In this document: piece by piece, positions 1 through 64,000 of the stretch | Position numbering within the stretch: the first letter of the stretch is position 1 | How the letters are laid out: each line of letters opens with the position of its first letter | Assembly: GCF_001625365.1 (NCBI RefSeq) | Contig: NZ_LJJF01000001.1 | Span: 2,736,501 to 2,800,500 of the forward strand | DNA: 64,000 bases | Source of the DNA: Streptomyces sp. MJM8645 | GTDB lineage: Bacteria; Actinomycetota; Actinomycetes; Streptomycetales; Streptomycetaceae | Direction of reading: 5' to 3' | Position numbers and translations under genes: made by a program | Notes under the pieces: model-generated | What the model saw: the letters and a program-made list of their open reading frames with translations, nothing else | Database searches by the model: none | What the model was told of the DNA's origin: nothing

Positions 1-2785
1 GCTCCTGGAGCGCGGCGACCTGGCGGGGCAGGTCCACCCCCTCGGCGCCGGTGACCAGGCCGAGGTCGTGGCCGAGCCGCAGGGCGTGCCCGGCGAGCGT
101 GCGGCTGAGCGCGGACTCCCCGAGGTCCTGCACCAGCGTGCGGTCCAGCTTGAGGCCGTCCAGGGGCAGCCGGGCCAGCTCGCCGAGCGAGCCGCTGCCG
201 GCGCCGTAGCCGGCCAGCACGGTGGTGACCCCGAGCCGGCGCAACGCGGCCAGCCGGCGGCCGAGTTCGTCGGCGAGCGAGTCCGGGCCCATCCGGGCCA
301 CCTCGATCACCAGCTCGCCGGCCGGCAGCCGGCTGTCGCGCAGCGCCGCGGCCACCGTCTCGTACAGGCCGGGCGAGCACAGCCGCTCGGTGGAGAGCCG
401 GACGGCGACCGGGACGGGCGCGGGGCCGCTGCGGCTGCGGCCGGACTGGCCGCGCCGGTTGGCCGCGGCCGTCACCGCCTCCTGGACCAGCCAGCGGGAG
501 AACCGGGTGGCCGCGTCGCCGTGGTCGGCCGAGCGCAGGAACTCGGCCGGGGTGAGCAGCAGGCCGCCCGCCGAACGCCAGCGGGCCTGCGCCTCGACGC
601 CGGTCACCGCGCCGCTGCCGAGGTCCACCACGGGCTGGTGGAGCAGGGTGAAGCCGCCCTCCCGGACGGCGGCCCGCAGCCGCTCCTCCAGTTCGGTGCG
701 GCGCTCCAGATCGGCCCGCATCGCGGGGTTGTAGAGCACCACCCGGCCCTTGCCCTCGGACTTGGCCCGGTACATCGCGAGGTCGGCGTTGCGCATCAGC
801 TCGTCGGTGGCCGCCCTCGGGTCGGCGGCCGGGCCGCGTTCGGGGGTGCCGAAGGCGATGCCGATGCTGGCGGCGACACCGAGTTCGGCGCCGCCGATCC
901 AGTACGGCTCGGAGAGCGCGATCCGCAGCCGCTCGGCGAGCTCCTGGACCTGGAGCCGGCCGAGCGGGCCGCAGACCAGCGCGGCGAACTCGTCGCCGCC
1001 GAACCGGGCGACGGTGTCCCCGCAGCGGACGGCCCCCTGGAGCCGGCGGGCCGCCTGCACCAGCAGTTCGTCGCCCACCTGGTGGCCGGCCGTGTCGTTG
1101 ACCGCCTTGAAGCCGTCCAGGTCGAGGAAGAGCACCGCGACCCCGACGCCGCCCTCGCCCTGCTGGCCGCGGGCGCCGAGGGCGGCCCGCAGCCGCTGGG
1201 CGAACAGCGCCCGGTTGGGCAGGTCGGTGAGCGGGTCGTGGAAGGCGTTGTGCTGCAACTGGGCCTGGAGTATCACGCGTTCGGTCACGTCCCGGCTGTT
1301 GAGGATCAGGCCGTCACGGTGCCGGCTGACCGTCGACTCGACGTGCAGCCACTCGCCGCCGCCGGAACTGATCCGGCACTCCACCCGGGCGGACGGCTCG
1401 GCGGTGCCCGGGGAGCGGTGGGCGGTGAGCCGGACCCTCGCCAGGTAGCGGCGGACCTCGGCGAGCACCCGGTCCACGTCCTCCGGGTGGACCAGGTCCA
1501 GCAGGTTGCCGCCGACCAGTTCCTCCGGGTCCCGCCCGTAGACGCCGAGCGCGGCCGGGGAGACGTAGGAGAGCACGCCGTTGGCGCCGGCGATCATGAT
1601 GACGTCGCTGGAGCCCTGCACCAGGGAGCGGAAGTGCGCCTCCTTGTGGGCGAGTTCCTGGGCGAGCGAGAGGTTGTCGAGCAGCATCACGCCCTGGCGC
1701 AGGATGAGCGCCAGGCCGACGGTGCAGGCCGCCGCGGCCACCACCCGGTCCAATTCCCGCCCGCCGAGGGCGTTGTAGAGGATCCCGGCGGTGCACACCG
1801 CGGCGGCCGCGTACGGGGTGAGCGCGCTGAAGGTGGTGGCCACCCGGCGGCGCGGCAGGCCTCCGGCCGAAGGGTGCTCGCGCAGCGGGCGGCGCCAGCG
1901 CGGCGACCACGGCGCCCAGGCCAGCAGCAGGCTGCCGGAGAACCAGCCGGCGTCCAGCAGTTCGCCCGAGCGGTAGCTGCTGCGCAGCTCCGGGGAGGTG
2001 AACAGGGCGTCGCACAGGACGGTGACGGCCAGCGCCACCATCGCGGTGTGCACGGCCGCCCGGTTGCCGTCCCGGCCGCCGAAGCGCAGCCCGACGACCA
2101 GGCTGACCAGCAGGATGTCCAGCACCGGGTAGGCCAGGTTGAGGGCCAACCGCAGTGGCGAGCCGACCTCGCCGGCGGCGATCCGGCCGAGCGCCAGGCT
2201 CCAGCTGAGGGTGAACAGCGAGCCGGCGATCAGCCAGCCGTCGAGCAGCAGGCAGAGCCAGCCGGCGGCCGAGCGCGGGCGCTGGGCGAGCACCAGGACA
2301 CCGGTGATGGCGAGCGGGGAGAACAGCAGGAAGGCGTACTCGGCGAGCGAGTCCTGCGGCAGCGGGCTGCGGGCGACCAGTTCGTACCAGCCCCAGGTGC
2401 CGTTGCCGCAGGCCACCATGAGCGAGGAGAGGCCGAACAGCAGCCAGGCCGGGCGGGCGCGCCCGCCGGCTGTGCAGCCGTACACCAGGCAGGACAGCGC
2501 GGCCGCGAGCGCCGCCGCGGCCAGGCCGAAGTCGCCCATGAAGATGGAGAGTTGGAAGGATCCCCAGCCAGTGGCGGCGCCCAGGGCGTAGGCCAGGCAG
2601 AGCGCGCCGAGGACGAGGCCGGGCAGCGTCCGGCTCTCCCGGAGCCGGCTCAGCGGGCCGCGCCGGCCGGGGGCGGGCGGGCCGGCTGCGGCTGCGCCGG
2701 GCGCGGACGTGTCGGGCTCGGACGCGTCGGCGGGTGGCACGCCCGGCCGTCCGGCCCCGGGCAGCACCGTATCGGTGGAGCTCAC
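1..2785 (-). CDS. Membrane PAS-GGDEF-EAL protein with degenerate EAL domain (3' end outside window)
   Basis: Cyclic-di-GMP enzyme or sensor in the membrane. I translated the minus strand from GTG at 2785, which has GGAGGGGG upstream. An N-terminal half rich in hydrophobic segments is followed by a PAS-like region (VIMIAGANGVLSYVSPAALG) and a GGDEF domain with intact RFGGDEF and an RCGD I-site five residues before it, so diguanylate cyclase activity with product inhibition is plausible. The EAL domain starts after the GGDEF domain but is eroded: EAL reads EAQ, the metal-binding Asn of the usual VNLS motif is Arg (AVRLSTERL), and the DDFG motif reads AGYG. Phosphodiesterase activity is therefore unlikely and the domain may only bind ligand or partner. 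The frame stays open through base 1. By neighbourhood it resembles the GGDEF/EAL gene known from memory as SCO5511 in S. coelicolor, a BldD target; that assignment is inference. Confidence 0.88.
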   Translation of the reverse strand, partial: MSSTDTVLPGAGRPGVPPADASEPDTSAPGAAAAGPPAPGRRGPLSRLRESRTLPGLVLGALCLAYALGAATGWGSFQLSIFMGDFGLAAAALAAALSCLVYGCTAGGRARPAWLLFGLSSLMVACGNGTWGWYELVARSPLPQDSLAEYAFLLFSPLAITGVLVLAQRPRSAAGWLCLLLDGWLIAGSLFTLSWSLALGRIAAGEVGSPLRLALNLAYPVLDILLVSLVVGLRFGGRDGNRAAVHTAMVALAVTVLCDALFTSPELRSSYRSGELLDAGWFSGSLLLAWAPWSPRWRRPLREHPSAGGLPRRRVATTFSALTPYAAAAVCTAGILYNALGGRELDRVVAAAACTVGLALILRQGVMLLDNLSLAQELAHKEAHFRSLVQGSSDVIMIAGANGVLSYVSPAALGVYGRDPEELVGGNLLDLVHPEDVDRVLAEVRRYLARVRLTAHRSPGTAEPSARVECRISSGGGEWLHVESTVSRHRDGLILNSRDVTERVILQAQLQHNAFHDPLTDLPNRALFAQRLRAALGARGQQGEGGVGVAVLFLDLDGFKAVNDTAGHQVGDELLVQAARRLQGAVRCGDTVARFGGDEFAALVCGPLGRLQVQELAERLRIALSEPYWIGGAELGVAASIGIAFGTPERGPAADPRAATDELMRNADLAMYRAKSEGKGRVVLYNPAMRADLERRTELEERLRAAVREGGFTLLHQPVVDLGSGAVTGVEAQARWRSAGGLLLTPAEFLRSADHGDAATRFSRWLVQEAVTAAANRRGQSGRSRSGPAPVPVAVRLSTERLCSPGLYETVAAALRDSRLPAGELVIEVARMGPDSLADELGRRLAALRRLGVTTVLAGYGAGSGSLGELARLPLDGLKLDRTLVQDLGESALSRTLAGHALRLGHDLGLVTGAEGVDLPRQVAALQE

Positions 2786-2961
2786 TCGGCCTCTCCCCCT
2801 CCGGCCCGGGGCCTGGCGCCCCGGCCACGGGCCACCGGCCGCGCGCCTCTCGGTCGTACGCGGTGGCCTGGCGCCCCGTCAGGACGGAGGCCCAGGGGGT
2901 GGGCGGCCTTCCGGTCACCACACCGCACCGATGTTCCCGATCGGGACCCTACACCAAATCC

Positions 2962-2976
2962 GTCACTCAATGACAC
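2962..2976. promoter_or_regulatory. BldD-box-like palindrome upstream of the GGDEF/EAL gene
   Basis: The sequence GTCACTCAATGACAC matches the published BldD half-site pattern (nTnACnCWGnGTnAn, recalled) at 7 of 9 fixed positions and lies about 180 bp before the GTG start. A second small palindrome, ACTCAACTTAGAGT, follows at 2981-2994. The rest of the 400-bp gap between 2786 and 3186 is GC-rich with palindromic stretches near 3139-3152 and no gene that I can support. Confidence 0.4.
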
Positions 2977-3186
2977 ATGCACTCAACTTAGAGTAATGGC
3001 GAGGGGGTGGGGAAATGCACCCGATTCCGGCGGATCGGCCCGGTTGGCGGCGGCGCGCGACCAGGGGCTCACGCGGCGCGCACGGGAGCACGCGACGGCG
3101 CCCGGCCCCGGGCCGCCCGGACCGGAGACGGTCAGGAGGCCCGGCGCCGGGCGCTCGGGTCAGCGGGAGGCCCGGGGGGACAGGGC

Positions 3187-6100
3187 CTACGCCGGATCGT
3201 CCGGGAACAGCCGCAGCCGGTGCGCCAGCGCTGCCGCCTCACCCCGGCCGGTGACCGCGAGCTTGCCCAGGATGTTGGAAACGTGCACGCTCGCGGTCTT
3301 CGGAGAGATGTACAGCTCCTCCGCGATCTGCCGGTTGCTCCAGCCCCGCGCCAGCAACCGGAGCACGTCCCGCTCACGGGGGGTGAGGCCGAAGGACTCC
3401 CCGGCGGGCGGGGTCGCGGCCGGCCCGGCGGCCGGGCGCGCGGCCGCCACCGGGGTCAGCGTCAGCCCGGCCCGGTCGGCCAGGCCCGCGACCTCCGCCA
3501 GCAGCGGACGGTCGCCCCGGACGGTGGCCAGTTCCCGCGCCTCGCGCAGCAGTTCGGCCCCGGCCTCGCGCCGCCCGGCCAGCACCTCGGCCTCGCCGGC
3601 CCGCAGCAGGGCGACCGCCAGCGGGTACGGCAGCCCCGTCGGCCGCAGCGCGGCGACCACGGCGGCCCACTGCTCCGGGGTGTCGGCGGCCTCGGCGCGG
3701 GCCAGTTCGCCCTCCAGCAGCCGGGCCCAGCCGTGGTGCATCGGCGCCCGCGGCCGCAGCCGGGCCGCCCGCGCGGCGATCGCGGCCAGTGCCTCGGCCC
3801 GGCCCGCCGCGGCCTCCGGCAGGCCCCGGCTGTCCGCCTCCACCGTGGCGGCCTCGACCAGCAGCGGGTACACGTCGGACTCGTGGCCGAGCCGCCCCTC
3901 CTCCGCCAGCGCGGTGAGCAGTTCCTCCCGGGCCTCCAGCGGCCGACCGGCGAGCGCGGCGATCCGCACCGCCAGCCGGCTGATCGGCACGCTGTGCTGG
4001 AGCTGGCCGACCCGGTTGGCCGACCGGGCCTGCGCCAGCATGGTCGCCGCGCCGGCCAGGTCCCCGCGCAGCAGCGCGAGGTCGCCGCGCATCCGGTCCA
4101 GGAACTCGGCGTGGGTGCCGGTCAGGCTGGTCAGCTCGCAGGCGTCGAGCACCTCGGCGGCCTCCCGGATCCGCCCCAGGTCGGTCAGCGCCTCGGCCAG
4201 GTTGCCGGTCAGGATGGTGCCGATGTTGCGCAGCAGGCCGTTGCCGTCCGCGTAGACCAGGCCCTCACGGGCCAGCACCACCGCCTCCTCGGCCCGGCCC
4301 ACCCCGCGCTGCATGCTGGCCAGGTTGTTGACGCCGCGCAGCAGCAGGTCGGGCACGCCCAGCCGGCGGGCCGCCTCGACCGCCCCGGCCAGTTCGGCCA
4401 GCCCGCCGTCGGCATCGCCGTGCACGTCGTAGCGCAGGCCGCCGAGCGTCATCCGGGCGTGCACCTCGACGGAGTGCGCGCCGACCTCCTGGGCGATCCG
4501 GATCGCCCGCTCGGCCAGCTCGATGTGCTCGGGGCCGGGCTTCTTGAGCATCGCCACCCCGGCGCCGAGCGCGAACACCTCGGCCTGGACGGCGGACGGC
4601 GGCAGGTGGTCGACCAGCCGGTGCGCGTGCAGGATCTCCTCGTCGTCGCCGGAGCGGCGCAGATTGCCCAGCATCCGGGCCCGGTTGATCCGGAACCAGG
4701 CCGCGCGCACCGGGTGCACGGCCTCGTCGACCAGCCGCAGCCCCCGCCTGGCGAGGCTCAGGCCGCGCTCGCGGTCGCCGCAGCGCCGGGCCGCGACCAC
4801 CGCCTCGGCCAGCACGTCGACCAGTTGGATCCGGTCGCAGTCCCCGTCGGCGGTGCTGTGGTCGCAGGAGCCCGGCGGGTAGGTCTCGGCCCAGTCGTAC
4901 GGGCGCAGGGTGTGCGCCAGCACCTCCTCGGAGACCATGTCCCACAGTTCCAGGGCCCGTTCCAGCATGCCCAGTTGCTCGGCGAAGGCGTTGCGGCGGC
5001 GGGCCGCCCGGGCGGCGTCCAGGGCGGTCGGCAGGGCGCGGGCCGGGTCGTGCGCGTGGTACCAGTAGTTGGCCAGCCGGGCGGGTAGGGCGTCGCAGGA
5101 GACCAGCTGCGGCTGCGCCTCCACGGCGAGCGCGAACTTGCGGTTGATCCGGTGCCGTTCACCGGGCAGCAGGTCGTCCGAGACCGCTTCGCGGACCAGC
5201 GCGTGCCGGAAGCGGTAGCCCTCGCCCTCGCCGTCCGGGCGCAGGATGTTGGCGCCGACGGCCGCCCGCAGCGCCTCGATCAGCGCCTCCTCGTCGTCGT
5301 CCAGGACGGCCGCCAGCAGGGCGTGCTCGACGTGCGAGCCGCCCTCGGCGGCGATCCGCACCACCCGCTGGGCCTCCTCGACCAGGCTCTCCACCCGGAC
5401 CAGCAGGATGTCGCGCAGCGAGTCGGTGAGCCCTGCGCCGCAGCCGTCCTCGAAGGCGGTGGCCAGCTCCTCGACGAAGAACGGGTTCCCCTCGGAGCGG
5501 CGGTGGATGCGGTCCACCAGCTTCCGGTCGGGGTCGGCGGTGCCGAGGATGCCGGCCAGCTGGGCGGCGACCTCGCCGCGGCCGAACCGTTCCAGCTCCA
5601 GCCGCTGGACGGTGCGCAGCCGTTCGAGCTCGGCCAGGAAGGGGCGCAGCGGGTGGCGGCGGTGCAGGTCGTCGGAGCGGTAGGTGGCGACCAGCAGCAC
5701 CCGGGACCGGTGCAGGGTGCGGACCAGGAAGGCGAGCAGTTCGCGGGTGGAGCGGTCGGACCAGTGCAGGTCCTCGACGGCGAACACGAGGGTACGCTCC
5801 GCGCCGAGCCGCTCGAACAGCCTCGCGGTGTGCTCGAACAGCCGGGCCCGGCCGTACTCGTCGTTGGGTTCACCGTCGGCCTCGCCGAACTCGGGCAGCA
5901 GCCGGGCCAGGTGCCCCTCGCTGCCGACCGCAGCGGCCTCCAGCTCGGCGCCCAGCGAGCGGTGCAGCCGGCGCAGCGCGGCGGCCAGCGGGGCGTACGG
6001 CAGGCCCTCGGCGCCGATCTCCAGGCAGCCGCCGAGCGTGGTGACCGCTCCCCCGGCGGCGGCCCGCTCCAGGAACTCCTCCAGCAGCCGGGTCTTGCCG

Positions 6101-6240
6101 ACGCCCGCCTCGCCGCCGATCAGCACGGCCTGCGGGCTGCCGGAGCCGGCCCGGCGCAGTGCGTCGGTCAGTTCGGTGATCTCGCTGCCGCGGCCGACGA
6201 AGACGGGACTCACCGATATCTGCTGCATGGAGGCGAGCAT
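3187..6240 (-). CDS. Large ATP-binding LuxR-family (LAL) transcriptional regulator
   Basis: Predicted cytoplasmic regulator of about 1017 residues. The N-terminus carries an AAA/NB-ARC-type ATPase: Walker A GGEAGVGKT at about residues 42-50 and a Walker B-like LVFAVEDLHW. The middle is long, helical and Ala/Leu/Arg-rich, as in TPR-like LAL sensor regions. The C-terminus is a LuxR helix-turn-helix (LTPRERDVLRLLARGWSNRQ followed by IAEELYISPKTASVHVSNIL), ending 10-20 residues before the stop. The frame is open upstream to about 6657, but that part is low-complexity and overlaps the small gene at 6363-6521, so I place the start at MLAS (6240) or MQQI (6228); neither has a clear Shine-Dalgarno. 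Target genes and ligand are unknown. Confidence 0.87.
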   Translation of the reverse strand: MLASMQQISVSPVFVGRGSEITELTDALRRAGSGSPQAVLIGGEAGVGKTRLLEEFLERAAAGGAVTTLGGCLEIGAEGLPYAPLAAALRRLHRSLGAELEAAAVGSEGHLARLLPEFGEADGEPNDEYGRARLFEHTARLFERLGAERTLVFAVEDLHWSDRSTRELLAFLVRTLHRSRVLLVATYRSDDLHRRHPLRPFLAELERLRTVQRLELERFGRGEVAAQLAGILGTADPDRKLVDRIHRRSEGNPFFVEELATAFEDGCGAGLTDSLRDILLVRVESLVEEAQRVVRIAAEGGSHVEHALLAAVLDDDEEALIEALRAAVGANILRPDGEGEGYRFRHALVREAVSDDLLPGERHRINRKFALAVEAQPQLVSCDALPARLANYWYHAHDPARALPTALDAARAARRRNAFAEQLGMLERALELWDMVSEEVLAHTLRPYDWAETYPPGSCDHSTADGDCDRIQLVDVLAEAVVAARRCGDRERGLSLARRGLRLVDEAVHPVRAAWFRINRARMLGNLRRSGDDEEILHAHRLVDHLPPSAVQAEVFALGAGVAMLKKPGPEHIELAERAIRIAQEVGAHSVEVHARMTLGGLRYDVHGDADGGLAELAGAVEAARRLGVPDLLLRGVNNLASMQRGVGRAEEAVVLAREGLVYADGNGLLRNIGTILTGNLAEALTDLGRIREAAEVLDACELTSLTGTHAEFLDRMRGDLALLRGDLAGAATMLAQARSANRVGQLQHSVPISRLAVRIAALAGRPLEAREELLTALAEEGRLGHESDVYPLLVEAATVEADSRGLPEAAAGRAEALAAIAARAARLRPRAPMHHGWARLLEGELARAEAADTPEQWAAVVAALRPTGLPYPLAVALLRAGEAEVLAGRREAGAELLREARELATVRGDRPLLAEVAGLADRAGLTLTPVAAARPAAGPAATPPAGESFGLTPRERDVLRLLARGWSNRQIAEELYISPKTASVHVSNILGKLAVTGRGEAAALAHRLRLFPDDPA

Positions 6241-6290
6241 GCCATAGCCGGAGGTGGCGGGCCGAGGGGTTATCTCCCCTGGCGAACGCC

Positions 6291-6329
6291 CGGAGGGGGA
6301 GGCGCTCCCCTGCTGCGCCTCCCCCTCCG
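6291..6329. terminator. Perfect 14-bp stem hairpin
   Basis: CGGAGGGGGAGGCG (6291-6304) is exactly complementary to CGCCTCCCCCTCCG (6316-6329), with an 11-nt loop and no T tract. It lies downstream of the 52-residue gene and just upstream of the LAL regulator start (both minus strand), so it may end the first transcript or attenuate the second. Confidence 0.65.
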
Positions 6330-6362
6330 AAACTCCCTCGGCACCGTCGTGGTGCCGGTCCG

Positions 6363-6521
6363 TCAGCATTCGCGCTGGCGCGCGGGGCGCCGCTGGAAGC
6401 GGGCGGCCACCGGACGCTGCCGCAGGCGGCGCCCCTCCTTGGCCTCCCGGACCAGGCGCTCGTGCTCGGCGCGGACGGCCAGCTCGTGGGCGTGCTGCTG
6501 GATGAGCTCGTACTCGATCAC
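6363..6521 (-). CDS. Small basic helical protein, 52 residues
   Basis: Unrecognised small protein. Reading starts at GTG 6521, preceded by AGGGGG with an 8-nt spacer, and gives (V/M)IEYELIQQHAHELAVRAE and onward: an amphipathic, probably coiled helix followed by an Arg-rich tail ending RQREC. Good initiation signals, a charge-patterned helix and a hairpin after the stop (6291-6329) support a real gene. A longer frame reaches 6596, but the extra residues look like untranslated leader. Function unknown; the Arg-rich end could contact nucleic acid. Confidence 0.6.
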   Translation of the reverse strand: MIEYELIQQHAHELAVRAEHERLVREAKEGRRLRQRPVAARFQRRPARQREC

Positions 6522-6628
6522 TTCGGTTCCCCCTGTGGGTTTCACTGCGTTTCGCTGTCGAGTAAGACTTTCCTCTCCCAGCGGGGGGTGCCGCATCGGA
6601 AGCCCTACCGATCTTCCGGACCCCAGGT

Positions 6629-6739
6629 GCCTTAGATCGGGGCCCCGGGAACGACAAAGGCCCGGTCTTACCTCGATTTAGAGGTGAGACCGGGCCTTAG
6701 GCCTTACTTAGAGGGCCTTAGATGCCTTAGGCGCCTTAG
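6629..6739. repeat. Cluster of GCCTTAG heptamers around the gatB terminator
   Basis: The heptamer GCCTTAG occurs at 6629, 6694, 6715, 6724 and 6733, with GCCTTAC at 6701, all on the + strand within 111 bp downstream of gatB. The last three are spaced 9 bp apart. Confidence 0.6.
6657..6698. terminator. Strong terminator hairpin after gatB
   Basis: AAGGCCCGGTCTTACCTC (6657-6674) pairs with GAGGTGAGACCGGGCCTT (6681-6698): 18 pairs including one G-T wobble and a 6-nt loop. It lies about 80 bp past the gatB stop and should end the gatCAB transcript. Confidence 0.85.
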
Positions 6740-6778
6740 GAAGCTCAGGCGGAGACGCCCAGCTTCCCCGGGCTGCGC

Positions 6779-8290
6779 CTACTGCCCCTCGACGGCGAGC
6801 CGCTCCAGGATCAGGTCCTTGACGCGGGCCGCGTCGGCCTGGCCGCGGGTGGCCTTCATGACCGCACCGACCAGCGCGCCGACCGCCGCGACCTTGCCGT
6901 CGCGGATCTTGGCGGCGATCGCCTCGTTCTCGGCGATGGCCTGGTCGACGGCCGCACCGAGCGCGGAGTCGTCCGAGACGACGGCCAGGCCGCGCTTCTC
7001 GACGACCTCGTCCGGCTCGCCCTCGCCGGCCAGCACGGCCTCGATGACCTGGCGGGCCAGCTTGTCGTTCAGCTTGCCCTCGGCGACCAGCGCGGTGACC
7101 CGGGCGACCTGCGCCGGGGTGATCGGCTGCTCGCTCAGCTCGGTGCCGGTCTCGTTGGCCCGGCGGGCCAGCTCGCCCATCCACCACTTGCGGGCCTGGT
7201 CGGCCGGGGCGCCGGCGGCGATGGTCTCCTGGATCGGCTCGACGGCGCCGGCGTTCAGCACCGACTGCATGTCCTTGTCGGACAGGCCCCACTCGGCCTG
7301 CAGCCGGGCCCGGCGCACCCGCGGCAGCTCGGGCAGGCCTGCGCGCAGCTCCTCGACCCAGGCGCGGGCGGGGGCGATCGGCACCAGGTCCGGCTCGGGG
7401 AAGTAGCGGTAGTCCTCGGCGTTGTCCTTGATCCGGCCCGAGGTGGTGCTGCCGTCCTCCTCGTGGAAGTGCCGGGTCTCCTGGATGATCGTGCCGCCGT
7501 CGGTCAGCACGGTGGCGTGCCGCTGGATCTCGAACCGGGCGGCCCGCTCCACGCTGCGCAGCGAGTTGACGTTCTTGGTCTCCGAACGGGTACCGAAGGT
7601 CTCGGTGCCGTTGGGGCGCAGCGACAGGTTGACGTCGCAGCGCATCTGGCCCTTGTCCATCCGCGCCTCGGAGACGCCCAGCGCCTTGATCAGCTCGCGC
7701 AGCTCGGCGACGTACGCCTTGGCGACCTCGGGGGCGCGCTCGCCGGCGCCGACGATCGGCTTGGTGACGATCTCGATCAGCGGGATGCCGGCCCGGTTGT
7801 AGTCGAGCAGCGAGTGGGTGGCGCCGTGGATGCGGCCGGTCGCGCCACCGACGTGGCTGGACTTGCCGGTGTCCTCCTCCATGTGGGCGCGCTCGATCTC
7901 CACGCGGAAGGTCGAGCCGTCCTCCAGCTGCACGTCGAGGTAGCCGTTGAAGGCGATCGGCTCGTCGTACTGCGAGGTCTGGAAGTTCTTGGGCATGTCC
8001 GGGTAGAAGTAGTTCTTCCGCGCGAACCGGCACCACTCGGCGATCTCGCAGTTCAGCGCCAGGCCGATCTTGACGGCCGACTCCACGCCGATCGCGTTGA
8101 CCACCGGCAGCGAGCCGGGCAGGCCCAGGCAGGTCGGGCAGGTCTGGCTGTTCGGCTCGGCACCCAGCTCGGTCGAGCAACCGCAGAACATCTTGGTCTT
8201 GGTGCCCAGCTCGACGTGGACCTCAAGGCCCATCACCGGGTCGTACGACGCGAGAGCGTCCTCGTAGGAGACCAGGTTCATGACGCTCAC
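6779..8290 (-). CDS. gatB: Aspartyl/glutamyl-tRNA amidotransferase subunit B
   Basis: Subunit B of the GatCAB complex, which binds mischarged Glu-tRNA(Gln) or Asp-tRNA(Asn), phosphorylates the acyl group and uses ammonia from GatA to make the amide. 503 residues, the usual family length. The N-terminus is diagnostic: [20 protein letters not shown], followed by the zinc-type [13 protein letters not shown] stretch, and the tRNA-binding YqeY-like tail ends near residue 500. The chosen start is GTG 8290 (AAGGGGA 5-6 nt upstream); an internal ATG at 8281 is less well placed. It is the last gene of gatC-gatA-small membrane gene-gatB and is followed by a strong terminator. Confidence 0.97.
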
Positions 8291-8367
8291 AGCGTCCCCT
8301 TCACTAAAAGACTTGGGAGGTACGGGCCCGGCCGCCGCTCGCGCGGGGCCGGGCCGGGGCGCTCAGC

Positions 8368-8643
8368 TCAGCCCAGCAGGACGTCGTCGGAGCCGAGCTG
8401 GCGCAGCTCGCGCACCAGCAGGGCGGTACCGGTGATCAGCGCGGCGGCGCCGACCAGGGCGTTGACCAGCTTGAGGGTGTCGCTCTCCTCGCGGGCCTTG
8501 CGGACGTCCTTGACGACCGATAGCGCGCCGAAGGCGCTGGTGCCGATGGACAGCCAGAGGCCCGGCTTGCTGTGCTTGAAGCCCTTCAGGGACGACGGTG
8601 CCTTGAGGGACGACGGGGCCTTGGCCTTCTCGATCTTGCTCAC
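8368..8643 (-). CDS. Small membrane protein embedded in the gat operon, 91 residues
   Basis: Unrecognised protein starting at GTG 8643, overlapping the gatA stop by 4 bp (GTGA), which implies translational coupling. The N-terminus has a duplicated [14 protein letters not shown] segment, then two hydrophobic stretches ([18 protein letters not shown] and [19 protein letters not shown]) around a charged [14 protein letters not shown] loop: probably a two-helix hairpin in the membrane. A tiny gene between gatA and gatB in other Streptomyces is consistent with this, from memory. Role unknown; the tight coupling suggests co-expression with the amidotransferase rather than a proven functional link. 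Confidence 0.82.
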
Positions 8644-10133
8644 AGTGCCGGTGCCTCCTCCAGCAGGGTGTGCCCCCACTTGTCGTTGAGTGCGGCCTCG
8701 ACGGCGCCGCCCACCCGGTACAGGCGGTCGTCCGCCATCGCGGGTGCGATGATCTGCAGGCCGACCGGGAGATTGTCCTCCGGGGCCAGACCGCAGGGCA
8801 GCGACATGGCCGCGTTGCCCGCGAGGTTCGACGGAATCGTGCAGAGGTCGGCCAGGTACATCGCCATCGGGTCGTCGGCGCGCTCGCCGATCGGGAAGGC
8901 GGTGGTCGGCGTGGTCGGCGAGACCAGCACGTCCACGCCCGCGAAGGCGGCGTCGAAGTCGCGCGAGATGAGCGTGCGGACCTTCTGGGCCGAGCCGTAG
9001 TAGGCGTCGTAGTAGCCCGAGGAGAGGGCGTAGGTGCCGAGGATGATGCGGCGCTTGACCTCGGGGCCGAAGCCGGCCTCGCGGGTCAGGGCGGTGACGT
9101 CCTCGGCCGAGCGGGAGCCGTCGTCGCCGACCCGCAGGCCGTAGCGCATCGCGTCGAAACGGGCCAGGTTGGACGAGGCCTCGCTGGGCGCGATCAGGTA
9201 GTACGCCGGCAGCGCCAGGGTGAAGGACGGGCAGGAGACCTCGACGACCTCGGCGCCCAGCTCGCGCAGCAGCTCCACCGACTCGTTGAAGCGCTCCATC
9301 ACGCCGGCCTGGTAGCCCTCGCCGGCGAACTCCTTGACCACGCCGATCCGCATGCCGCGCACGTCGCGCAGCTTGGCGGCCTCGACCACGGCCGGGACGG
9401 GCGCGTCGATCGAGGTGGAGTCCAGCGGGTCGTACCCGGCGATGGCCTCGTGCAGCAGCGCCGCGTCCAGCACGGTGCGGGCGCACGGGCCGCCCTGGTC
9501 CAGCGAGGACGAGAAGGCGACCAGGCCGTAGCGGGAGACCGAGCCGTAGGTCGGCTTGACGCCGACGGTGCCGGTGACGGCACCGGGCTGGCGGATCGAG
9601 CCGCCGGTGTCGGTGCCGATCGCCAGCGGGGCCTCGAAGGCGGCCAGCGCGGCGGCCGAGCCGCCGCCGGAGCCGCCGGGGATGCGGGAGAGGTCCCACG
9701 GGTTGCCGGTCGTGCCGTAGGCGGAGTTCTCGGTGGAGGAGCCCATCGCGAACTCGTCCATGTTGGTCTTGCCGAGGATGACCACGCCGGCGTCCTTGAG
9801 ACGGGTGGTCAGCGTGGCGTCGTACGGCGGGATCCAGCCTTCGAGGATCTTGGAGCCGCAGGTGGTCGGCACGCCCTTGGTGGTGAAGACGTCCTTCAGC
9901 GCGAGCGGGACGCCGGCCAGCGGGCCCAGCTCCTCGCCCTTGGCGCGCTTCTCGTCGACGGCCTTGGCGGCGTTCAGCGCGCCCTCGGTGTCGACGTGCA
10001 GGAAGGCGTTGACCTTCTTGTCGACGGCGCCGATGCGGTCCAGGTGCGCCTGCGCCACCTCGACGGCGGACACCTCGCCCTTGGCGATGGCGGAAGCCGT
10101 CTCAGCGGCGGTGTACTTGATCAACTCGGTCAT
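8640..10133 (-). CDS. gatA: Aspartyl/glutamyl-tRNA amidotransferase subunit A
   Basis: Amidase-signature glutaminase of GatCAB: it releases ammonia from glutamine for channeling to GatB. 497 residues, typical length. The catalytic Lys lies in [12 protein letters not shown] (K80), and the glycine/serine-rich signature [13 protein letters not shown] plus [11 protein letters not shown] supply the Ser-cisSer-Lys triad. The ATG at 10133 is 5 bp after the gatC stop, and the stop overlaps the next small gene by 4 bp, so the four genes form one operon. Confidence 0.97.
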
Positions 10134-10138
10134 CTCGG

Positions 10139-10435
10139 TCAGTCCTCCCCGAGGATCTGGGGCACGCGGAAACGCTGCTCCTCGGCGGCGGGGGCGCCGG
10201 ACAGCGCCTGCTCCGGGGTGAGCGACGGCCGCACCTCGTCCGCGCGCATCACGTTGGTCAGCGGGAGCGGGTGGGAGGTCGGCGGGACGTCCTGTCCGGC
10301 GACCTCGGAAACGCGGGCGACCGCGCCGATGATCACGTCGAGCTGCTCGGCGAAGTGGTCCAGCTCTTCGGGCTTCAGCTCAAGACGCGACAGCCGGGCG
10401 AGGTGGGCGACCTCCTCGCGCGTGATGCCAGGCAT
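10139..10435 (-). CDS. gatC: Aspartyl/glutamyl-tRNA amidotransferase subunit C
   Basis: Small stabilising subunit that wraps around the GatA-GatB interface. 98 residues; typical GatC N-terminus ([20 protein letters not shown]) and C-terminal [10 protein letters not shown]. It is the first gene of the gat operon on the minus strand. The 163 bp from 10436 to the stop of the GGDEF/EAL gene at 10599 holds its upstream region; I see no other gene there. Confidence 0.95.
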
Positions 10436-10598
10436 GCAGCGATCCTCAGGGTGAGTTCTGGTGAGGCCCGGCGCCGCGCGCAGGCGGTGCCGGGCCCGGG
10501 CAGGAGCAACCGGTCCGGTGCTCCGTCCTCGTGGTCTTTGGACCCCATCCTATGGGGCCCGGCCCGGCCACCGGCCAACGAGTAAGCGTGTGCGCCCG

Positions 10599-12482
10599 TC
10601 ACTGCGGCCTGGTGCGGGCCCAACTCTGCGTGCCCGGCGCCTTGATCTCGATCTGCGCGGCCGACACGGGCTGGGGCGCGGGCGCGGCCTGGACCGTCTG
10701 AACGGCCTGCACGGCCTGCGGGAGCGTCGGGGGCAGCACGGGGGGCAGCACCGGCGGGAGGGTCGACGGCAGCACCGGCGCGATGGCCTGCTGGACCACC
10801 GGCTGGGCGGCCGGCGGCAGCACCGGCTGGACCGGCAGGCCCTGGCCCCCCTGCACCGCGTGGAGCGCCGACGGCAGCCGGCCCGGCGGGGGGACCAGCC
10901 GCTCCACCGGCGGGGCGCCGGTGCGGTGCACCCGCAGCCAGGCGGTGGCCTGCTCGGCCGGCAGCGCGGCCGACACCAGCCAGCCCTGGACGGCGTCCAC
11001 GCCCATGCAGTGCAGCCGCTCCCAGGTCTCGTCGTCCTCGACGCCCTCGGCGACCACGGTCAGGCCCAGCGAGTGGGCGAGCTCCACCGAGCAGCGCACC
11101 ACCGCCGCGTCGTGGTCGTCGATGACCATCCGGGAGACGAAGGAGCGGTCGATCTTCAGCTCGCCGACCGGCAGGCTGCGCAGCCGCACCAGCGAGGAGT
11201 GGCCGGTCCCGAAGTCGTCCAGGGACATCCCGACGCCGTAACCGCGCAGTTCGGCGAGGGTGTCGGCGGCCCGGCGGGAGTCGTCCAGCAGCAGCCGTTC
11301 GGTGATCTCCAGCTGGAGCGCGTGGGCCGGCACCTGGTGGCGGACGAGGTGGCCGGCGACGCGCTGGGCGAAGCCGGGGTTGAGCACGTCGCGCGGGGAG
11401 ACGTTGACCGCGACCTGCACCTGGAGGCCCTGGTCCCGCCAGTAGGCGAGCTGCCCGACGGCGGCCTCCAGCACGTAGTCGGTGAGCCGGGGCATCAGGC
11501 CGCTGGACTCGGCGAGCCCGACGAACTCGTCCGGCGAGACCCGGCCCTGGCCGGGGCGCTCCCAGCGCAGCAGCGCCTCCAGGCCGACCACCCGGCCGTC
11601 GAAGGCCACCTTGGGCTGGTAGTGCAGCTGCACCTCGCCGGTCTCCAGGGCCCGCCGCAGGTCGCCGAGCAGCCCTATCCGGTACGGCGTGTCGGCGTCC
11701 TGGGTCTCGTCGTACTGCGCGACGCCGCTGCAACCGCGCTGGGCGTGGCCCATCGCCACGTCGGCGCGGCGCAGCAGCGCCTCGGCGTCCTGGGCGTGCT
11801 GCGGGTAGACGCAGACGCCGGCGCTGGCCTCCAGCACGAGCAGCAGCCCGTCCAGCCGGATCGGCGCGGCGAGTTCGGCGATCAGCGCCTTGGCGACCCG
11901 CTCCAGGCTGTCCGGGCAGTTGATGCCGGGCAGCAGCACGGCGAACTCGTCGCCGCCCATCCGGGCCACCATCGGGCGGCCGCGCCGGTAGTTCCGGGGC
12001 AGGCCGGCGAAGACGTCGTCGATGGACTCCCGGGTGGCGCTGCCGGCCGGGCCTCCGGAGCGCAGCGCGCGGTGCAGCCGGCGGGCGATGTGCACCAGCA
12101 GCCGGTCGCCGGCGGTGTGACCGAGGGTGTCGTTGAGCGATCGGAAGCGATCGAGATCGAGCAGGATGAGACCGACGCTGTAGCCTTCCGCACGCTCCGC
12201 GATCGCCTCCTGGGCGGCCATCAACAGGGCCTGACGGTTGGGCAGATCCGTCAGCGGGTCGGTCAGCTGGTCACGGGCGCGGTCGCGGGCGATCCGCCAG
12301 GCGGCGACCAGCACCGCCAGCGGCACCGCGAACAGCGGCAGCAGTTCGGGCTCGTACCGGTAGACCAGGACGGCCAGCGGGATGAGCGGCGCGGCACCGG
12401 CCAGCAGCACGCCGAGCAGCAGGACCGCACCTGCTACCCCCTGCGGCGGGCGTGTGGGCGCACCGCCGGTCGTACGATCCAT
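10599..12482 (-). CDS. rmdB: Membrane-anchored GGDEF-EAL c-di-GMP enzyme, RmdB-like
   Basis: 627 residues, start ATG 12482 with GGAGG 9 nt upstream. The N-terminus holds about two hydrophobic segments (GAVLLLGVLLAGAAPLIPL and LLPLFAVPLAVLVAA), then GGDEF (MGGDEFAVLLPG) and EAL. Every EAL catalytic motif is present: LEALLRW, VNVSPRD, LEITERLL, LDDFGTGHSSL, KIDRSFV and VAEGVED, so phosphodiesterase activity is expected. An I-site RxxD directly before GGDEF is not evident; the region carries a Gly/Arg-rich insertion instead. The C-terminus is a Pro/Val/Gln-rich low-complexity tail. Its place between gat and ligA matches the gene I recall as rmdB (SCO5495), which affects aerial development; the symbol rests on that synteny. 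Confidence 0.85.
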   Translation of the reverse strand: MDRTTGGAPTRPPQGVAGAVLLLGVLLAGAAPLIPLAVLVYRYEPELLPLFAVPLAVLVAAWRIARDRARDQLTDPLTDLPNRQALLMAAQEAIAERAEGYSVGLILLDLDRFRSLNDTLGHTAGDRLLVHIARRLHRALRSGGPAGSATRESIDDVFAGLPRNYRRGRPMVARMGGDEFAVLLPGINCPDSLERVAKALIAELAAPIRLDGLLLVLEASAGVCVYPQHAQDAEALLRRADVAMGHAQRGCSGVAQYDETQDADTPYRIGLLGDLRRALETGEVQLHYQPKVAFDGRVVGLEALLRWERPGQGRVSPDEFVGLAESSGLMPRLTDYVLEAAVGQLAYWRDQGLQVQVAVNVSPRDVLNPGFAQRVAGHLVRHQVPAHALQLEITERLLLDDSRRAADTLAELRGYGVGMSLDDFGTGHSSLVRLRSLPVGELKIDRSFVSRMVIDDHDAAVVRCSVELAHSLGLTVVAEGVEDDETWERLHCMGVDAVQGWLVSAALPAEQATAWLRVHRTGAPPVERLVPPPGRLPSALHAVQGGQGLPVQPVLPPAAQPVVQQAIAPVLPSTLPPVLPPVLPPTLPQAVQAVQTVQAAPAPQPVSAAQIEIKAPGTQSWARTRPQ

Positions 12483-12691
12483 AAGCCCTGTCCTCCGTCG
12501 GGCCCGCCCCGTCAGGCCGCCTTACGGTGAGGCACCGTGCCGGTACCGACAGCTGCCGGGCATGGAGCGACCCCGCGGAGCACCGGCTCAGCCGGTGCCC
12601 CCACCCCTGCTGACACTCTGTTGCGCTCCAGGGTATGCCGGGGTCCACCCGGTGGGCAGACTTTCGGACAACCGGAAACGCGCCACCGCGC

Positions 12692-12741
12692 CCGGGTGTC
12701 GCACAGTGACACAATGCCCGCTTTCACGGTGCGACACCCGG
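12692..12741. terminator. 13-bp stem hairpin between ligA and the GGDEF/EAL gene
   Basis: CCGGGTGTCGCAC (12692-12704) is exactly complementary to GTGCGACACCCGG (12729-12741), with a 24-nt loop. It lies about 40 bp past the ligA stop and 210 bp before the GGDEF/EAL start, so ligA termination is the simplest role. Part of it (12696-12710; on the minus strand GTCACTGTGCGACAC) also resembles a BldD box at 7 of 9 fixed positions. The remaining 12483-12691 shows no gene. Confidence 0.6.
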
Positions 12742-12777
12742 TGACGTTGCATCAGGACGATAACAAGACGGGTTCGG

Positions 12778-16105
<3,328 letters not shown>

Positions 16106-16140
16106 CCGCCCGAGCCTAGTGCGCCGCCGCCCCGGCGAGG

Positions 16141-16830
16141 TCAGCGCCCGGGGCGGACGGTGATGTCGGTGAGCTCCGCGTCGCGGGAGGCGTCCAGGGC
16201 GGCGAGGATCGCCTTCACCACCGACTCCGGGGCGATGAAGCGGTCCTCGTCGTAGGCCTTGCCCTCCTGCTGGTGCACCTTGGCCTGCATCGCGGTGGCG
16301 GTGCGGCCCGGGTAGACCGAGGTGACCCGGACGCCGTTCGCGTGCTCCTCCTGGCGCAGCGCGTCGGCGAGCGCCTTGAGGCCGTGCTTGCTCGCCGCGT
16401 AGGCCGACCACTCGGCGGAGGCGCTCAGGCCCGCACCGGAGTTGACGAACACCACGTGCCCCTTGACCAGGCGCAGCGAGGGCAGCAGGAGCCGGGTCAG
16501 CTCGGCGGGGGCGACCAGGTTGACGGCCAGGGTGCTCTGCCAGGCCTTGACCGGCAGCTCGCCGACCGCACCCAGCTCCACCATGCCCGCGACGTGCAGG
16601 AGGGAGTCGAGCTCGACGGGCAGCGCCTGGTGGCCGAGGGCCCAGGAGAGCTTGGCCGGGTCGCCGAGGTCGCCGACCAGGGTCTGCGCCCCGGGGAAGC
16701 GCTCGCGCAGTTCGGCGGCGCGGCGGGCGTCGCGGGCCAACAGCCAGAGGTCGTCGCCGCGCTCGGCGAGACGCTCGGCCAGGACGGCGCCGATGCCGGA
16801 GCCGGCGCCGGTGATCAGATGTGCAGCCAT
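16141..16830 (-). CDS. Short-chain dehydrogenase/reductase
   Basis: 229 residues. Classical SDR: the N-terminal nucleotide-binding TGAGSGIGAVLAERLAERG, a VNLVAPAELTRLLLPS segment, catalytic Ser in FVNSGAGLSAS and YAASKHGLKAL supplying Tyr and Lys. The start ATG 16830 lies 13 bp past the stop of the LOG-family gene and has no Shine-Dalgarno, so it is probably read by coupling. Substrate unknown; closest in outline to the YciK/YdfG-like group. Confidence 0.9.
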   Translation of the reverse strand: MAAHLITGAGSGIGAVLAERLAERGDDLWLLARDARRAAELRERFPGAQTLVGDLGDPAKLSWALGHQALPVELDSLLHVAGMVELGAVGELPVKAWQSTLAVNLVAPAELTRLLLPSLRLVKGHVVFVNSGAGLSASAEWSAYAASKHGLKALADALRQEEHANGVRVTSVYPGRTATAMQAKVHQQEGKAYDEDRFIAPESVVKAILAALDASRDAELTDITVRPGR

Positions 16831-16843
16831 GGTGCTGATCTAA

Positions 16844-17368
16844 TCAGGCCTTGAGCTGCTCAAACACCTGAGCCGGGGTGTCGGCGAAGCTGATCAGCTC
16901 GGCGAGCGGGCGCGGCAGGAAGCCCTCGGTGTCCATCCGCTCCATCTGCGTGCGCAGGCCCGCGTAGAAGCCCTCGGTATCCAGGACGATCACCGGCTTG
17001 TCGAACATGCCGTGCTTCTTGAGCTCCAGCACCTCGGTCACCTCGTCGAGGGTGCCCAGCCCGCCGACCAGCACGACGATCGCGTCCGCCCGGGCGGCCA
17101 GCTCCGCCTTCCGCTCGGCGAGGTCCTCGGTCATCACCAACTCGTCGGCGCCGACGTACCCCTTGTGCCTCAGCATCTCGACGAGCACCCCGACCAGCCT
17201 GCCGCCCGCCGCCTTCACCTCATCGGCCAGCAGCCCCATCAGCCCGGCGTTCGAGCCGCCCCACACCAGGGTGTGTCCGCCCTCGCCGAGGAGCCGCGCG
17301 AACTCGGCGGCGGGAGCGGAGTAGCGGTCGTCGAGCGAGTACGCGGAGCAGAAGACGCAGATATTCAT
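16844..17368 (-). CDS. LOG-family (TIGR00730) Rossmann-fold protein, probable nucleotide 5'-monophosphate phosphoribohydrolase
   Basis: 174 residues. The family cleaves the N-glycosidic bond of (cytokinin) riboside monophosphates. Diagnostic features: ICVFCSAYS at the N-terminus, VWGGSNAGLMG and the family PGGxGTxxE motif, here VGGLGTLDEVTEVL, so the leading Pro is Val but Gly-Gly, Thr and Glu are kept. AGGTAG lies about 6 nt before the ATG. It sits in a run of minus-strand genes with mnmA 47 bp upstream. True substrate unproven; annotations as lysine decarboxylase for this family are historical errors. Confidence 0.9.
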   Translation of the reverse strand: MNICVFCSAYSLDDRYSAPAAEFARLLGEGGHTLVWGGSNAGLMGLLADEVKAAGGRLVGVLVEMLRHKGYVGADELVMTEDLAERKAELAARADAIVVLVGGLGTLDEVTEVLELKKHGMFDKPVIVLDTEGFYAGLRTQMERMDTEGFLPRPLAELISFADTPAQVFEQLKA

Positions 17369-17415
17369 AGTGCTACCTGGTCTATCACGCGGGCCTGGCC
17401 TCGCTCACCCCGGTT

Positions 17416-18552
17416 TCAGGCGCGGACGGCCGGGCGCTCGGTGGCGGCGATGGTGGCGGAGCCGACGACGCGGGTGCCGTCGTACAGGACGACGGCCTGG
17501 CCGGGGGCGATGCCGCGGACGGGGGTGTCCAACTGCACCCGCAGCTCGCCGTCCACGACCGACGCGCTCACCGGCACCTCCTCGCCGTGGGCGCGCAGTT
17601 GGGCGGTGTACCGGCCGTCGGCGAGCGGCTCGGTGCCGCACCAGCGCGGCCGGATCGCGGTGAGCCCGGTGACGTCCAGGCCCTCCAGCGGGCCGACGGT
17701 CACGGTGTTGTCGACCGGCGAGATGTCGAGGACGTAGCGGGGCTTGCCGTCCGCGGCGGGCCGGCCGATCCGCAGGCCCTTGCGCTGGCCGATGGTGAAG
17801 CCGTACGCCCCGTCGTGCTCGCCGAGCTTGGTGCCGTCGGCGTCGAGGATGTCGCCGGTGGCGGTGCCGAGGTGCTTGGCCAGGAAGCCCTGGGTGTCGC
17901 CGTCGGCGATGAAGCAGATGTCGTGGCTGTCCGGCTTCTTGGCGACGGCCAGGCCGCGGCGCTCGGCCTCCTCGCGGATGGCGTCCTTGGTGGTGTCGCC
18001 GAGCGGGAAGAGGGAGTGGGCGAGCTGGTCCGCGTCCAGCACACCGAGCACGTAGGACTGGTCCTTGGCGGCGTCGACGGCGCGGTGCAGCTGGCGCTCC
18101 CCGGACGGCAGGTCGACGATCCGGGCGTAGTGGCCGGTGCAGACCGCGTCGAAGCCGAGCGCGATCGCCTTGTCGAGCAGCGCGGCGAACTTGATCTTCT
18201 CGTTGCAGCGCAGGCAGGGATTGGGGGTGCGGCCGGCCGCGTACTCGGCGACGAAGTCGTCGATGACGTCCTCGCGGAAGCGCTCGGCGAGGTCCCAGAC
18301 GTAGAACGGGATGCCGATCACGTCGGCCGCGCGCCACGCGTCCCGGGAGTCCTCGATGGTGCAGCAGCCGCGGGCCCCGGTGCGGAAGGACTGCGGGTTG
18401 GCGGACAGCGCCAGGTGGACGCCCGTCACCTCGTGCCCCGCCTCGGCGGCACGGGCGGCGGCGACGGCGGAGTCGACGCCGCCGGACATCGCCGCGAGCA
18501 CGCGCAGACGGCCGGTGGACGGAGCGGTCGGGGCACCCGGGAAGTCAGTCAT
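17416..18552 (-). CDS. mnmA: tRNA-specific 2-thiouridylase MnmA
   Basis: Adenylates and thiolates U34 of tRNA-Lys, -Glu and -Gln to 2-thiouridine. 378 residues. The PP-loop [16 protein letters not shown] binds [15 protein letters not shown] carries the first catalytic Cys region and the [16 protein letters not shown] stretch the second. The cysteine desulfurase gene lies 51 bp upstream on the same strand, giving a self-contained sulfur relay. Confidence 0.95.
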
Positions 18553-18603
18553 GGTGACTACAAGAGTACGGGGCCGCCGTACATGCCCGACCGCCCGGAG
18601 GAA

Positions 18604-19785
18604 CTACCGCCGCACCGCCGCCAGACCCGCGTTGCGGGCCCGCTGGACGGCCGGGGCGATGGCCGCGACCAGCGCCGTCACGTCCTCGCGCACCGAGGTG
18701 TGCCCGAGCGAGAACCGCAGCGAGGCCCGGGCCAGCGCCGGGTCGACGCCCATCGCGAGCAGCACGTGGCTGGGCTGCGGCACCCCGGCCGAGCAGGCCG
18801 AGCCGGTGGAGCACTCGATGCCCTGGGCGTCGAGCAGCATCAGCAGCGCGTCGCCCTCGCAGCCGGGGAAGGAGAAGTGCGCGTTGGCGGGCAGCCGCCC
18901 CTCGGCGGCCGGGTCGCCGTTGAGCACCGCGGCGGGGACGGCGGCCAGCACGGCGGCGATCAGCTCGTCGCGCAGCGCGCCGAGCACGACCGCGTGCTCC
19001 GGCTGGCGCTCGACCGCGAGGGCCGCGGCGGTGGCGAAGCCGGCGGCGGCGGGCGCGTCCAGGGTGCCGGAGCGGACGTCGCGCTCCTGGCCGCCGCCGT
19101 GCAGCAGCGGGACGGGCGCGGCGCCGCGCGAGAGCAGCAGCGCGCCGATGCCGAACGGGCCGCCGATCTTGTGCCCGGTGACGGTGAGCGCGGTGAGCCC
19201 CGACCCGGCGAAGGAGACCGGGACCTGCCCGAGCGCCTGCACCGCGTCGGCGTGCATCGGGATGCCGTACTCGGCCGCGACGGCGGCGAGTTCGCGCACC
19301 GGCTGGACGGTGCCGACCTCGTTGTTGGCCCACATCACGGTGACCAGCGCGACCGAGTGCGGGTCCCGCTCGATCGCCTCGCGCAGCGCCTGCGGGTGCA
19401 CCCGGCCGAGCGGGTCGACCGGCAGGTACTCGACGTCGGCGCCCTCGTGCTCGGAGAGCCAGTGCACCGCGTCCAGCACCGCGTGGTGCTCGACCGGGCT
19501 GCACAGCACCCGGGTGCGGGCCGGGTCGGCGCCCCGGCGGGCCCAGTACAGGCCCTTGACGGCGAGGTTGTCGGACTCGGTGCCCCCGCCGGTGAGCACG
19601 ATCTCGCTCGGGCGGGCGCCCAGCGAGTCGGCCAGCGACTCGCGGGCCTCCTCGACCACCCGGCGGGCCCGGCGGCCGGCCGCGTGCAGGGACGAGGCGT
19701 TGCCGACCACCCCCAGGTGCGCCGACATCGCGGCGATCGCCTCGGGCAGCATCGGCGTGGTCGCCGCATGGTCCAGGTATGGCAT
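18604..19785 (-). CDS. Cysteine desulfurase (IscS/NifS-like, class V aminotransferase)
   Basis: PLP enzyme converting cysteine to alanine plus an enzyme persulfide. 393 residues. [12 protein letters not shown] is the classic N-terminus; HADAVQALG binds PLP phosphate, [11 protein letters not shown] holds the Schiff-base Lys, and [12 protein letters not shown] holds the persulfide Cys on its mobile loop. Start taken at ATG 19785; ATG 19791 adds two residues. No Shine-Dalgarno is visible and a TACAAT box lies 9 nt upstream, so the message may be leaderless or nearly so. The sulfur most likely goes to MnmA encoded next in the operon; iron-sulfur assembly is an alternative. Confidence 0.93.
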
Positions 19786-19794
19786 AACCATCCG

Positions 19795-19800
19795 ATTGTA
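19795..19800 (-). promoter_or_regulatory. Candidate -10 element for the cysteine desulfurase-mnmA operon
   Basis: TACAAT on the minus strand ends 9 nt before ATG 19785 (3 nt before ATG 19791). A recognisable -35 hexamer is not evident. The short distance suggests a transcript with almost no leader. The remaining divergent gap to 20043 shows nothing else that I can name. Confidence 0.4.
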
Positions 19801-20043
19801 GAGGGCGCTTCCCGGGCCCCGTCCCGGTGTGCGCACCGATCCGGCCACCGGACGACTCCCGGACGTTACCCGGACCACGCGCCCACCGGACACCGGTGTC
19901 CGGCACCCGTTTGACCCGTCGCGCGGCCGAGCGGTTAGCCTGACGGACGCTTCCCGCGGACGGGCCCCGGCCCGGCCCGCGGGCACGGCCCGGGATCACG
20001 TCCCACTCTCACTTCCCATCGGCGTGGACAGGAGCGGTGCGCC

Positions 20044-20832
20044 ATGTCGCAGTCGGTCGACCGCGCCCTGACCCTGCTCGGGTCGCTCGGCGACGGGCCG
20101 GTCACCCTGGAGCAGGCCGCGACCAGCATCGGGGTGCACAAGTCCACCGCGCTGCGGCTGCTGCGCACCCTGGAGGAGCACGGCTTCGCGCAGCGCCAGC
20201 CCGATCTGCGCTACCGCCTCGGCGGCCGGGTGCTCTCCCTGGCCCACCGGGCGCTGGAGGAGATCGACGTCCGGCAGGTCGCCGCGCCGTACCTGGCGGC
20301 GCTCAACGCGCGCTGCGGCTACACCGTCCAGCTGGCCGTGCTCCAGGACGGCGAGGTGCTGTACCTGGACGAGGTGGCCGGCAGCTGGGCCGGGCCGGGC
20401 GCCGCCCGGGCGTCCCGGATCGGGCGGCGGGCGCCGGCCGGCGGGACGGCGATCGGCCGGGTGCTGCTGGCCGGGCTTCCCGAGGACGGCACCCCCGACG
20501 AGGAGTTGCCGGCCGAACTGGCGGCGGTGCGGCTGCGGGGCTGGGCGGTGGAGTCGGCCGAGCACCGGGAGCCGGTGACGTGCGTGGCCGCGCCGGTGGC
20601 GGGCAGCGGCGGCCGGACGGTCGCGGCCTGCGCGCTGAGCGCCCCGGCGAGCCAGGTGCCGCTGGCCGAACTCGCCCGGATGGTGCCGGAACTGCTCTGC
20701 ACGGCGGAGGCGATCTCGCTCGCGTACGGCGGCTCGCCTACTCCTCGCTGGTGCGAGAACCGTTGCGGCGCCAGGCCCGCGGGGCGCGCCAGCCGTACTT
20801 CAACGCGAGCATCCGCAGCCCGAAGGCGGTGA
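20044..20832 (+). CDS. IclR-family transcriptional regulator
   Basis: 262 residues; ATG 20044 preceded by AGGAG. Winged HTH at residues 1-60 (VTLEQAATSIGVHKSTALRL, then TLEEHGFAQR) followed by an IclR effector domain (AAPYLAALNARCGYTVQLAV, then VLYLDEV). The family region ends near AEAISLAYGG; about 30 further residues, rich in Arg/Ser/Thr, are encoded by DNA that is antisense to the end of the TRIC gene. That extension looks like read-through past an ancestral stop. Ligand and targets are unknown; its divergence from the cysteine desulfurase gene leaves that promoter as a candidate. Confidence 0.9.
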   Translation: MSQSVDRALTLLGSLGDGPVTLEQAATSIGVHKSTALRLLRTLEEHGFAQRQPDLRYRLGGRVLSLAHRALEEIDVRQVAAPYLAALNARCGYTVQLAVLQDGEVLYLDEVAGSWAGPGAARASRIGRRAPAGGTAIGRVLLAGLPEDGTPDEELPAELAAVRLRGWAVESAEHREPVTCVAAPVAGSGGRTVAACALSAPASQVPLAELARMVPELLCTAEAISLAYGGSPTPRWCENRCGARPAGRASRTSTRASAARRR

Positions 20833-21397
20833 GCGCGGCGGCGGTGCCGGTGGCGCCGGTCAGCCGGTCGACGCCGATCAGCACCGCCACCAGGGCGGCG
20901 CCGACCAGGGCCGGGACGGCGTAGATCTCCCGGTCCCAGCGCAGCAGCGAGGGGATCTCGCCGGCCAGCACGTCACGGATCACCCCGCCGCCGGCCGCGG
21001 TGACCATGCCGAGGGCGACGGCCGACACCGCGCCGAGCCCGTAGTCGTGCGCCTTGGCGGTGCCGGTGACGCAGAACAGGCCGAGGCCGAGGGCGTCCAG
21101 GGTCTGCACCGCCCGGTTGATCCGCTCGACCTCGGGGTGCAGGAAGAACACCACCAGCGCGGCGACCAGCGGGGTGATGAAGTACCCGAGGTTGCTGAAC
21201 GCCGCGACGGGCGTCGCCCCGATCACCAGGTCCCGGATCACACCGCCGCCGAGCGCGGTGACCTCGGCCAGCACCGCGATGCCGAAGATGTCCATGTTCT
21301 TGCGGACGGCGAGCAGCCCTCCGGAGAGGGCGAAGACGAAGATGCCGACGAGGTCCAGCGACTGCTGCACGTCGGAGGGGAAGATCTGCGAGGTCAC
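20738..21397 (-). CDS. TRIC-type cation channel family (UPF0126) membrane protein
   Basis: 219 residues from GTG 21397. Two repeats of three helices characterise the family, each carrying a glycine triplet motif: TALGGGVIRDLVIG and TAAGGGVIRDVLAGEIPSLL. Prokaryotic homologues are trimeric K+/Na+-permeable channels; earlier annotations suggested glycine transport. The protein ends with a basic tail (WRAPRAWRRNGSR). A longer upstream frame exists, but the family N-terminus begins at about this start, which has no clear Shine-Dalgarno. Its last 95 bp overlap the IclR coding region in the opposite orientation. Confidence 0.9.
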   Translation of the reverse strand: MTSQIFPSDVQQSLDLVGIFVFALSGGLLAVRKNMDIFGIAVLAEVTALGGGVIRDLVIGATPVAAFSNLGYFITPLVAALVVFFLHPEVERINRAVQTLDALGLGLFCVTGTAKAHDYGLGAVSAVALGMVTAAGGGVIRDVLAGEIPSLLRWDREIYAVPALVGAALVAVLIGVDRLTGATGTAAALTAFGLRMLALKYGWRAPRAWRRNGSRTSEE

Positions 21398-21492
21398 CGA
21401 ACAACTATGACCCGTACGGACCCCTCCCCCCCTCCGCGTACGGCCGCGGGCCCGGGCGACAACCACCACCGGTCCGGACACTCTGCGCAGAG

Positions 21493-21521
21493 TTGACGTG
21501 AACACCAAATTTCGACATATT
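21493..21521 (+). promoter_or_regulatory. Candidate promoter of the MRYND peptide locus
   Basis: TTGACG (21493-21498) and CATATT (21516-21521) are separated by 17 bp, matching a housekeeping-sigma promoter at 5/6 and 4/6 positions. It lies at the start of an unusually AT-rich stretch (about 21480-21860) and would produce a leader of roughly 200 nt before the first pentapeptide gene. Confidence 0.5.
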
Positions 21522-21725
21522 CGCGAAATAATGCAGGTCGTGCGGTATGGGGAATACAATTCGCATTTCCCTCCCGAATTCGATGCACGCTTTGCCCGGG
21601 TTGGCTGGTTTGGGAAATTGATCCCGGAATTAACTCATGGACGGAGCCGAATGGCGGTGGTAGTTTCATTTCCATCGAGAGAAGCACCAGGGCTTCGAAC
21701 ATGAACAACCGGAGAGGAGACTCCC

Positions 21726-21743
21726 GTGCGCTACAACGACTGA
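21726..21743 (+). CDS. 18-nt pentapeptide gene, MRYND copy 1 (candidate RiPP precursor)
   Basis: GTG CGC TAC AAC GAC TGA encodes Met-Arg-Tyr-Asn-Asp. AGGAG (21715-21719, within GGAGAGGAG) lies 6 nt upstream, an excellent ribosome site. The same peptide is encoded again at 21839 with its own ribosome site, and a P450 gene and exporter follow on the same strand. This is the arrangement of biarylitide-type RiPPs, whose precursors are leaderless pentapeptides such as MRYYH encoded by 18-bp genes. Precursor status here is inferred from that architecture and from the exact duplication; a chance match of five codons twice within 113 bp, both with ribosome sites, is improbable. Residues 4 and 5 (Asn, Asp) differ from known members. 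Confidence 0.82.
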   Translation: MRYND

Positions 21744-21838
21744 AATCCCTGATGCCGATTGCACCGGCATCCCCGATGTCCGAACGTCGACAGTCCGCGC
21801 CAATGGCCGGGCGATTAAGCTCGGGTAGGTGAATTTCC

Positions 21839-21856
21839 ATGCGTTACAACGACTAA
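21839..21856 (+). CDS. 18-nt pentapeptide gene, MRYND copy 2 (candidate RiPP precursor)
   Basis: ATG CGT TAC AAC GAC TAA encodes the same Met-Arg-Tyr-Asn-Asp. AGGTGA (21827-21832) precedes the ATG by 6 nt. Relative to copy 1 the start codon, the third base of the Arg codon and the stop codon differ, while the flanks are unrelated beyond a few bases; that pattern suggests the peptide sequence itself is under selection. It is followed by a hairpin and then the P450 gene. If processed like biarylitides, Met-Arg would be removed and a modified Tyr-Asn-Asp tripeptide exported. Confidence 0.84.
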   Translation: MRYND

Positions 21857-21904
21857 TTATATTGCCCGAACCGCGGCAGAGCCCGGTATCGTCGGCGAGA
21901 ATTG

Positions 21905-21936
21905 GCGCCGGACCCGGATACGTCCGGGTCCGGCGC
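21905..21936 (+). terminator. Perfect 14-bp hairpin between the pentapeptide genes and the P450 gene
   Basis: GCGCCGGACCCGGA (21905-21918) and TCCGGGTCCGGCGC (21923-21936) pair perfectly around a TACG loop. There is no T tract. Located 49 bp after the second pentapeptide stop, it most likely acts as a partial terminator or 3' stabiliser that makes precursor message more abundant than P450 message, as is common in RiPP loci. Confidence 0.75.
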
Positions 21937-21998
21937 ACGCTCTTGGCCCAGCGAGAACATGGGCCTCATAGGCCGTTCAAGAATCCTAGGAATTGTCC

Positions 21999-23204
21999 AT
22001 GAAACTCCCGGTCCGCTATGACCCCCTCGACAGCTCGACTCTCGCCGATCCCTATGCGGTCTACGCGGAGCTGCGCGCGTCGGAGCCTGTGCACTGGCAC
22101 GAGAAGATGCAGAGCTGGGTGCTGACCCGGTACCGCGACTGCCAGATGGTGCTGCAGGACCCCGCGGTGTTCGCGACGGACTGGCGGCGGGCCGGCGAGT
22201 CGGTCTCCGAACCGTGGCTGAGCCTGCAGACCCTCGACCCGCCGGACCACGGCCCGCTCCGCAGCCTCTTCATGAACGCCCTGCGCGCCCAGGACCTGGA
22301 GGCCGTCGGCGAGCAGGGCGAGGCTCTCGTCGGGTCGCTGCTCGACGGACTGGAGGGCAGGGCGGAGTTCGACCTCATGTCGGAGGTCGTCGAGCCGCTC
22401 GCCCTGGCGACCATCTCGGAGCTCATGGGCATCGAGCAGCCGGACGTCAGGACCTTCGCCGCGATATCGGATGCCATCGTGCGGAGCATGGACGCCGGAT
22501 TGGCGCCCGAGACCGGCGGGGACGGAATCGAGACCGGTGCGGAACTCAGGAAACTCGGCATCGAGGCGCGCGGCCGACTGAGCGAAATGGTCGAGTCCTG
22601 GTTCACCACCAATCCGCGCCCCGGCCTGCTGGCCCATGTCGCCGGCAACCGCGCCGAGGTGGATGTCGCCGACGCCTTTGTCCGGAACACGGTGCGGGTC
22701 GTCTTCCAGTCCGGCTACAGCTCGATCGTCGCCGGTGCCGGAAATGCCATGCTGGCCCTGCTGGAGAACCCCGACAAATTCGAGGCGATGCGCGACCCGG
22801 CACTGCTGTCGAGCGGTTTCGACGAACTCATGCGCTATGACGCCTCGGTTCAGGGAACCAGCCGCATCGTCACCGAGCCCGTCACCATCGGATCCGTCCA
22901 GCTCAAGCGCGGAGACGTCGTCGTGGTGCTTTTCGGCGCCGCAAACCGCGATCCCGAAAAATTCACCAGCCCCGACGAAATCATTCTGGACCGGACACCG
23001 AATCAGCACATGGCATTCGGCCGGGGCCCGCACACCTGCGTCGGGAACCTGTTCACCCAGGTCACGCTGCAGGCGCTGATCAAGGCCATTCTGCGGCGCC
23101 CCACACGCCTGCGGATGGCCGGGGAGCCGCTGCGCCAGCGCACCGCGACCATGCGCTACCTGGCGACGCTGCCGGTCACCTTCCAGGCGGCTGCCGCCAC
23201 GTGA
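21999..23204 (+). CDS. Cytochrome P450, candidate peptide-crosslinking enzyme
   Basis: 401 residues; ATG 21999 has AGGA about 7 nt upstream (TTG 21993 is a poorer alternative). Bacterial class I P450: C-helix DPPDHGPLRSLF, ExxR as E276-L-M-R279 and heme-ligand motif FGRGPHTCVGNLF with Cys347. The I-helix oxygen-activation motif, usually AGxET/AGxDT, reads A245-G-A-G-N249, so the acid-alcohol pair is missing; this occurs in some P450s acting on peptides or by radical coupling. Redox partners are not encoded nearby. The gene follows two 18-nt pentapeptide genes and overlaps the exporter start by 4 bp. Expected role: oxidative modification, probably at Tyr3 of MRYND. The enzyme class is certain, the substrate inferred. 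Confidence 0.93.
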   Translation: MKLPVRYDPLDSSTLADPYAVYAELRASEPVHWHEKMQSWVLTRYRDCQMVLQDPAVFATDWRRAGESVSEPWLSLQTLDPPDHGPLRSLFMNALRAQDLEAVGEQGEALVGSLLDGLEGRAEFDLMSEVVEPLALATISELMGIEQPDVRTFAAISDAIVRSMDAGLAPETGGDGIETGAELRKLGIEARGRLSEMVESWFTTNPRPGLLAHVAGNRAEVDVADAFVRNTVRVVFQSGYSSIVAGAGNAMLALLENPDKFEAMRDPALLSSGFDELMRYDASVQGTSRIVTEPVTIGSVQLKRGDVVVVLFGAANRDPEKFTSPDEIILDRTPNQHMAFGRGPHTCVGNLFTQVTLQALIKAILRRPTRLRMAGEPLRQRTATMRYLATLPVTFQAAAAT

Positions 23205-24472
23205 CGAAAACGGATACGACGGCTCGCCCGACCCGGACGAGCGCTGCCCGGCTGGCCCTCGCCAGGGCGGTCCCGCCGGCCGGGCCGGTGCGCGGACTGA
23301 CGCTGTCCACGTTCCTGACCACCCTCGGGGACGGGCTGTTCGCCACCGTCAGCGTGCTGTTCTTTACCCGCGTGGTGGGTCTGCGGATGGTGGACGTGGG
23401 CATCGGGCTCACGGTTGCCAGCCTGGCCGGCCTGCTGGCGGCCCTGCCGATCGGACACCTCTCCGACCGCATCGGGCCGCGGCGGGTCCTGCTCGTCCTC
23501 ACCGTCGCCGCGGGGCCGGCGGTGCTGTGCTACCTGGTCGTCGGCTCCTTCTGGCCGTTCGCCGCCACGGCATGCGCGGTGGGCGTCGTGCAGCGGGGCT
23601 GCCGCACGGTCCTGCCCGCCCTGGTCTCCCTGATCGCCTCGGCCGAGGAGCGGGTGACCGCACGCGCACACCAGCAGGTCGTGAGCAACATCGGGATCTC
23701 ACTCGGTGCGGGAGCCGCCGGCCTGGCCCTGTACCTGGACACCCGGGCCGCGTACGAGGCGATGGTGGTCGTCGCGGCGCTGGCCTACGCGGGGTCGGCC
23801 CTCGTGCTGAACCGGATGCCCGTGCGGCATCCGCCTCCCGCGCACAGCGAGAAGCAGCCGCTGGGGGCCGCGCTCAAGGACCTCCGGTACCTGCGGTTCA
23901 CCGGGCTGAACGCCGTGCTGTCGCTGAACGGCGCCCTCATGGAGATCGCCATTCCGCTGTGGCTGGTCACCCACACCAAGGCGCCCGCCTGGCTGTTCAG
24001 CGCCCTGATCGTCCTGAACACGATCCTGGTGGTGGTCTTCCAGGTCCAGGTGAGCTCCAAGGGCAACGACACCACCCCGGGGCTGTGGGGGCGGATCTCC
24101 CGCCTCGGCGGGTTCTTCCTCGGCTGCGCCTGCCTGCTGTACGGCGCCGCCGGCTGGGGGAACACCCTGGTCGCGACCGCCGTCCTCGGCCTGGGGATGA
24201 TCGCCCACACGTGGGGCGAGATGTACCAGGTCTCCGGCGAATGGGGGCTCAGCTTCCAGCTCGCGCCCGAACACGCCACCGGCCAGTACCAGGGCGTCCT
24301 GGCCATCGGCCGTGGAGCCGCCAACGTGGCCGCGCCCGTCGCCCTGGTCGCGGTCGTCGGGGCCGGTCAGTACGGGTGGGTGGCACTGGCGGCCGTCTTC
24401 CTCGCGGCCGGGCTCGCGATGCCCGCGGCGACCCGGCTGCCCGCCGGCAAGGGCCCCGCCTCTGACGCATGA
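23201..24472 (+). CDS. MFS transporter, probable exporter of the modified peptide
   Basis: 423 residues with about twelve hydrophobic segments. The loop between helices 2 and 3 shows the MFS signature as GHLSDRIGPRR. GTG 23201 overlaps the P450 stop (GTGA), so the two proteins are translationally coupled. The N-terminal 25 residues are a Thr/Arg/Ala-rich cytoplasmic tail. Drug/peptide export (DHA-like) fits the family and context; substrate specificity is inferred from the operon. A strong hairpin closes the operon 45 bp downstream. Confidence 0.9.
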   Translation: MTKTDTTARPTRTSAARLALARAVPPAGPVRGLTLSTFLTTLGDGLFATVSVLFFTRVVGLRMVDVGIGLTVASLAGLLAALPIGHLSDRIGPRRVLLVLTVAAGPAVLCYLVVGSFWPFAATACAVGVVQRGCRTVLPALVSLIASAEERVTARAHQQVVSNIGISLGAGAAGLALYLDTRAAYEAMVVVAALAYAGSALVLNRMPVRHPPPAHSEKQPLGAALKDLRYLRFTGLNAVLSLNGALMEIAIPLWLVTHTKAPAWLFSALIVLNTILVVVFQVQVSSKGNDTTPGLWGRISRLGGFFLGCACLLYGAAGWGNTLVATAVLGLGMIAHTWGEMYQVSGEWGLSFQLAPEHATGQYQGVLAIGRGAANVAAPVALVAVVGAGQYGWVALAAVFLAAGLAMPAATRLPAGKGPASDA

Positions 24473-24516
24473 CCAGCACGGGGCCGCCCCAACCGGGTTG
24501 TAAGCCCTGACACCAC

Positions 24517-24562
24517 GATGCGCCGCACCGAACGACCGAGAGGCCGTTCGGTGCGGCGCATC
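24517..24562. terminator. Perfect 18-bp stem terminator between convergent operons
   Basis: GATGCGCCGCACCGAACG (24517-24534) and CGTTCGGTGCGGCGCATC (24545-24562) are exact complements around a 10-nt loop. It lies 45 bp past the MFS stop on + and 55 bp past the last gene of the peptide importer on -, so it can end both transcripts. Confidence 0.88.
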
Positions 24563-24617
24563 GCTTCGCTGTGAGGAACGCGGCGCCGGCCAGTACCAGC
24601 GCGTCCTGAAACACGCC

Positions 24618-25664
24618 CTAGCCGTTCCCCTCGCCCAGCTCGGGGAAGTGGCACGCCACCTCGTGCCCGGTCTTCAGCGCGGCCAGCGGCGGCTCCTGGC
24701 TGGCGCAGACGTCCTGGGCCTTCCAGCAGCGGGTGCGGAAGCGGCAGCCGCTGGGCGGGTTGATCGGCGAGGGGACGTCGCCCTTGAGCAGGATCCGCTC
24801 GCGGCCGGCCCGCTGGCGCCGGCGCGGGTCGGGCACCGGCACCGCGGACATCAGCGCGTTGGTGTACGGGTGCAGCGGGCTCGCGTAGAGGGAGTCGCGG
24901 TCGGCGATCTCGACGATCTTGCCGAGGTACATCACCGCGACCCGGTCCGAGACGTGCCGGACCACCGAGAGGTCGTGCGCGATGATCAGGTAGGTCAGGC
25001 CGAGTTCGCGCTGGAGGTCGTCCAGCAGGTTGACCACCTGGGCCTGGATGGAGACGTCCAGGGCGGAGACCGGCTCGTCCGCGATGATCATCTTCGGCCG
25101 GAGGGCGAGCGCCCGGGCGATGCCGATGCGCTGGCGCTGGCCGCCGGAGAACTCGTGCGGGTAGCGGTTGTAGTGCTCGGGGCTGAGCCCGCACAGTTCC
25201 AGCAGTTCCTGGACGGCCTTCTTGGTGCCGCCCTCGGGCTCCACCTTCTGCAACCGGAACGGCGCGCCGACGATGGTGCCGACGGTGTGCCGCGGGTTGA
25301 GCGAGGAGTACGGGTCCTGGAAGATCATCTGGATGTCGCGGCGCAGCGGCCGCATCGCGCCGACGCCCAGGTGGGTGATGTCGGTGCCCTCGAACTCGAC
25401 CTTCCCGCCGGTCGGTTCGTCGAGCCGGGTGACCAGTCGGCCCATCGTCGACTTGCCGCAGCCGGACTCGCCGACGACCCCGAGCGTCTCACCGGCGTTG
25501 ACGGTGAAGTCGATGCCGTCGACGGCCCGCACCGCACCGGTCTGGCGGCGCAGCAGTCCGCCGCGGATCGGGAAGTGCCGGGTCAGGCCGGTCACCCGGA
25601 GCAGCGGCTCGCGGTCGGGGGCGGGCGCGGGCGCGGGGGCCGTTGCCGCCTGAGTGTCCGTCAT
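24618..25664 (-). CDS. Oligopeptide ABC transporter ATP-binding protein (OppF/DppF type)
   Basis: 348 residues. One of two cytoplasmic ATPases energising uptake of oligo- or dipeptides. Walker [18 protein letters not shown], signature [14 protein letters not shown], Walker [14 protein letters not shown], and a C-terminal oligopeptide-transporter domain with the Cys-rich [20 protein letters not shown] that in relatives binds an iron-sulfur cluster. Last gene of the five-gene operon; 34 bp after the OppD-type gene. Confidence 0.96.
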
Positions 25665-25698
25665 CGGTTCTCTCCAGAAAGGTGGTACGAGGCCGGGC

Positions 25699-26769
25699 TC
25701 ACAGCCGGGGCGCGATCTCTTCGGCGAAGATGCGGTGCCGTTCGGCGGCCGGGAGGTGGCAGGCCGCGTAGTGGCCGGGCGAGGCTTCGGCCAGCACCGG
25801 GAGCTCGCTCGTGGAGCGCCCGCCGGTCCGGTCGGCGTACGGGCAGCGCGGGTGGAAGGCGCAGCCGGACGGCACGTTGATCAGGCTGGGCGGGGTGCCC
25901 TTGACCGGGACGAGGCGGTCCTGGAGTTCGCGGTCCAGGCGCGGCATGGAGCCCAGCAGGCCCCAGGTGTAGGGGTGTTCGGGCGCGTCGAAGAGGGTCT
26001 CGGCGGGGCCGCGCTCGATGCACTTGCCGCCGTACATGACCAGGATGTCGTCGGCCAGTTCGGCGACCACCCCGAGGTCGTGGGTGATGATGATGACGGC
26101 CGAGCCGAACTCGTCCTGGAGGTCGCGGATGAGGTCCAGGATCTGCGCCTGGACGGTGACGTCCAGGGCGGTGGTGGGCTCGTCGGCGATCAGCAGCGAG
26201 GGGTCGTTGACCAGCGCCATGGCGATCATGGCGCGCTGGCGCATGCCGCCGGAGAACTGGTGCGGGTAGTCGTCCACCCGGCGGTCGGGCTGCGGGATGC
26301 CGACCCGGTCGAGCATCTCGACCGCGCGGGCCCGGGCCTGCTTCTTGGACGCCTGGGGGTGGTGCACCCGGTACGCCTCGACGATCTGCGCGCCGACGGT
26401 GTAGTAGGGGTGCATCGCGGTCAGCGGGTCCTGGAAGATCATCGCCATCTCGCGGCCGCGCAGTTGGCGCACCCGTTCGGGGCCGGCCGCGATCAGGTCC
26501 TCGCCGTCCAGCCGGATCTCGCCGGTGATCCGGGCCCGCTTGGTGCGGTGCAGGCCCATGATGCCGAGCGAGGTGACGGACTTGCCGGAGCCGGACTCGC
26601 CGACGATGCCGAGGGTGCGGCCCTTGTGCAGGTCGAAGCTGACCCCGTCCACCGAGCGGACCAGGCCGTCGTCGGTGTCGAAGTGGATCCGCAGGTCGCG
26701 GACGGAGAGGAAGGGGTCGCCGGACGGGGCCTGGGCGGCGACCGCCTCGGTCTTCTGGAGCTCGGTCAC
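25699..26769 (-). CDS. Oligopeptide ABC transporter ATP-binding protein (OppD/DppD type)
   Basis: 356 residues from GTG 26769, overlapping the upstream permease stop by 4 bp (GTGA). Walker [20 protein letters not shown], signature [14 protein letters not shown], Walker [14 protein letters not shown], and a C-terminal domain with [18 protein letters not shown]. Partner of the OppF-type ATPase encoded next. A frame extends further upstream but only as an antisense-like reading of the permease gene. Confidence 0.96.
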
Positions 26770-27776
26770 GAGAGCCTCACCCGGGGGTCGACGAGTGCGT
26801 ACAGGAGGTCGACCACGAGGTTGCAGGCGACGATGAAGAAGGCGGCGAGCAGGGTGACGCCGAGGATCTTGGGCAGGTCGTTGTCGGCGATCGCCTGGAC
26901 GGCGAAGGCGCCGACGCCCTGGAGCGAGAAGACCTGCTCGGTGATGAGGGCGCCGCCGAGGAGCAGGCCGAGGTCCATGCCGAAGATGGTGATGACGGGT
27001 GTCAGCGCGGCGCGCAGTCCGTGCCGGGCGACGACCTTGCGCTCGACCAGGCCCTTGGCCCGGGCGGTGCGGATGTAGTCCTCGCTCATGGTCTCCAGCA
27101 TTCCGGCGCGGGTGAGCCGGGCGTAGAGCGCGGAGTAGAGGAAGGCCAGCGAGATCCACGGGAGGATCAGGTTGCGGGCCCACATCAGCGGGTCGTCGGC
27201 GAAGTCGACGTACTGGAGGTTGTCCAGGATCGGCCACTCGTAGCTGAACAGCGTGAGCAGCAGCGCGCCGGTGAAGAAGACCGGCAGCGAGACGCCGGCG
27301 AGGGAGATGCCCATGGCGATCCGGTCGAAGACCGAGCGCGGCTTGAGCGCGGAGACGACGCCTGTGGCGACGCCCGAGACCAGCCAGAGCACGGCCGCGC
27401 CGACGGCGAGCGAGAGGGTGATCGGGACGCGCTTGATCAGCTCGGGCCAGACCTCCAGGTGGTTCTTGAAGGAGTAGCCGAAGCACGGTACGTGGCAGGT
27501 GACCGGGTCCGGGCCGAACTTGTACTCGGCGCCGCTGACCAGGGCCTTGAGGAAGTGCCAGTACTGGGTGTACAGCGGCTGGTCGAACCCGAGGTTCTTC
27601 TTGACCGCGGCGATCGCCTCGGGGGAGGGGTTCTTCCCGACGTACTGCGTGGCCAGCTGGTCGGCGGTCTCGCCGGCGATGCGCGGGAGCAGGAAGAAGA
27701 TCGCGAAGGTGACCGCACTGACCACCAGCAGCAGTACGACGGCCGCGAAGATCCTGCGGATGATGTAGGCAAACAC
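26766..27776 (-). CDS. Oligopeptide ABC transporter permease (OppB/DppB type)
   Basis: 336 residues. N-terminal anchor MFAYIIRRIFAAVVLLLVVS, large periplasmic-side loop and five further helices with the permease EAA-type motif YIRTARAKGLVERKVVARHG. Pairs with the OppC-type permease at 29704-30693. A strong hairpin (27795-27832) separates it from the binding-protein gene upstream. Confidence 0.95.
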   Translation of the reverse strand: MFAYIIRRIFAAVVLLLVVSAVTFAIFFLLPRIAGETADQLATQYVGKNPSPEAIAAVKKNLGFDQPLYTQYWHFLKALVSGAEYKFGPDPVTCHVPCFGYSFKNHLEVWPELIKRVPITLSLAVGAAVLWLVSGVATGVVSALKPRSVFDRIAMGISLAGVSLPVFFTGALLLTLFSYEWPILDNLQYVDFADDPLMWARNLILPWISLAFLYSALYARLTRAGMLETMSEDYIRTARAKGLVERKVVARHGLRAALTPVITIFGMDLGLLLGGALITEQVFSLQGVGAFAVQAIADNDLPKILGVTLLAAFFIVACNLVVDLLYALVDPRVRLS

Positions 27777-27794
27777 AGTTGGGCGGCTCCGGCG

Positions 27795-27832
27795 GCCCGC
27801 CGCCGTCCGGGATCTTCCGGACGGCGGCGGGC
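27795..27832. terminator. Perfect 16-bp hairpin inside the peptide-importer operon
   Basis: GCCCGCCGCCGTCCGG (27795-27810) and CCGGACGGCGGCGGGC (27817-27832) pair exactly around GATCTT. It lies between the binding-protein gene (stop 27877) and the OppB-type gene, a position where such hairpins let the binding protein be made in excess over the membrane complex. Confidence 0.75.
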
Positions 27833-27876
27833 GGCCGCTGCCTTCACCTGCCTTCAGGGATGCGGAGCCAGGCTCT

Positions 27877-29652
27877 TTACTTGGTGGTGCCGATGTTCAG
27901 GTAGTCGTACTCACCCGAGAAGCCCGAGGTGGACACCAGGTTGGTGGCGCTGTCCGGGCGGTACAGGAAGACCTTGAAGTAGGTCAGCGGGACGTAGACC
28001 GCCTGGTCCATGATCTTCTTGTCGATCTGGCCGTAGATCTTCTCGCGCGCCGACTGGTCGGTGTTGGTGATGGCGTCGTCGAGCAGCTTGTTGACCTCGG
28101 GGTCGTTCAGCTGGGCCAGGTTGCTGTTGCCGGAGGCCTTGATGGCGCGGCCGTCGGAGATCTGCTGCAGGAAGCCGTAGCCGGTCGGCCAGTCGGCGCT
28201 CCACTGCATCATCATCAGACCGATGTTGTGGTCCTGGGTGAACTGCGGGACACCGGCGGCGTCCGAGAAGTACTTGCCCTGCGCGTACTTCTGGATCTCG
28301 ACGTTGATGTTGATCTTCTTCAGCGCGGCCTGGATCGCGGTCGCGGCCTGGATCTCCGGGTCGCGCTCGGTACGGGCGGTGATCACCGTGCTGAAGCCGT
28401 CGGCCTTGCCGCAGGCCTTGAGGGCGTCCTTGGCCTTGGCCTCGTCACCCTTGTTGCCGTTGGTCGCCCAGGTGTTGAAGTCCTGGTGGCCCGGGACGTC
28501 CGGCGGGATCACCGTGTTGGCGACCTGGCCGCGGATCGGGCCGCCGAGCGTGGTCTGCACGGAGACCTTGTCGATCGCGTACTGGACGGCCTTGCGGCAC
28601 TCCAGGTTGTCGAACGGCGCGACCTTGGTGTTGATCGCGACGTACGCCAGGCGGCCGCCGTAGGCGTTGTCGGTGTTCGCCTTGAGCTTCTGGTTCTGCA
28701 GGATCTGCGCCTGGGTCTGCGGGTCGACGCCGCTGCCGACCAGGTCCACCTGGGCGTTGCCGGCGATCAGGTCCTTGTCGATGGTGGACTGCTCCATGCC
28801 CATCCGGACCACGATCTTGTCCGCGAGCTGCTTGCGGATCGGGTCGGTGCTCGGGTCCCAGTTGGTGTTCGGCACCAGGGTGAGCTGCTTGCCGTCCTCG
28901 TAGGACTCGAACTTGTAGGCACCGGAGGCGACCACGTGCTTCACGTAGCCGGCGCCGTCGTCCTTGGCCTGCGGGACCGGGACGGTCTGCGGGGAGCCGA
29001 CCAGGTAGTCGAAGTCCGCGAACGGCTGCTTCAGGTGGAAGACGATGGTCAGGTCGTCCGGCGTCTCGATCGAGTTCAGGCCACCGGTCTTGTCCTTGTA
29101 CGGGCCCTGGTACGGCGTCTCGTTGTCGACCAGCAGCTCCTGGAAGTACGTCGGGCCGTTGGAGTTGACGTCCCGCGCGAAGTTGGAGCGCTCGACGGCG
29201 TACTTGACGTCCTTCGAGGTGATCGCGGTGCCATCGTCGAACTTCAGGCCCGCGCGCAGCTTGTACGTCCAGGTCAGGCCGTCCGCGCTGGCCTTGCCCA
29301 GGCTCTCGGCGAGGTCCGGGACCAGCTTCTCGCCGTCCGTGCCGGCGCCCGGGGCGAAGGTGGTCAGCGGACGCCCGTACAGGCGCGAGAAGTTGTAGAT
29401 GTAGGCGTAGTACGTGTTGCCCGGGTCGAAGGAGTCCGGGGAGCCCTTCATCTCGTAGGTGACCGTCCCGCCCTTCTTGTCCGAGGCGTTGACGATGCCC
29501 TTGGTGGCGGCGTCGGCACCGCCGCCACCGGCGCTGCTGCCGCTGGCGGAGGAGGACGAGCCGGAGCCCTTGCTGCCGGAGGTGCAGCCGGTCACGATCA
29601 GGACCGCGGCGGCTGCCGCCGCGGTCAGGGCGACGGTACGGGACCTGCGCAT
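27877..29652 (-). CDS. Peptide ABC transporter substrate-binding lipoprotein
   Basis: Family 5 extracellular solute-binding protein, 591 residues from ATG 29652 (TTG 29664 adds four). Signal peptide MRRSRTVALTAAAAAAVLIV then lipobox VTGC, so it is lipid-anchored outside the membrane. A Ser/Gly-rich linker precedes the SBP core (GGTVTYEMKGSPDSFDPGNT near residue 60). It captures oligopeptides for the OppBCDF-type components. The binding-site specificity cannot be read from sequence. Streptomyces relatives (BldK-like) import signalling peptides, but a developmental role is only a possibility here. Confidence 0.93.
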   Translation of the reverse strand: MRRSRTVALTAAAAAAVLIVTGCTSGSKGSGSSSSASGSSAGGGGADAATKGIVNASDKKGGTVTYEMKGSPDSFDPGNTYYAYIYNFSRLYGRPLTTFAPGAGTDGEKLVPDLAESLGKASADGLTWTYKLRAGLKFDDGTAITSKDVKYAVERSNFARDVNSNGPTYFQELLVDNETPYQGPYKDKTGGLNSIETPDDLTIVFHLKQPFADFDYLVGSPQTVPVPQAKDDGAGYVKHVVASGAYKFESYEDGKQLTLVPNTNWDPSTDPIRKQLADKIVVRMGMEQSTIDKDLIAGNAQVDLVGSGVDPQTQAQILQNQKLKANTDNAYGGRLAYVAINTKVAPFDNLECRKAVQYAIDKVSVQTTLGGPIRGQVANTVIPPDVPGHQDFNTWATNGNKGDEAKAKDALKACGKADGFSTVITARTERDPEIQAATAIQAALKKININVEIQKYAQGKYFSDAAGVPQFTQDHNIGLMMMQWSADWPTGYGFLQQISDGRAIKASGNSNLAQLNDPEVNKLLDDAITNTDQSAREKIYGQIDKKIMDQAVYVPLTYFKVFLYRPDSATNLVSTSGFSGEYDYLNIGTTK

Positions 29653-29703
29653 GGGTGAGATCAACCCCTTGAGGATGGGAAGGAGGGAGGGCCTGACGTT
29701 GCG

Positions 29704-30693
29704 TCAGTTGCTCTTGGGATCGAGGGCGTCACGCAGCCCGTCGCCGAGCAGGTTGAAGGCGAGCACGGTGAGGAAGATCGCCAGACCGGGGACCACCATG
29801 TACTGGGGGTCCACCTGGTAGTACTTGATCGCGTCCTGGAGGATCCCGCCCCAGGAGGCCTGCGGCGGCTGGATGCCGACGCCGAGGAAGCTGAGGCCGG
29901 CCTCGAAGAGGATGTTGGTCGGGATCAGCAGGGTCGAGTAGACCAGGATCGGACCGACCAGGTTCGGCAGCAGTTCCTTGAACAGGATGAACGGGCCTCG
30001 GGCGCCCAGGCTGCGGGCCGCGTGGACGAACTCCCGCTCGCGCAGCGACAGCGTCTGTCCGCGCACGATCCGGCCCATGTAGGGCCAGTTGAAGAAGCCG
30101 ATCACGAAGATCAGCACCAAGATGTGCAGCGGGAGGCCGTGCAGGCCGAACGCGCCGCCCTGCAGCGAGGTCGAGATCGCGATGGCGAAGAGCAGCAGCG
30201 GGAAGGCGAGGAAGACGTCCATGATGCGGCTGATCACGGTGTCCACCCAGCCGCCGTAGTAGCCGGCCATGACGCCGAGCACGGTGCCGATCGTGTTCGA
30301 CAGCAGGGTCGCGCCGAAGGCGACCAGCAGCGAGACCCAGGAGCCCTCGATCACGCGGGAGAGCAGGTCACGGCCCTGGAGCGGGTCGACGCCGAGCGGG
30401 TGGTCCCAGCTCATCCCGCCCCAGTCACCGAGCGGGATGCCGCCCAGGTTGGCGTCGAGCAGGTCCTGGTTCAGGGCGTCGGGGTCGAGGCCGAACAGGG
30501 CCTCGATGGGCTTGGCCAGTACGGCCAGCAGGATCAGCAGGATCACCACGACGCCGCCGGCGACGGCGAGTTTGTCGCGCTTGAAGCGGGTCCAGGCGAT
30601 CTGGCCGAGGGAGCGGCCCTCGATCTTCTTGGCCGGGCTCGCGGGGGCGGGTGCCTCCGGTTCGTTCCCGGTGGTTGCGATGGGTGCGGTCAT
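29704..30693 (-). CDS. Oligopeptide ABC transporter permease (OppC/DppC type)
   Basis: 329 residues from ATG 30693 (GAGGGG about 9 nt upstream). Cytoplasmic N-tail with QIAWTRFKRDKLAVAG, first helix, then the conserved HPLGVDPLQGRDLLSRVIEG and the permease motif FVHAARSLGARGPFILFKEL. First gene of the operon in transcription order: OppC type, binding protein, OppB type, OppD type, OppF type. Confidence 0.95.
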   Translation of the reverse strand: MTAPIATTGNEPEAPAPASPAKKIEGRSLGQIAWTRFKRDKLAVAGGVVVILLILLAVLAKPIEALFGLDPDALNQDLLDANLGGIPLGDWGGMSWDHPLGVDPLQGRDLLSRVIEGSWVSLLVAFGATLLSNTIGTVLGVMAGYYGGWVDTVISRIMDVFLAFPLLLFAIAISTSLQGGAFGLHGLPLHILVLIFVIGFFNWPYMGRIVRGQTLSLREREFVHAARSLGARGPFILFKELLPNLVGPILVYSTLLIPTNILFEAGLSFLGVGIQPPQASWGGILQDAIKYYQVDPQYMVVPGLAIFLTVLAFNLLGDGLRDALDPKSN

Positions 30694-31083
30694 GGTCAGT
30701 TGGTCCCCTCGCCGACGGTGGCCGGCCCACGGGCGCCGGTCACCGGTTCGGCGGTACGGCTGCGGACGTGCGGAGGTGCTTGGAACGGGTGTTCGCGGCA
30801 GTACGTCGTGCACGGGTACTGCCCCAACGCGGGATGGGCTTCGCGTGGTTCTGGCGGTCGGCGTGCGCGTTCACCTTCGTGGGGTTCCCAGTACGCGCGG
30901 TGCGTTGCGCAGAACTCTCTGCCATCCGAACTCGCTTGCGCCAGCCCTGACAACCGACAGATGCCCAACTGTGATCTGTGCGCATGCACCTCCTACGCCT
31001 TCGGCATATCCCTCTTCACACGGCTGTATCAGGCATGTCAAGGTGATCGACGGTAACGGCCGGAAGTTCGTCCGGAAAGCACC
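30694..31083. other. Upstream region of the peptide-importer operon; no gene seen
   Basis: 390 bp without a credible coding frame, less GC-rich than its surroundings near 30940-31060. On the minus strand a TTGACA (31041-31036) could be a -35 element, but no convincing -10 lies 16-19 bp downstream. Nothing else is recognisable. Confidence 0.35.
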
Positions 31084-31116
31084 GAAGCCGACCTGATGCA
31101 AGATCAAGTCGGCTTC
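31084..31116. terminator. Hairpin after the SseB-family gene
   Basis: GAAGCCGAC (31084-31092) pairs with GTCGGCTTC (31108-31116) around a 15-nt loop, 20 bp past the minus-strand stop at 31136. Confidence 0.6.
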
Positions 31117-31135
31117 TGGAAAAAGGTTTTGGTTG

Positions 31136-32059
31136 TCAGCGCCCCGGGTATCCGGGCCACGGCTGCTGCGGCTGCCCGGTCCAGCCCTGCGCGGGCTGCT
31201 GCGTGCCGTAGCCGTAACCCGGCCCCTGCTGCGCAGGGTACGGCGGAGGCGGCACCGGCGGGTACGGGCCGGTCGGCGGGCGTCCCGCCTCCCGGTCGAA
31301 GAACGGGCGCGCGTGCGCCCGCATCCACAGCGCCACCGGGTCGTACTCGTCCGCCATCGCCACCGTGGACACCGCCAGCCCCTCCGGGGCCACCGCGATC
31401 GCCCGCTGCATCAGCGCCCGCACCGCCTCCACCGCCGGCGGCGAACTCTCGTACAGCTCCAGTCCGATCGCCAGGTACGGCTCCCCCACGGCCGGCTGCA
31501 CCCAGGCCCGGCGCAGCGCCCGCACCGCACGCACCTCACCGGCCTGCCGCTCCAGCAGCGCGAAGAACGGCTGGGCGTTCAGCTGCGGCTCACTCAGCTT
31601 CAACGGCCCGGCCGGCAGCCGCTCCAGGCCCGCGGCGATCCGCCGCAGGTCCGCCCAGGGCACCCCGACCCCGCCGCCGGGCGCATGCGGGTTGAGCCAC
31701 AGCCCCCAGCGGGTCCGGTACAGCGAAGCGGCGATCTCCCGCCCGGAGATGACCTCGTGGGCCCGCGCCCAGCCGGACGACGCCAGCTGCTCGGACGAGG
31801 TGACGGCCGGCGCGTAGCCGTGGCCGCTGATCTCCATGTTCCCGTACTGGGCGTCCGCGCTGCCCGGCGTGCCGTGCCACAGCAGCATCCAGACCTGGCC
31901 GTCGGCCAGTGCGTGCAGCAGTTGCTCGTACGCCTCGTAGCGCTCCGGCGCGACCTCGCGCAGGGTGCGCTCCAGCGCGCCCGGATCCGCTCCGGGGCGC
32001 CCGGCGGGCGCCTGGCCCCAGGGCCCCGGTGCACCGCCCGCTACCGCTCCCGCACTCAT
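31136..32059 (-). CDS. SseB-family protein, copy with Pro/Tyr/Gln-rich tail
   Basis: 307 residues from ATG 32059 (GAGG 7 nt upstream). SseB (enhanced serine sensitivity) family: segments such as ALADGQVWMLLW, EISGHGYAPAVTSSEQL and GLWLNPHAPGGGVGVPW fit the N-terminal domain, and YLAIGLELYESSPPAVEAV the C-terminal domain. After residue 260 comes a low-complexity tail of Pro, Gly, Tyr and Gln (PPVPPPPYPAQQGPGYGYG). Molecular function is unknown in the family; E. coli SseB influences serine sensitivity. Placement next to glycine/serine genes and downstream of a second SseB gene fits that theme. Confidence 0.82.
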   Translation of the reverse strand: MSAGAVAGGAPGPWGQAPAGRPGADPGALERTLREVAPERYEAYEQLLHALADGQVWMLLWHGTPGSADAQYGNMEISGHGYAPAVTSSEQLASSGWARAHEVISGREIAASLYRTRWGLWLNPHAPGGGVGVPWADLRRIAAGLERLPAGPLKLSEPQLNAQPFFALLERQAGEVRAVRALRRAWVQPAVGEPYLAIGLELYESSPPAVEAVRALMQRAIAVAPEGLAVSTVAMADEYDPVALWMRAHARPFFDREAGRPPTGPYPPVPPPPYPAQQGPGYGYGTQQPAQGWTGQPQQPWPGYPGR

Positions 32060-32176
32060 GCGCCCACCTCGCCGCGCCTCTTTCCTCAAGCCTGCCGGCC
32101 CGTCGGCCGTCTGCACGCACCCTATGGCGCGGCACCGGCCACCGCCACGGCGACGTGCCTCCGATACGAACCCCGC

Positions 32177-33019
32177 TCAACCCCGCGCGTAGAAAGGGAG
32201 TACCCGGGTGAGCAGCCACTCGACCACCGGGTCATCGGCGAGATCGAGCAGTACGAGGTGGACGCCCCCCGGCAGCGGCGCGGTTCCCAACGCGCGGCCG
32301 AGCGCCTCGTTCACCGCGCCCGGGTCGGCCGGGGCCGCCTGGTCCAGCTGGACGCCCACGAACATCACGGTCGGCTCGCCCTCGATGCTGGCGAGCGCCC
32401 GCCGCGCGGACAACACTCCGGGCAGGGCGGAAAGTTCGGCCCGGCAGGCGGCCAGGAAGTGCTCCGGGTCCTCCCCCGGCACCGGCTCGCGCAGCGCCAC
32501 CCGGCCACCGGTCGGCGCCTCCGGCCCCTGGCCCTGACTCTGGTTCTGCTCCTGGATCCGGCCCTGCTCCTGGTCGGCCAGGCGCTCCTCGCGCGGGCCG
32601 CGCCGAAGCTCCGCCACACCCTGCGGCGGCACCGGGATGCCCACCGCCGCCTCCGGGTTGACCGCGATGCCCACGCCCAGCGGCAGCCCGCGGGCGAACT
32701 CCCAGACCGGCGCCACCGCGAAGGCCATCCCCGGCGCCTGCCGCAGGAACACCTCCTGCGAGGAGAACACCGGCACGTACGGCTCGCCGGCCAGCTCGAT
32801 GGTCGGCAGGTCCAGCGCGGGCCCCTGCGGGTCGCCGCCGGCCGGCAGCGGGATCCACACCTGGCTGCGGGCCAGCACCTCGACCACCCGCGGCGTCGCA
32901 CCCGGGTCGCCCAGCGCGGCGGTCAGCACCTGCTCCAGCTCGTTGGCCGGCCACCCGCCGCCCGGCGGCGCCGACTCCGGCCCGCCCCACCCCTGCTGCT
33001 GCTCCACCGGGTACCCCAT
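32177..33019 (-). CDS. SseB-family protein
   Basis: 280 residues from ATG 33019. The N-terminal part (ANELEQVLTAALGDPGATPR, then VEVLARSQVWIPLP) and middle (FSSQEVFLRQAPGMAFAVAP) match the SseB N-terminal domain; the C-terminal part (GEPTVMFVGVQLDQ, then VHLVLLDLADDPVVEW) matches the SseB C-terminal domain. A Gln-rich linker (QEQNQSQGQG) separates the domains. It lies 117 bp upstream of the second SseB gene on the same strand, probably one transcript. Divergent from the riboswitch-controlled gcvT. Function unproven. Confidence 0.83.
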   Translation of the reverse strand: MGYPVEQQQGWGGPESAPPGGGWPANELEQVLTAALGDPGATPRVVEVLARSQVWIPLPAGGDPQGPALDLPTIELAGEPYVPVFSSQEVFLRQAPGMAFAVAPVWEFARGLPLGVGIAVNPEAAVGIPVPPQGVAELRRGPREERLADQEQGRIQEQNQSQGQGPEAPTGGRVALREPVPGEDPEHFLAACRAELSALPGVLSARRALASIEGEPTVMFVGVQLDQAAPADPGAVNEALGRALGTAPLPGGVHLVLLDLADDPVVEWLLTRVLPFYARG

Positions 33020-33081
33020 GCGCGCCTGATCCGCCCTCTGCCGGTCGGCCGCCCTCTGCTGCGCCGACGCGCAGCAGTCTA

Positions 33082-33241
33082 GGGCGTGCCTTGTGGACCA
33101 GGTCGGACCGGACCGCGGCGTCAGGGTGCGTGCATCGCAAGGCGGAGGAGGGAGTCCATGCGGAGTATCGGCGACCGACGACAACGCCGCGAGGCGCGTG
33201 CCCTGGCGTCGCGGACCCGGCCCGGTCCACAAGGCGCGCCC
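33082..33241. mobile_element. MITE-like element: 18-bp inverted repeats bounding 160 bp
   Basis: GGGCGTGCCTTGTGGACC (33082-33099) and GGTCCACAAGGCGCGCCC (33224-33241) are complementary at 17 of 18 positions and enclose 124 bp with no coding potential. The termini and the internal GCAAGGCGGAGGAGGGAGTC stretch look like a small repeat I recall seeing in several Streptomyces genomes. No clear target-site duplication. It sits in the divergent region between the SseB gene and gcvT. Confidence 0.5.
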
Positions 33242-33373
33242 CCGGGCTGTGCCCGAGGTGGCGGGGTGTGACCGGGTCCCCTCTCCCGTCGTCGGCGCGG
33301 ACGTGCCATGATGTGCGCGTTCGACGGCGCGGCGCGCCGGCGGACCGACAACTCCATACCGGCCGCTCGAACC

Positions 33374-33613
33374 CGCGCGGGAGAGCCCGGAGTGCCCCGT
33401 CAGGCGGCACAGCCGGCGCCGAAGGAGCAACTCCTCCCCGGAATCTCTCAGGCCCCCCTACCGCACGGGTTAGGCACATCTGGAAAGTGGCGCACGGCCC
33501 TGTCGCGCGCCCACCCACGGTGCAAGCCACCATGCTGTCCTGGATGCTGGAAACAGCTGCGGGCAGGTGGGCGGTGAAGCTCTCAGGTTCGACGACAGAT
33601 GGGGAGACCCACG
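33374..33613 (+). promoter_or_regulatory. Glycine riboswitch (tandem aptamer) controlling gcvT
   Basis: The first aptamer is unmistakable: GCGCGGGAGAGC near 33376, GCGCCGAAGGAGCAAC near 33417 and AATCTCTCAGG at 33442-33452. The second half carries CTCTCAGG (33580-33587) followed by GACGACAGATGGGGAGAC, the 3' end of the second aptamer, with a shortened 5' part. Glycine binding normally turns on the glycine-cleavage genes; gcvT starts 92 bp downstream. Boundaries are approximate. Confidence 0.93.
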
Positions 33614-33704
33614 CCGCCGCATGCCCGCGCGCAGGGTCGGCCCCCCAGCGGGTCCGGTTCCGGCGCGTGCACCCATGAGTGCCCAGACCGAGGAGTTCCA
33701 GGCC

Positions 33705-34826
33705 ATGTCGTCCCTCCGCCTCACCGCGCTCGACGCGCTGCACCGCGCCCTCGGCGCGACCATGACCGACTTCGCCGGCTGGGACATGCCGCTGCGCTAC
33801 GGCAGCGAGCGCGAGGAACACCTCGCCGTCCGCACCCGGGCCGGGCTGTTCGACCTCTCCCACATGGGCGAGATCACCGTCACCGGCCCGCAGGCCGGCG
33901 AGATGCTGGACCACGCGCTGGTCGGCTTCGTCTCCGCGCTGGGCGTGCTGCGCGCCCGCTACACCATGATCTGCGCCGAGGACGGCGGCATCCTGGACGA
34001 CCTGATCGTCTACCGCCTGCGCGAGGACGCCTTCCTGGTCGTCGCCAACGCCTCCAACGCCCAGCTGGTGCTGGACGAGCTGATCGCCCGCGCCAAGGGC
34101 TTCGACGCCGTCGTCACGGACGACCGCGACACCTACGCGCTGATCGCCGTCCAGGGCCCGGAGGCCACCGCGATCCTGGCCGGGACCACCGACGCCGACC
34201 TGCCCGGCCTGAAGTACTACGCGATCCTCCCGGCCCAGGTCGCCGGCCGCGACGTGCTGCTCGCCCGGACCGGCTACACCGGCGAGGACGGCTTCGAGAT
34301 CTTCTGCAACCCGGGCGACGCCGAGGGTGTCTGGCAGGCGCTGACCGCCGCCGGCGAGGGCCGCGGCCTGGTCCCGTGCGGCCTGTCCTGCCGCGACACG
34401 CTGCGCCTGGAGGCCGGCATGCCGCTGTACGGGCACGAGCTCTCCACCGACCTGACCCCGTTCGACGCGGGCCTGGGCCGGGTCGTGCGCTTCGACAAGA
34501 CCACCAACGAGGGCACCTTCGTCGGCCGCAAGGCGCTGGAGAGGGCCGCCGCCGAGGCCGAGGCCAACCCGCCGCGGGTGCTGGTCGGCCTGGTCTCCGA
34601 GGGCAAGCGCGTCCCGCGCGCCGAGTACACCGTGGTCTCCGCCGACGGCGCCCCGATCGGCCGGATCACCTCGGGCGCCCCGTCGCCGACCCTGGGCCGG
34701 CCGATCGCGATCGCCTACGTGGACGCGGCGCACGCCGCCCCCGGCACCGCCGTCGCGGTGGACGTGCGCGGCAAGCACGAGCCGGTCGAGGTCGTGGCGC
34801 TGCCGTTCTACAAGCGCGCTCGCTGA
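33705..34826 (+). CDS. gcvT: Glycine cleavage system aminomethyltransferase (T protein)
   Basis: Transfers the methylene group from the aminomethyl-lipoyl H protein to tetrahydrofolate, releasing ammonia. 373 residues from ATG 33705 (GAGGAG 9 nt upstream); ATG 33675 in frame has no ribosome site. Family motifs TDFAGWDMPLRYGSEREEHL, LFDLSHMGEI, ARTGYTGEDGFEIF and the C-terminal barrel VLVGLVSEGKRVPRAEYTV are all present. First gene after the glycine riboswitch, followed by gcvH. Confidence 0.97.
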   Translation: MSSLRLTALDALHRALGATMTDFAGWDMPLRYGSEREEHLAVRTRAGLFDLSHMGEITVTGPQAGEMLDHALVGFVSALGVLRARYTMICAEDGGILDDLIVYRLREDAFLVVANASNAQLVLDELIARAKGFDAVVTDDRDTYALIAVQGPEATAILAGTTDADLPGLKYYAILPAQVAGRDVLLARTGYTGEDGFEIFCNPGDAEGVWQALTAAGEGRGLVPCGLSCRDTLRLEAGMPLYGHELSTDLTPFDAGLGRVVRFDKTTNEGTFVGRKALERAAAEAEANPPRVLVGLVSEGKRVPRAEYTVVSADGAPIGRITSGAPSPTLGRPIAIAYVDAAHAAPGTAVAVDVRGKHEPVEVVALPFYKRAR

Positions 34827-34871
34827 GGCCGGGGGCCTCGCTCGCCGAGGCCCCGCCTTCCCCGTAGACCC

Positions 34872-34981
34872 GGGCCTGAACCACGCCCGACCCAGGCTTG
34901 AGCCACGCCTGATCCAGGTCCGACCCAGGTCCGACCCAGGTCCGATCCCATGCCTGAACCATGCCTGAACCACGCCTGATC
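34872..34981. repeat. Short tandem repeats in the gcvT-gcvH gap
   Basis: An 11-bp unit (GTCCGACCCAG) is repeated in tandem around 34918-34945 and is flanked by related CCTGAACCATG/CCTGAACCACG units at 34872, 34952, 34963 and 34974. The whole 222-bp gap holds no gene. Such slippage repeats can vary between strains. Confidence 0.65.
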
Positions 34982-35048
34982 CGCGTCGAAGCCGTCCGTG
35001 CGGCGGCCCGCTTCGTCGTACCCGCTTCCCATCCTGGAGAATGACGCC

Positions 35049-35423
35049 ATGAGCAACCCCCAGCACCTGCAGTACACCAAGGAGCACGAGTGGCTGACCG
35101 CCATCGAGGGCGGTGTCTCCACGGTCGGCATCACCGCCCACGCGGCCGACGCGCTCGGTGACATCGTCTACGTGCAGCTGCCCGAGGTCGGCGCCGACGT
35201 GACCGCGGGCGAGTCCTGTGGCGAGCTGGAGTCGACCAAGTCGGTCAGCGACCTGTTCTCCCCGGTGACCGGGAAGATCGTCGAGATCAACCAGGACGTC
35301 CTGGACGACAACAGCCTGGTCAACAGCGCCCCGTTCGAGGGCGGCTGGCTGTTCAAGGTCCAGGTGGAGTCCACCGACGAGCTGCTCAGCGCGGACGAGT
35401 ACACCGCCTTCATCGGCGGCTGA
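35049..35423 (+). CDS. gcvH: Glycine cleavage system H protein
   Basis: Lipoyl-carrying shuttle between P, T and L proteins. 124 residues, normal length. The lipoylated Lys lies in [20 protein letters not shown], and TKEHEWL near the N-terminus is typical. Lies between gcvT and glyA; the P protein (gcvP) is not in this window. Confidence 0.97.
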
Positions 35424-35436
35424 CCCGCTCGTGACG

Positions 35437-35462
35437 GGGCGGCCGCAGCGCGGCGGCCGCCC
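35437..35462. terminator. 10-bp GC hairpin between gcvH and glyA
   Basis: GGGCGGCCGC (35437-35446) pairs with GCGGCCGCCC (35453-35462). Located 13 bp past the gcvH stop; probably a partial terminator since glyA begins 55 bp further on. Confidence 0.65.
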
Positions 35463-35516
35463 TGCCAGGCTCCCCCCTCTCTGCTCCCGTCTCTCTCCTC
35501 CCGGGAAGACCACACC

Positions 35517-36785
35517 ATGACGGTTCTGAACCAGTCCCTGCACTCCCTCGACCCGGAGATCGCCGCCGCGGTCGACGCCGAGCTGCACCGCCAGCAGACC
35601 ACCCTGGAGATGATCGCCTCCGAGAACTTCGCCCCGGTGGCGGTCATGGAGGCCCAGGGCTCGGTACTCACCAACAAGTACGCCGAGGGCTACCCCGGCC
35701 GCCGCTACTACGGCGGCTGCGAGCACGTCGACGTGGTCGAGCAGATCGCGATCGACCGCATCAAGGCCCTGTTCGGCGCCGAGCACGCCAACGTCCAGCC
35801 GCACTCGGGCGCGCAGGCCAACGCCGCCGCGATGTTCGCGCTGATCAAGCCGGGCGACACCATCCTGGGCCTGAACCTGGCCCACGGCGGTCACCTGACC
35901 CACGGCATGAAGATCAACTTCTCCGGCAAGCTCTACAACGTGGTCGCGTACCACGTGGACGAGAAGACCGGCCAGGTCGACATGGCCGAGGTCGAGCGCC
36001 TGGCCAAGGAGCACCAGCCGAAGCTGATCATCGCCGGCTGGTCCGCCTACCCGCGCCAGCTGGACTTCGCCGCGTTCCGCCGGGTCGCCGACGAGGTCGG
36101 CGCGCTGCTGATGGTGGACATGGCGCACTTCGCCGGCCTGGTCGCCGCCGGCCTGCACCCCAACCCGGTGCCGTACGCGGACGTGGTCACCACCACCACC
36201 CACAAGACCCTGGGCGGCCCGCGCGGCGGTGTCATCCTGTCCAAGGCCGAGTACGCCAAGAAGATCAACTCCGCGGTGTTCCCCGGCCAGCAGGGCGGCC
36301 CGCTGGAGCACGTGATCGCCGGCAAGGCCGTTGCCTTCAAGGTCGCCGCGTCCGAGGAGTTCAAGGAGCGCCAGCAGCGCACCCTGGAGGGCGCCAAGAT
36401 CCTCGCCGAGCGCCTGCTCCAGGCCGACGTCGCCGAGGCCGGCGCCTCGGTGCTGTCCGGCGGCACCGACGTGCACCTGGTCCTGGTCGACCTGCGCAAC
36501 AGCCAGCTCGACGGCCAGCAGGCCGAGGACCGCCTGCACGAGGTCGGCATCACGGTCAACCGCAACGCCGTCCCGAACGACCCTCGGCCGCCGATGGTCA
36601 CCTCCGGCCTGCGCATCGGCACCCCCGCGCTCGCCACCCGCGGCTTCCAGGCCGAGGACTTCCGCGAGGTCGCCGACATCATCGCCGAGGCGCTCAAGCC
36701 CGCCTTCGACGAGGACGCCGCCACCGCGCTCAAGGCCCGCGTCACCGCGCTGGCCGAGAAGTACCCGCTCTACCCGAACCTCTGA
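35517..36785 (+). CDS. glyA: Serine hydroxymethyltransferase
   Basis: PLP enzyme interconverting serine and glycine with tetrahydrofolate. 422 residues. [10 protein letters not shown] at the N-terminus, [12 protein letters not shown], the PLP-Lys motif [14 protein letters not shown], and the C-terminal [17 protein letters not shown] are all diagnostic. Together with the gcv genes and sdaA it forms a glycine/serine/one-carbon unit: glycine cleavage supplies methylene-THF, which glyA uses to make serine. Confidence 0.98.
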
Positions 36786-36804
36786 TCACTGCGGTGATCG
36801 TTCG

Positions 36805-36830
36805 GGCGGGGTGACCGGCCTCACCCCGCC
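36805..36830. terminator. 10-bp hairpin after glyA
   Basis: GGCGGGGTGA (36805-36814) and TCACCCCGCC (36821-36830) pair exactly around CCGGCC, 20 bp past the glyA stop. Confidence 0.7.
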
Positions 36831-36847
36831 GCGGCACCTGGGATCCC

Positions 36848-36885
36848 GGGGCACCGCGCACACTGGACAGTGCGCGCGGTGCCCC
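36848..36885. terminator. Second hairpin between glyA and sdaA
   Basis: GGGGCACCGCGC (36848-36859) pairs with GCGCGGTGCCCC (36874-36885) around a 14-nt loop that can itself pair. It lies 58 bp before the sdaA start, so attenuation of sdaA is as likely as termination of glyA. Confidence 0.65.
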
Positions 36886-36943
36886 GACCCGTGTCGTCCC
36901 CCGCCCGCCAGTCCTTCCACGAGACCAGACAAGGACGTCCCCC

Positions 36944-38311
36944 GTGGCCATCAGCGTCTTCGACCTCTTCTCCATCGGCATCGGCCCGTCGAGTTCCCAC
37001 ACCGTCGGCCCGATGCGCGCCGCCCGGATGTTCGCCCGACGCCTGCGGTCCGAGGACCTGCTCGCCCAGGTGGCGAGCGTGCGCGCCGAGCTGTACGGCT
37101 CGCTGGGCGCCACCGGCCACGGCCACGGCACCCCGAAGGCCGTCCTGCTCGGCCTGGAGGACAACTCCCCCCGCACGGTCGACGTCGACCAGGCGGACAA
37201 GGACGTCGAGCGGATCACCACCGAGAAGCGGCTCAACCTCCTCGGCACCCACCCCATCGACTTCGACCTGAGCACCCAGCTGGTCCTGCACCGCCGCCGC
37301 TCGCTGCCGTACCACGCCAACGGCATGACCATCTGGGCGTACGCGGCGGACGGCTCCACGCTGCTGGAGAAGACCTACTACTCGGTCGGCGGCGGCTTCG
37401 TCGTCGACGAGGACGCCATCGGCGCGGACCGGGTCAAGCCCGACGACACCTCGCTGCGCTACCCCTTCCGCACCGGCGAGGAGCTGCTGCGGCTCACCCG
37501 GGAGACCGGGCTGTCGATCTCCGGCCTGATGCTGGAGAACGAGAAGGCCTGGCGCTCCGAGGAGGAGATCCGGACCGGGCTGCTGGAGATCTGGCAGGTC
37601 ATGCAGGAGTGCGTGCGGGCCGGCATGTCCCGCGAGGGCATCCTGCCCGGTGGCCTCAAGGTCCGCCGCCGCGCCGCCGCGGCCGCCCGCGCGATGCGCG
37701 CCGAGGGCATCGGCCCGGCCAACGCGATGGAGTGGGTGACCCTCTACGCGATGGCGGTCAACGAGGAGAACGCCTCCGGCCGCCGGGTGGTCACCGCTCC
37801 GACCAACGGCGCGGCCGGGATCATCCCCGCCGTCCTGCACTACTACCTGAACTTCATCCCGGGCGCCGACGAGGACGGCATCGTCCGCTTCCTCCTCGCG
37901 GCCGGCGCCATCGGCATGCTCTTCAAGGAGAACGCCTCCATCTCCGGCGCCGAGGTCGGCTGCCAGGGGGAGGTCGGATCCGCCTGCTCGATGGCCGCCG
38001 GCGGCCTCGCCGAGGTCCTCGGCGGCACCCCCGAACAGGTCGAGAACGCCGCCGAGATCGGCATCGAGCACAACCTCGGCCTCACCTGCGACCCGGTCGG
38101 CGGGCTCGTCCAGATCCCCTGCATCGAGCGCAACGGCATGGCCTCCGTCAAGGCCGTCACCGCCGCCCGGATGGCCCTGCGCGGCGACGGCCGGCACCAC
38201 GTCTCGCTCGACAAGGCGATCAAGACGATGAAGGAGACCGGCGCCGACATGAAGATCAAGTACAAGGAGACCTCGCGCGGCGGCCTCGCCGTCAACGTCA
38301 TCGAGTGCTGA
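36944..38311 (+). CDS. sdaA: L-serine ammonia-lyase (iron-sulfur serine dehydratase), single chain
   Basis: Converts L-serine to pyruvate and ammonia using a [4Fe-4S] cluster. 455 residues from GTG 36944 (AAGGAC about 8 nt upstream). The beta domain is N-terminal ([20 protein letters not shown]) and the alpha domain follows, with cluster-associated Cys residues in [20 protein letters not shown] and [14 protein letters not shown]. Fused one-chain architecture, as in E. coli SdaA. It drains serine made by glyA. Confidence 0.97.
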
Positions 38312-38329
38312 TCACACCCGCTGTCGCCT

Positions 38330-38355
38330 GAGCCCCCGGACCCGTCCGGGGGCTC
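38330..38355. terminator. Terminator after sdaA
   Basis: GAGCCCCCGGA (38330-38340) pairs with TCCGGGGGCTC (38345-38355) around CCCG, 18 bp past the sdaA stop. Confidence 0.82.
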
Positions 38356-38437
38356 TCGGCGTTCCGGGGCGTCCCGGGCGGCGGGGCCACCGCTGGCCCC
38401 ACCCCGGCCCCGCTTCCCGGCGCCACCCGACGCGCCC

Positions 38438-38500
38438 GCTCAGGCCGCTCAGGCCGCTCAGGCCGCTCAGGCCACTCAGGCCACTCAGGCCACTCAGGCC
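38438..38500. repeat. Seven tandem 9-bp units at the 3' end of the FMN reductase gene
   Basis: Four GCTCAGGCC units followed by three ACTCAGGCC units, without interruption. The last unit contains the stop codon (38494-38496) of the minus-strand FMN reductase gene, so the array lies in its 3' untranslated region. Confidence 0.9.
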
Positions 38501-39096
38501 GCGAACGGGCGGACTCGCCGGGCGTCGCGCAACGCCTCAGCCCACCAGGCGAGTTGGTCGAGCATGGTCTTGGCGGCGACGTCGGCGGCCGGGTCGAGCG
38601 GCTGGCCGTCGGCGCCGAAGCACTGGGCGGCGCCGTGGAAGCTGACCGTGTTGCGAATCGTCATGGCGTTCAACTCGGCTAGCACCACTCGCAGTTGCTC
38701 GACGGCGCGCAGACCGCCGGAGAGGCCGCCGTAGGAGACGAAGCCGACCGGCTTGCCGTGCCACTGGCTGTTGTGCCAGTCGATGGCGTTCTTCAGCGGG
38801 GCCGGGAAGCTGTGGTTGTACTCGGGCGTGACGACCACGAAGGCGTCGGCGGCCTCCAGGCGGGGCGTGACGGCGGCGAGCAACTCAGCGGCGCCCGGCT
38901 CCAGTTCACCACCGAAGGACGGGAAGGTGGTCGGCAGCGGGGTCTCGACCAGATCGATCAGGTCGGCGGTCATGTCGCCGCGCGCGCCGAGGTGGCCGAG
39001 CAGCCAGTCCGCGACGACGGGCGCGAACCGGCCGCTCCGGGTGCTGCCGACGACGACCGCGACCTTCAGGCCCTTCTCCGAAACGTCCTTGGCCAT
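38494..39096 (-). CDS. NADPH-dependent FMN reductase family protein
   Basis: 200 residues from ATG 39096, preceded by GGAGGGGG. Flavodoxin-like fold: VVVGSTRSGRFAPVVADWL at the N-terminus binds FMN phosphate, VVTPEYNHSFPAPLKNAIDW and FVSYGGLSGGLRAVEQLR complete the FMN pocket. Typical roles are quinone or azo/chromate reduction against oxidative or electrophile stress. It is divergent from a TetR gene with a long palindromic operator between them, which suggests induction by a compound sensed by that regulator. Confidence 0.93.
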   Translation of the reverse strand: MAKDVSEKGLKVAVVVGSTRSGRFAPVVADWLLGHLGARGDMTADLIDLVETPLPTTFPSFGGELEPGAAELLAAVTPRLEAADAFVVVTPEYNHSFPAPLKNAIDWHNSQWHGKPVGFVSYGGLSGGLRAVEQLRVVLAELNAMTIRNTVSFHGAAQCFGADGQPLDPAADVAAKTMLDQLAWWAEALRDARRVRPFAA

Positions 39097-39115
39097 GGAT
39101 ATCCCCCTCCGGGAC

Positions 39116-39154
39116 GATGTGTACAACGTATCTGCCAGATACAACGTACACATC
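39116..39154. promoter_or_regulatory. Palindromic operator between the FMN reductase and TetR genes
   Basis: Within 39 bp, GATGTGTAC (39116-39124) mirrors GTACACATC (39146-39154) and GTATCT (39128-39133) mirrors AGATAC (39137-39142) around a GCC centre; only the inner AAC trinucleotides break the symmetry. Size and position fit a TetR dimer (or two dimers). Further GTACGCC elements occur at 39160-39195 towards tetR. Confidence 0.8.
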
Positions 39155-39236
39155 GGCGCGTACGCCGTCTACTTCCGATACGCCGTACACTCCGGTGGTA
39201 CGGTGAGAGGACCCCAGCCGGAAGGAACCCGCCGTC

Positions 39237-39980
39237 ATGCCCGCCCAGCAGGCCCCCGCCGGGGACGACGACCAGACCAAGCCCCAGGCCTCACTCTGGG
39301 AGCGCCTCGCCCGCCCGGCCCCCGCGCCGCGCACCACCCTCACCCCGCACCGGATCGCCGAGGCCGCGATCGCGATCGCCGACGCCGAAGGCCTCGACGC
39401 CGTCACCATGCGCCGGCTCGCCACCACGCTCGGCGTCGCCCCGATGGCCGCCTACCGATACGTCTCCGGCAAGGACGAACTCATCGACCTGATGGTCGAC
39501 TTCGTCTACGGCGAACTCCCCCGGGGCACCCCCGCCACCGGCTGGCGCGACACCATGCGCACCCTGGCGCTCCACCTGCGCGCCATGAACCTGGCCCACC
39601 CGTGGATCGTCCGCGCCGGCGCCGTCCCCCTCACCCCCAACCAGCTCGCCATCCCCGAACGCGCCTTCGCCGCCCTCGCCGACCACGGCCTGGACGCCGA
39701 CACCACCATGGCGGTCTTCCGCACCGTCACCGGCTACGTCCACGGGTCCGTCGCCGCCGAGCTCGCCCTGCGCACCCTCCAGCGCGAGCACGGCTGGTCC
39801 GACGGCGACGAGACCCGCGCCGGCCTCGCCCCCCGGATGTCCTTCCTGATGGACACCGGCCGCTACCCCACCTACCAGCGCTACCTCCACGAGGCCACCC
39901 GCAAGGACGACCCCACCTGGCAGTTCGAAACCGGCCTCGACTGCGTCCTCACCGGCATCGCCACCCACCTCGACATCTGA
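39237..39980 (+). CDS. TetR-family transcriptional regulator
   Basis: 247 residues. TetR HTH at about residues 40-85 (HRIAEAAIAIADAEGLDAVT, then MRRLATTLGVAPMAAYRYVS), then an all-helical ligand domain of the tetracycline-repressor C-terminal type (ILRAMNLAHPWIV-like stretch). GGAAGGA precedes the ATG by about 10 nt. Divergent from the FMN reductase gene with a shared operator, so it probably represses both itself and the reductase. Ligand unknown. Confidence 0.92.
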   Translation: MPAQQAPAGDDDQTKPQASLWERLARPAPAPRTTLTPHRIAEAAIAIADAEGLDAVTMRRLATTLGVAPMAAYRYVSGKDELIDLMVDFVYGELPRGTPATGWRDTMRTLALHLRAMNLAHPWIVRAGAVPLTPNQLAIPERAFAALADHGLDADTTMAVFRTVTGYVHGSVAAELALRTLQREHGWSDGDETRAGLAPRMSFLMDTGRYPTYQRYLHEATRKDDPTWQFETGLDCVLTGIATHLDI

Positions 39981-40019
39981 GCGCGACCTGGCCCCAAGTG
40001 AGTGGGGAGGGAAAATTAT

Positions 40020-40168
40020 GTAGACCGGTCTACCTTCCATGCCCGGAATATGCAGACCGGTCTACCTTTTCAGCGCTCCCCCACCCACCTCCCGCGCAGG
40101 AAGTCGGCCCCGCCGACTTCCTATGCGCCCCAGCCCTCCACTAACGCGCCCTATGTAGACCGGTCGAT
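40020..40168. promoter_or_regulatory. Three copies of a TAGACCGGTCTA-type palindromic operator
   Basis: GTAGACCGGTCTAC at 40020-40033 (perfect palindrome), GCAGACCGGTCTAC at 40052-40065 and GTAGACCGGTCGAT at 40155-40168, each preceded by TAT or AT-rich sequence resembling a -10 box. They look like TetR-type operators, different from the element at 39116. They lie between convergent genes, 26 to 188 bp after the tetR stop, with no gene obviously controlled by them. Confidence 0.7.
40098..40122. terminator. AGGAAGTCGG-type hairpin, copy A
   Basis: AGGAAGTCGGC (40098-40108) pairs with GCCGACTTCCT (40112-40122) around CCC. First of three related hairpins between 40098 and 41216; it lies between the tetR and methyltransferase 3' ends. 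Confidence 0.75.
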
Positions 40169-40216
40169 ATATTTCCCCCGGGCCCCGCTCGGACACTCGA
40201 TCCCGGCCCCGCGCAC

Positions 40217-40241
40217 AGGAAGTCGGCCCGTCCGACTTCCT
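40217..40241. terminator. AGGAAGTCGG-type hairpin, copy B
   Basis: AGGAAGTCGG (40217-40226) pairs with CCGACTTCCT (40232-40241) around CCCGT. It overlaps the last bases of the methyltransferase stop codon. The 29 bp from 40213 to 40241 are identical to copy C. Confidence 0.78.
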
Positions 40242-41013
40242 ACTCCGCGGAGAGCTCCCCCGCGACGAGCAGCCGGTACCCATAGTCCATCTGCTCCTGG
40301 TCGAGGAGTTCGGCATGGCGGCGGTGCCAGGCGCCGGATTCGAGATCGGCACGCAAGCGGGCGATCGCCGGCTGCACCACCGCGGGCGGCAACTGGGCGA
40401 AGGTCGAGCTGGCCAGCCGGACGACCGGGTCGAGGTAGAACTCGGGCCGCCGCCAGTAGGCGATCTGGTAACCGTCCGTGAAATCGTGCGGGACGGGGAA
40501 GGGCAGCACGGTGTGCGCGTCCAGCGCGTCGACGACCTGGGCCAGCGGTGTGAAGCGGCTCTCCTCCAGCTCCCGGATCTCGGGCAGGTACTCCTCCAGC
40601 AGCCACAGTTGCGGACGGTGGGCCGGATCCCAGGTGAAGACGACCTGCCGCCGGGCGACCCGCCGCAGCTCCGCGAGGCCCCGTTCGGGATCCGACCAGT
40701 GGTGGACGGTCATGACGGCCATCGCCGCATCGAAGGAGCCGTCCGGGAAGGGCAGTTGCTCGGCTCCGGCCTTGACCTTCCGGTTCCCCGGGTGCTGGTC
40801 GAGCATGACCTGGGAGGGGTCGACGGCGGTGACGGCGGCGCCCTCGGGCTCGTAGGATCCGGCGCCCGCACCGACGTTCACCACCGACCGGGCCCCCTGG
40901 AGGGCGGCACCGATCAGGGCGTGCAGTCGGGGATCGGGCCGGCGGATGGCGCGGTAGCCGACCCCGATCCGGTCGTACGTCGCCTGCGGTCGGCTGTCAG
41001 TGGTCTCTTCCAT
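40240..41013 (-). CDS. Class I SAM-dependent methyltransferase
   Basis: 257 residues from ATG 41013. Motif I SVVNVGAGAGSYEPEG binds SAM, followed by AVDPSQVML, LPFPDGSFDAAMAVMTVHHW and LAELRRVARRQVVFTWDP, typical of the Methyltransf_11/UbiE-like group. The start lacks a strong ribosome site and could lie further upstream. Substrate unknown. A terminator-like hairpin overlaps its stop codon and a copy of the same hairpin lies upstream of its promoter region. Confidence 0.87.
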   Translation of the reverse strand: MEETTDSRPQATYDRIGVGYRAIRRPDPRLHALIGAALQGARSVVNVGAGAGSYEPEGAAVTAVDPSQVMLDQHPGNRKVKAGAEQLPFPDGSFDAAMAVMTVHHWSDPERGLAELRRVARRQVVFTWDPAHRPQLWLLEEYLPEIRELEESRFTPLAQVVDALDAHTVLPFPVPHDFTDGYQIAYWRRPEFYLDPVVRLASSTFAQLPPAVVQPAIARLRADLESGAWHRRHAELLDQEQMDYGYRLLVAGELSAE

Positions 41014-41183
41014 GCGGTCAAGCCCACCAAGCGGGGTGCCTGGCGGCAAGCGGTTCGGCGCAAGAGCGGGGAAAGCACGGCGCGTTGGCCCACCGTCCAC
41101 CGTCCACCGACCGCCGGGCGGCATCGGCGATCGGAAGGCAGGGCCGGGCGGCCGGTCACGAGGCACCGCCAACCAGCGGCACC

Positions 41184-41216
41184 GCACAGGAAGTCGGCCC
41201 GTCCGACTTCCTGTGC
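41184..41216. terminator. AGGAAGTCGG-type hairpin, copy C, extended stem
   Basis: GCACAGGAAGTCGG (41184-41197) pairs perfectly with CCGACTTCCTGTGC (41203-41216) around CCCGT. It lies 17 bp past the stop of the EamA gene (minus strand) and should terminate it. Confidence 0.85.
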
Positions 41217-41232
41217 AGGTGCCGCCCGCAGG

Positions 41233-42186
41233 TCAGCGACGGCGGGTGCCCACGGGCACGGTGAGGACGGCGAGGCCCGCGGCCAGGATGGCGAGGCCGC
41301 ACCAGGAGACGGCGGGGAGGCGTTCGCCGAGGACGGCGACGCCGAGGAGCGCGGCGACGGCGGGTTCGGCGAGGGTGAGGGTGGTGGCGGTCTGGGCGGA
41401 GGTGCGGCGCAGGCCGTGGCCGAAGAGGCGGTAGGCGAGGAAGGTGGTGATCACGGCGAGGTGGAGCACCACCGCCGCACCGCGCGGCGAGGCGAGCCAC
41501 CGCAGGTCGCCGAGGAACAGCACCGGCAGGACGAGCAGCGCGGCCGCGCCGAACATCGCCCCCATCACCCCGGCGGACGGGTGCCCGCGCGAGATGAGCT
41601 TCCCGCCGATGAGCGAGTACACGGCGTACGAGAGGCCGGAGAGCGCGGCCAGCGCCACCCCCACGGCGTCCACCGCCGCGCCGCCGCCGGTGAGTTCGGG
41701 GCCCAGCACCAGGACGGCACAGCCGACGACCGCCGTCACCGTGGCGCAGGCCCACCGGCCGCTCGGCCGCCCCTGCCGGGTGAGCCAGCCGAGCAGGCCG
41801 GCGAAGACGGGGGCACTGCCCAGTGCGATCACGGTGGCCACCGCCACCCCGGCGCGGGTCACCGCCGGATAGAAGGTGACCGGGTAGCCGACCACCGCGA
41901 CGGCGCCGACGGCGAGTTGCCACCGCTCCCGGCGGCCGCAGGCCCGGGGCAGCGCGCGGGCGCTGCGGGTGGAGAGGAAGAGGAGGAGGCCGCCGAGGAC
42001 CAGCGCGGCGGCGCCGATGCCCGCCGAAGGGGCGCCGTCGGGTGCGAGGGAGCTGGCTGTCCCGGTGGTGCCCCACAGCAGTGCGGCGACCAGGATCGGG
42101 ACCGGCCCGCCGAGCGGGCTGGTGCGGCGGGCGGCGGGAGTGGTGGTGGCCCGGGTGGGCGCGGGCGTGGAGGTGCGGTTCGGCAC
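41233..42186 (-). CDS. EamA-family (DMT) transporter
   Basis: 317 residues from GTG 42186, with GGAAG 9 nt upstream. Two EamA repeats of five helices each; the first begins VPILVAALLWGTTGTASSL, the second with VALAALSGLSYAVYSLIGG. Ends in a short basic tail GTRRR. Family members export amino acids or small metabolites; substrate unknown. The gene is preceded by a candidate 14-residue leader peptide and a long-range hairpin, so expression may be controlled by attenuation. Confidence 0.92.
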   Translation of the reverse strand: MPNRTSTPAPTRATTTPAARRTSPLGGPVPILVAALLWGTTGTASSLAPDGAPSAGIGAAALVLGGLLLFLSTRSARALPRACGRRERWQLAVGAVAVVGYPVTFYPAVTRAGVAVATVIALGSAPVFAGLLGWLTRQGRPSGRWACATVTAVVGCAVLVLGPELTGGGAAVDAVGVALAALSGLSYAVYSLIGGKLISRGHPSAGVMGAMFGAAALLVLPVLFLGDLRWLASPRGAAVVLHLAVITTFLAYRLFGHGLRRTSAQTATTLTLAEPAVAALLGVAVLGERLPAVSWCGLAILAAGLAVLTVPVGTRRR

Positions 42187-42235
42187 AGTCGTGAACTTCC
42201 GTCGTCGAAGACCGTCAGGGGAGCTGGTTTCGCAA

Positions 42236-42317
42236 CGGGCACACACGGCAGCCTCCTGGCGGCCGGAGAGGGCCGCAGCAGGGAGCGCAGGGATCAAGCC
42301 ACCGGCGTGTGTGCCCG
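42236..42317 (-). promoter_or_regulatory. Long-range 12-bp hairpin between leader peptide and EamA gene (candidate attenuator)
   Basis: CGGGCACACACG (42236-42247) and CGTGTGTGCCCG (42306-42317) are exact complements separated by 58 nt that hold a smaller GCGGCC/GGCCGC hairpin. On the minus-strand transcript the first arm begins one nucleotide after the leader-peptide stop codon, so a ribosome on the leader would prevent it forming. Confidence 0.65.
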
Positions 42318-42318
42318 A

Positions 42319-42363
42319 TCAGGCGCAGAGCGGTGGCAGCACGACGTGCCAGTACAGGTTCAC
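42319..42363 (-). CDS. Candidate leader peptide MNLYWHVVLPPLCA upstream of the EamA gene
   Basis: GTG 42363 opens a 14-codon frame ending in TGA at 42319. There is no Shine-Dalgarno, but TAGCAT lies 7 nt before the GTG, the spacing expected when a -10 box directs a leaderless transcript. The peptide contains Trp-His, a Pro-Pro pair and Cys close to the stop, and the frame ends exactly where a 12-bp hairpin begins. These are hallmarks of translation-coupled attenuation; which signal (an amino acid, a stalled ribosome, an antibiotic) is unknown. Short, so chance cannot be excluded. Confidence 0.55.
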   Translation of the reverse strand: MNLYWHVVLPPLCA

Positions 42364-42694
42364 GGGCCTGATGCTACCCGGCAGTTCCGGCGGGGTGGGG
42401 TTCACGGAGGAATTGGCGGCCTGGCGACGAAGCACCGGAGGCTCGACGGCGAGGATGGTGAATATTCACAGGCGACAGCGTGAACCTATGCAAAATCCAA
42501 AGGTGAACTAGGTTACAAACCTTTCAATCCAAGTCGCCTGGTTTGCCCACATGCTGAGATCCGTGCGATAGTCGAAGCAGCCCAACGGCGGGCGGCACAG
42601 CACGCCGGCCTGGGCGTGGAGACTTCGGCTGGCCCGACCTGGCACGGCCGACGCCCATCGCGCGGCACGCACCCCCTTGGCCGGCGCGATGACT

Positions 42695-42743
42695 TGCAGG
42701 GGCCCCCATCCGCCGGACCACGGCGACTTCGGGGGCCCTGCGC
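42695..42743. terminator. Hairpin downstream of the anti-sigma-type ATPase gene
   Basis: GCAGGGGCCCCC near 42696 pairs, with one bulge, with CGGGGGCCCTGC ending near 42742, around about 25 nt. It lies 80 bp past the stop at 42825 on the minus strand. The surrounding 42364-42694 is comparatively AT-rich near 42460-42530 and shows no gene. Confidence 0.5.
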
Positions 42744-42760
42744 GTTTTCCCGGGAACACC

Positions 42761-42824
42761 CGGAACACCCGGACGGCCGCAAAAGACCCGGACGGCCGCG
42801 AAAGACCCGGAACACCCGGAAGGG
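42761..42824. repeat. Tandem 19-bp repeat with flanking mirror units
   Basis: ACCCGGACGGCCGCAAAAG and ACCCGGACGGCCGCGAAAG are adjacent, flanked on each side by ACCCGGAACACCCGGA-type sequence, directly after the stop of the gene at 42825 (minus strand). Confidence 0.7.
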
Positions 42825-43382
42825 TCAGTGCCGCTCGCGGACCTTCAGTTCGAACCAGACGCCCTTGCCGCGCGGCAGCAGGTCGGCGCCCCAGCGGTCG
42901 GCCAGGTCGTCGATGACCCGCAGACCCCGCCCCCGCTCGGTCACCGGCTTCGGCTCCGCGAGGATCATGCAGGGCAGCGCCCGGGAGGAGTCGCGGACCT
43001 CGACACGGAGCCAGCCCGGCTTGCGGATCACCTGGAGCCCGATAGTGCGTCCGGCGGCATGCCGGACGGCGTTGGAGACCAGTTCGCTGGTGAGTAACTC
43101 ACCGGCCTCCAGGTGCTGATGGAGGTCCCAGGACTCCAGGACCGACAGCACCAGTCGGCGGGCCACCGGGCCGGTCTCCGGCCGGGACGGCAGTCGTACC
43201 TCGTTCGGCACGGACTGATCGCTCAGCCTGCCGCAATACATCTCCTCCAGTTCCTCCGAGCTGAGCCGCTCCAGCGCCGCCAGCGCGCCCTGGACATCGA
43301 TCCACGACGCCTCGGCGACCAATCCGGCCCCGGGAACTGATGACTGATCTGTTTCGCCCCAACCCGCCATGCGGTCCATCAT
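42825..43382 (-). CDS. Anti-sigma-type ATP-binding protein (HATPase_c, RsbW-like)
   Basis: 185 residues from ATG 43382 (43379 and 43370 are also possible). A 70-residue N-terminal extension precedes the GHKL ATPase core: N box ELLTSELVSNAVRHA, a shortened G1 region (VEVRDSSRALP in place of DxGxG) and G2 RGRGLRVIDDLADRWG. Streptomycetes encode many such single-domain kinases that bind sigma factors or anti-anti-sigma proteins. No partner gene is adjacent. The altered G1 box suggests weak or altered nucleotide binding. Confidence 0.85.
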   Translation of the reverse strand: MMDRMAGWGETDQSSVPGAGLVAEASWIDVQGALAALERLSSEELEEMYCGRLSDQSVPNEVRLPSRPETGPVARRLVLSVLESWDLHQHLEAGELLTSELVSNAVRHAAGRTIGLQVIRKPGWLRVEVRDSSRALPCMILAEPKPVTERGRGLRVIDDLADRWGADLLPRGKGVWFELKVRERH

Positions 43383-43527
43383 TGCGGAACGCAAGCGGCC
43401 GCGTACGGACAATGAGCAAACGATCTCCTCCGAGTCGGCATATGCCGCGTGCAAGGAGACCCCGCGGAGAGTGCCAGGCGGGGGCCTGGAGGGGGCCCGG
43501 AAGGAGCCGGAAGAGGGTGGGGAGCAG

Positions 43528-43563
43528 GCAACCCGGGCCGCGTCCGCGTCAATCCCGGGTTGC
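43528..43563. terminator. Terminator after the first L,D-transpeptidase gene
   Basis: GCAACCCGGG (43528-43537) pairs with CCCGGGTTGC (43554-43563) around 16 nt, 37 bp past the minus-strand stop at 43601. Confidence 0.7.
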
Positions 43564-43600
43564 CGTGGAACCGCCCCGACCAGGGCGGCTACCGGTCGGC

Positions 43601-44824
43601 CTACCAGGCGCTCCAGGGCACGTTCCAGCCACTCAGGCCGTTCGCCGGGTCGAGGGTCTCCTTCTTGGTGGAGTTCTTCACGACCACCACGTCGCCGACG
43701 ATCGAGCCGGCGTAGAACTTACCCATCGAGGTGGATTCGCCGCCGCCCTCGACGTCCTTGAGGGCGACACAGCCGTGGCTGACGTTGTCCTCGCCGATGA
43801 GCTTGCTCCAGTAATTGCCGTGCAGGTAGGTGCCGCTGTCGGTGAGCCGCATCGAGTGCGGCACCTGGAGGTCGTACGGGGAGCCGCTCATGCCGGGGAG
43901 GGTGCTGGACTGCATCCGCACCACGCCCTCCTTGGACATGACGACCATCGTGCCGTTCCAGGTCGGGTGCTCGGGCGAGCCGGAGGTGATGTCGATGTCC
44001 GACGGTTTGCCGTCCAGTTCGACGGTCATCCTGTGCGCGGCGGCGTCAACCGTCGAAATCTGAGACCGCCCGATCGTGAAGGGCTCGTCCCGGTCGGTGC
44101 CGTACACCCCAGGGGCGATCTCGACGCTCTTGAGGCGGTAGTGCACCGTCACCTTGGTGCCGGACTTCCAGTACTGCTCGGGGCGGAAGTCCAGTCGGCG
44201 GTTGCCGAACCAGTGGCCCTTGACCACGGTGCCGTTGTCGGTCTCGAAGGTGATGCCCTTGGCGACGACGTCCTTGTTCTTGACGTCCTTGCTGAAGTTC
44301 ACCGAGACGATCATGCCGACGCCGTACGTCGCGTCGTTGTCCACGTTGTCGGCGGCCTTGGCGAGGGCCGTCGGCGTCAGCGTGGTGAAGTTGCTGTCCG
44401 CGCTGGCGACCACGCCGTTGGCGTCCGCGGCCATCGCGCTGACCTGGTAGGCGCTGCCCACGGCGAGGCCGGCCGACGGGGTCCAGCTGGAGCCGTCGGC
44501 GGCGATGGTGCCGGGCACCTCCGCGCCCGTCTTGTCGCTGACCTTGACGGTGGTGAGCTTGCCGCCGGTCGCGCCGACCTTGAGCGCGTCGGGCGCGACG
44601 TCCACCGTGCCGGGCTTGGGCTCGATGTTCACCACGGCCTGCGACACCTTCGGCGCCGCGCTGCTCGCCGCCGCGGCGCCCGGGGAGGCCGTCCCGGCGG
44701 CCGCGCCGGCCCCCAGGTCCGCCTTGGCCGCGCTCCCGCCCCCGCTACCGCCGCCGCACGCGGCCGTCAGCGCCATCGCGCCGCCCACCAGACCGACGGC
44801 CACCACTCTGCGTATCGACCTCAA
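43601..44824 (-). CDS. Lipoprotein L,D-transpeptidase (Ig-like plus YkuD), paralogue 1
   Basis: 407 residues from TTG 44824 (GAGGGA 6 nt upstream). Signal peptide RSIRRVVAVGLVGGAMALT then lipobox TAAC places it outside, lipid-anchored. A Gly/Ala/Ser linker leads to Ig-like domains (KLTTVKVSDKTGAEVPGTIA; GVGMIVSVNFSKDVKNKD) and a C-terminal YkuD domain with HGNYWSKLIGEDNVSHGCVA, whose His and Cys are catalytic. Such enzymes make 3-3 peptidoglycan crosslinks and are the meropenem-sensitive, penicillin-tolerant transpeptidases of actinobacteria. One of three tandem paralogues on the same strand, each followed by its own hairpin or gap, so probably separately transcribed. Confidence 0.93.
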   Translation of the reverse strand: MRSIRRVVAVGLVGGAMALTAACGGGSGGGSAAKADLGAGAAAGTASPGAAAASSAAPKVSQAVVNIEPKPGTVDVAPDALKVGATGGKLTTVKVSDKTGAEVPGTIAADGSSWTPSAGLAVGSAYQVSAMAADANGVVASADSNFTTLTPTALAKAADNVDNDATYGVGMIVSVNFSKDVKNKDVVAKGITFETDNGTVVKGHWFGNRRLDFRPEQYWKSGTKVTVHYRLKSVEIAPGVYGTDRDEPFTIGRSQISTVDAAAHRMTVELDGKPSDIDITSGSPEHPTWNGTMVVMSKEGVVRMQSSTLPGMSGSPYDLQVPHSMRLTDSGTYLHGNYWSKLIGEDNVSHGCVALKDVEGGGESTSMGKFYAGSIVGDVVVVKNSTKKETLDPANGLSGWNVPWSAW

Positions 44825-44870
44825 CGTCGATCCCTCCCTCAGAAACCCCACGAACCGAACCCCACGAACC

Positions 44871-44912
44871 GCAACCCGCAACCCGCAACCCGCAACCCGC
44901 AACCCGCAACCC
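44871..44912. repeat. Six perfect GCAACCC heptamer units upstream of the Ldt gene
   Basis: GCAACCC repeated six times without interruption, flanked by related CGAACC and AACCCC motifs over 44850-44960. It lies just upstream of the first L,D-transpeptidase start, in its likely promoter or leader region, and is prone to length variation by slippage. Confidence 0.9.
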
Positions 44913-45053
44913 GCGAACCGAAGCCCGCGGGCCGAAACCCCACGACCCGAAACCCCGCACAACTCCCGTGCACACGACGGACCCGACCACTACACGCGCC
45001 GGCCCCCGGAAAGGTTGCGCCATTCGGGGCCGGGTGCGCTGCGAAAACGCGAA

Positions 45054-45085
45054 CGGCCCGACCCCAACGGGTGAGGATCGGGCCG
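45054..45085. terminator. Terminator after the second L,D-transpeptidase gene
   Basis: CGGCCCGA (45054-45061) pairs with TCGGGCCG (45078-45085) around a 16-nt loop, about 55 bp past the stop at 45141 on the minus strand. Confidence 0.65.
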
Positions 45086-45140
45086 CTCTTCTGCACCGCG
45101 CCGACGAACCGGGACTAACCGGTCAATCAGCGGGCAGGAT

Positions 45141-46415
45141 CTACCAGTTCGCCCAGGCGACGTTCCAGCCGCCCAGCCCGTTGGAGGGCGCGACGGTCTT
45201 CTCCTTGCTGTTCACGACCTTGACCACGTCGCCGACCATCGTGTCGTTGAAGAACTTGCCCGCGACGGAGGTGTCGCTGCCGCCCTTCTCGTCCATCATC
45301 GCGACGCAGCCGTGGCTGGCGTTGGTCCTGCCGAACGGGTTGGTCGCGTTGGACCAGTAGTTGCCGTGCACGAAGGTGCCGGAGGTGGTCAGCCGCATCG
45401 CGTGTGGCACGTCCTGGATGTCGTACTCGCCGCCGAGGCCGACGGTCTGCGAGTTCATCCGGGTGACCTTCTCCTTGGACATGATCACCATGGTCCCGCT
45501 CCAGGACGGCGTCGCCTCCGCGCCCATGGTGACCGGCACGGTGGTGCTCTTGCCGCCCCGCTCGATCGTCATCTGGTGCGCCTTGGCGTCGGCGGTGGCG
45601 ATCTGGGAGCGGCCGATGGTGAACGGCTCGTCCTTGTCCACGTCGCCGTAGATGCCCGGGGCGACCTCGACGCTCTTCAGCCGGTACTTGATGGTGACCT
45701 TGGTGTCCGGCTTCCAGTACTCGGCCGGGCGGAAGTCCAGCCGGTTGTCGCCGAACCAGTGGCCCTTCACCTCGGTGCCGTTGTTCGTCTCGAAGGTGAT
45801 GCCCTTGAGGACGGCGTCCTTGTTCTTGACGGTCTTGCTGAAGTTCACCGAGACGATCATGCCGACGCCGTAGGTGGCGCCGTCGCTGATGTTGTCGTTG
45901 GTGGAGACCTTCTTGTCCGGCGTCAGCGTGGTGAACGTCGTGGTGGACGCGGCCACCAGGCCGTCGGCGTCCTTGGCCTGCGCGTTCACCTTGTACGCCA
46001 TGCCGACGGTGAGCGCGGCGGCGGGCTTCCAGCCGATGCCGTCCGGGGTGATCGCCCCGTCGACCGGCTTGCCGTTCTTGTCGGTCACCTCGACCGTGGT
46101 GAGCTTGCCGTTCGAGACGGACACCTGCAACGCGTTGCTCGGTGCGACGTCCTGAGCGCCGTCCTTCGGCTCGACGGCCAGCACCGCGGCGGAGGTCTTC
46201 GGCTCGGCCGACGCGCCCGCCGGGGCCGCCGTCCCGCCCGCACCCGCCGTCGCCGCGGGCGCCGCGTTGTCGCCCCCGCCGCCCGTTCCGCCCTTGTCGT
46301 CGCCGCAGGCCGCAGTGAGCAGCAGCACCCCGCCCATGACCAACGCCATCGCACCCCTGCGCCCGTAACGGCTGGTGGTACGTATCGCGGCGTCGGCCGT
46401 CTTCCCCGTCTTCAC
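45141..46415 (-). CDS. Lipoprotein L,D-transpeptidase (Ig-like plus YkuD), paralogue 2
   Basis: 424 residues from GTG 46415 with GGAGGGGAG 8 nt upstream. Signal segment RRGAMALVMGGVLLLT then lipobox TAAC. Same domain plan as its neighbours: linker, two Ig-like domains (KLTTVEVTDKNGKPVDGAIT; GVGMIVSVNFSKTVKNKD), then YkuD with FVHGNYWSN and NASHGCVAMMDE as the active-site region, ending GLGGWNVAWANW. Closest to paralogue 1 by eye. Role: cell-wall 3-3 crosslinking. Confidence 0.94.
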   Translation of the reverse strand: MKTGKTADAAIRTTSRYGRRGAMALVMGGVLLLTAACGDDKGGTGGGGDNAAPAATAGAGGTAAPAGASAEPKTSAAVLAVEPKDGAQDVAPSNALQVSVSNGKLTTVEVTDKNGKPVDGAITPDGIGWKPAAALTVGMAYKVNAQAKDADGLVAASTTTFTTLTPDKKVSTNDNISDGATYGVGMIVSVNFSKTVKNKDAVLKGITFETNNGTEVKGHWFGDNRLDFRPAEYWKPDTKVTIKYRLKSVEVAPGIYGDVDKDEPFTIGRSQIATADAKAHQMTIERGGKSTTVPVTMGAEATPSWSGTMVIMSKEKVTRMNSQTVGLGGEYDIQDVPHAMRLTTSGTFVHGNYWSNATNPFGRTNASHGCVAMMDEKGGSDTSVAGKFFNDTMVGDVVKVVNSKEKTVAPSNGLGGWNVAWANW

Positions 46416-46589
46416 GGTTTCTCCCCTCCCGGTATCCACTCTCTTGACGCGTTGAGTGCCCCCATGAGTTGCACCGGGCGCCGATCTTTCGCGCCGGACC
46501 AGGGCGCGCCGGAGCAGGATAGCCGGGCCGTCCGAGCGGCTCCCGGGGGGAGGTGGGTGGATCGGGGGTGAATCGGCGGTGAAGATCGA

Positions 46590-47888
46590 CTACTGCGCGA
46601 CGGGGCTTGAGGTGGGCCCGACGGCGGGCCCGACGGCGGGACCGGCCGACGGCCCGGCAACCGACCCGAGGGCGCTGCCCGCCACCCACTGCTCCCACGG
46701 CACGTTCCAGCCGTTGAGGCCGTTCTGCGGCGGCACGAAGTCCCCCGCGGAGGCCTTCACCTCCAGCACGTCCCCCGGGATGGTGTGCTCGAACAGCCAG
46801 CCCGCCGGGGAGTCCTTGCTCGCACCGCCCTTGGCGTCGGCCAGGCCGATGCAGCCGTGGCTGGTGTTGGCCGCGCCGAACACCCCGGGGTCCGCCCAGT
46901 AGTTGCCGTGCACGAAGGTGCCGGAGTTGGTCAGCCGCATCGCGTGCGGCACGTCCTTGATGTCGTACTCGTCGCCCATCCCGACGGTCTGCGAGTTCAT
47001 CCGGGTCACCTTGTACTTCTCCGACACCACCATGACGCCCCGGTAGGTGGAGTGGTCACGGCTGCCGCCGGACACCTTGAGCACCCGCACCACCTTGCCG
47101 CCCTGCCCGGCCCGGACGGTCAGGGTGTGCGCGTCCAGGTCGACGGTGGAGACCTGGGCCCGGCCGACGGTGAAGTGCAGGTCCTTGGTCTGGGTGCCGA
47201 ACTCGCCCGGCGCGCCCTGCACGTCCTTCAGCCGCAGCGCCACCGTCACCTTGGTGCCGGCCGCCCAGTACTGCTGCGGGCGGACGTCCAGCCGCTGGTT
47301 GCCGAACCAGTGCGCGGCCACCGGGACGGGCGGGTCGGCGCTCACCTGGACGGCCTTCTCCACCGCCGCCCGGTCGGTGATCGGCCGGCTGAAGCGCAGC
47401 GACACCGGCATGCCGACACCGACGGTGGAGCCGTCCTCCGGGGTGAAGAAGGCGACGAAGGTATGCGCCCGGGCCATCGTGGAGAACGCCGAGTGCTGGG
47501 CCGCCCGTTGGCCCTGGTCGTCCTCGGCGACGGCGTCCAGGGTGTACGCGGTGCCCAGCGGCAGCGGGCCGTCGGGTGTCCAGGCGGCGCCGTCCGGGGC
47601 GATCGTGCCGGGGACCTCGGTGCCCTTGGCGTCGGCCAGCCGGACGGTGACCAGCCGGCCCTGCGCCGCCGTCACCCGGACCGGGCCCTCCGGCAGCACG
47701 TCCTGGGCGCCGTCGGCGGGCAGCGCCGTGACGACCGCCCGGGACGGCGGCGGGGGCGGGGTGTGCGCCCCGGGCCCGGCGGCGTCCTGCGCGGGGGCCG
47801 CCGGGGGGCCGCCGCACCCCGTCAGGACGGCGAGGCCCCAGGCCACCGCCGCCGCCCGCCGCGCCCACACCCGTCCTCGGCGCCGCAT
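46590..47888 (-). CDS. Lipoprotein L,D-transpeptidase (Ig-like plus YkuD), paralogue 3 with repetitive tail
   Basis: 432 residues from ATG 47888 (GGAGG 8 nt upstream). Signal segment WARRAAAVAWGLAVLTGC with the lipobox LTGC. Ig-like domains (RLVTVRLADAKGTEVPGTIA; STVGVGMPVSLRFSRPITDR) and YkuD active site HGNYWADPGVFGAANTSHGC. More divergent than the other two, and after the usual C-terminal WNVPWEQW it carries a Gly-Pro-Ala-Val repeat tail (PSAGPAVGPAVGPTSSP). Divergent from glgX, separated by a 16-bp tandem repeat array. Confidence 0.93.
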   Translation of the reverse strand: MRRRGRVWARRAAAVAWGLAVLTGCGGPPAAPAQDAAGPGAHTPPPPPSRAVVTALPADGAQDVLPEGPVRVTAAQGRLVTVRLADAKGTEVPGTIAPDGAAWTPDGPLPLGTAYTLDAVAEDDQGQRAAQHSAFSTMARAHTFVAFFTPEDGSTVGVGMPVSLRFSRPITDRAAVEKAVQVSADPPVPVAAHWFGNQRLDVRPQQYWAAGTKVTVALRLKDVQGAPGEFGTQTKDLHFTVGRAQVSTVDLDAHTLTVRAGQGGKVVRVLKVSGGSRDHSTYRGVMVVSEKYKVTRMNSQTVGMGDEYDIKDVPHAMRLTNSGTFVHGNYWADPGVFGAANTSHGCIGLADAKGGASKDSPAGWLFEHTIPGDVLEVKASAGDFVPPQNGLNGWNVPWEQWVAGSALGSVAGPSAGPAVGPAVGPTSSPVAQ

Positions 47889-47912
47889 TCCGGGGCCTCC
47901 CACTGTCCACGT

Positions 47913-48056
47913 CCGGTACCGGGAAGATCCGGTACCGGGAGCCTCCGCCACCGGGGACGCCCGACGCCGGGAACTCCCGATGTCAGGAACTCCCGATGTC
48001 AGAAACTCCCGGTGCCAGGAACGTCCGGCAGCGGGAACGCCCGATACCGGGAACAA
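47913..48056. repeat. Nine tandem units of exactly 16 bp between Ldt and glgX
   Basis: Consecutive 16-mers starting at 47913 fit CCGnnnCCGGGAACnC: the first two are CCGGTACCGGGAAGAT and CCGGTACCGGGAGCCT, the fifth and sixth CCGATGTCAGGAACTC and CCGATGTCAGAAACTC, the ninth CCGATACCGGGAACAA. The register is never broken over 144 bp. The first units contain the palindrome CCGGTACCGG. The array lies between divergent promoters, 25 bp from the transpeptidase start and 161 bp from glgX. Confidence 0.9.
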
Positions 48057-48217
48057 CGAGGGCAATCGCGGCGGGGACACGCGCAGCCGCGCGAAATCCC
48101 CCCATCCATCGGCCGCCATCCGCCGGTAAGCCCCCGTTCAGCCGCTTCCGATCTGCGCAATCCGGGAAAGAGGAAGTGAACGGGGTCCGGGACACCCCGT
48201 CCAGGGAGGGTGCGGCC

Positions 48218-50425
<2,208 letters not shown>

Positions 50426-50593
50426 GCGGTGTCGGCCGCACGTGCGGCGCACTCCGGCCCCTGCGGCCGGCCCCACGCGCCCCGCTTTTCACCCGCGCCC
50501 CACCCGTACAGGTGGCCGGTTCTCGCCGAAGCGTTCTGTCAGGGGTGAAAAACCTGATGAGAAATGACGCGACCTCGTCCTACCCTCACGACG

Positions 50594-52414
50594 ATGGCCG
50601 AGAACCGACAAGACGACGACACCGCGACCGGGCACCGCTCCACGGTCCGCTCCCTCCTGCGCCTGTGGCCCTACGCCCGAGCCGTCCGCCGCCGGTTGGC
50701 CACCTCGGTGGCCGCCGCCCTGGTCGCCATGCTGAGCGTCCTCGGCGTCCCGCTGGTCCTCGGCCGGATCGTCGACGGCCCGCTCGCCGAACACGACCTG
50801 AGCGGGCTCTGGCCGCTGATCGGCCTGCTGCTGGTCCTCGGACTGGTCGAGGCCGCGCTGTTCTACACCCGCCGGGTGGTCCTGGCCCGCCCGCTGGCCG
50901 GGCTGGAGACGGCCATGCGCGGCGACCTCTTCGCCAAGCTCCAGCGGCTGCCGATCTCCTTCCACGAGCGCTGGGGATCCGGCCAGCTGCTCTCCCGGGC
51001 CACCGCCGACATGTACACCATGCGGCTGTTTCTGGCCTTCCCGCTGGTCTTCCTGATCGTCAACTCGGTGATGTTCCTCGCCGGCACGGCGGTGATGTTC
51101 ACCCAGGACTGGCGGCTCGCCCTGATCATCCTGCTGCCCGCCGTCCCGCTGTTCGTGCTCACCCGGCGGTTCGAGGCGGGCTACTCCGGCGCCTCCCGCC
51201 GCGCCCAGGACCAGAACGGCGACCTCGCCACCGTCATCGAGGAGTCCGTCCTCGGCATCCGCATCCTCAAGGCCTTCGGCCGCCACCGCTCGATGGCCGA
51301 GCGCTTCCGCGCCCAGGCCCACGACCTGCGCCGCACCGAACTGCGCAAGGCCGGGCTGCTCGCCAACCTCTGGGCGGTCATCGTCGGCCTGCCCGAGATC
51401 GCCCTCGGCTGCGCCCTCGCCGCCGGCGCCTACCTGGTCGCCCACGACGAGCTGAGCGCCGGCACCCTGGTCGCCTTCCTCTCCACCGCGCTGGCGCTGC
51501 GCTGGCCGGTCGAGTCCCTGGGCTGGCTGCTCGCCTACGCCAACGAGGCCGCCACCGCCGCCGACCGCTTCTTCGAGGTGCTGGACGAGCCCGAGACCGC
51601 CGACCCGGGCACCGCCGACGGCCTGGGCGCCACCCCCGACGGCATCCGCTTCACCGGCGTCCGCTTCCGCTACCCCGACGCCCCCGACGACACCCCCGAC
51701 CTGCTGGCCGGCATCGACCTGCACATCCGCAGCGGCGAGACGATGGCCCTGGTCGGCGCCACCGGCAGCGGCAAGACCACGCTCACCGCACTGCTCCCCC
51801 GCCTGTACGAGGCCACGGCCGGCACCATCACCCTGGACGGCCGGGACATCCGCGACCTCCCCCGGGAACGGCTGCGCGAGCTGGTCGCGGTCGCCTTCGA
51901 GGAGCCCACCCTGTTCTCCGCCACCGTCCGGGAGAACGTCCTGATGGGCGCCCCGGGCGCGGACGACCGGCAGCTGCGCGCCGCCCTGGCCACCGCCCAG
52001 GCCTCCTTCGTGGAGAAGCTCCCGGACGGCGTGGACACCGAGGTCGGCGAACAGGGCCTGAGCCTGTCCGGCGGCCAGCGCCAGCGCCTCGCCCTGGCCC
52101 GTGCGGTGGTCGGCGACCCGGCCTTCCTGGTGCTGGACGACCCGCTCTCCGCCCTCGACGTGCACACCGAGGCCCTGGTCGAACGGGCGCTGCGCCAGGT
52201 CCTCGGCGCCACCACCGCCCTGGTGGTCGCCCACCGCCCGAGCACCGTGCTGCTCGCCGACCGGGTCGCGGTGCTCTCCGACGGCCGGATCGAGGCCGTC
52301 GGCACCCACCAGGACCTGCTGCGCGACTGCGCGCACTACCGCGAACTGATGTCGGGCGAGTCCGCCCCGATGCCCGAGGCCGCACTGGTCTCCGAGGGGG
52401 GCACCACCCGATGA
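50594..52414 (+). CDS. ABC transporter, membrane-ATPase fusion, subunit 1
   Basis: 606 residues from ATG 50594. TACCCT lies 7 nt before this ATG and no ribosome site is visible, suggesting a leaderless message; ATG 50564 in frame would add ten residues. Six-helix ABC exporter domain, then ATPase with Walker A VGATGSGKTTLTALLPRLYE, signature LSLSGGQRQRLALARAV and Walker B FLVLDDPLSALDV. The residue after Walker B Asp is Asp, not the catalytic Glu, so this half has a degenerate site as in heterodimeric exporters (TM287/288 type). The stop overlaps the next gene's start (ATGA). Confidence 0.93.
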   Translation: MAENRQDDDTATGHRSTVRSLLRLWPYARAVRRRLATSVAAALVAMLSVLGVPLVLGRIVDGPLAEHDLSGLWPLIGLLLVLGLVEAALFYTRRVVLARPLAGLETAMRGDLFAKLQRLPISFHERWGSGQLLSRATADMYTMRLFLAFPLVFLIVNSVMFLAGTAVMFTQDWRLALIILLPAVPLFVLTRRFEAGYSGASRRAQDQNGDLATVIEESVLGIRILKAFGRHRSMAERFRAQAHDLRRTELRKAGLLANLWAVIVGLPEIALGCALAAGAYLVAHDELSAGTLVAFLSTALALRWPVESLGWLLAYANEAATAADRFFEVLDEPETADPGTADGLGATPDGIRFTGVRFRYPDAPDDTPDLLAGIDLHIRSGETMALVGATGSGKTTLTALLPRLYEATAGTITLDGRDIRDLPRERLRELVAVAFEEPTLFSATVRENVLMGAPGADDRQLRAALATAQASFVEKLPDGVDTEVGEQGLSLSGGQRQRLALARAVVGDPAFLVLDDPLSALDVHTEALVERALRQVLGATTALVVAHRPSTVLLADRVAVLSDGRIEAVGTHQDLLRDCAHYRELMSGESAPMPEAALVSEGGTTR

Positions 52415-54270
52415 CCACCACCATCTCGCCCGCCGGCCCCGCCGAACGGGAGACCGCCGAACCGGTCGAGGAACAGCTTCCGCCGCCGCCCCCGGCCGAC
52501 GAGGAGGACATCCCCGTCCCGCCCGGCGCGCCCCGGGCGCTGCTGCGCTCGCTGCTCGGCCCGCACCGGGCCCGGATCGGCGTCGCGATGCTGGTGATCC
52601 TCGTCCAGCAGGCGGCCCTGCAGTCCGGCCCGCTGCTGGTCGCCATCGCGATGGACCGCGGCATCCCGGCACTGCGCGAGAGCGACAGCGGCCCGCTGAT
52701 CGCGGTGGTCTGCGCCTACCTGGGCTGCGCGCTGCTCAGCCTGCTGCTGCAGTGGGCGTTCATCAAGATCAGCGCCCGGGTCAACCAGGACATCCTGCTG
52801 GAGCTGCGCGGCCGGATCTTCCGGCACGCCCAGCGGCTGAGCCTGGACTTCCACGAGCGCTACACCTCGGGCCGGATCATCTCCCGCGCCACCAGCGACG
52901 TGGACGCGCTGCGCGAGCTGCTCTCCGAGGGCCTCCAGGAGCTGCTGACCGTCCTCCTGTCGGTCTGCTACATCTCGGTGCTGCTGCTGGTGCTGGACTG
53001 GCGGCTCGGCCTGGTCTCGCTGGCGTCGATCCTGCCGCTGGCGCTGATCGCCCGCTCCTTCCGCAGCCGCTCGCGCCGGGTCTACCGCCGCTCCCGCACC
53101 TCGGCCGCCTCGCTGATCGTCCGCTTCACCGAGACCATGAACGGCATCCGCCCGGTGCAGGCCTTCCGCCGGGAGAAGGCCAACGACGAGGCCTTCGGCC
53201 TGGTCAACCGGCAGTCCGCCACCGCGACGGCGGACGGCCTGCTGGAGATCGCCCGCTACGTCGGCCTCTCCCGCGTCACCGCCAACCTGTGGACCACCGG
53301 CGTGGTGCTGCTCGGCGCCTACCTGGTCGCCGACGGCACGGTCGAACTGGGCGTGCTCACCGCCTTCGTGCTCTACCTGCGCCGGCTCTACGACCCGATC
53401 GACCAGCTGGCGATGTTCCTGAACAGCTACCAGTCGGCCGCCGCCGCGCTGGAGAAGATCGCCGGCCTGCTCGCCCACGAGCCGACCGTCGCCGAACCCG
53501 CCGCGCCCGCCGAACTGCCGCAGGCCGTCGGCAAGGGGCGCGAGGTCCGCTTCGAGGAGACCCGTTTCGCCTACCGCACCGGCAAGCAGGTGCTGCCGCC
53601 GTTCGACCTGGTGATCCCGGCCGGGCAGACGGTGGCGGTGGTCGGCGCGACCGGCGCCGGCAAATCGACGGTCGCCAAGCTGCTGGCCCGCTTCTACGAC
53701 CCGACCGACGGCCGGATCCGGCTGGACGGCGTGGACCTGCGCGACCTCGCCACCCCCGAGCTGCGGCGCGGCGTGGTGATGGTGACCCAGGAGTCCTTCC
53801 TGTTCTCCGGCACCGTCGCCGAGAACATCGCGATCGGCCGCCCCGGCGCCGGCCGCGAGGAGGTCGAGCAGGCCGCCCGGGACATCGGCGCGTACGAGTT
53901 CATCGCCGCGCTCCCGGACGGCTTCGACACCGACGTGCGCAAGCGCGGCGGCCGGATCTCCGCCGGGCAGCGCCAGTTGGTCGCCTTCGCCCGCGCCCTG
54001 CTCGCCGACCCGGCGGTGCTGATCCTCGACGAGGCGACCAGCTCGCTGGACGTCCCCGGCGAGCAGGCCGTCCAGCGGGCCATGCGCACGGTGCTGGCCG
54101 GCCGGACGGCGGTGATCATCGCGCACCGGCTCTCCACCGTGGAGATCGCCGACCGCGTCCTGGTGATGGACCAGGGCCGGATCGTCGAGGACGGCTCCCC
54201 GCAGGAGCTGATCGACGGATCCGGCCGCTTCGCCGCACTCCACCAGGCCTGGCGGGACAGCCTGGTCTAG
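52411..54270 (+). CDS. ABC transporter, membrane-ATPase fusion, subunit 2
   Basis: 619 residues. A 45-residue Pro/Glu-rich cytoplasmic N-tail (EEQLPPPPPADEEDIPVPPG) precedes six helices and an ATPase with Walker A VGATGAGKSTVAKLLARFYD, signature ISAGQRQLVAFARALL and Walker B VLILDEATSSLDV containing the catalytic Glu. The LSGGQ of this half reads ISAGQ. It pairs with subunit 1 (4-bp overlap): one consensus and one degenerate site, typical for heterodimeric type IV exporters of drugs or lipids. Substrate unknown. Confidence 0.94.
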   Translation: MTTTISPAGPAERETAEPVEEQLPPPPPADEEDIPVPPGAPRALLRSLLGPHRARIGVAMLVILVQQAALQSGPLLVAIAMDRGIPALRESDSGPLIAVVCAYLGCALLSLLLQWAFIKISARVNQDILLELRGRIFRHAQRLSLDFHERYTSGRIISRATSDVDALRELLSEGLQELLTVLLSVCYISVLLLVLDWRLGLVSLASILPLALIARSFRSRSRRVYRRSRTSAASLIVRFTETMNGIRPVQAFRREKANDEAFGLVNRQSATATADGLLEIARYVGLSRVTANLWTTGVVLLGAYLVADGTVELGVLTAFVLYLRRLYDPIDQLAMFLNSYQSAAAALEKIAGLLAHEPTVAEPAAPAELPQAVGKGREVRFEETRFAYRTGKQVLPPFDLVIPAGQTVAVVGATGAGKSTVAKLLARFYDPTDGRIRLDGVDLRDLATPELRRGVVMVTQESFLFSGTVAENIAIGRPGAGREEVEQAARDIGAYEFIAALPDGFDTDVRKRGGRISAGQRQLVAFARALLADPAVLILDEATSSLDVPGEQAVQRAMRTVLAGRTAVIIAHRLSTVEIADRVLVMDQGRIVEDGSPQELIDGSGRFAALHQAWRDSLV

Positions 54271-54305
54271 GTCCTCCTAGGTCCGGCGCTCCCCGCGGCG
54301 GGGCC

Positions 54306-56987
54306 TCACCGCAGCACCCCCGCGTCCATCCCCGACGACTCGGCGGGCAGGGCCACCAGCCCCAGCTCCGCCGGGGAGGCCAGCCGGGGGTGGGCCGGCA
54401 GCACCCGGACGGTGTAGCCGAACGGGCCGGTCCGGCCCAGCTCCAGCGAGCCCTCGTAGCGGGTCCGGCCGTCCAGGTCGGACCCGCCGACCGGCTTGAG
54501 GGCGAGCACGCAGCCGTCCGAGATGCCGTCCGTCTCGTCCACCCGGCCGGACACCGCCTGCACCTCGACGTCGCCCGGCTCCAGCGCCCCGAGCGCGACC
54601 TGCACCCGCAGCGCCAGCGAGCTGCCCAGTTCCTGCGCCTCGTCCGGACAGTCCGCCTCGACGTGCTCGACCCGGACGGCCGGCCAGGCCTCCCGGACCT
54701 TCGCCTTCCAGGCCGCCAGCTCCAGGGCACCGTGGTGTTCCGCCGCCGCCAGCTCCCGCTGGGCCAGCGCCGCCGGGGTGTACAGCCGTTCGACGTACTC
54801 GCGGACCATCCGCCCGGCCAGCACCTTGGGGCCGAGGGTGACGAGGGTGTGCCGGACCATGGCGATCCAGCGGTGCGGCAGCCCGTCCGTGCCCCGGTCG
54901 TAGAACCGGCCGGCGACCTGGTCCTCGATCAGGTCGTACAGCGCGGCGGCCTCGATGTCGTCGCGGCGCTCGGCCTCGCTGCTCTCCGGGTCGAGCACGC
55001 CGCCGGTCTCGTCGGCGGTGGGGATCGCCCAGCCGTTCTGGCCGTCGTACCACTCGTCCCACCAGCCGTCCAGGACGGACAGGTTGAGGCAGCCGTTGAG
55101 CGCGGCCTTCATCCCGGAGGTGCCGCAGGCCTCCAGCGGGCGCAGCGGGTTGTTCAGCCAGACGTCGCAGCCCGGGTAGAGGTGCCGGGCCATCGCCATG
55201 TCGTAGTCCGGCAGGAAGACGATCCGGTGCCGGACGGCCGGGTCGTCGGCGAAGGCGACCATCTGCTGGATCAGCCGCTTGCCGCCGTCGTCGGCCGGGT
55301 GGGCCTTGCCGGCGACCACGATCTGCACCGGCCGGACGGGGTGCAGCAGCAGGGCGCGCAGCCGGTCCGGGTCGCGCAGCATCAGGGTGAGCCGCTTGTA
55401 CGAGGGCACCCGGCGGGCGAAGCCGATGGTGAGCACGTCGGGGTCGAGCACCGAGGAGACCCAGCCGAGTTCGGCCTCGCCGGCGCCGCGCTGGCGCCAG
55501 GAGTCGCGCAGTCGGCGGCGGGCCTCGTCGACCAGCTGGGCGCGCAGGCTGCGGCGCAGGTCCCAGATCTCGGTGTTGCCGATCCGTTCCAGGCCGGTCC
55601 AGCGCTTGGCGTCGCCGGTGGTCATGGCGTCCTCGGCGCGGTCGGCGCCGATCTCGGCGGCGCCGAGCCGCACGACCGCCGGGTCGATCCAGGTGGCGGC
55701 GTGGACGCCGTTGGTGACGGAGGTGATCGGCACCTCGGTGGCGTCGAAGCCGGGCCAGAGCCCGTTGAACATGGAGCGGCTGACCTCGCCGTGCAGGGTG
55801 GAGACCCCGTTGGCGCGCTGGGCGAGCCGCAGGCCCATGGCGGCCATGTTGAAGAGCTTCGGGTCCCCGCCGGGCCAGGTCTCGGCGCCGAGCGCGAGCA
55901 CCGGTTCGACCGGGACGCCCGGCAGGGCGGCGTCGCCGCTGAAGTGGCGGGCGACCAGCTCACGGTCGAAGCGGTCGATGCCGGCCGGGACGGGCGTGTG
56001 GGTGGTGAACAGGGTGCCGGCCCGGACGGACTCCAGGGCGGCGGCGAAGTCCAGGCCGACGCTGTCGGGGCCGGGTGAGCCGGTGGCGACCAGCTCGCGG
56101 ATCCGTTCGACGCCGAGGAAGCCCGCGTGGCCCTCGTTGGTGTGGAACACCTCGGGGGCGGGGTGCCCGGTGAGCCGGCAGTAGGCGCGGACGGCGCGGA
56201 CGCCGCCGATGCCGAGCAGCATCTCCTGGAGCAGCCGGTGCTCGCTGCCGCCGCCGTAGAGCCGGTCGGTGACGTCGCGCTCGGCGGGCGAGTTGGCCTC
56301 GATGTCGGAGTCGAGGAGCAGCAGCGGGACCCGTCCGACCTGGGCCTTCCAGATGTGCGCGGCCAGGGTGCGGCCGCCTGGCAGGGCGAGGTCGACCCGG
56401 CCGGGGGTGCCGTCGTCCTCCCGGAGCAGGCTGACCGCGAGTTCGTCCGGGTCGAGCAGCGGGTAGCGCTCCTGCTGCCAGCCGTCCCGGTTGAGGGACT
56501 GCCGGAAGTAGCCGTGCCGGTAGAACAGGCCGACGCCGATGATCGGGACGCCGAGGTCGCTGGCGGCCTTGAGGTGGTCGCCGGCCAGGATGCCGAGCCC
56601 GCCGGAGTACTGCGGCAGCGCGGCGGCGATGCCGTACTCGGGGGAGAAGTAGGCGATGGCGGCGGGCGGCGGGGTGGTGCCGGCCTCCTGCTGGGCCTGG
56701 TACCAGCGCGGGCCGCTGAGGTACTCGCGCAGGTCGTCGGCGAGGTCGCCGAGTCTGCGCAGGAACCGCCGGTCGGCGGCGAGGGCGGCGAGCCGGGCGG
56801 CCGGGACCTCCCCGAGCAGCCGCACCGGGTCCTCGCCGGTCGCGGCCCAGACCTCCGGGTCCACGGACCGGAAGAGGTCCCTGGTCTCGGGGTGCCAGGA
56901 CCAGCGCAGGTTGAGGGCCAGCTCGTGCAGCGGCTGGAGTTGTTCGGGCAGGACGGTGCGGACGGTGAATCTGCGGATTGCCTTCAC
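54306..56987 (-). CDS. glgP: Alpha-glucan phosphorylase (GT35, actinobacterial type)
   Basis: Releases glucose-1-phosphate from the ends of alpha-1,4-glucans using PLP. 893 residues from GTG 56987; ATG 57017 adds ten. TACGCT lies 7 nt before the GTG and no ribosome site is seen, so a leaderless start is likely. N-terminal DUF3417 (LNLRWSWHPETRDLFRSVDP), YSGGLGILAGDHLKAASDLG, HTNEGHAGF, IVVAGKAHPADDGGKRLIQQ, and the PLP-site region RPLEACGTSGMKAALNGCLN. Followed convergently by the ABC exporter genes (35-bp gap). Confidence 0.95.
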   Translation of the reverse strand: MKAIRRFTVRTVLPEQLQPLHELALNLRWSWHPETRDLFRSVDPEVWAATGEDPVRLLGEVPAARLAALAADRRFLRRLGDLADDLREYLSGPRWYQAQQEAGTTPPPAAIAYFSPEYGIAAALPQYSGGLGILAGDHLKAASDLGVPIIGVGLFYRHGYFRQSLNRDGWQQERYPLLDPDELAVSLLREDDGTPGRVDLALPGGRTLAAHIWKAQVGRVPLLLLDSDIEANSPAERDVTDRLYGGGSEHRLLQEMLLGIGGVRAVRAYCRLTGHPAPEVFHTNEGHAGFLGVERIRELVATGSPGPDSVGLDFAAALESVRAGTLFTTHTPVPAGIDRFDRELVARHFSGDAALPGVPVEPVLALGAETWPGGDPKLFNMAAMGLRLAQRANGVSTLHGEVSRSMFNGLWPGFDATEVPITSVTNGVHAATWIDPAVVRLGAAEIGADRAEDAMTTGDAKRWTGLERIGNTEIWDLRRSLRAQLVDEARRRLRDSWRQRGAGEAELGWVSSVLDPDVLTIGFARRVPSYKRLTLMLRDPDRLRALLLHPVRPVQIVVAGKAHPADDGGKRLIQQMVAFADDPAVRHRIVFLPDYDMAMARHLYPGCDVWLNNPLRPLEACGTSGMKAALNGCLNLSVLDGWWDEWYDGQNGWAIPTADETGGVLDPESSEAERRDDIEAAALYDLIEDQVAGRFYDRGTDGLPHRWIAMVRHTLVTLGPKVLAGRMVREYVERLYTPAALAQRELAAAEHHGALELAAWKAKVREAWPAVRVEHVEADCPDEAQELGSSLALRVQVALGALEPGDVEVQAVSGRVDETDGISDGCVLALKPVGGSDLDGRTRYEGSLELGRTGPFGYTVRVLPAHPRLASPAELGLVALPAESSGMDAGVLR

Positions 56988-57632
56988 GGCGTGAAGCGTA
57001 GCCGCGATGTCCGTCATGACAGTGCGTCAAGTGGGCTATTGGGCATCCGTTCGGCCTATTGATGAGATCGCATTCGGCGCATTGGTCTGCACGGGGGGCG
57101 CGCGCGGCGCACATTTCCGGGGTCCTGCGCTACCAATGCATGAACACTGCGGAACAGGTCCATTTCCGATGACTCATCCGCTCAGGACAAAGCCCGAAAC
57201 TACTGTCGTACCGCTGCAAAAGTCTTGTCCCCGGTGCGAGGATGACTCAAGGTCGTTGATGCTGCGGGGAGTGCGGCGGCGGGTGGCGTCCGCCTTGAAG
57301 CAGCACGTCCGAATCCTTTTCGCGTTGATCGTTCCCCTTCTTCTTAGCCCATTCGGCGCTCACCTCGCACCGACGCGTGTCCTCGTACTCGGCCTGCTCG
57401 TTCACGGGTCGACCGGGTCGCCCAGGGGCGTGCCCCTGGAGGCGCGCGCCGGGACGCGCGCGGCTCCAGGGCTCCCGTCGAGGGCTCGGCGGGCGCCGGG
57501 CAGGTTGCCGGGGACGGCGGCGCGGGCAGGCTTCCGGTCGCACGTCCTCCCCACCCAGCAGTCCTCCCGGTACTCCCCTGGCCCATTCCCCGGCCCGCGG
57601 GAGCTGCCGCCGATCTCGGGCAGGAGTTTGAC
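56988..57632. other. Divergent region between glgP and glgE; no gene seen
   Basis: About 645 bp. A + strand frame runs through it but lacks a ribosome site and continues as an antisense-like reading of glgE. The stretch 57180-57360 is less GC-rich. A minus-strand frame from 57369 (VSAEWAKKKGNDQREKDSD) is charged and helical but has no proper ribosome site, so I do not call it. Confidence 0.4.
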
Positions 57633-59947
57633 ATGCACGGCGACACGCGGGACCAGTCCACACCGGTGGCCGACAGCCACGACGCAGCGGTCGCGGAATC
57701 CGCCGGACGGATGGATTCTGACACTCGGACGGATCCGGCGATGCCGGCGCCGCGGGCCGCCGGGGCGGTCCGCACCGAGCCGGCCGAAGCGGCCCGACAA
57801 CCCGGGGCCGAGGAGGGCCGGACCGCGGCACCGCGCAGGCGCACCACCACCACGCGCCGCGCCGCCGCCACCGCGAAGGCCACCGCCGACGCCGCCGGGA
57901 CCGCCGGGACCACCGCCGAGGGCACCTCCGGCGCCGCGCCGCGCAAGGCCTCCGCCCGCAAGCCCGCCGCCCGCAAGACGACAGAGAGCGACACCGTGAT
58001 CGGCCGCATCCCCGTCCTGGACGTCAGCCCCCTCGTCGACTCCGGCCGCCGCCCGGCCAAGGCCGTCGTCGGCGAGACCTTCCTGGTCACCGCGACCGTG
58101 TTCCGCGAGGGCCACGACGCCGTCAACGCCAACGTGGTGCTGCGCGACCCGCGCGGCCGCGGCGGCCCGTGGACGCCGATGCGCGAGCTGGCCGAGGGCA
58201 CCGACCGCTGGGGCGCGCACGTCACCCCGACCGCGTCCGGCCGCTGGTCGTACCTGGTCGAGGCGTGGAGCGACCCGGTCGCCACCTGGCGCCGGACCGC
58301 CGCCGTGAAGCTGCCGGCCGGGATCGACACCGCGCTGGTCCTGGAGGACGGCGCCCGGCTGCTGGAGCAGGCCGCGGTCGGCGTGCCGAAGAAGGAGGGC
58401 CGCGCGCACGTGCTGGCCGCCGCCGACGCACTGCGCGACCCCGGCCTGCCGCCGCTGTCCCGGCTGGCCGCCGCGCTCGCCCCCGAGGTGCTGGACCTGC
58501 TGGCCCGGTACCCGCTGCGCGAACTGCTCAGCGCCTCCCGCCCGCTGCCGCTCCAGGTGGACCGCGAGCGCGCGCTGTACGGCTCCTGGTACGAGTTCTT
58601 CCCCCGCTCGGAGGGCGCGGTGGTGGATCCGGGCGGCGTCGAGCCGCCGCGTTCGGGCACCCTGCGCACCGCCGCCGAGCGGCTGCCGGCCGTCGCCGCG
58701 ATGGGCTTCGACGTGGTCTACCTGCCGCCGGTGCACCCGATCGGACGAGCCTTCCGCAAGGGGCCGGACAACGCCCTGACGGCCGGTCCGCACGACGTCG
58801 GCTCGCCCTGGGCGATCGGCTCCCCCGAGGGCGGCCACGACGCCGTCCACCCCGACCTCGGCACGATCGAGGACTTCGACCACTTCGTCGCCGAGGCCGA
58901 GGCCCTGCACCTTGAGGTGGCGCTGGACTTCGCCCTCCAGTGCTCCCCCGACCACCCGTGGGTGAACAAGCACCCGGAATGGTTCAGCCACCGCGGGGAC
59001 GGCACCATCGCGTACGCCGAGAACCCGCCGAAGAAGTACCAGGACATCTATCCGATCAACTTCGACCAGGACATGGAAGGAATCGTCAAGGAAACCATCC
59101 GGATCCTCCGGTTCTGGATGTCCCACGGCGTTCGGATCTTCCGGGTCGACAACCCGCACACCAAACCGGTGGCGTTCTGGGAGAAGGTGCTCGCCGACAT
59201 CGCCCGCACCGACCCGGACGTCGTCTTCCTGGCGGAGGCCTTCACCCGGCCCGCGATGATGCACACCCTGGGGAAGATCGGTTTCCACCAGTCGTACACG
59301 TACTTCACCTGGCGCACCACCAAGCCGGAACTCACCGAGTACCTCACCGAACTCACCGGTGACGCCGCCGCCTACATGCGGCCCAACTTCTTCGCCAACA
59401 CCCCGGACATCCTGCACGACTACCTCCAGCACGGCGGCCGCGCCGCGTTCGCGATCCGCGCCGTGCTCGCCGCCACCCTCGCCCCCAGCTACGGCGTCTA
59501 CGCCGGCTTCGAGCTGTACGAGGACGAGCCGGCCCACCCCGGCTCCGAGGAGTACCTGCACTCGGAGAAGTACGAGCTGCGCCCCCGCGACTGGACCCGC
59601 ACCGACTCCCTCGCCCCGCTGCTCACCGTGCTGAACCGGCTGCGCCGGCGCCACCCGGCCCTCCAGCAGCTGCGCAACCTGCGCTTCCACCCCACGGACA
59701 ACGACCAGGTGCTCGCCTACTCCAAGACCGCGACCACCCCCGAGGGCCTCACCGACCAGGTCGTCACCGTGGTCAACCTCGACCCGCACCACGTCCAGGA
59801 GGCCACCGTCACCCTCGACGGCGACGGCCCGTACGCGGTGCACGACGAGCTCACCGGCGCCGTCTACACCTGGGGCCGGCACAACTACGTCCGGCTCGAT
59901 CCCTCAGCCGAGCCGGCTCACCTCCTCACGGTTCGGAGGAACCCAGC

Positions 59948-59951
<4 letters not shown>
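57633..59951 (+). CDS. glgE: Maltosyltransferase GlgE with long basic N-terminal extension
   Basis: GH13_3 enzyme transferring maltose from maltose-1-phosphate to alpha-glucan. 772 residues from ATG 57633 (AGGAG 7 nt upstream). The catalytic part begins near residue 120 with [49 protein letters not shown], nucleophile region [20 protein letters not shown] and acid region [14 protein letters not shown] follow. The first 118 residues are Ala/Thr/Arg/Lys-rich and probably disordered ([20 protein letters not shown]), making the protein about 100 residues longer than the usual family size. The stop overlaps treS by 4 bp. Confidence 0.96.
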
Positions 59952-61672
<1,721 letters not shown>

Positions 61673-61709
61673 CGATCCGCCACACCCTGCCACACAGCAC
61701 CACCAGACC

Positions 61710-61746
61710 CTCCGGGGGCGCGAGTTGAACCCCTGCGCCCCCGGAG
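61710..61746. terminator. 12-bp hairpin between treS and the maltokinase gene
   Basis: CTCCGGGGGCGC (61710-61721) pairs exactly with GCGCCCCCGGAG (61735-61746) around 13 nt, 38 bp past the treS stop. The maltokinase starts 167 bp later, so it may have its own promoter or depend on read-through. Confidence 0.72.
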
Positions 61747-61913
61747 TTCTCTGCACCGCCGCGTACGGAGAACAGCCCAACGGCCACCCACACGAAGGCG
61801 TGACACCTGAGCCCCGCTCGCGTGCCGCCGCCGCCGCGCCGCCGAAATCCGGAAGACTGACGGACCCGGCCAGACCCGTCGGGCAGTCCGCCCGCTTCCG
61901 GGGAAAGGGAGTC

Positions 61914-63404
61914 ATGTCCGAAACCTCCCGTTCTCAAGCCCATGTGCAGCAGGATGCCCCCGCCGACCCCGCCGCACCGGCGGGCGCGCGGAGCACCGGG
62001 GCCCGGAGAGCCGCCCTGGGGGTCAGCGAACTCGTCCAGGCCGCGCTGCCGCTGATCGCCGACTGGCTCCCCACCCAGCGGTGGTACGCCGGAAAGGGAC
62101 GGCCCATCACCGGCCTCACCCCGATGGTCGGAACCCCGCTCCAGGTCGGCGACCCCGCCCTGCTGCACCTGCTGCTGCGGGTCGAGCACGCCACCACGGT
62201 CGGCGCCCCGCACGGCGACATCTACCAACTCCTGCTCGGCATCCGCTCGGACGGGCACGCGGACATCGAGCCCAGCGCCGTGCTCGGCCGGCTCAGCCAG
62301 GGCCCGTACGACGGCGCGGCGCTCTACGACGCCGTCCACGACCCCGAACTCACCGGGCGGCTGCTGGAACACCTCGCCACCGGCGACCGGTTCGGCTCGC
62401 TGTCCTTCCGTCGCACCCCCGGCTCCGGGCTCCCCGCCAACCTCCCCGGCCGCGCCTCCACCGCCGAGCAGTCCAACAGCTCGGTCATCTACGGCACCTC
62501 GTACATCCTCAAGCTGTTCCGCCGCATCCACCCCGGCACCAACCCCGACCTCGAACTCTCCCTTGCCCTCTCCCGGGCCGGCTCCACCCGGATCCCCCGG
62601 GTCGCCGCCTGGTTCGAGAGCCGGCTGGAACGCGCCGAACCCGCCACCCTCGGGCTGCTCCAGCGCTACCTGCCGGACGCCGAGGACGGCTGGGAGCTCG
62701 CCCTCGACCAGGTCGGCCGACTCAAGGGCGACCCCTCCCCCGGCAACTTCGCCATCGAGGCCCACCGGCTCGGCCGGGCCACCGCCGAAGTCCACCGGGT
62801 CCTGGCCCGCTCGATGCCGGTCGCCCGGCTCGACCGCGCCCAGACCAGCCGGCTCGCCACCACCATGGCCGACCGGCTGGACAGCGCCGTCGCCGCCGTC
62901 CCCGGCCTGCTGCGCTACCGGGCCGCACTGCGCACCGCCTTCCAGCAACTCGCCGACGCCCACCCCGACGGCCTGCCCGTCCAGCGCATCCACGGCGACC
63001 TGCACCTCGGACAGGCCATGCGCACCCCGCACGGCTGGGTGCTGCTGGACTTCGAGGGCGAACCCGCCAAATCCGTCAACGAACGCCGCGAACCGCAGCC
63101 CGCGCTGCGCGACGTCGCCGCGATGCTCCGCTCCTTCGACTACGCGGCCGCCCACCTGCTGGCCGGCGGCCCGGTCGACCCGGAACTCGCCCACCTCGCC
63201 GCCGCCTGGGCCCAGCGCAACCGCACCGCCTTCTGCGCCGGCTACACCGCCGGCGGCGGCGCCGACCCGGCGGCCTCACCGGAGCTGATGCGGGCCCTGG
63301 AGATCGACAAGGCGGTGTACGAGGTCGTGTACGAGGCCCGGCACCGGCCGAGCTGGCTGCCGATCCCGCTCGCCGCGATCAACCGGCTCGCCCTCACCGT
63401 CTGA
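61914..63404 (+). CDS. mak: Maltokinase (Pep2)
   Basis: Phosphorylates maltose to maltose-1-phosphate, the donor for GlgE. 496 residues from ATG 61914 (GGGAG just upstream). N-terminal cap domain with LPTQRWYAGKGRPI, then the kinase-like fold with the catalytic loop QRIHGDLHLGQAMRTPHGWV and metal-binding VLLDFEGEPAKSVNERR. The first 35 residues are Ala/Pro/Ser-rich and probably disordered. Followed 112 bp later by glgB; the gap holds CCTGCCC-type short repeats. Confidence 0.95.
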   Translation: MSETSRSQAHVQQDAPADPAAPAGARSTGARRAALGVSELVQAALPLIADWLPTQRWYAGKGRPITGLTPMVGTPLQVGDPALLHLLLRVEHATTVGAPHGDIYQLLLGIRSDGHADIEPSAVLGRLSQGPYDGAALYDAVHDPELTGRLLEHLATGDRFGSLSFRRTPGSGLPANLPGRASTAEQSNSSVIYGTSYILKLFRRIHPGTNPDLELSLALSRAGSTRIPRVAAWFESRLERAEPATLGLLQRYLPDAEDGWELALDQVGRLKGDPSPGNFAIEAHRLGRATAEVHRVLARSMPVARLDRAQTSRLATTMADRLDSAVAAVPGLLRYRAALRTAFQQLADAHPDGLPVQRIHGDLHLGQAMRTPHGWVLLDFEGEPAKSVNERREPQPALRDVAAMLRSFDYAAAHLLAGGPVDPELAHLAAAWAQRNRTAFCAGYTAGGGADPAASPELMRALEIDKAVYEVVYEARHRPSWLPIPLAAINRLALTV

Positions 63405-63516
63405 CCGCCCCGGCCCCGCCCGCACCCCCTGCCCTGCCCGCATCCCCTGCCCCACCCGCACCCCCGGTTCCGCCGCCCTGGAGTTAGCCCACCCCCCGTC
63501 GCAGGAGGACCCAGCC

Positions 63517-64000
63517 GTGACGCCGCTCGACCCGCCCGGCCGCACCACCCGCCCCGTCCCGGCCACCTTCCTGGCCGGCCCGGACTCGCCCCGGCCCGAG
63601 CCCGTCCCGGCCGAGGAGTCCGCGCCGGCCGGCGAGCCCGTGCCGGCCGCGGAGTCCGCACCGGTCACGGCTCCGCCCACGGCCTCGCTGCGCCTGCCCG
63701 AGGCGCCGCTGCCGCCGTCCGAGGTGGACCGGCTGGTCGGCGGGCAGCACCACGACCCGCACGCCCTGCTCGGCGCGCACCCGGTGCACGGCGGCACCGC
63801 GATCCGGGTGCTGCGCCCGTTCGCCGAGCGGGTGGTCGTCGAGACCACCCAGGGCCCGGCCGAACTCACCCATCAGCAGGGCGGGTTGTTCACCGGGCTG
63901 GTGGCCGGCGCCGACACCGTGGACTACCGGCTGCTGGTGACCTACCCCGGCGGCGAGCCGCTGGCCCAGCACGACGGCTACCGCACACCGCCCACCCTCG
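63517..64000 (+). CDS. glgB: 1,4-alpha-glucan branching enzyme, N-terminal part (runs off the window)
   Basis: GTG 63517 with AGGAGG 7 nt upstream. About 161 residues are visible: a 65-residue Pro/Glu/Ala-rich extension, then the branching-enzyme N-terminal domain (SEVDRLVGGQHHDPHALLGA HPV, split here for length). The catalytic barrel lies beyond base 64000. It completes the treS-mak-glgE-glgB route by adding alpha-1,6 branches. Confidence 0.9.
   Translation, partial: MTPLDPPGRTTRPVPATFLAGPDSPRPEPVPAEESAPAGEPVPAAESAPVTAPPTASLRLPEAPLPPSEVDRLVGGQHHDPHALLGAHPVHGGTAIRVLRPFAERVVVETTQGPAELTHQQGGLFTGLVAGADTVDYRLLVTYPGGEPLAQHDGYRTPPTL

Follow-up and report, generated by a model that had tools for sequence, protein, structure and literature searches.

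A Streptomyces cassette with two identical MRYND pentapeptide genes and a biarylitide-type P450 likely encodes a modified, exported RiPP

Results

The window analyzed here is a stretch of 64,000 nucleotides from Streptomyces sp. MJM8645, and all features described below lie on its forward (+) strand. Two 18-nt genes, read directly, encode the same peptide, Met-Arg-Tyr-Asn-Asp (MRYND): copy 1 (21726-21743) is GTG CGC TAC AAC GAC TGA, and copy 2 (21839-21856) is ATG CGT TAC AAC GAC TAA. They differ at 3 of 18 nucleotides, all silent for the peptide, which fall in the start, Arg, and stop codons. Each gene is preceded by a Shine-Dalgarno sequence lying 6 nt upstream of the start codon, AGGAG (21715-21719) for copy 1 and AGGTGA (21827-21832) for copy 2. 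A sigma-70-like match at 21493-21521 (TTGACG-17-CATATT, 9 of 12 positions in a consensus scan only) is a possible promoter of the cassette. A perfect 14-bp hairpin (21905-21936, by folding) lies between the precursor genes and a cytochrome P450 gene (Pfam p450; 21999-23204), for which the best start is the ATG at 21999, giving 401 amino acids, while the mechanical open reading frame starts at TTG 21993; its stop codon occupies 23202-23204. The P450 stop overlaps by 4 nt (GTGA) an MFS transporter gene (Pfam MFS_1; 23201-24472), a presumed exporter. In all of these respects, from the identical peptides with their different codons and ribosome sites to the hairpin, the P450 gene on the same strand, and the coupled MFS gene, direct reading and domain assignment agree with the first-pass annotation. 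The 18-bp terminator described there held up in part: a long GC-rich, terminator-like hairpin at the cassette end (24516-24563) is highly stable (z of -6.76 for 24500-24575), but its stem measures 19 bp plus 2, and it has no T-run, which is why it is missing from the output of the intrinsic-terminator scan. A search for Rfam elements found none.

The precursor frames are not a product of chance, which was ruled out by shuffles, control loci, and nucleotide comparison with a second locus (see below). A pair of Shine-Dalgarno-preceded frames with the same peptide arose in 0 of 5,000 dinucleotide shuffles of 21412-21998, and even a single such M-x-[YW]-x-x frame arose in just 1 of 5,000. The 600 nt upstream of control P450 genes held no such frame at any of 84 loci (86 minus L060 and L082, for which upstream DNA is lacking). 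A recent local duplication of the two copies was also rejected, with flanks matching at 13 of 30 nt on the upstream side, which contains the Shine-Dalgarno sequence, and 5 of 30 downstream. Two frame scans around the P450 gene ruled out a hidden precursor with an aromatic residue at position 5: no other Shine-Dalgarno-preceded 18-nt frame of any sequence was present from 500 nt upstream to 400 nt beyond the gene, and no M-x-[YW]-x-aromatic frame of 5 to 8 residues was present in the 1.5 kb of flank scanned.

Given the strong hairpin between them and the operon genes, the short frames could also be read as leaders and not precursors, acting together with the hairpin in attenuation control of the P450 and MFS genes. 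This we find hardly credible, since other loci of the P450/pentapeptide family have an equal layout, the peptide of the myxarylin 18-nt gene is a proven P450 substrate, and MRYND fits the family pattern M-x-Y-x-x. Among 34 loci with an upstream precursor (the MRYND locus counted), 27 have a perfect stem of at least 8 bp between precursor and P450, against a shuffle expectation of 0.79, and Hug 2021 (PMC8708641) lists a structure predicted for the intergenic region of bytAO.

By sequence and fold, the P450 is of the biarylitide/RufO type. The nearest folds are RufO with bound peptide (9duj) and then P450Blt, and the nearest solved chain by sequence is 22yx_A, named Cytochrome P450 (302.8 bits). 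In a quickly built tree, with SH-aLRT support only and long branches flagged, it clusters among P450s accompanied by MxYxH/Y 18-nt genes. Of the RufO positions named in the literature as holding the peptide (84, 85, 172, 188, and 231), every one keeps the same residue here, while RufO H235, E239, and D169 are replaced by Gln, Ser, and Val. H235 and E239 contact His5 of the RufO peptide; both losses are common to the MSYDH enzymes and therefore do not track Asp5. A 28-row alignment gave 18 columns unique to the P450s of the two MRYND loci, 4 of them inside an FG-loop insertion. Since two rows that are 70% alike are expected to share many unique columns, we put weight on the insertion only; Ser at RufO position 282 is just one among the 18, and Pro272Ser in P450BytO brought no change. 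The insertion (11 residues, 171-181), taken with the stretch to Arg191, which corresponds to Arg188 in RufO, is encoded by 22509-22571, with borders that depend on the alignment. It measures 11 and 6 residues in the MRYND pair and adjoins the Arg with which RufO grips the C terminus of its peptide; among the other 63 aligned P450 rows, an insertion is seen only in the distant L007 (four residues).

The second MRYND locus lies in a genome (G195) that is probably Streptomyces and was counted as a second genus, apart from that of the window. One MRYND gene, identical to copy 2 at 18 of 18 nt with 30-nt flanks matching at only 5 and 9 positions, stands upstream of a P450 about 70% identical to that of the cassette; a second copy was not found there. 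A 62% identical MFS gene lies 3' of this P450, while the other loci searched, many with 1.5 kb of flank, held no homologue of the cassette MFS at an E value of 1e-5. The first-pass annotation had proposed to look for MRYND frames upstream of P450 homologues and for altered frames in close relatives: the peptide is kept, unaltered, in the one close relative, G195, so that precursor and P450 are conserved together in two genera only. MRYND was found in 2 of roughly a thousand distinct genomes, a denominator that is an estimate, with genome samples overlapping heavily; for the contig-level scan of relatives, this holds among the matches listed, which leave out records near the window's own.

A Shine-Dalgarno-preceded M-x-[YW]-x-x 18-nt frame was found near 44 of 65 related P450s. 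Position 5 is His in 33 of these frames, Tyr in 8, Asp in 2, and Ser in 1; the two with Asp are the MRYND pair, and the one with Ser (MRWSS) was judged a chance frame. This unbiased count of position 5 admitted only Tyr or Trp at position 3, and a separate wider frame scan listed only aromatic-5 frames and MRYND. Homologues consistently lacking an upstream frame, named earlier as evidence against the system, were not seen; a recognizable frame is missing from a few family P450s (L116, L117, L127, and L131). A search for P450 relatives in viral contigs yielded 32 stretches that matched a pattern, none of which was confirmed.

The genes beside the cassette are IclR, PF03458, and oligopeptide ABC genes. 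The latter were rejected as a part of the cassette, the ATPase (83 to 95% identity) being present in 20 of 20 other congeners searched. At 8 of 19 congener loci, no more than 200 nt separates the ABC ATPase gene from the PF03458 gene, and the cassette block is absent between these same two neighbors in several congeners. The empty site is not universal, since the left neighbor PF03458 was not seen within the 1.5 kb examined in 9 of the 19 loci and 2 more have gaps of 0.8 to 1.1 kb between the neighbors. The cassette holds no peptidase gene, and a scan of its genes and of flanking genes found neither a nitric oxide synthase nor a peptide synthetase gene.

Discussion

We consider it likely that this cassette encodes a P450-modified, exported pentapeptide RiPP in which, by a chemistry that we infer, Tyr3 is tied to Asn4 or Asp5. 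As known from sequence, the MRYND clade comprises only two loci, which we counted against the RiPP reading. As in the biarylitides (bytA/bytO: P450Blt, myxarylin, and others), the five-residue precursor has Met1 and Tyr3, and its 18-nt gene carries a ribosome site and stands close to the gene for one P450 of the BytO family with the same fold, with a hairpin between the two. In contrast to them, the MRYND locus has Asp at position 5, the FG-loop insertion, and an MFS gene of its own. The printed definition of a biarylitide demands a biaryl link between aromatic residues, and the BiarylitideFinder rule demands an aromatic residue at position 3 and another at position 5; here, Tyr3 is present but residue 5 is Asp, so that the system, although built like a biarylitide, is not one by the printed definition. 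The earlier assignment as a member or relative of the P450/pentapeptide system is thus supported by the grouping of the P450, by its RufO/P450Blt fold, and by MRYND in a second genus. The accompanying proposal of an undescribed precursor type needs refining: no MRYND, MRYxD, or MxYxD precursor was found in the open-licence PMC literature, but a biarylitide-type P450 beside a pentapeptide with a nonaryl position 5 has already been reported from Nocardia ninae NBRC 108245 (Sikandar et al. 2026, PMC12951456). That precursor may or may not be the same peptide as MRYND.

We infer the binding mode, the bond formed, leader removal, export, and the role of the hairpin as follows. The roughly 3.2-kb cassette would be a self-contained, acquired RiPP unit whose two 18-nt genes give the same precursor, (formyl-)Met-Arg-Tyr-Asn-Asp, and the two copies, together with the hairpin before the P450 gene, probably hold the substrate in excess over the enzyme. 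As in RufO and P450Blt, the entire pentapeptide would sit in the P450 with Tyr3 placed above the heme and would be oxidized there, after which a host protease would cut off Met-Arg and the coupled MFS protein would export the product; the coupling suggests that the product itself leaves the cell.

A biaryl between Tyr3 and residue 5 is impossible because Asp has no aromatic ring, and the enzyme probably makes a modification of a different kind from the known cross-link. We favor a product that has lost 2 H within one peptide molecule, with the Tyr3 ring or phenol bonded to Asp5 or Asn4; an aryl-to-aliphatic bond of this kind to the Asp5 (or Asn4) side chain, giving a three-residue cyclophane or an ether, is proposed tentatively. 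The Y-N-D of MRYND would fit the spacing of the triceptides, three-residue cyclophane RiPPs in which an aromatic residue is joined to the residue two positions on, with Asp and Asn allowed; the triceptide enzymes are radical SAM proteins and not P450s.

RufO, which shares its family and fold with the MRYND enzyme, acts on Tyr3 of MRYLH, likewise a five-residue substrate with Arg2 and Tyr3 but with His5 in place of Asp5, and forms no cross-link. The MRYND enzyme might similarly oxygenate Tyr3 (to a catechol, for instance) or alter it in another way while leaving the other residues unchanged, the peptide perhaps carrying a modified tyrosine much as RufO supplies nitrotyrosine. RufO uses NO from a synthase, and nitration from the MRYND cassette was rejected, as the cassette holds no synthase gene. 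The lack of this gene and of a peptide synthetase gene in the cassette and the flanking genes scanned, together with the MFS coupling, which suggests export of the product itself, makes a change confined to Tyr3 rather unlikely.

It is similarly improbable that the P450 modifies Met1-Arg2 and leaves Tyr3 untouched. According to the Nocardia ninae report (PMC12951456), P450BytO acts on nonaryl variants, including the natural Nocardia ninae peptide, with a 2-Da loss on residues 1 and 2; however, the chemistry reported for that peptide is that of the myxarylin P450 and not of the Nocardia enzyme, so that P450BytO is noncognate for these substrates. Tyr3 sits over the heme in RufO and P450Blt, residues 1 and 2 are leader and are removed in myxarylin, and an N-terminal modification gives no reason for the conserved Tyr3, Asn4, and Asp5.

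The two identical copies in the window could be taken to help join two MRYND peptides intermolecularly through their tyrosines. We regard such a dimer as very unlikely: a single copy was found in G195, the distal pocket of RufO and of P450Blt takes up one pentapeptide, and copy number varies at aromatic-5 loci too (MSYNH twice, MRYLH twice, and MQWNY four times).

The largest published survey demands that residues 3 and 5 both be aromatic, which makes the MRYND clade invisible to it, and MRYND suggests that 18-nt genes of other sequences are still uncounted. With this P450 and its natural Asp5 peptide, one can test directly what such enzymes do without a second aromatic ring, and the pair bears on the puzzling N-terminal change made by a noncognate enzyme lacking that ring in its substrate; with two 18-nt genes and two proteins, the cassette is easy to express. 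The aryl-to-aliphatic bond, if true, would be the heme-based equivalent of the cyclophane chemistry of radical SAM enzymes, starting from a gene of the smallest known kind, and it would escape aromatic-5 search rules by design.

The nearest aromatic-5 relatives of the P450 (up to 53% identity) belong to MSYDH/MFYDH loci, whose precursors have His5 where MRYND has Asp5 and which show no homologue of the cassette MFS in the DNA examined. Such Asp4-motif loci are in print often accompanied by a Pgm1-type ligase; no ATP-grasp gene was present in the one gene scanned beside L155 or the two beside L157, and ATP-grasp genes were seen beside L031. These loci, too, have an 18-nt precursor gene, followed in many of them by a hairpin.

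Results and Discussion

The first-pass annotation had proposed twin 18-nt genes for the pentapeptide MRYND followed by a hairpin, a P450 gene and an MFS gene, and a re-reading of the sequence bore this out. Both frames (copy 1, 21726-21743; copy 2, 21839-21856) have a Shine-Dalgarno sequence 6 nt ahead of the start codon and differ at 3 nucleotides, all silent for the peptide. Downstream, a perfect 14-bp hairpin (21905-21936) precedes the P450 gene (ATG at 21999, ending at 23204), whose end is overlapped by an MFS gene (23201-24472); a second, very stable hairpin lies beyond at 24516-24563. Among 5,000 dinucleotide shuffles of 21412-21998, a single Shine-Dalgarno-preceded M-x-[YW]-x-x frame arose in 1 and a pair of frames for the same peptide in none, and no such preceded frame was found in the 600 nt upstream of control P450s at 84 loci (86 drawn, 2 dropped as short of upstream DNA). 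We have little doubt that the precursor-P450-transporter unit is real and selected, and the cassette as a whole is likely to specify an exported, P450-modified pentapeptide.

A single close P450 beyond the window genome emerged from protein searches, about 70% identical and in a genome of another genus (G195). The check proposed in the first-pass annotation, a search for MRYND frames upstream of P450 homologues, found the peptide unchanged there, encoded by one gene starting 206 nt before the P450 ATG. This gene matches copy 2 at 18 of 18 nucleotides, its 30-nt flanks match those of copy 2 at only 5 and 9 positions, and the P450 genes share 73% DNA identity. The downstream MFS gene is also present in G195 (62% identical); no homologue of the window MFS was found at an E value of 1e-5 in the other loci among L031-L160, many of which are limited to 1.5 kb of flank. 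The window has 3.2 kb between a PF03458 gene and an oligopeptide ABC ATPase gene; in 19 congener loci, these genes are at most 200 nt apart in 8 and 0.8 to 1.1 kb apart in 2, and PF03458 is absent within the 1.5 kb examined in 9. The G195 cassette is flanked by LysR and glycosidase genes, and a LysR match adjoins a G195-type glycosidase, in varying orientation, in 15 of 29 relatives' loci. The presence of the cassette at two unrelated sites suggests transfer, with only the window site being well supported as empty elsewhere.

Unlike the window locus, the G195 locus carries a peptide deformylase gene (L154:5947-6450, reverse strand) 37 nt past the MFS stop, one of three in that genome. Its best match is 61% in 25 relatives and 55% in the window genome, with no match in the glycosidase loci of 29 relatives. 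Its role could be to deformylate the precursor or to shield the producer.

A Shine-Dalgarno-preceded 18-nt frame was found from 500 nt upstream to 400 nt downstream of 44 of 65 distinct related P450s, Tyr or Trp at position 3 being imposed, so that the scan is uninformative on that position. Position 5 is His in 33 frames, Tyr in 8, Asp in 2 and Ser in 1. Both Asp5 frames are MRYND; the Ser5 frame, MRWSS, is in L141, a locus like that of RufO (the rufomycin P450 acting on MRYLH), where the likely precursor, MRYLH, lies farther away. The 21 frameless P450s include second members of tandem pairs, enzymes outside the family and some whose frames are longer or lie farther off (MRYDHCL, MRYLH and MRYWY). 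No convincing precursor or recognisable 18-nt frame was found in the locus DNA examined for L116, L117, L127 and L131, whose P450s may act on longer or differently composed peptides. In the tree, the P450s of the window and G195 (the MRYND pair) form one clade (SH-aLRT, 100) between aromatic-5 clades (neighbouring branches, 89-93), and from this nesting Asp5 looks derived, having arisen once.

The seven-residue MRYDHCL occurs in L151, L152 and L129, its frame lying 109 nt ahead of the matched P450 start, and is the biarylitide pattern with a C-terminal extension beyond His5. A possible longer precursor is MQYVWPTD, a 27-nt frame ahead of the distant P450 of L007 (1313, reverse-complemented locus). 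Precursor duplication recurs in the genus of the window, where twin identical 18-nt MSYNH genes (1192 and 1311) lie upstream of the G020 P450 (L006).

BiarylitideFinder demands aromatic residues at positions 3 and 5 (PMC13417212), and MRYND therefore cannot be listed by it; a search of the open-licence PMC literature for MRYND, MRYxD and MxYxD found no paper. The nearest precedent is the Nocardia ninae precursor with a non-aryl position 5 described by Sikandar et al. 2026 (PMC12951456). That study places the −2 Da change made by P450BytO, the myxarylin enzyme, on non-aryl peptides in residues 1-2, and this is our chief reason for caution about a Tyr3-Asp5 bond. Bonding of Tyr3 to residue 4 or 5 is a tentative proposal that we rate slightly below even.

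The AlphaFold2 model of the window P450 (pLDDT, 93.6) is closest in fold to RufO with bound pentapeptide and to the biarylitide enzyme P450Blt; the nearest solved chain by sequence to 21999-23204 is PDB 22yx_A, titled only "Cytochrome P450." By alignment to the peptide-holding residues of RufO given in PMC12186263, those at positions 84, 85, 172, 188 and 231 are retained, position 84 being Glu in that paper yet Gln in both the stand-in L140 and the window P450. Where RufO contacts His5 through H235 and E239, the window P450 has Gln and Ser, a loss that is not specific to Asp5 since MSYDH enzymes also lack both contacts. What sets the MRYND pair apart is an insertion in the FG loop, 11 residues long in the window P450 and 6 in that of L154, after which both have ELRKxGIEAR ending at the R188 equivalent; in 63 other rows, the site is occupied only in the distant L007, by four residues. 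A 28-row alignment has 18 columns unique to the pair, 4 of them inside the insertion. One unique column is Ser at RufO position 282 (Pro in 25 of 26 others), to which we give little weight since P450BytO Pro272Ser, taken to be the equivalent site, kept normal activity (PMC12951456).

Of 34 loci whose precursor lies upstream, 27 have a perfect stem of at least 8 bp in the precursor-P450 interval (shuffles predict 0.79) and 24 have one of at least 11 bp (shuffles predict 0.03); Hug 2021 lists a predicted structure for the myxarylin intergenic region. The hairpin probably sets the precursor-to-enzyme ratio. A GC-rich perfect hairpin after an 18-nt gene, as in these 27 loci, is also a possible marker for unannotated precursors.
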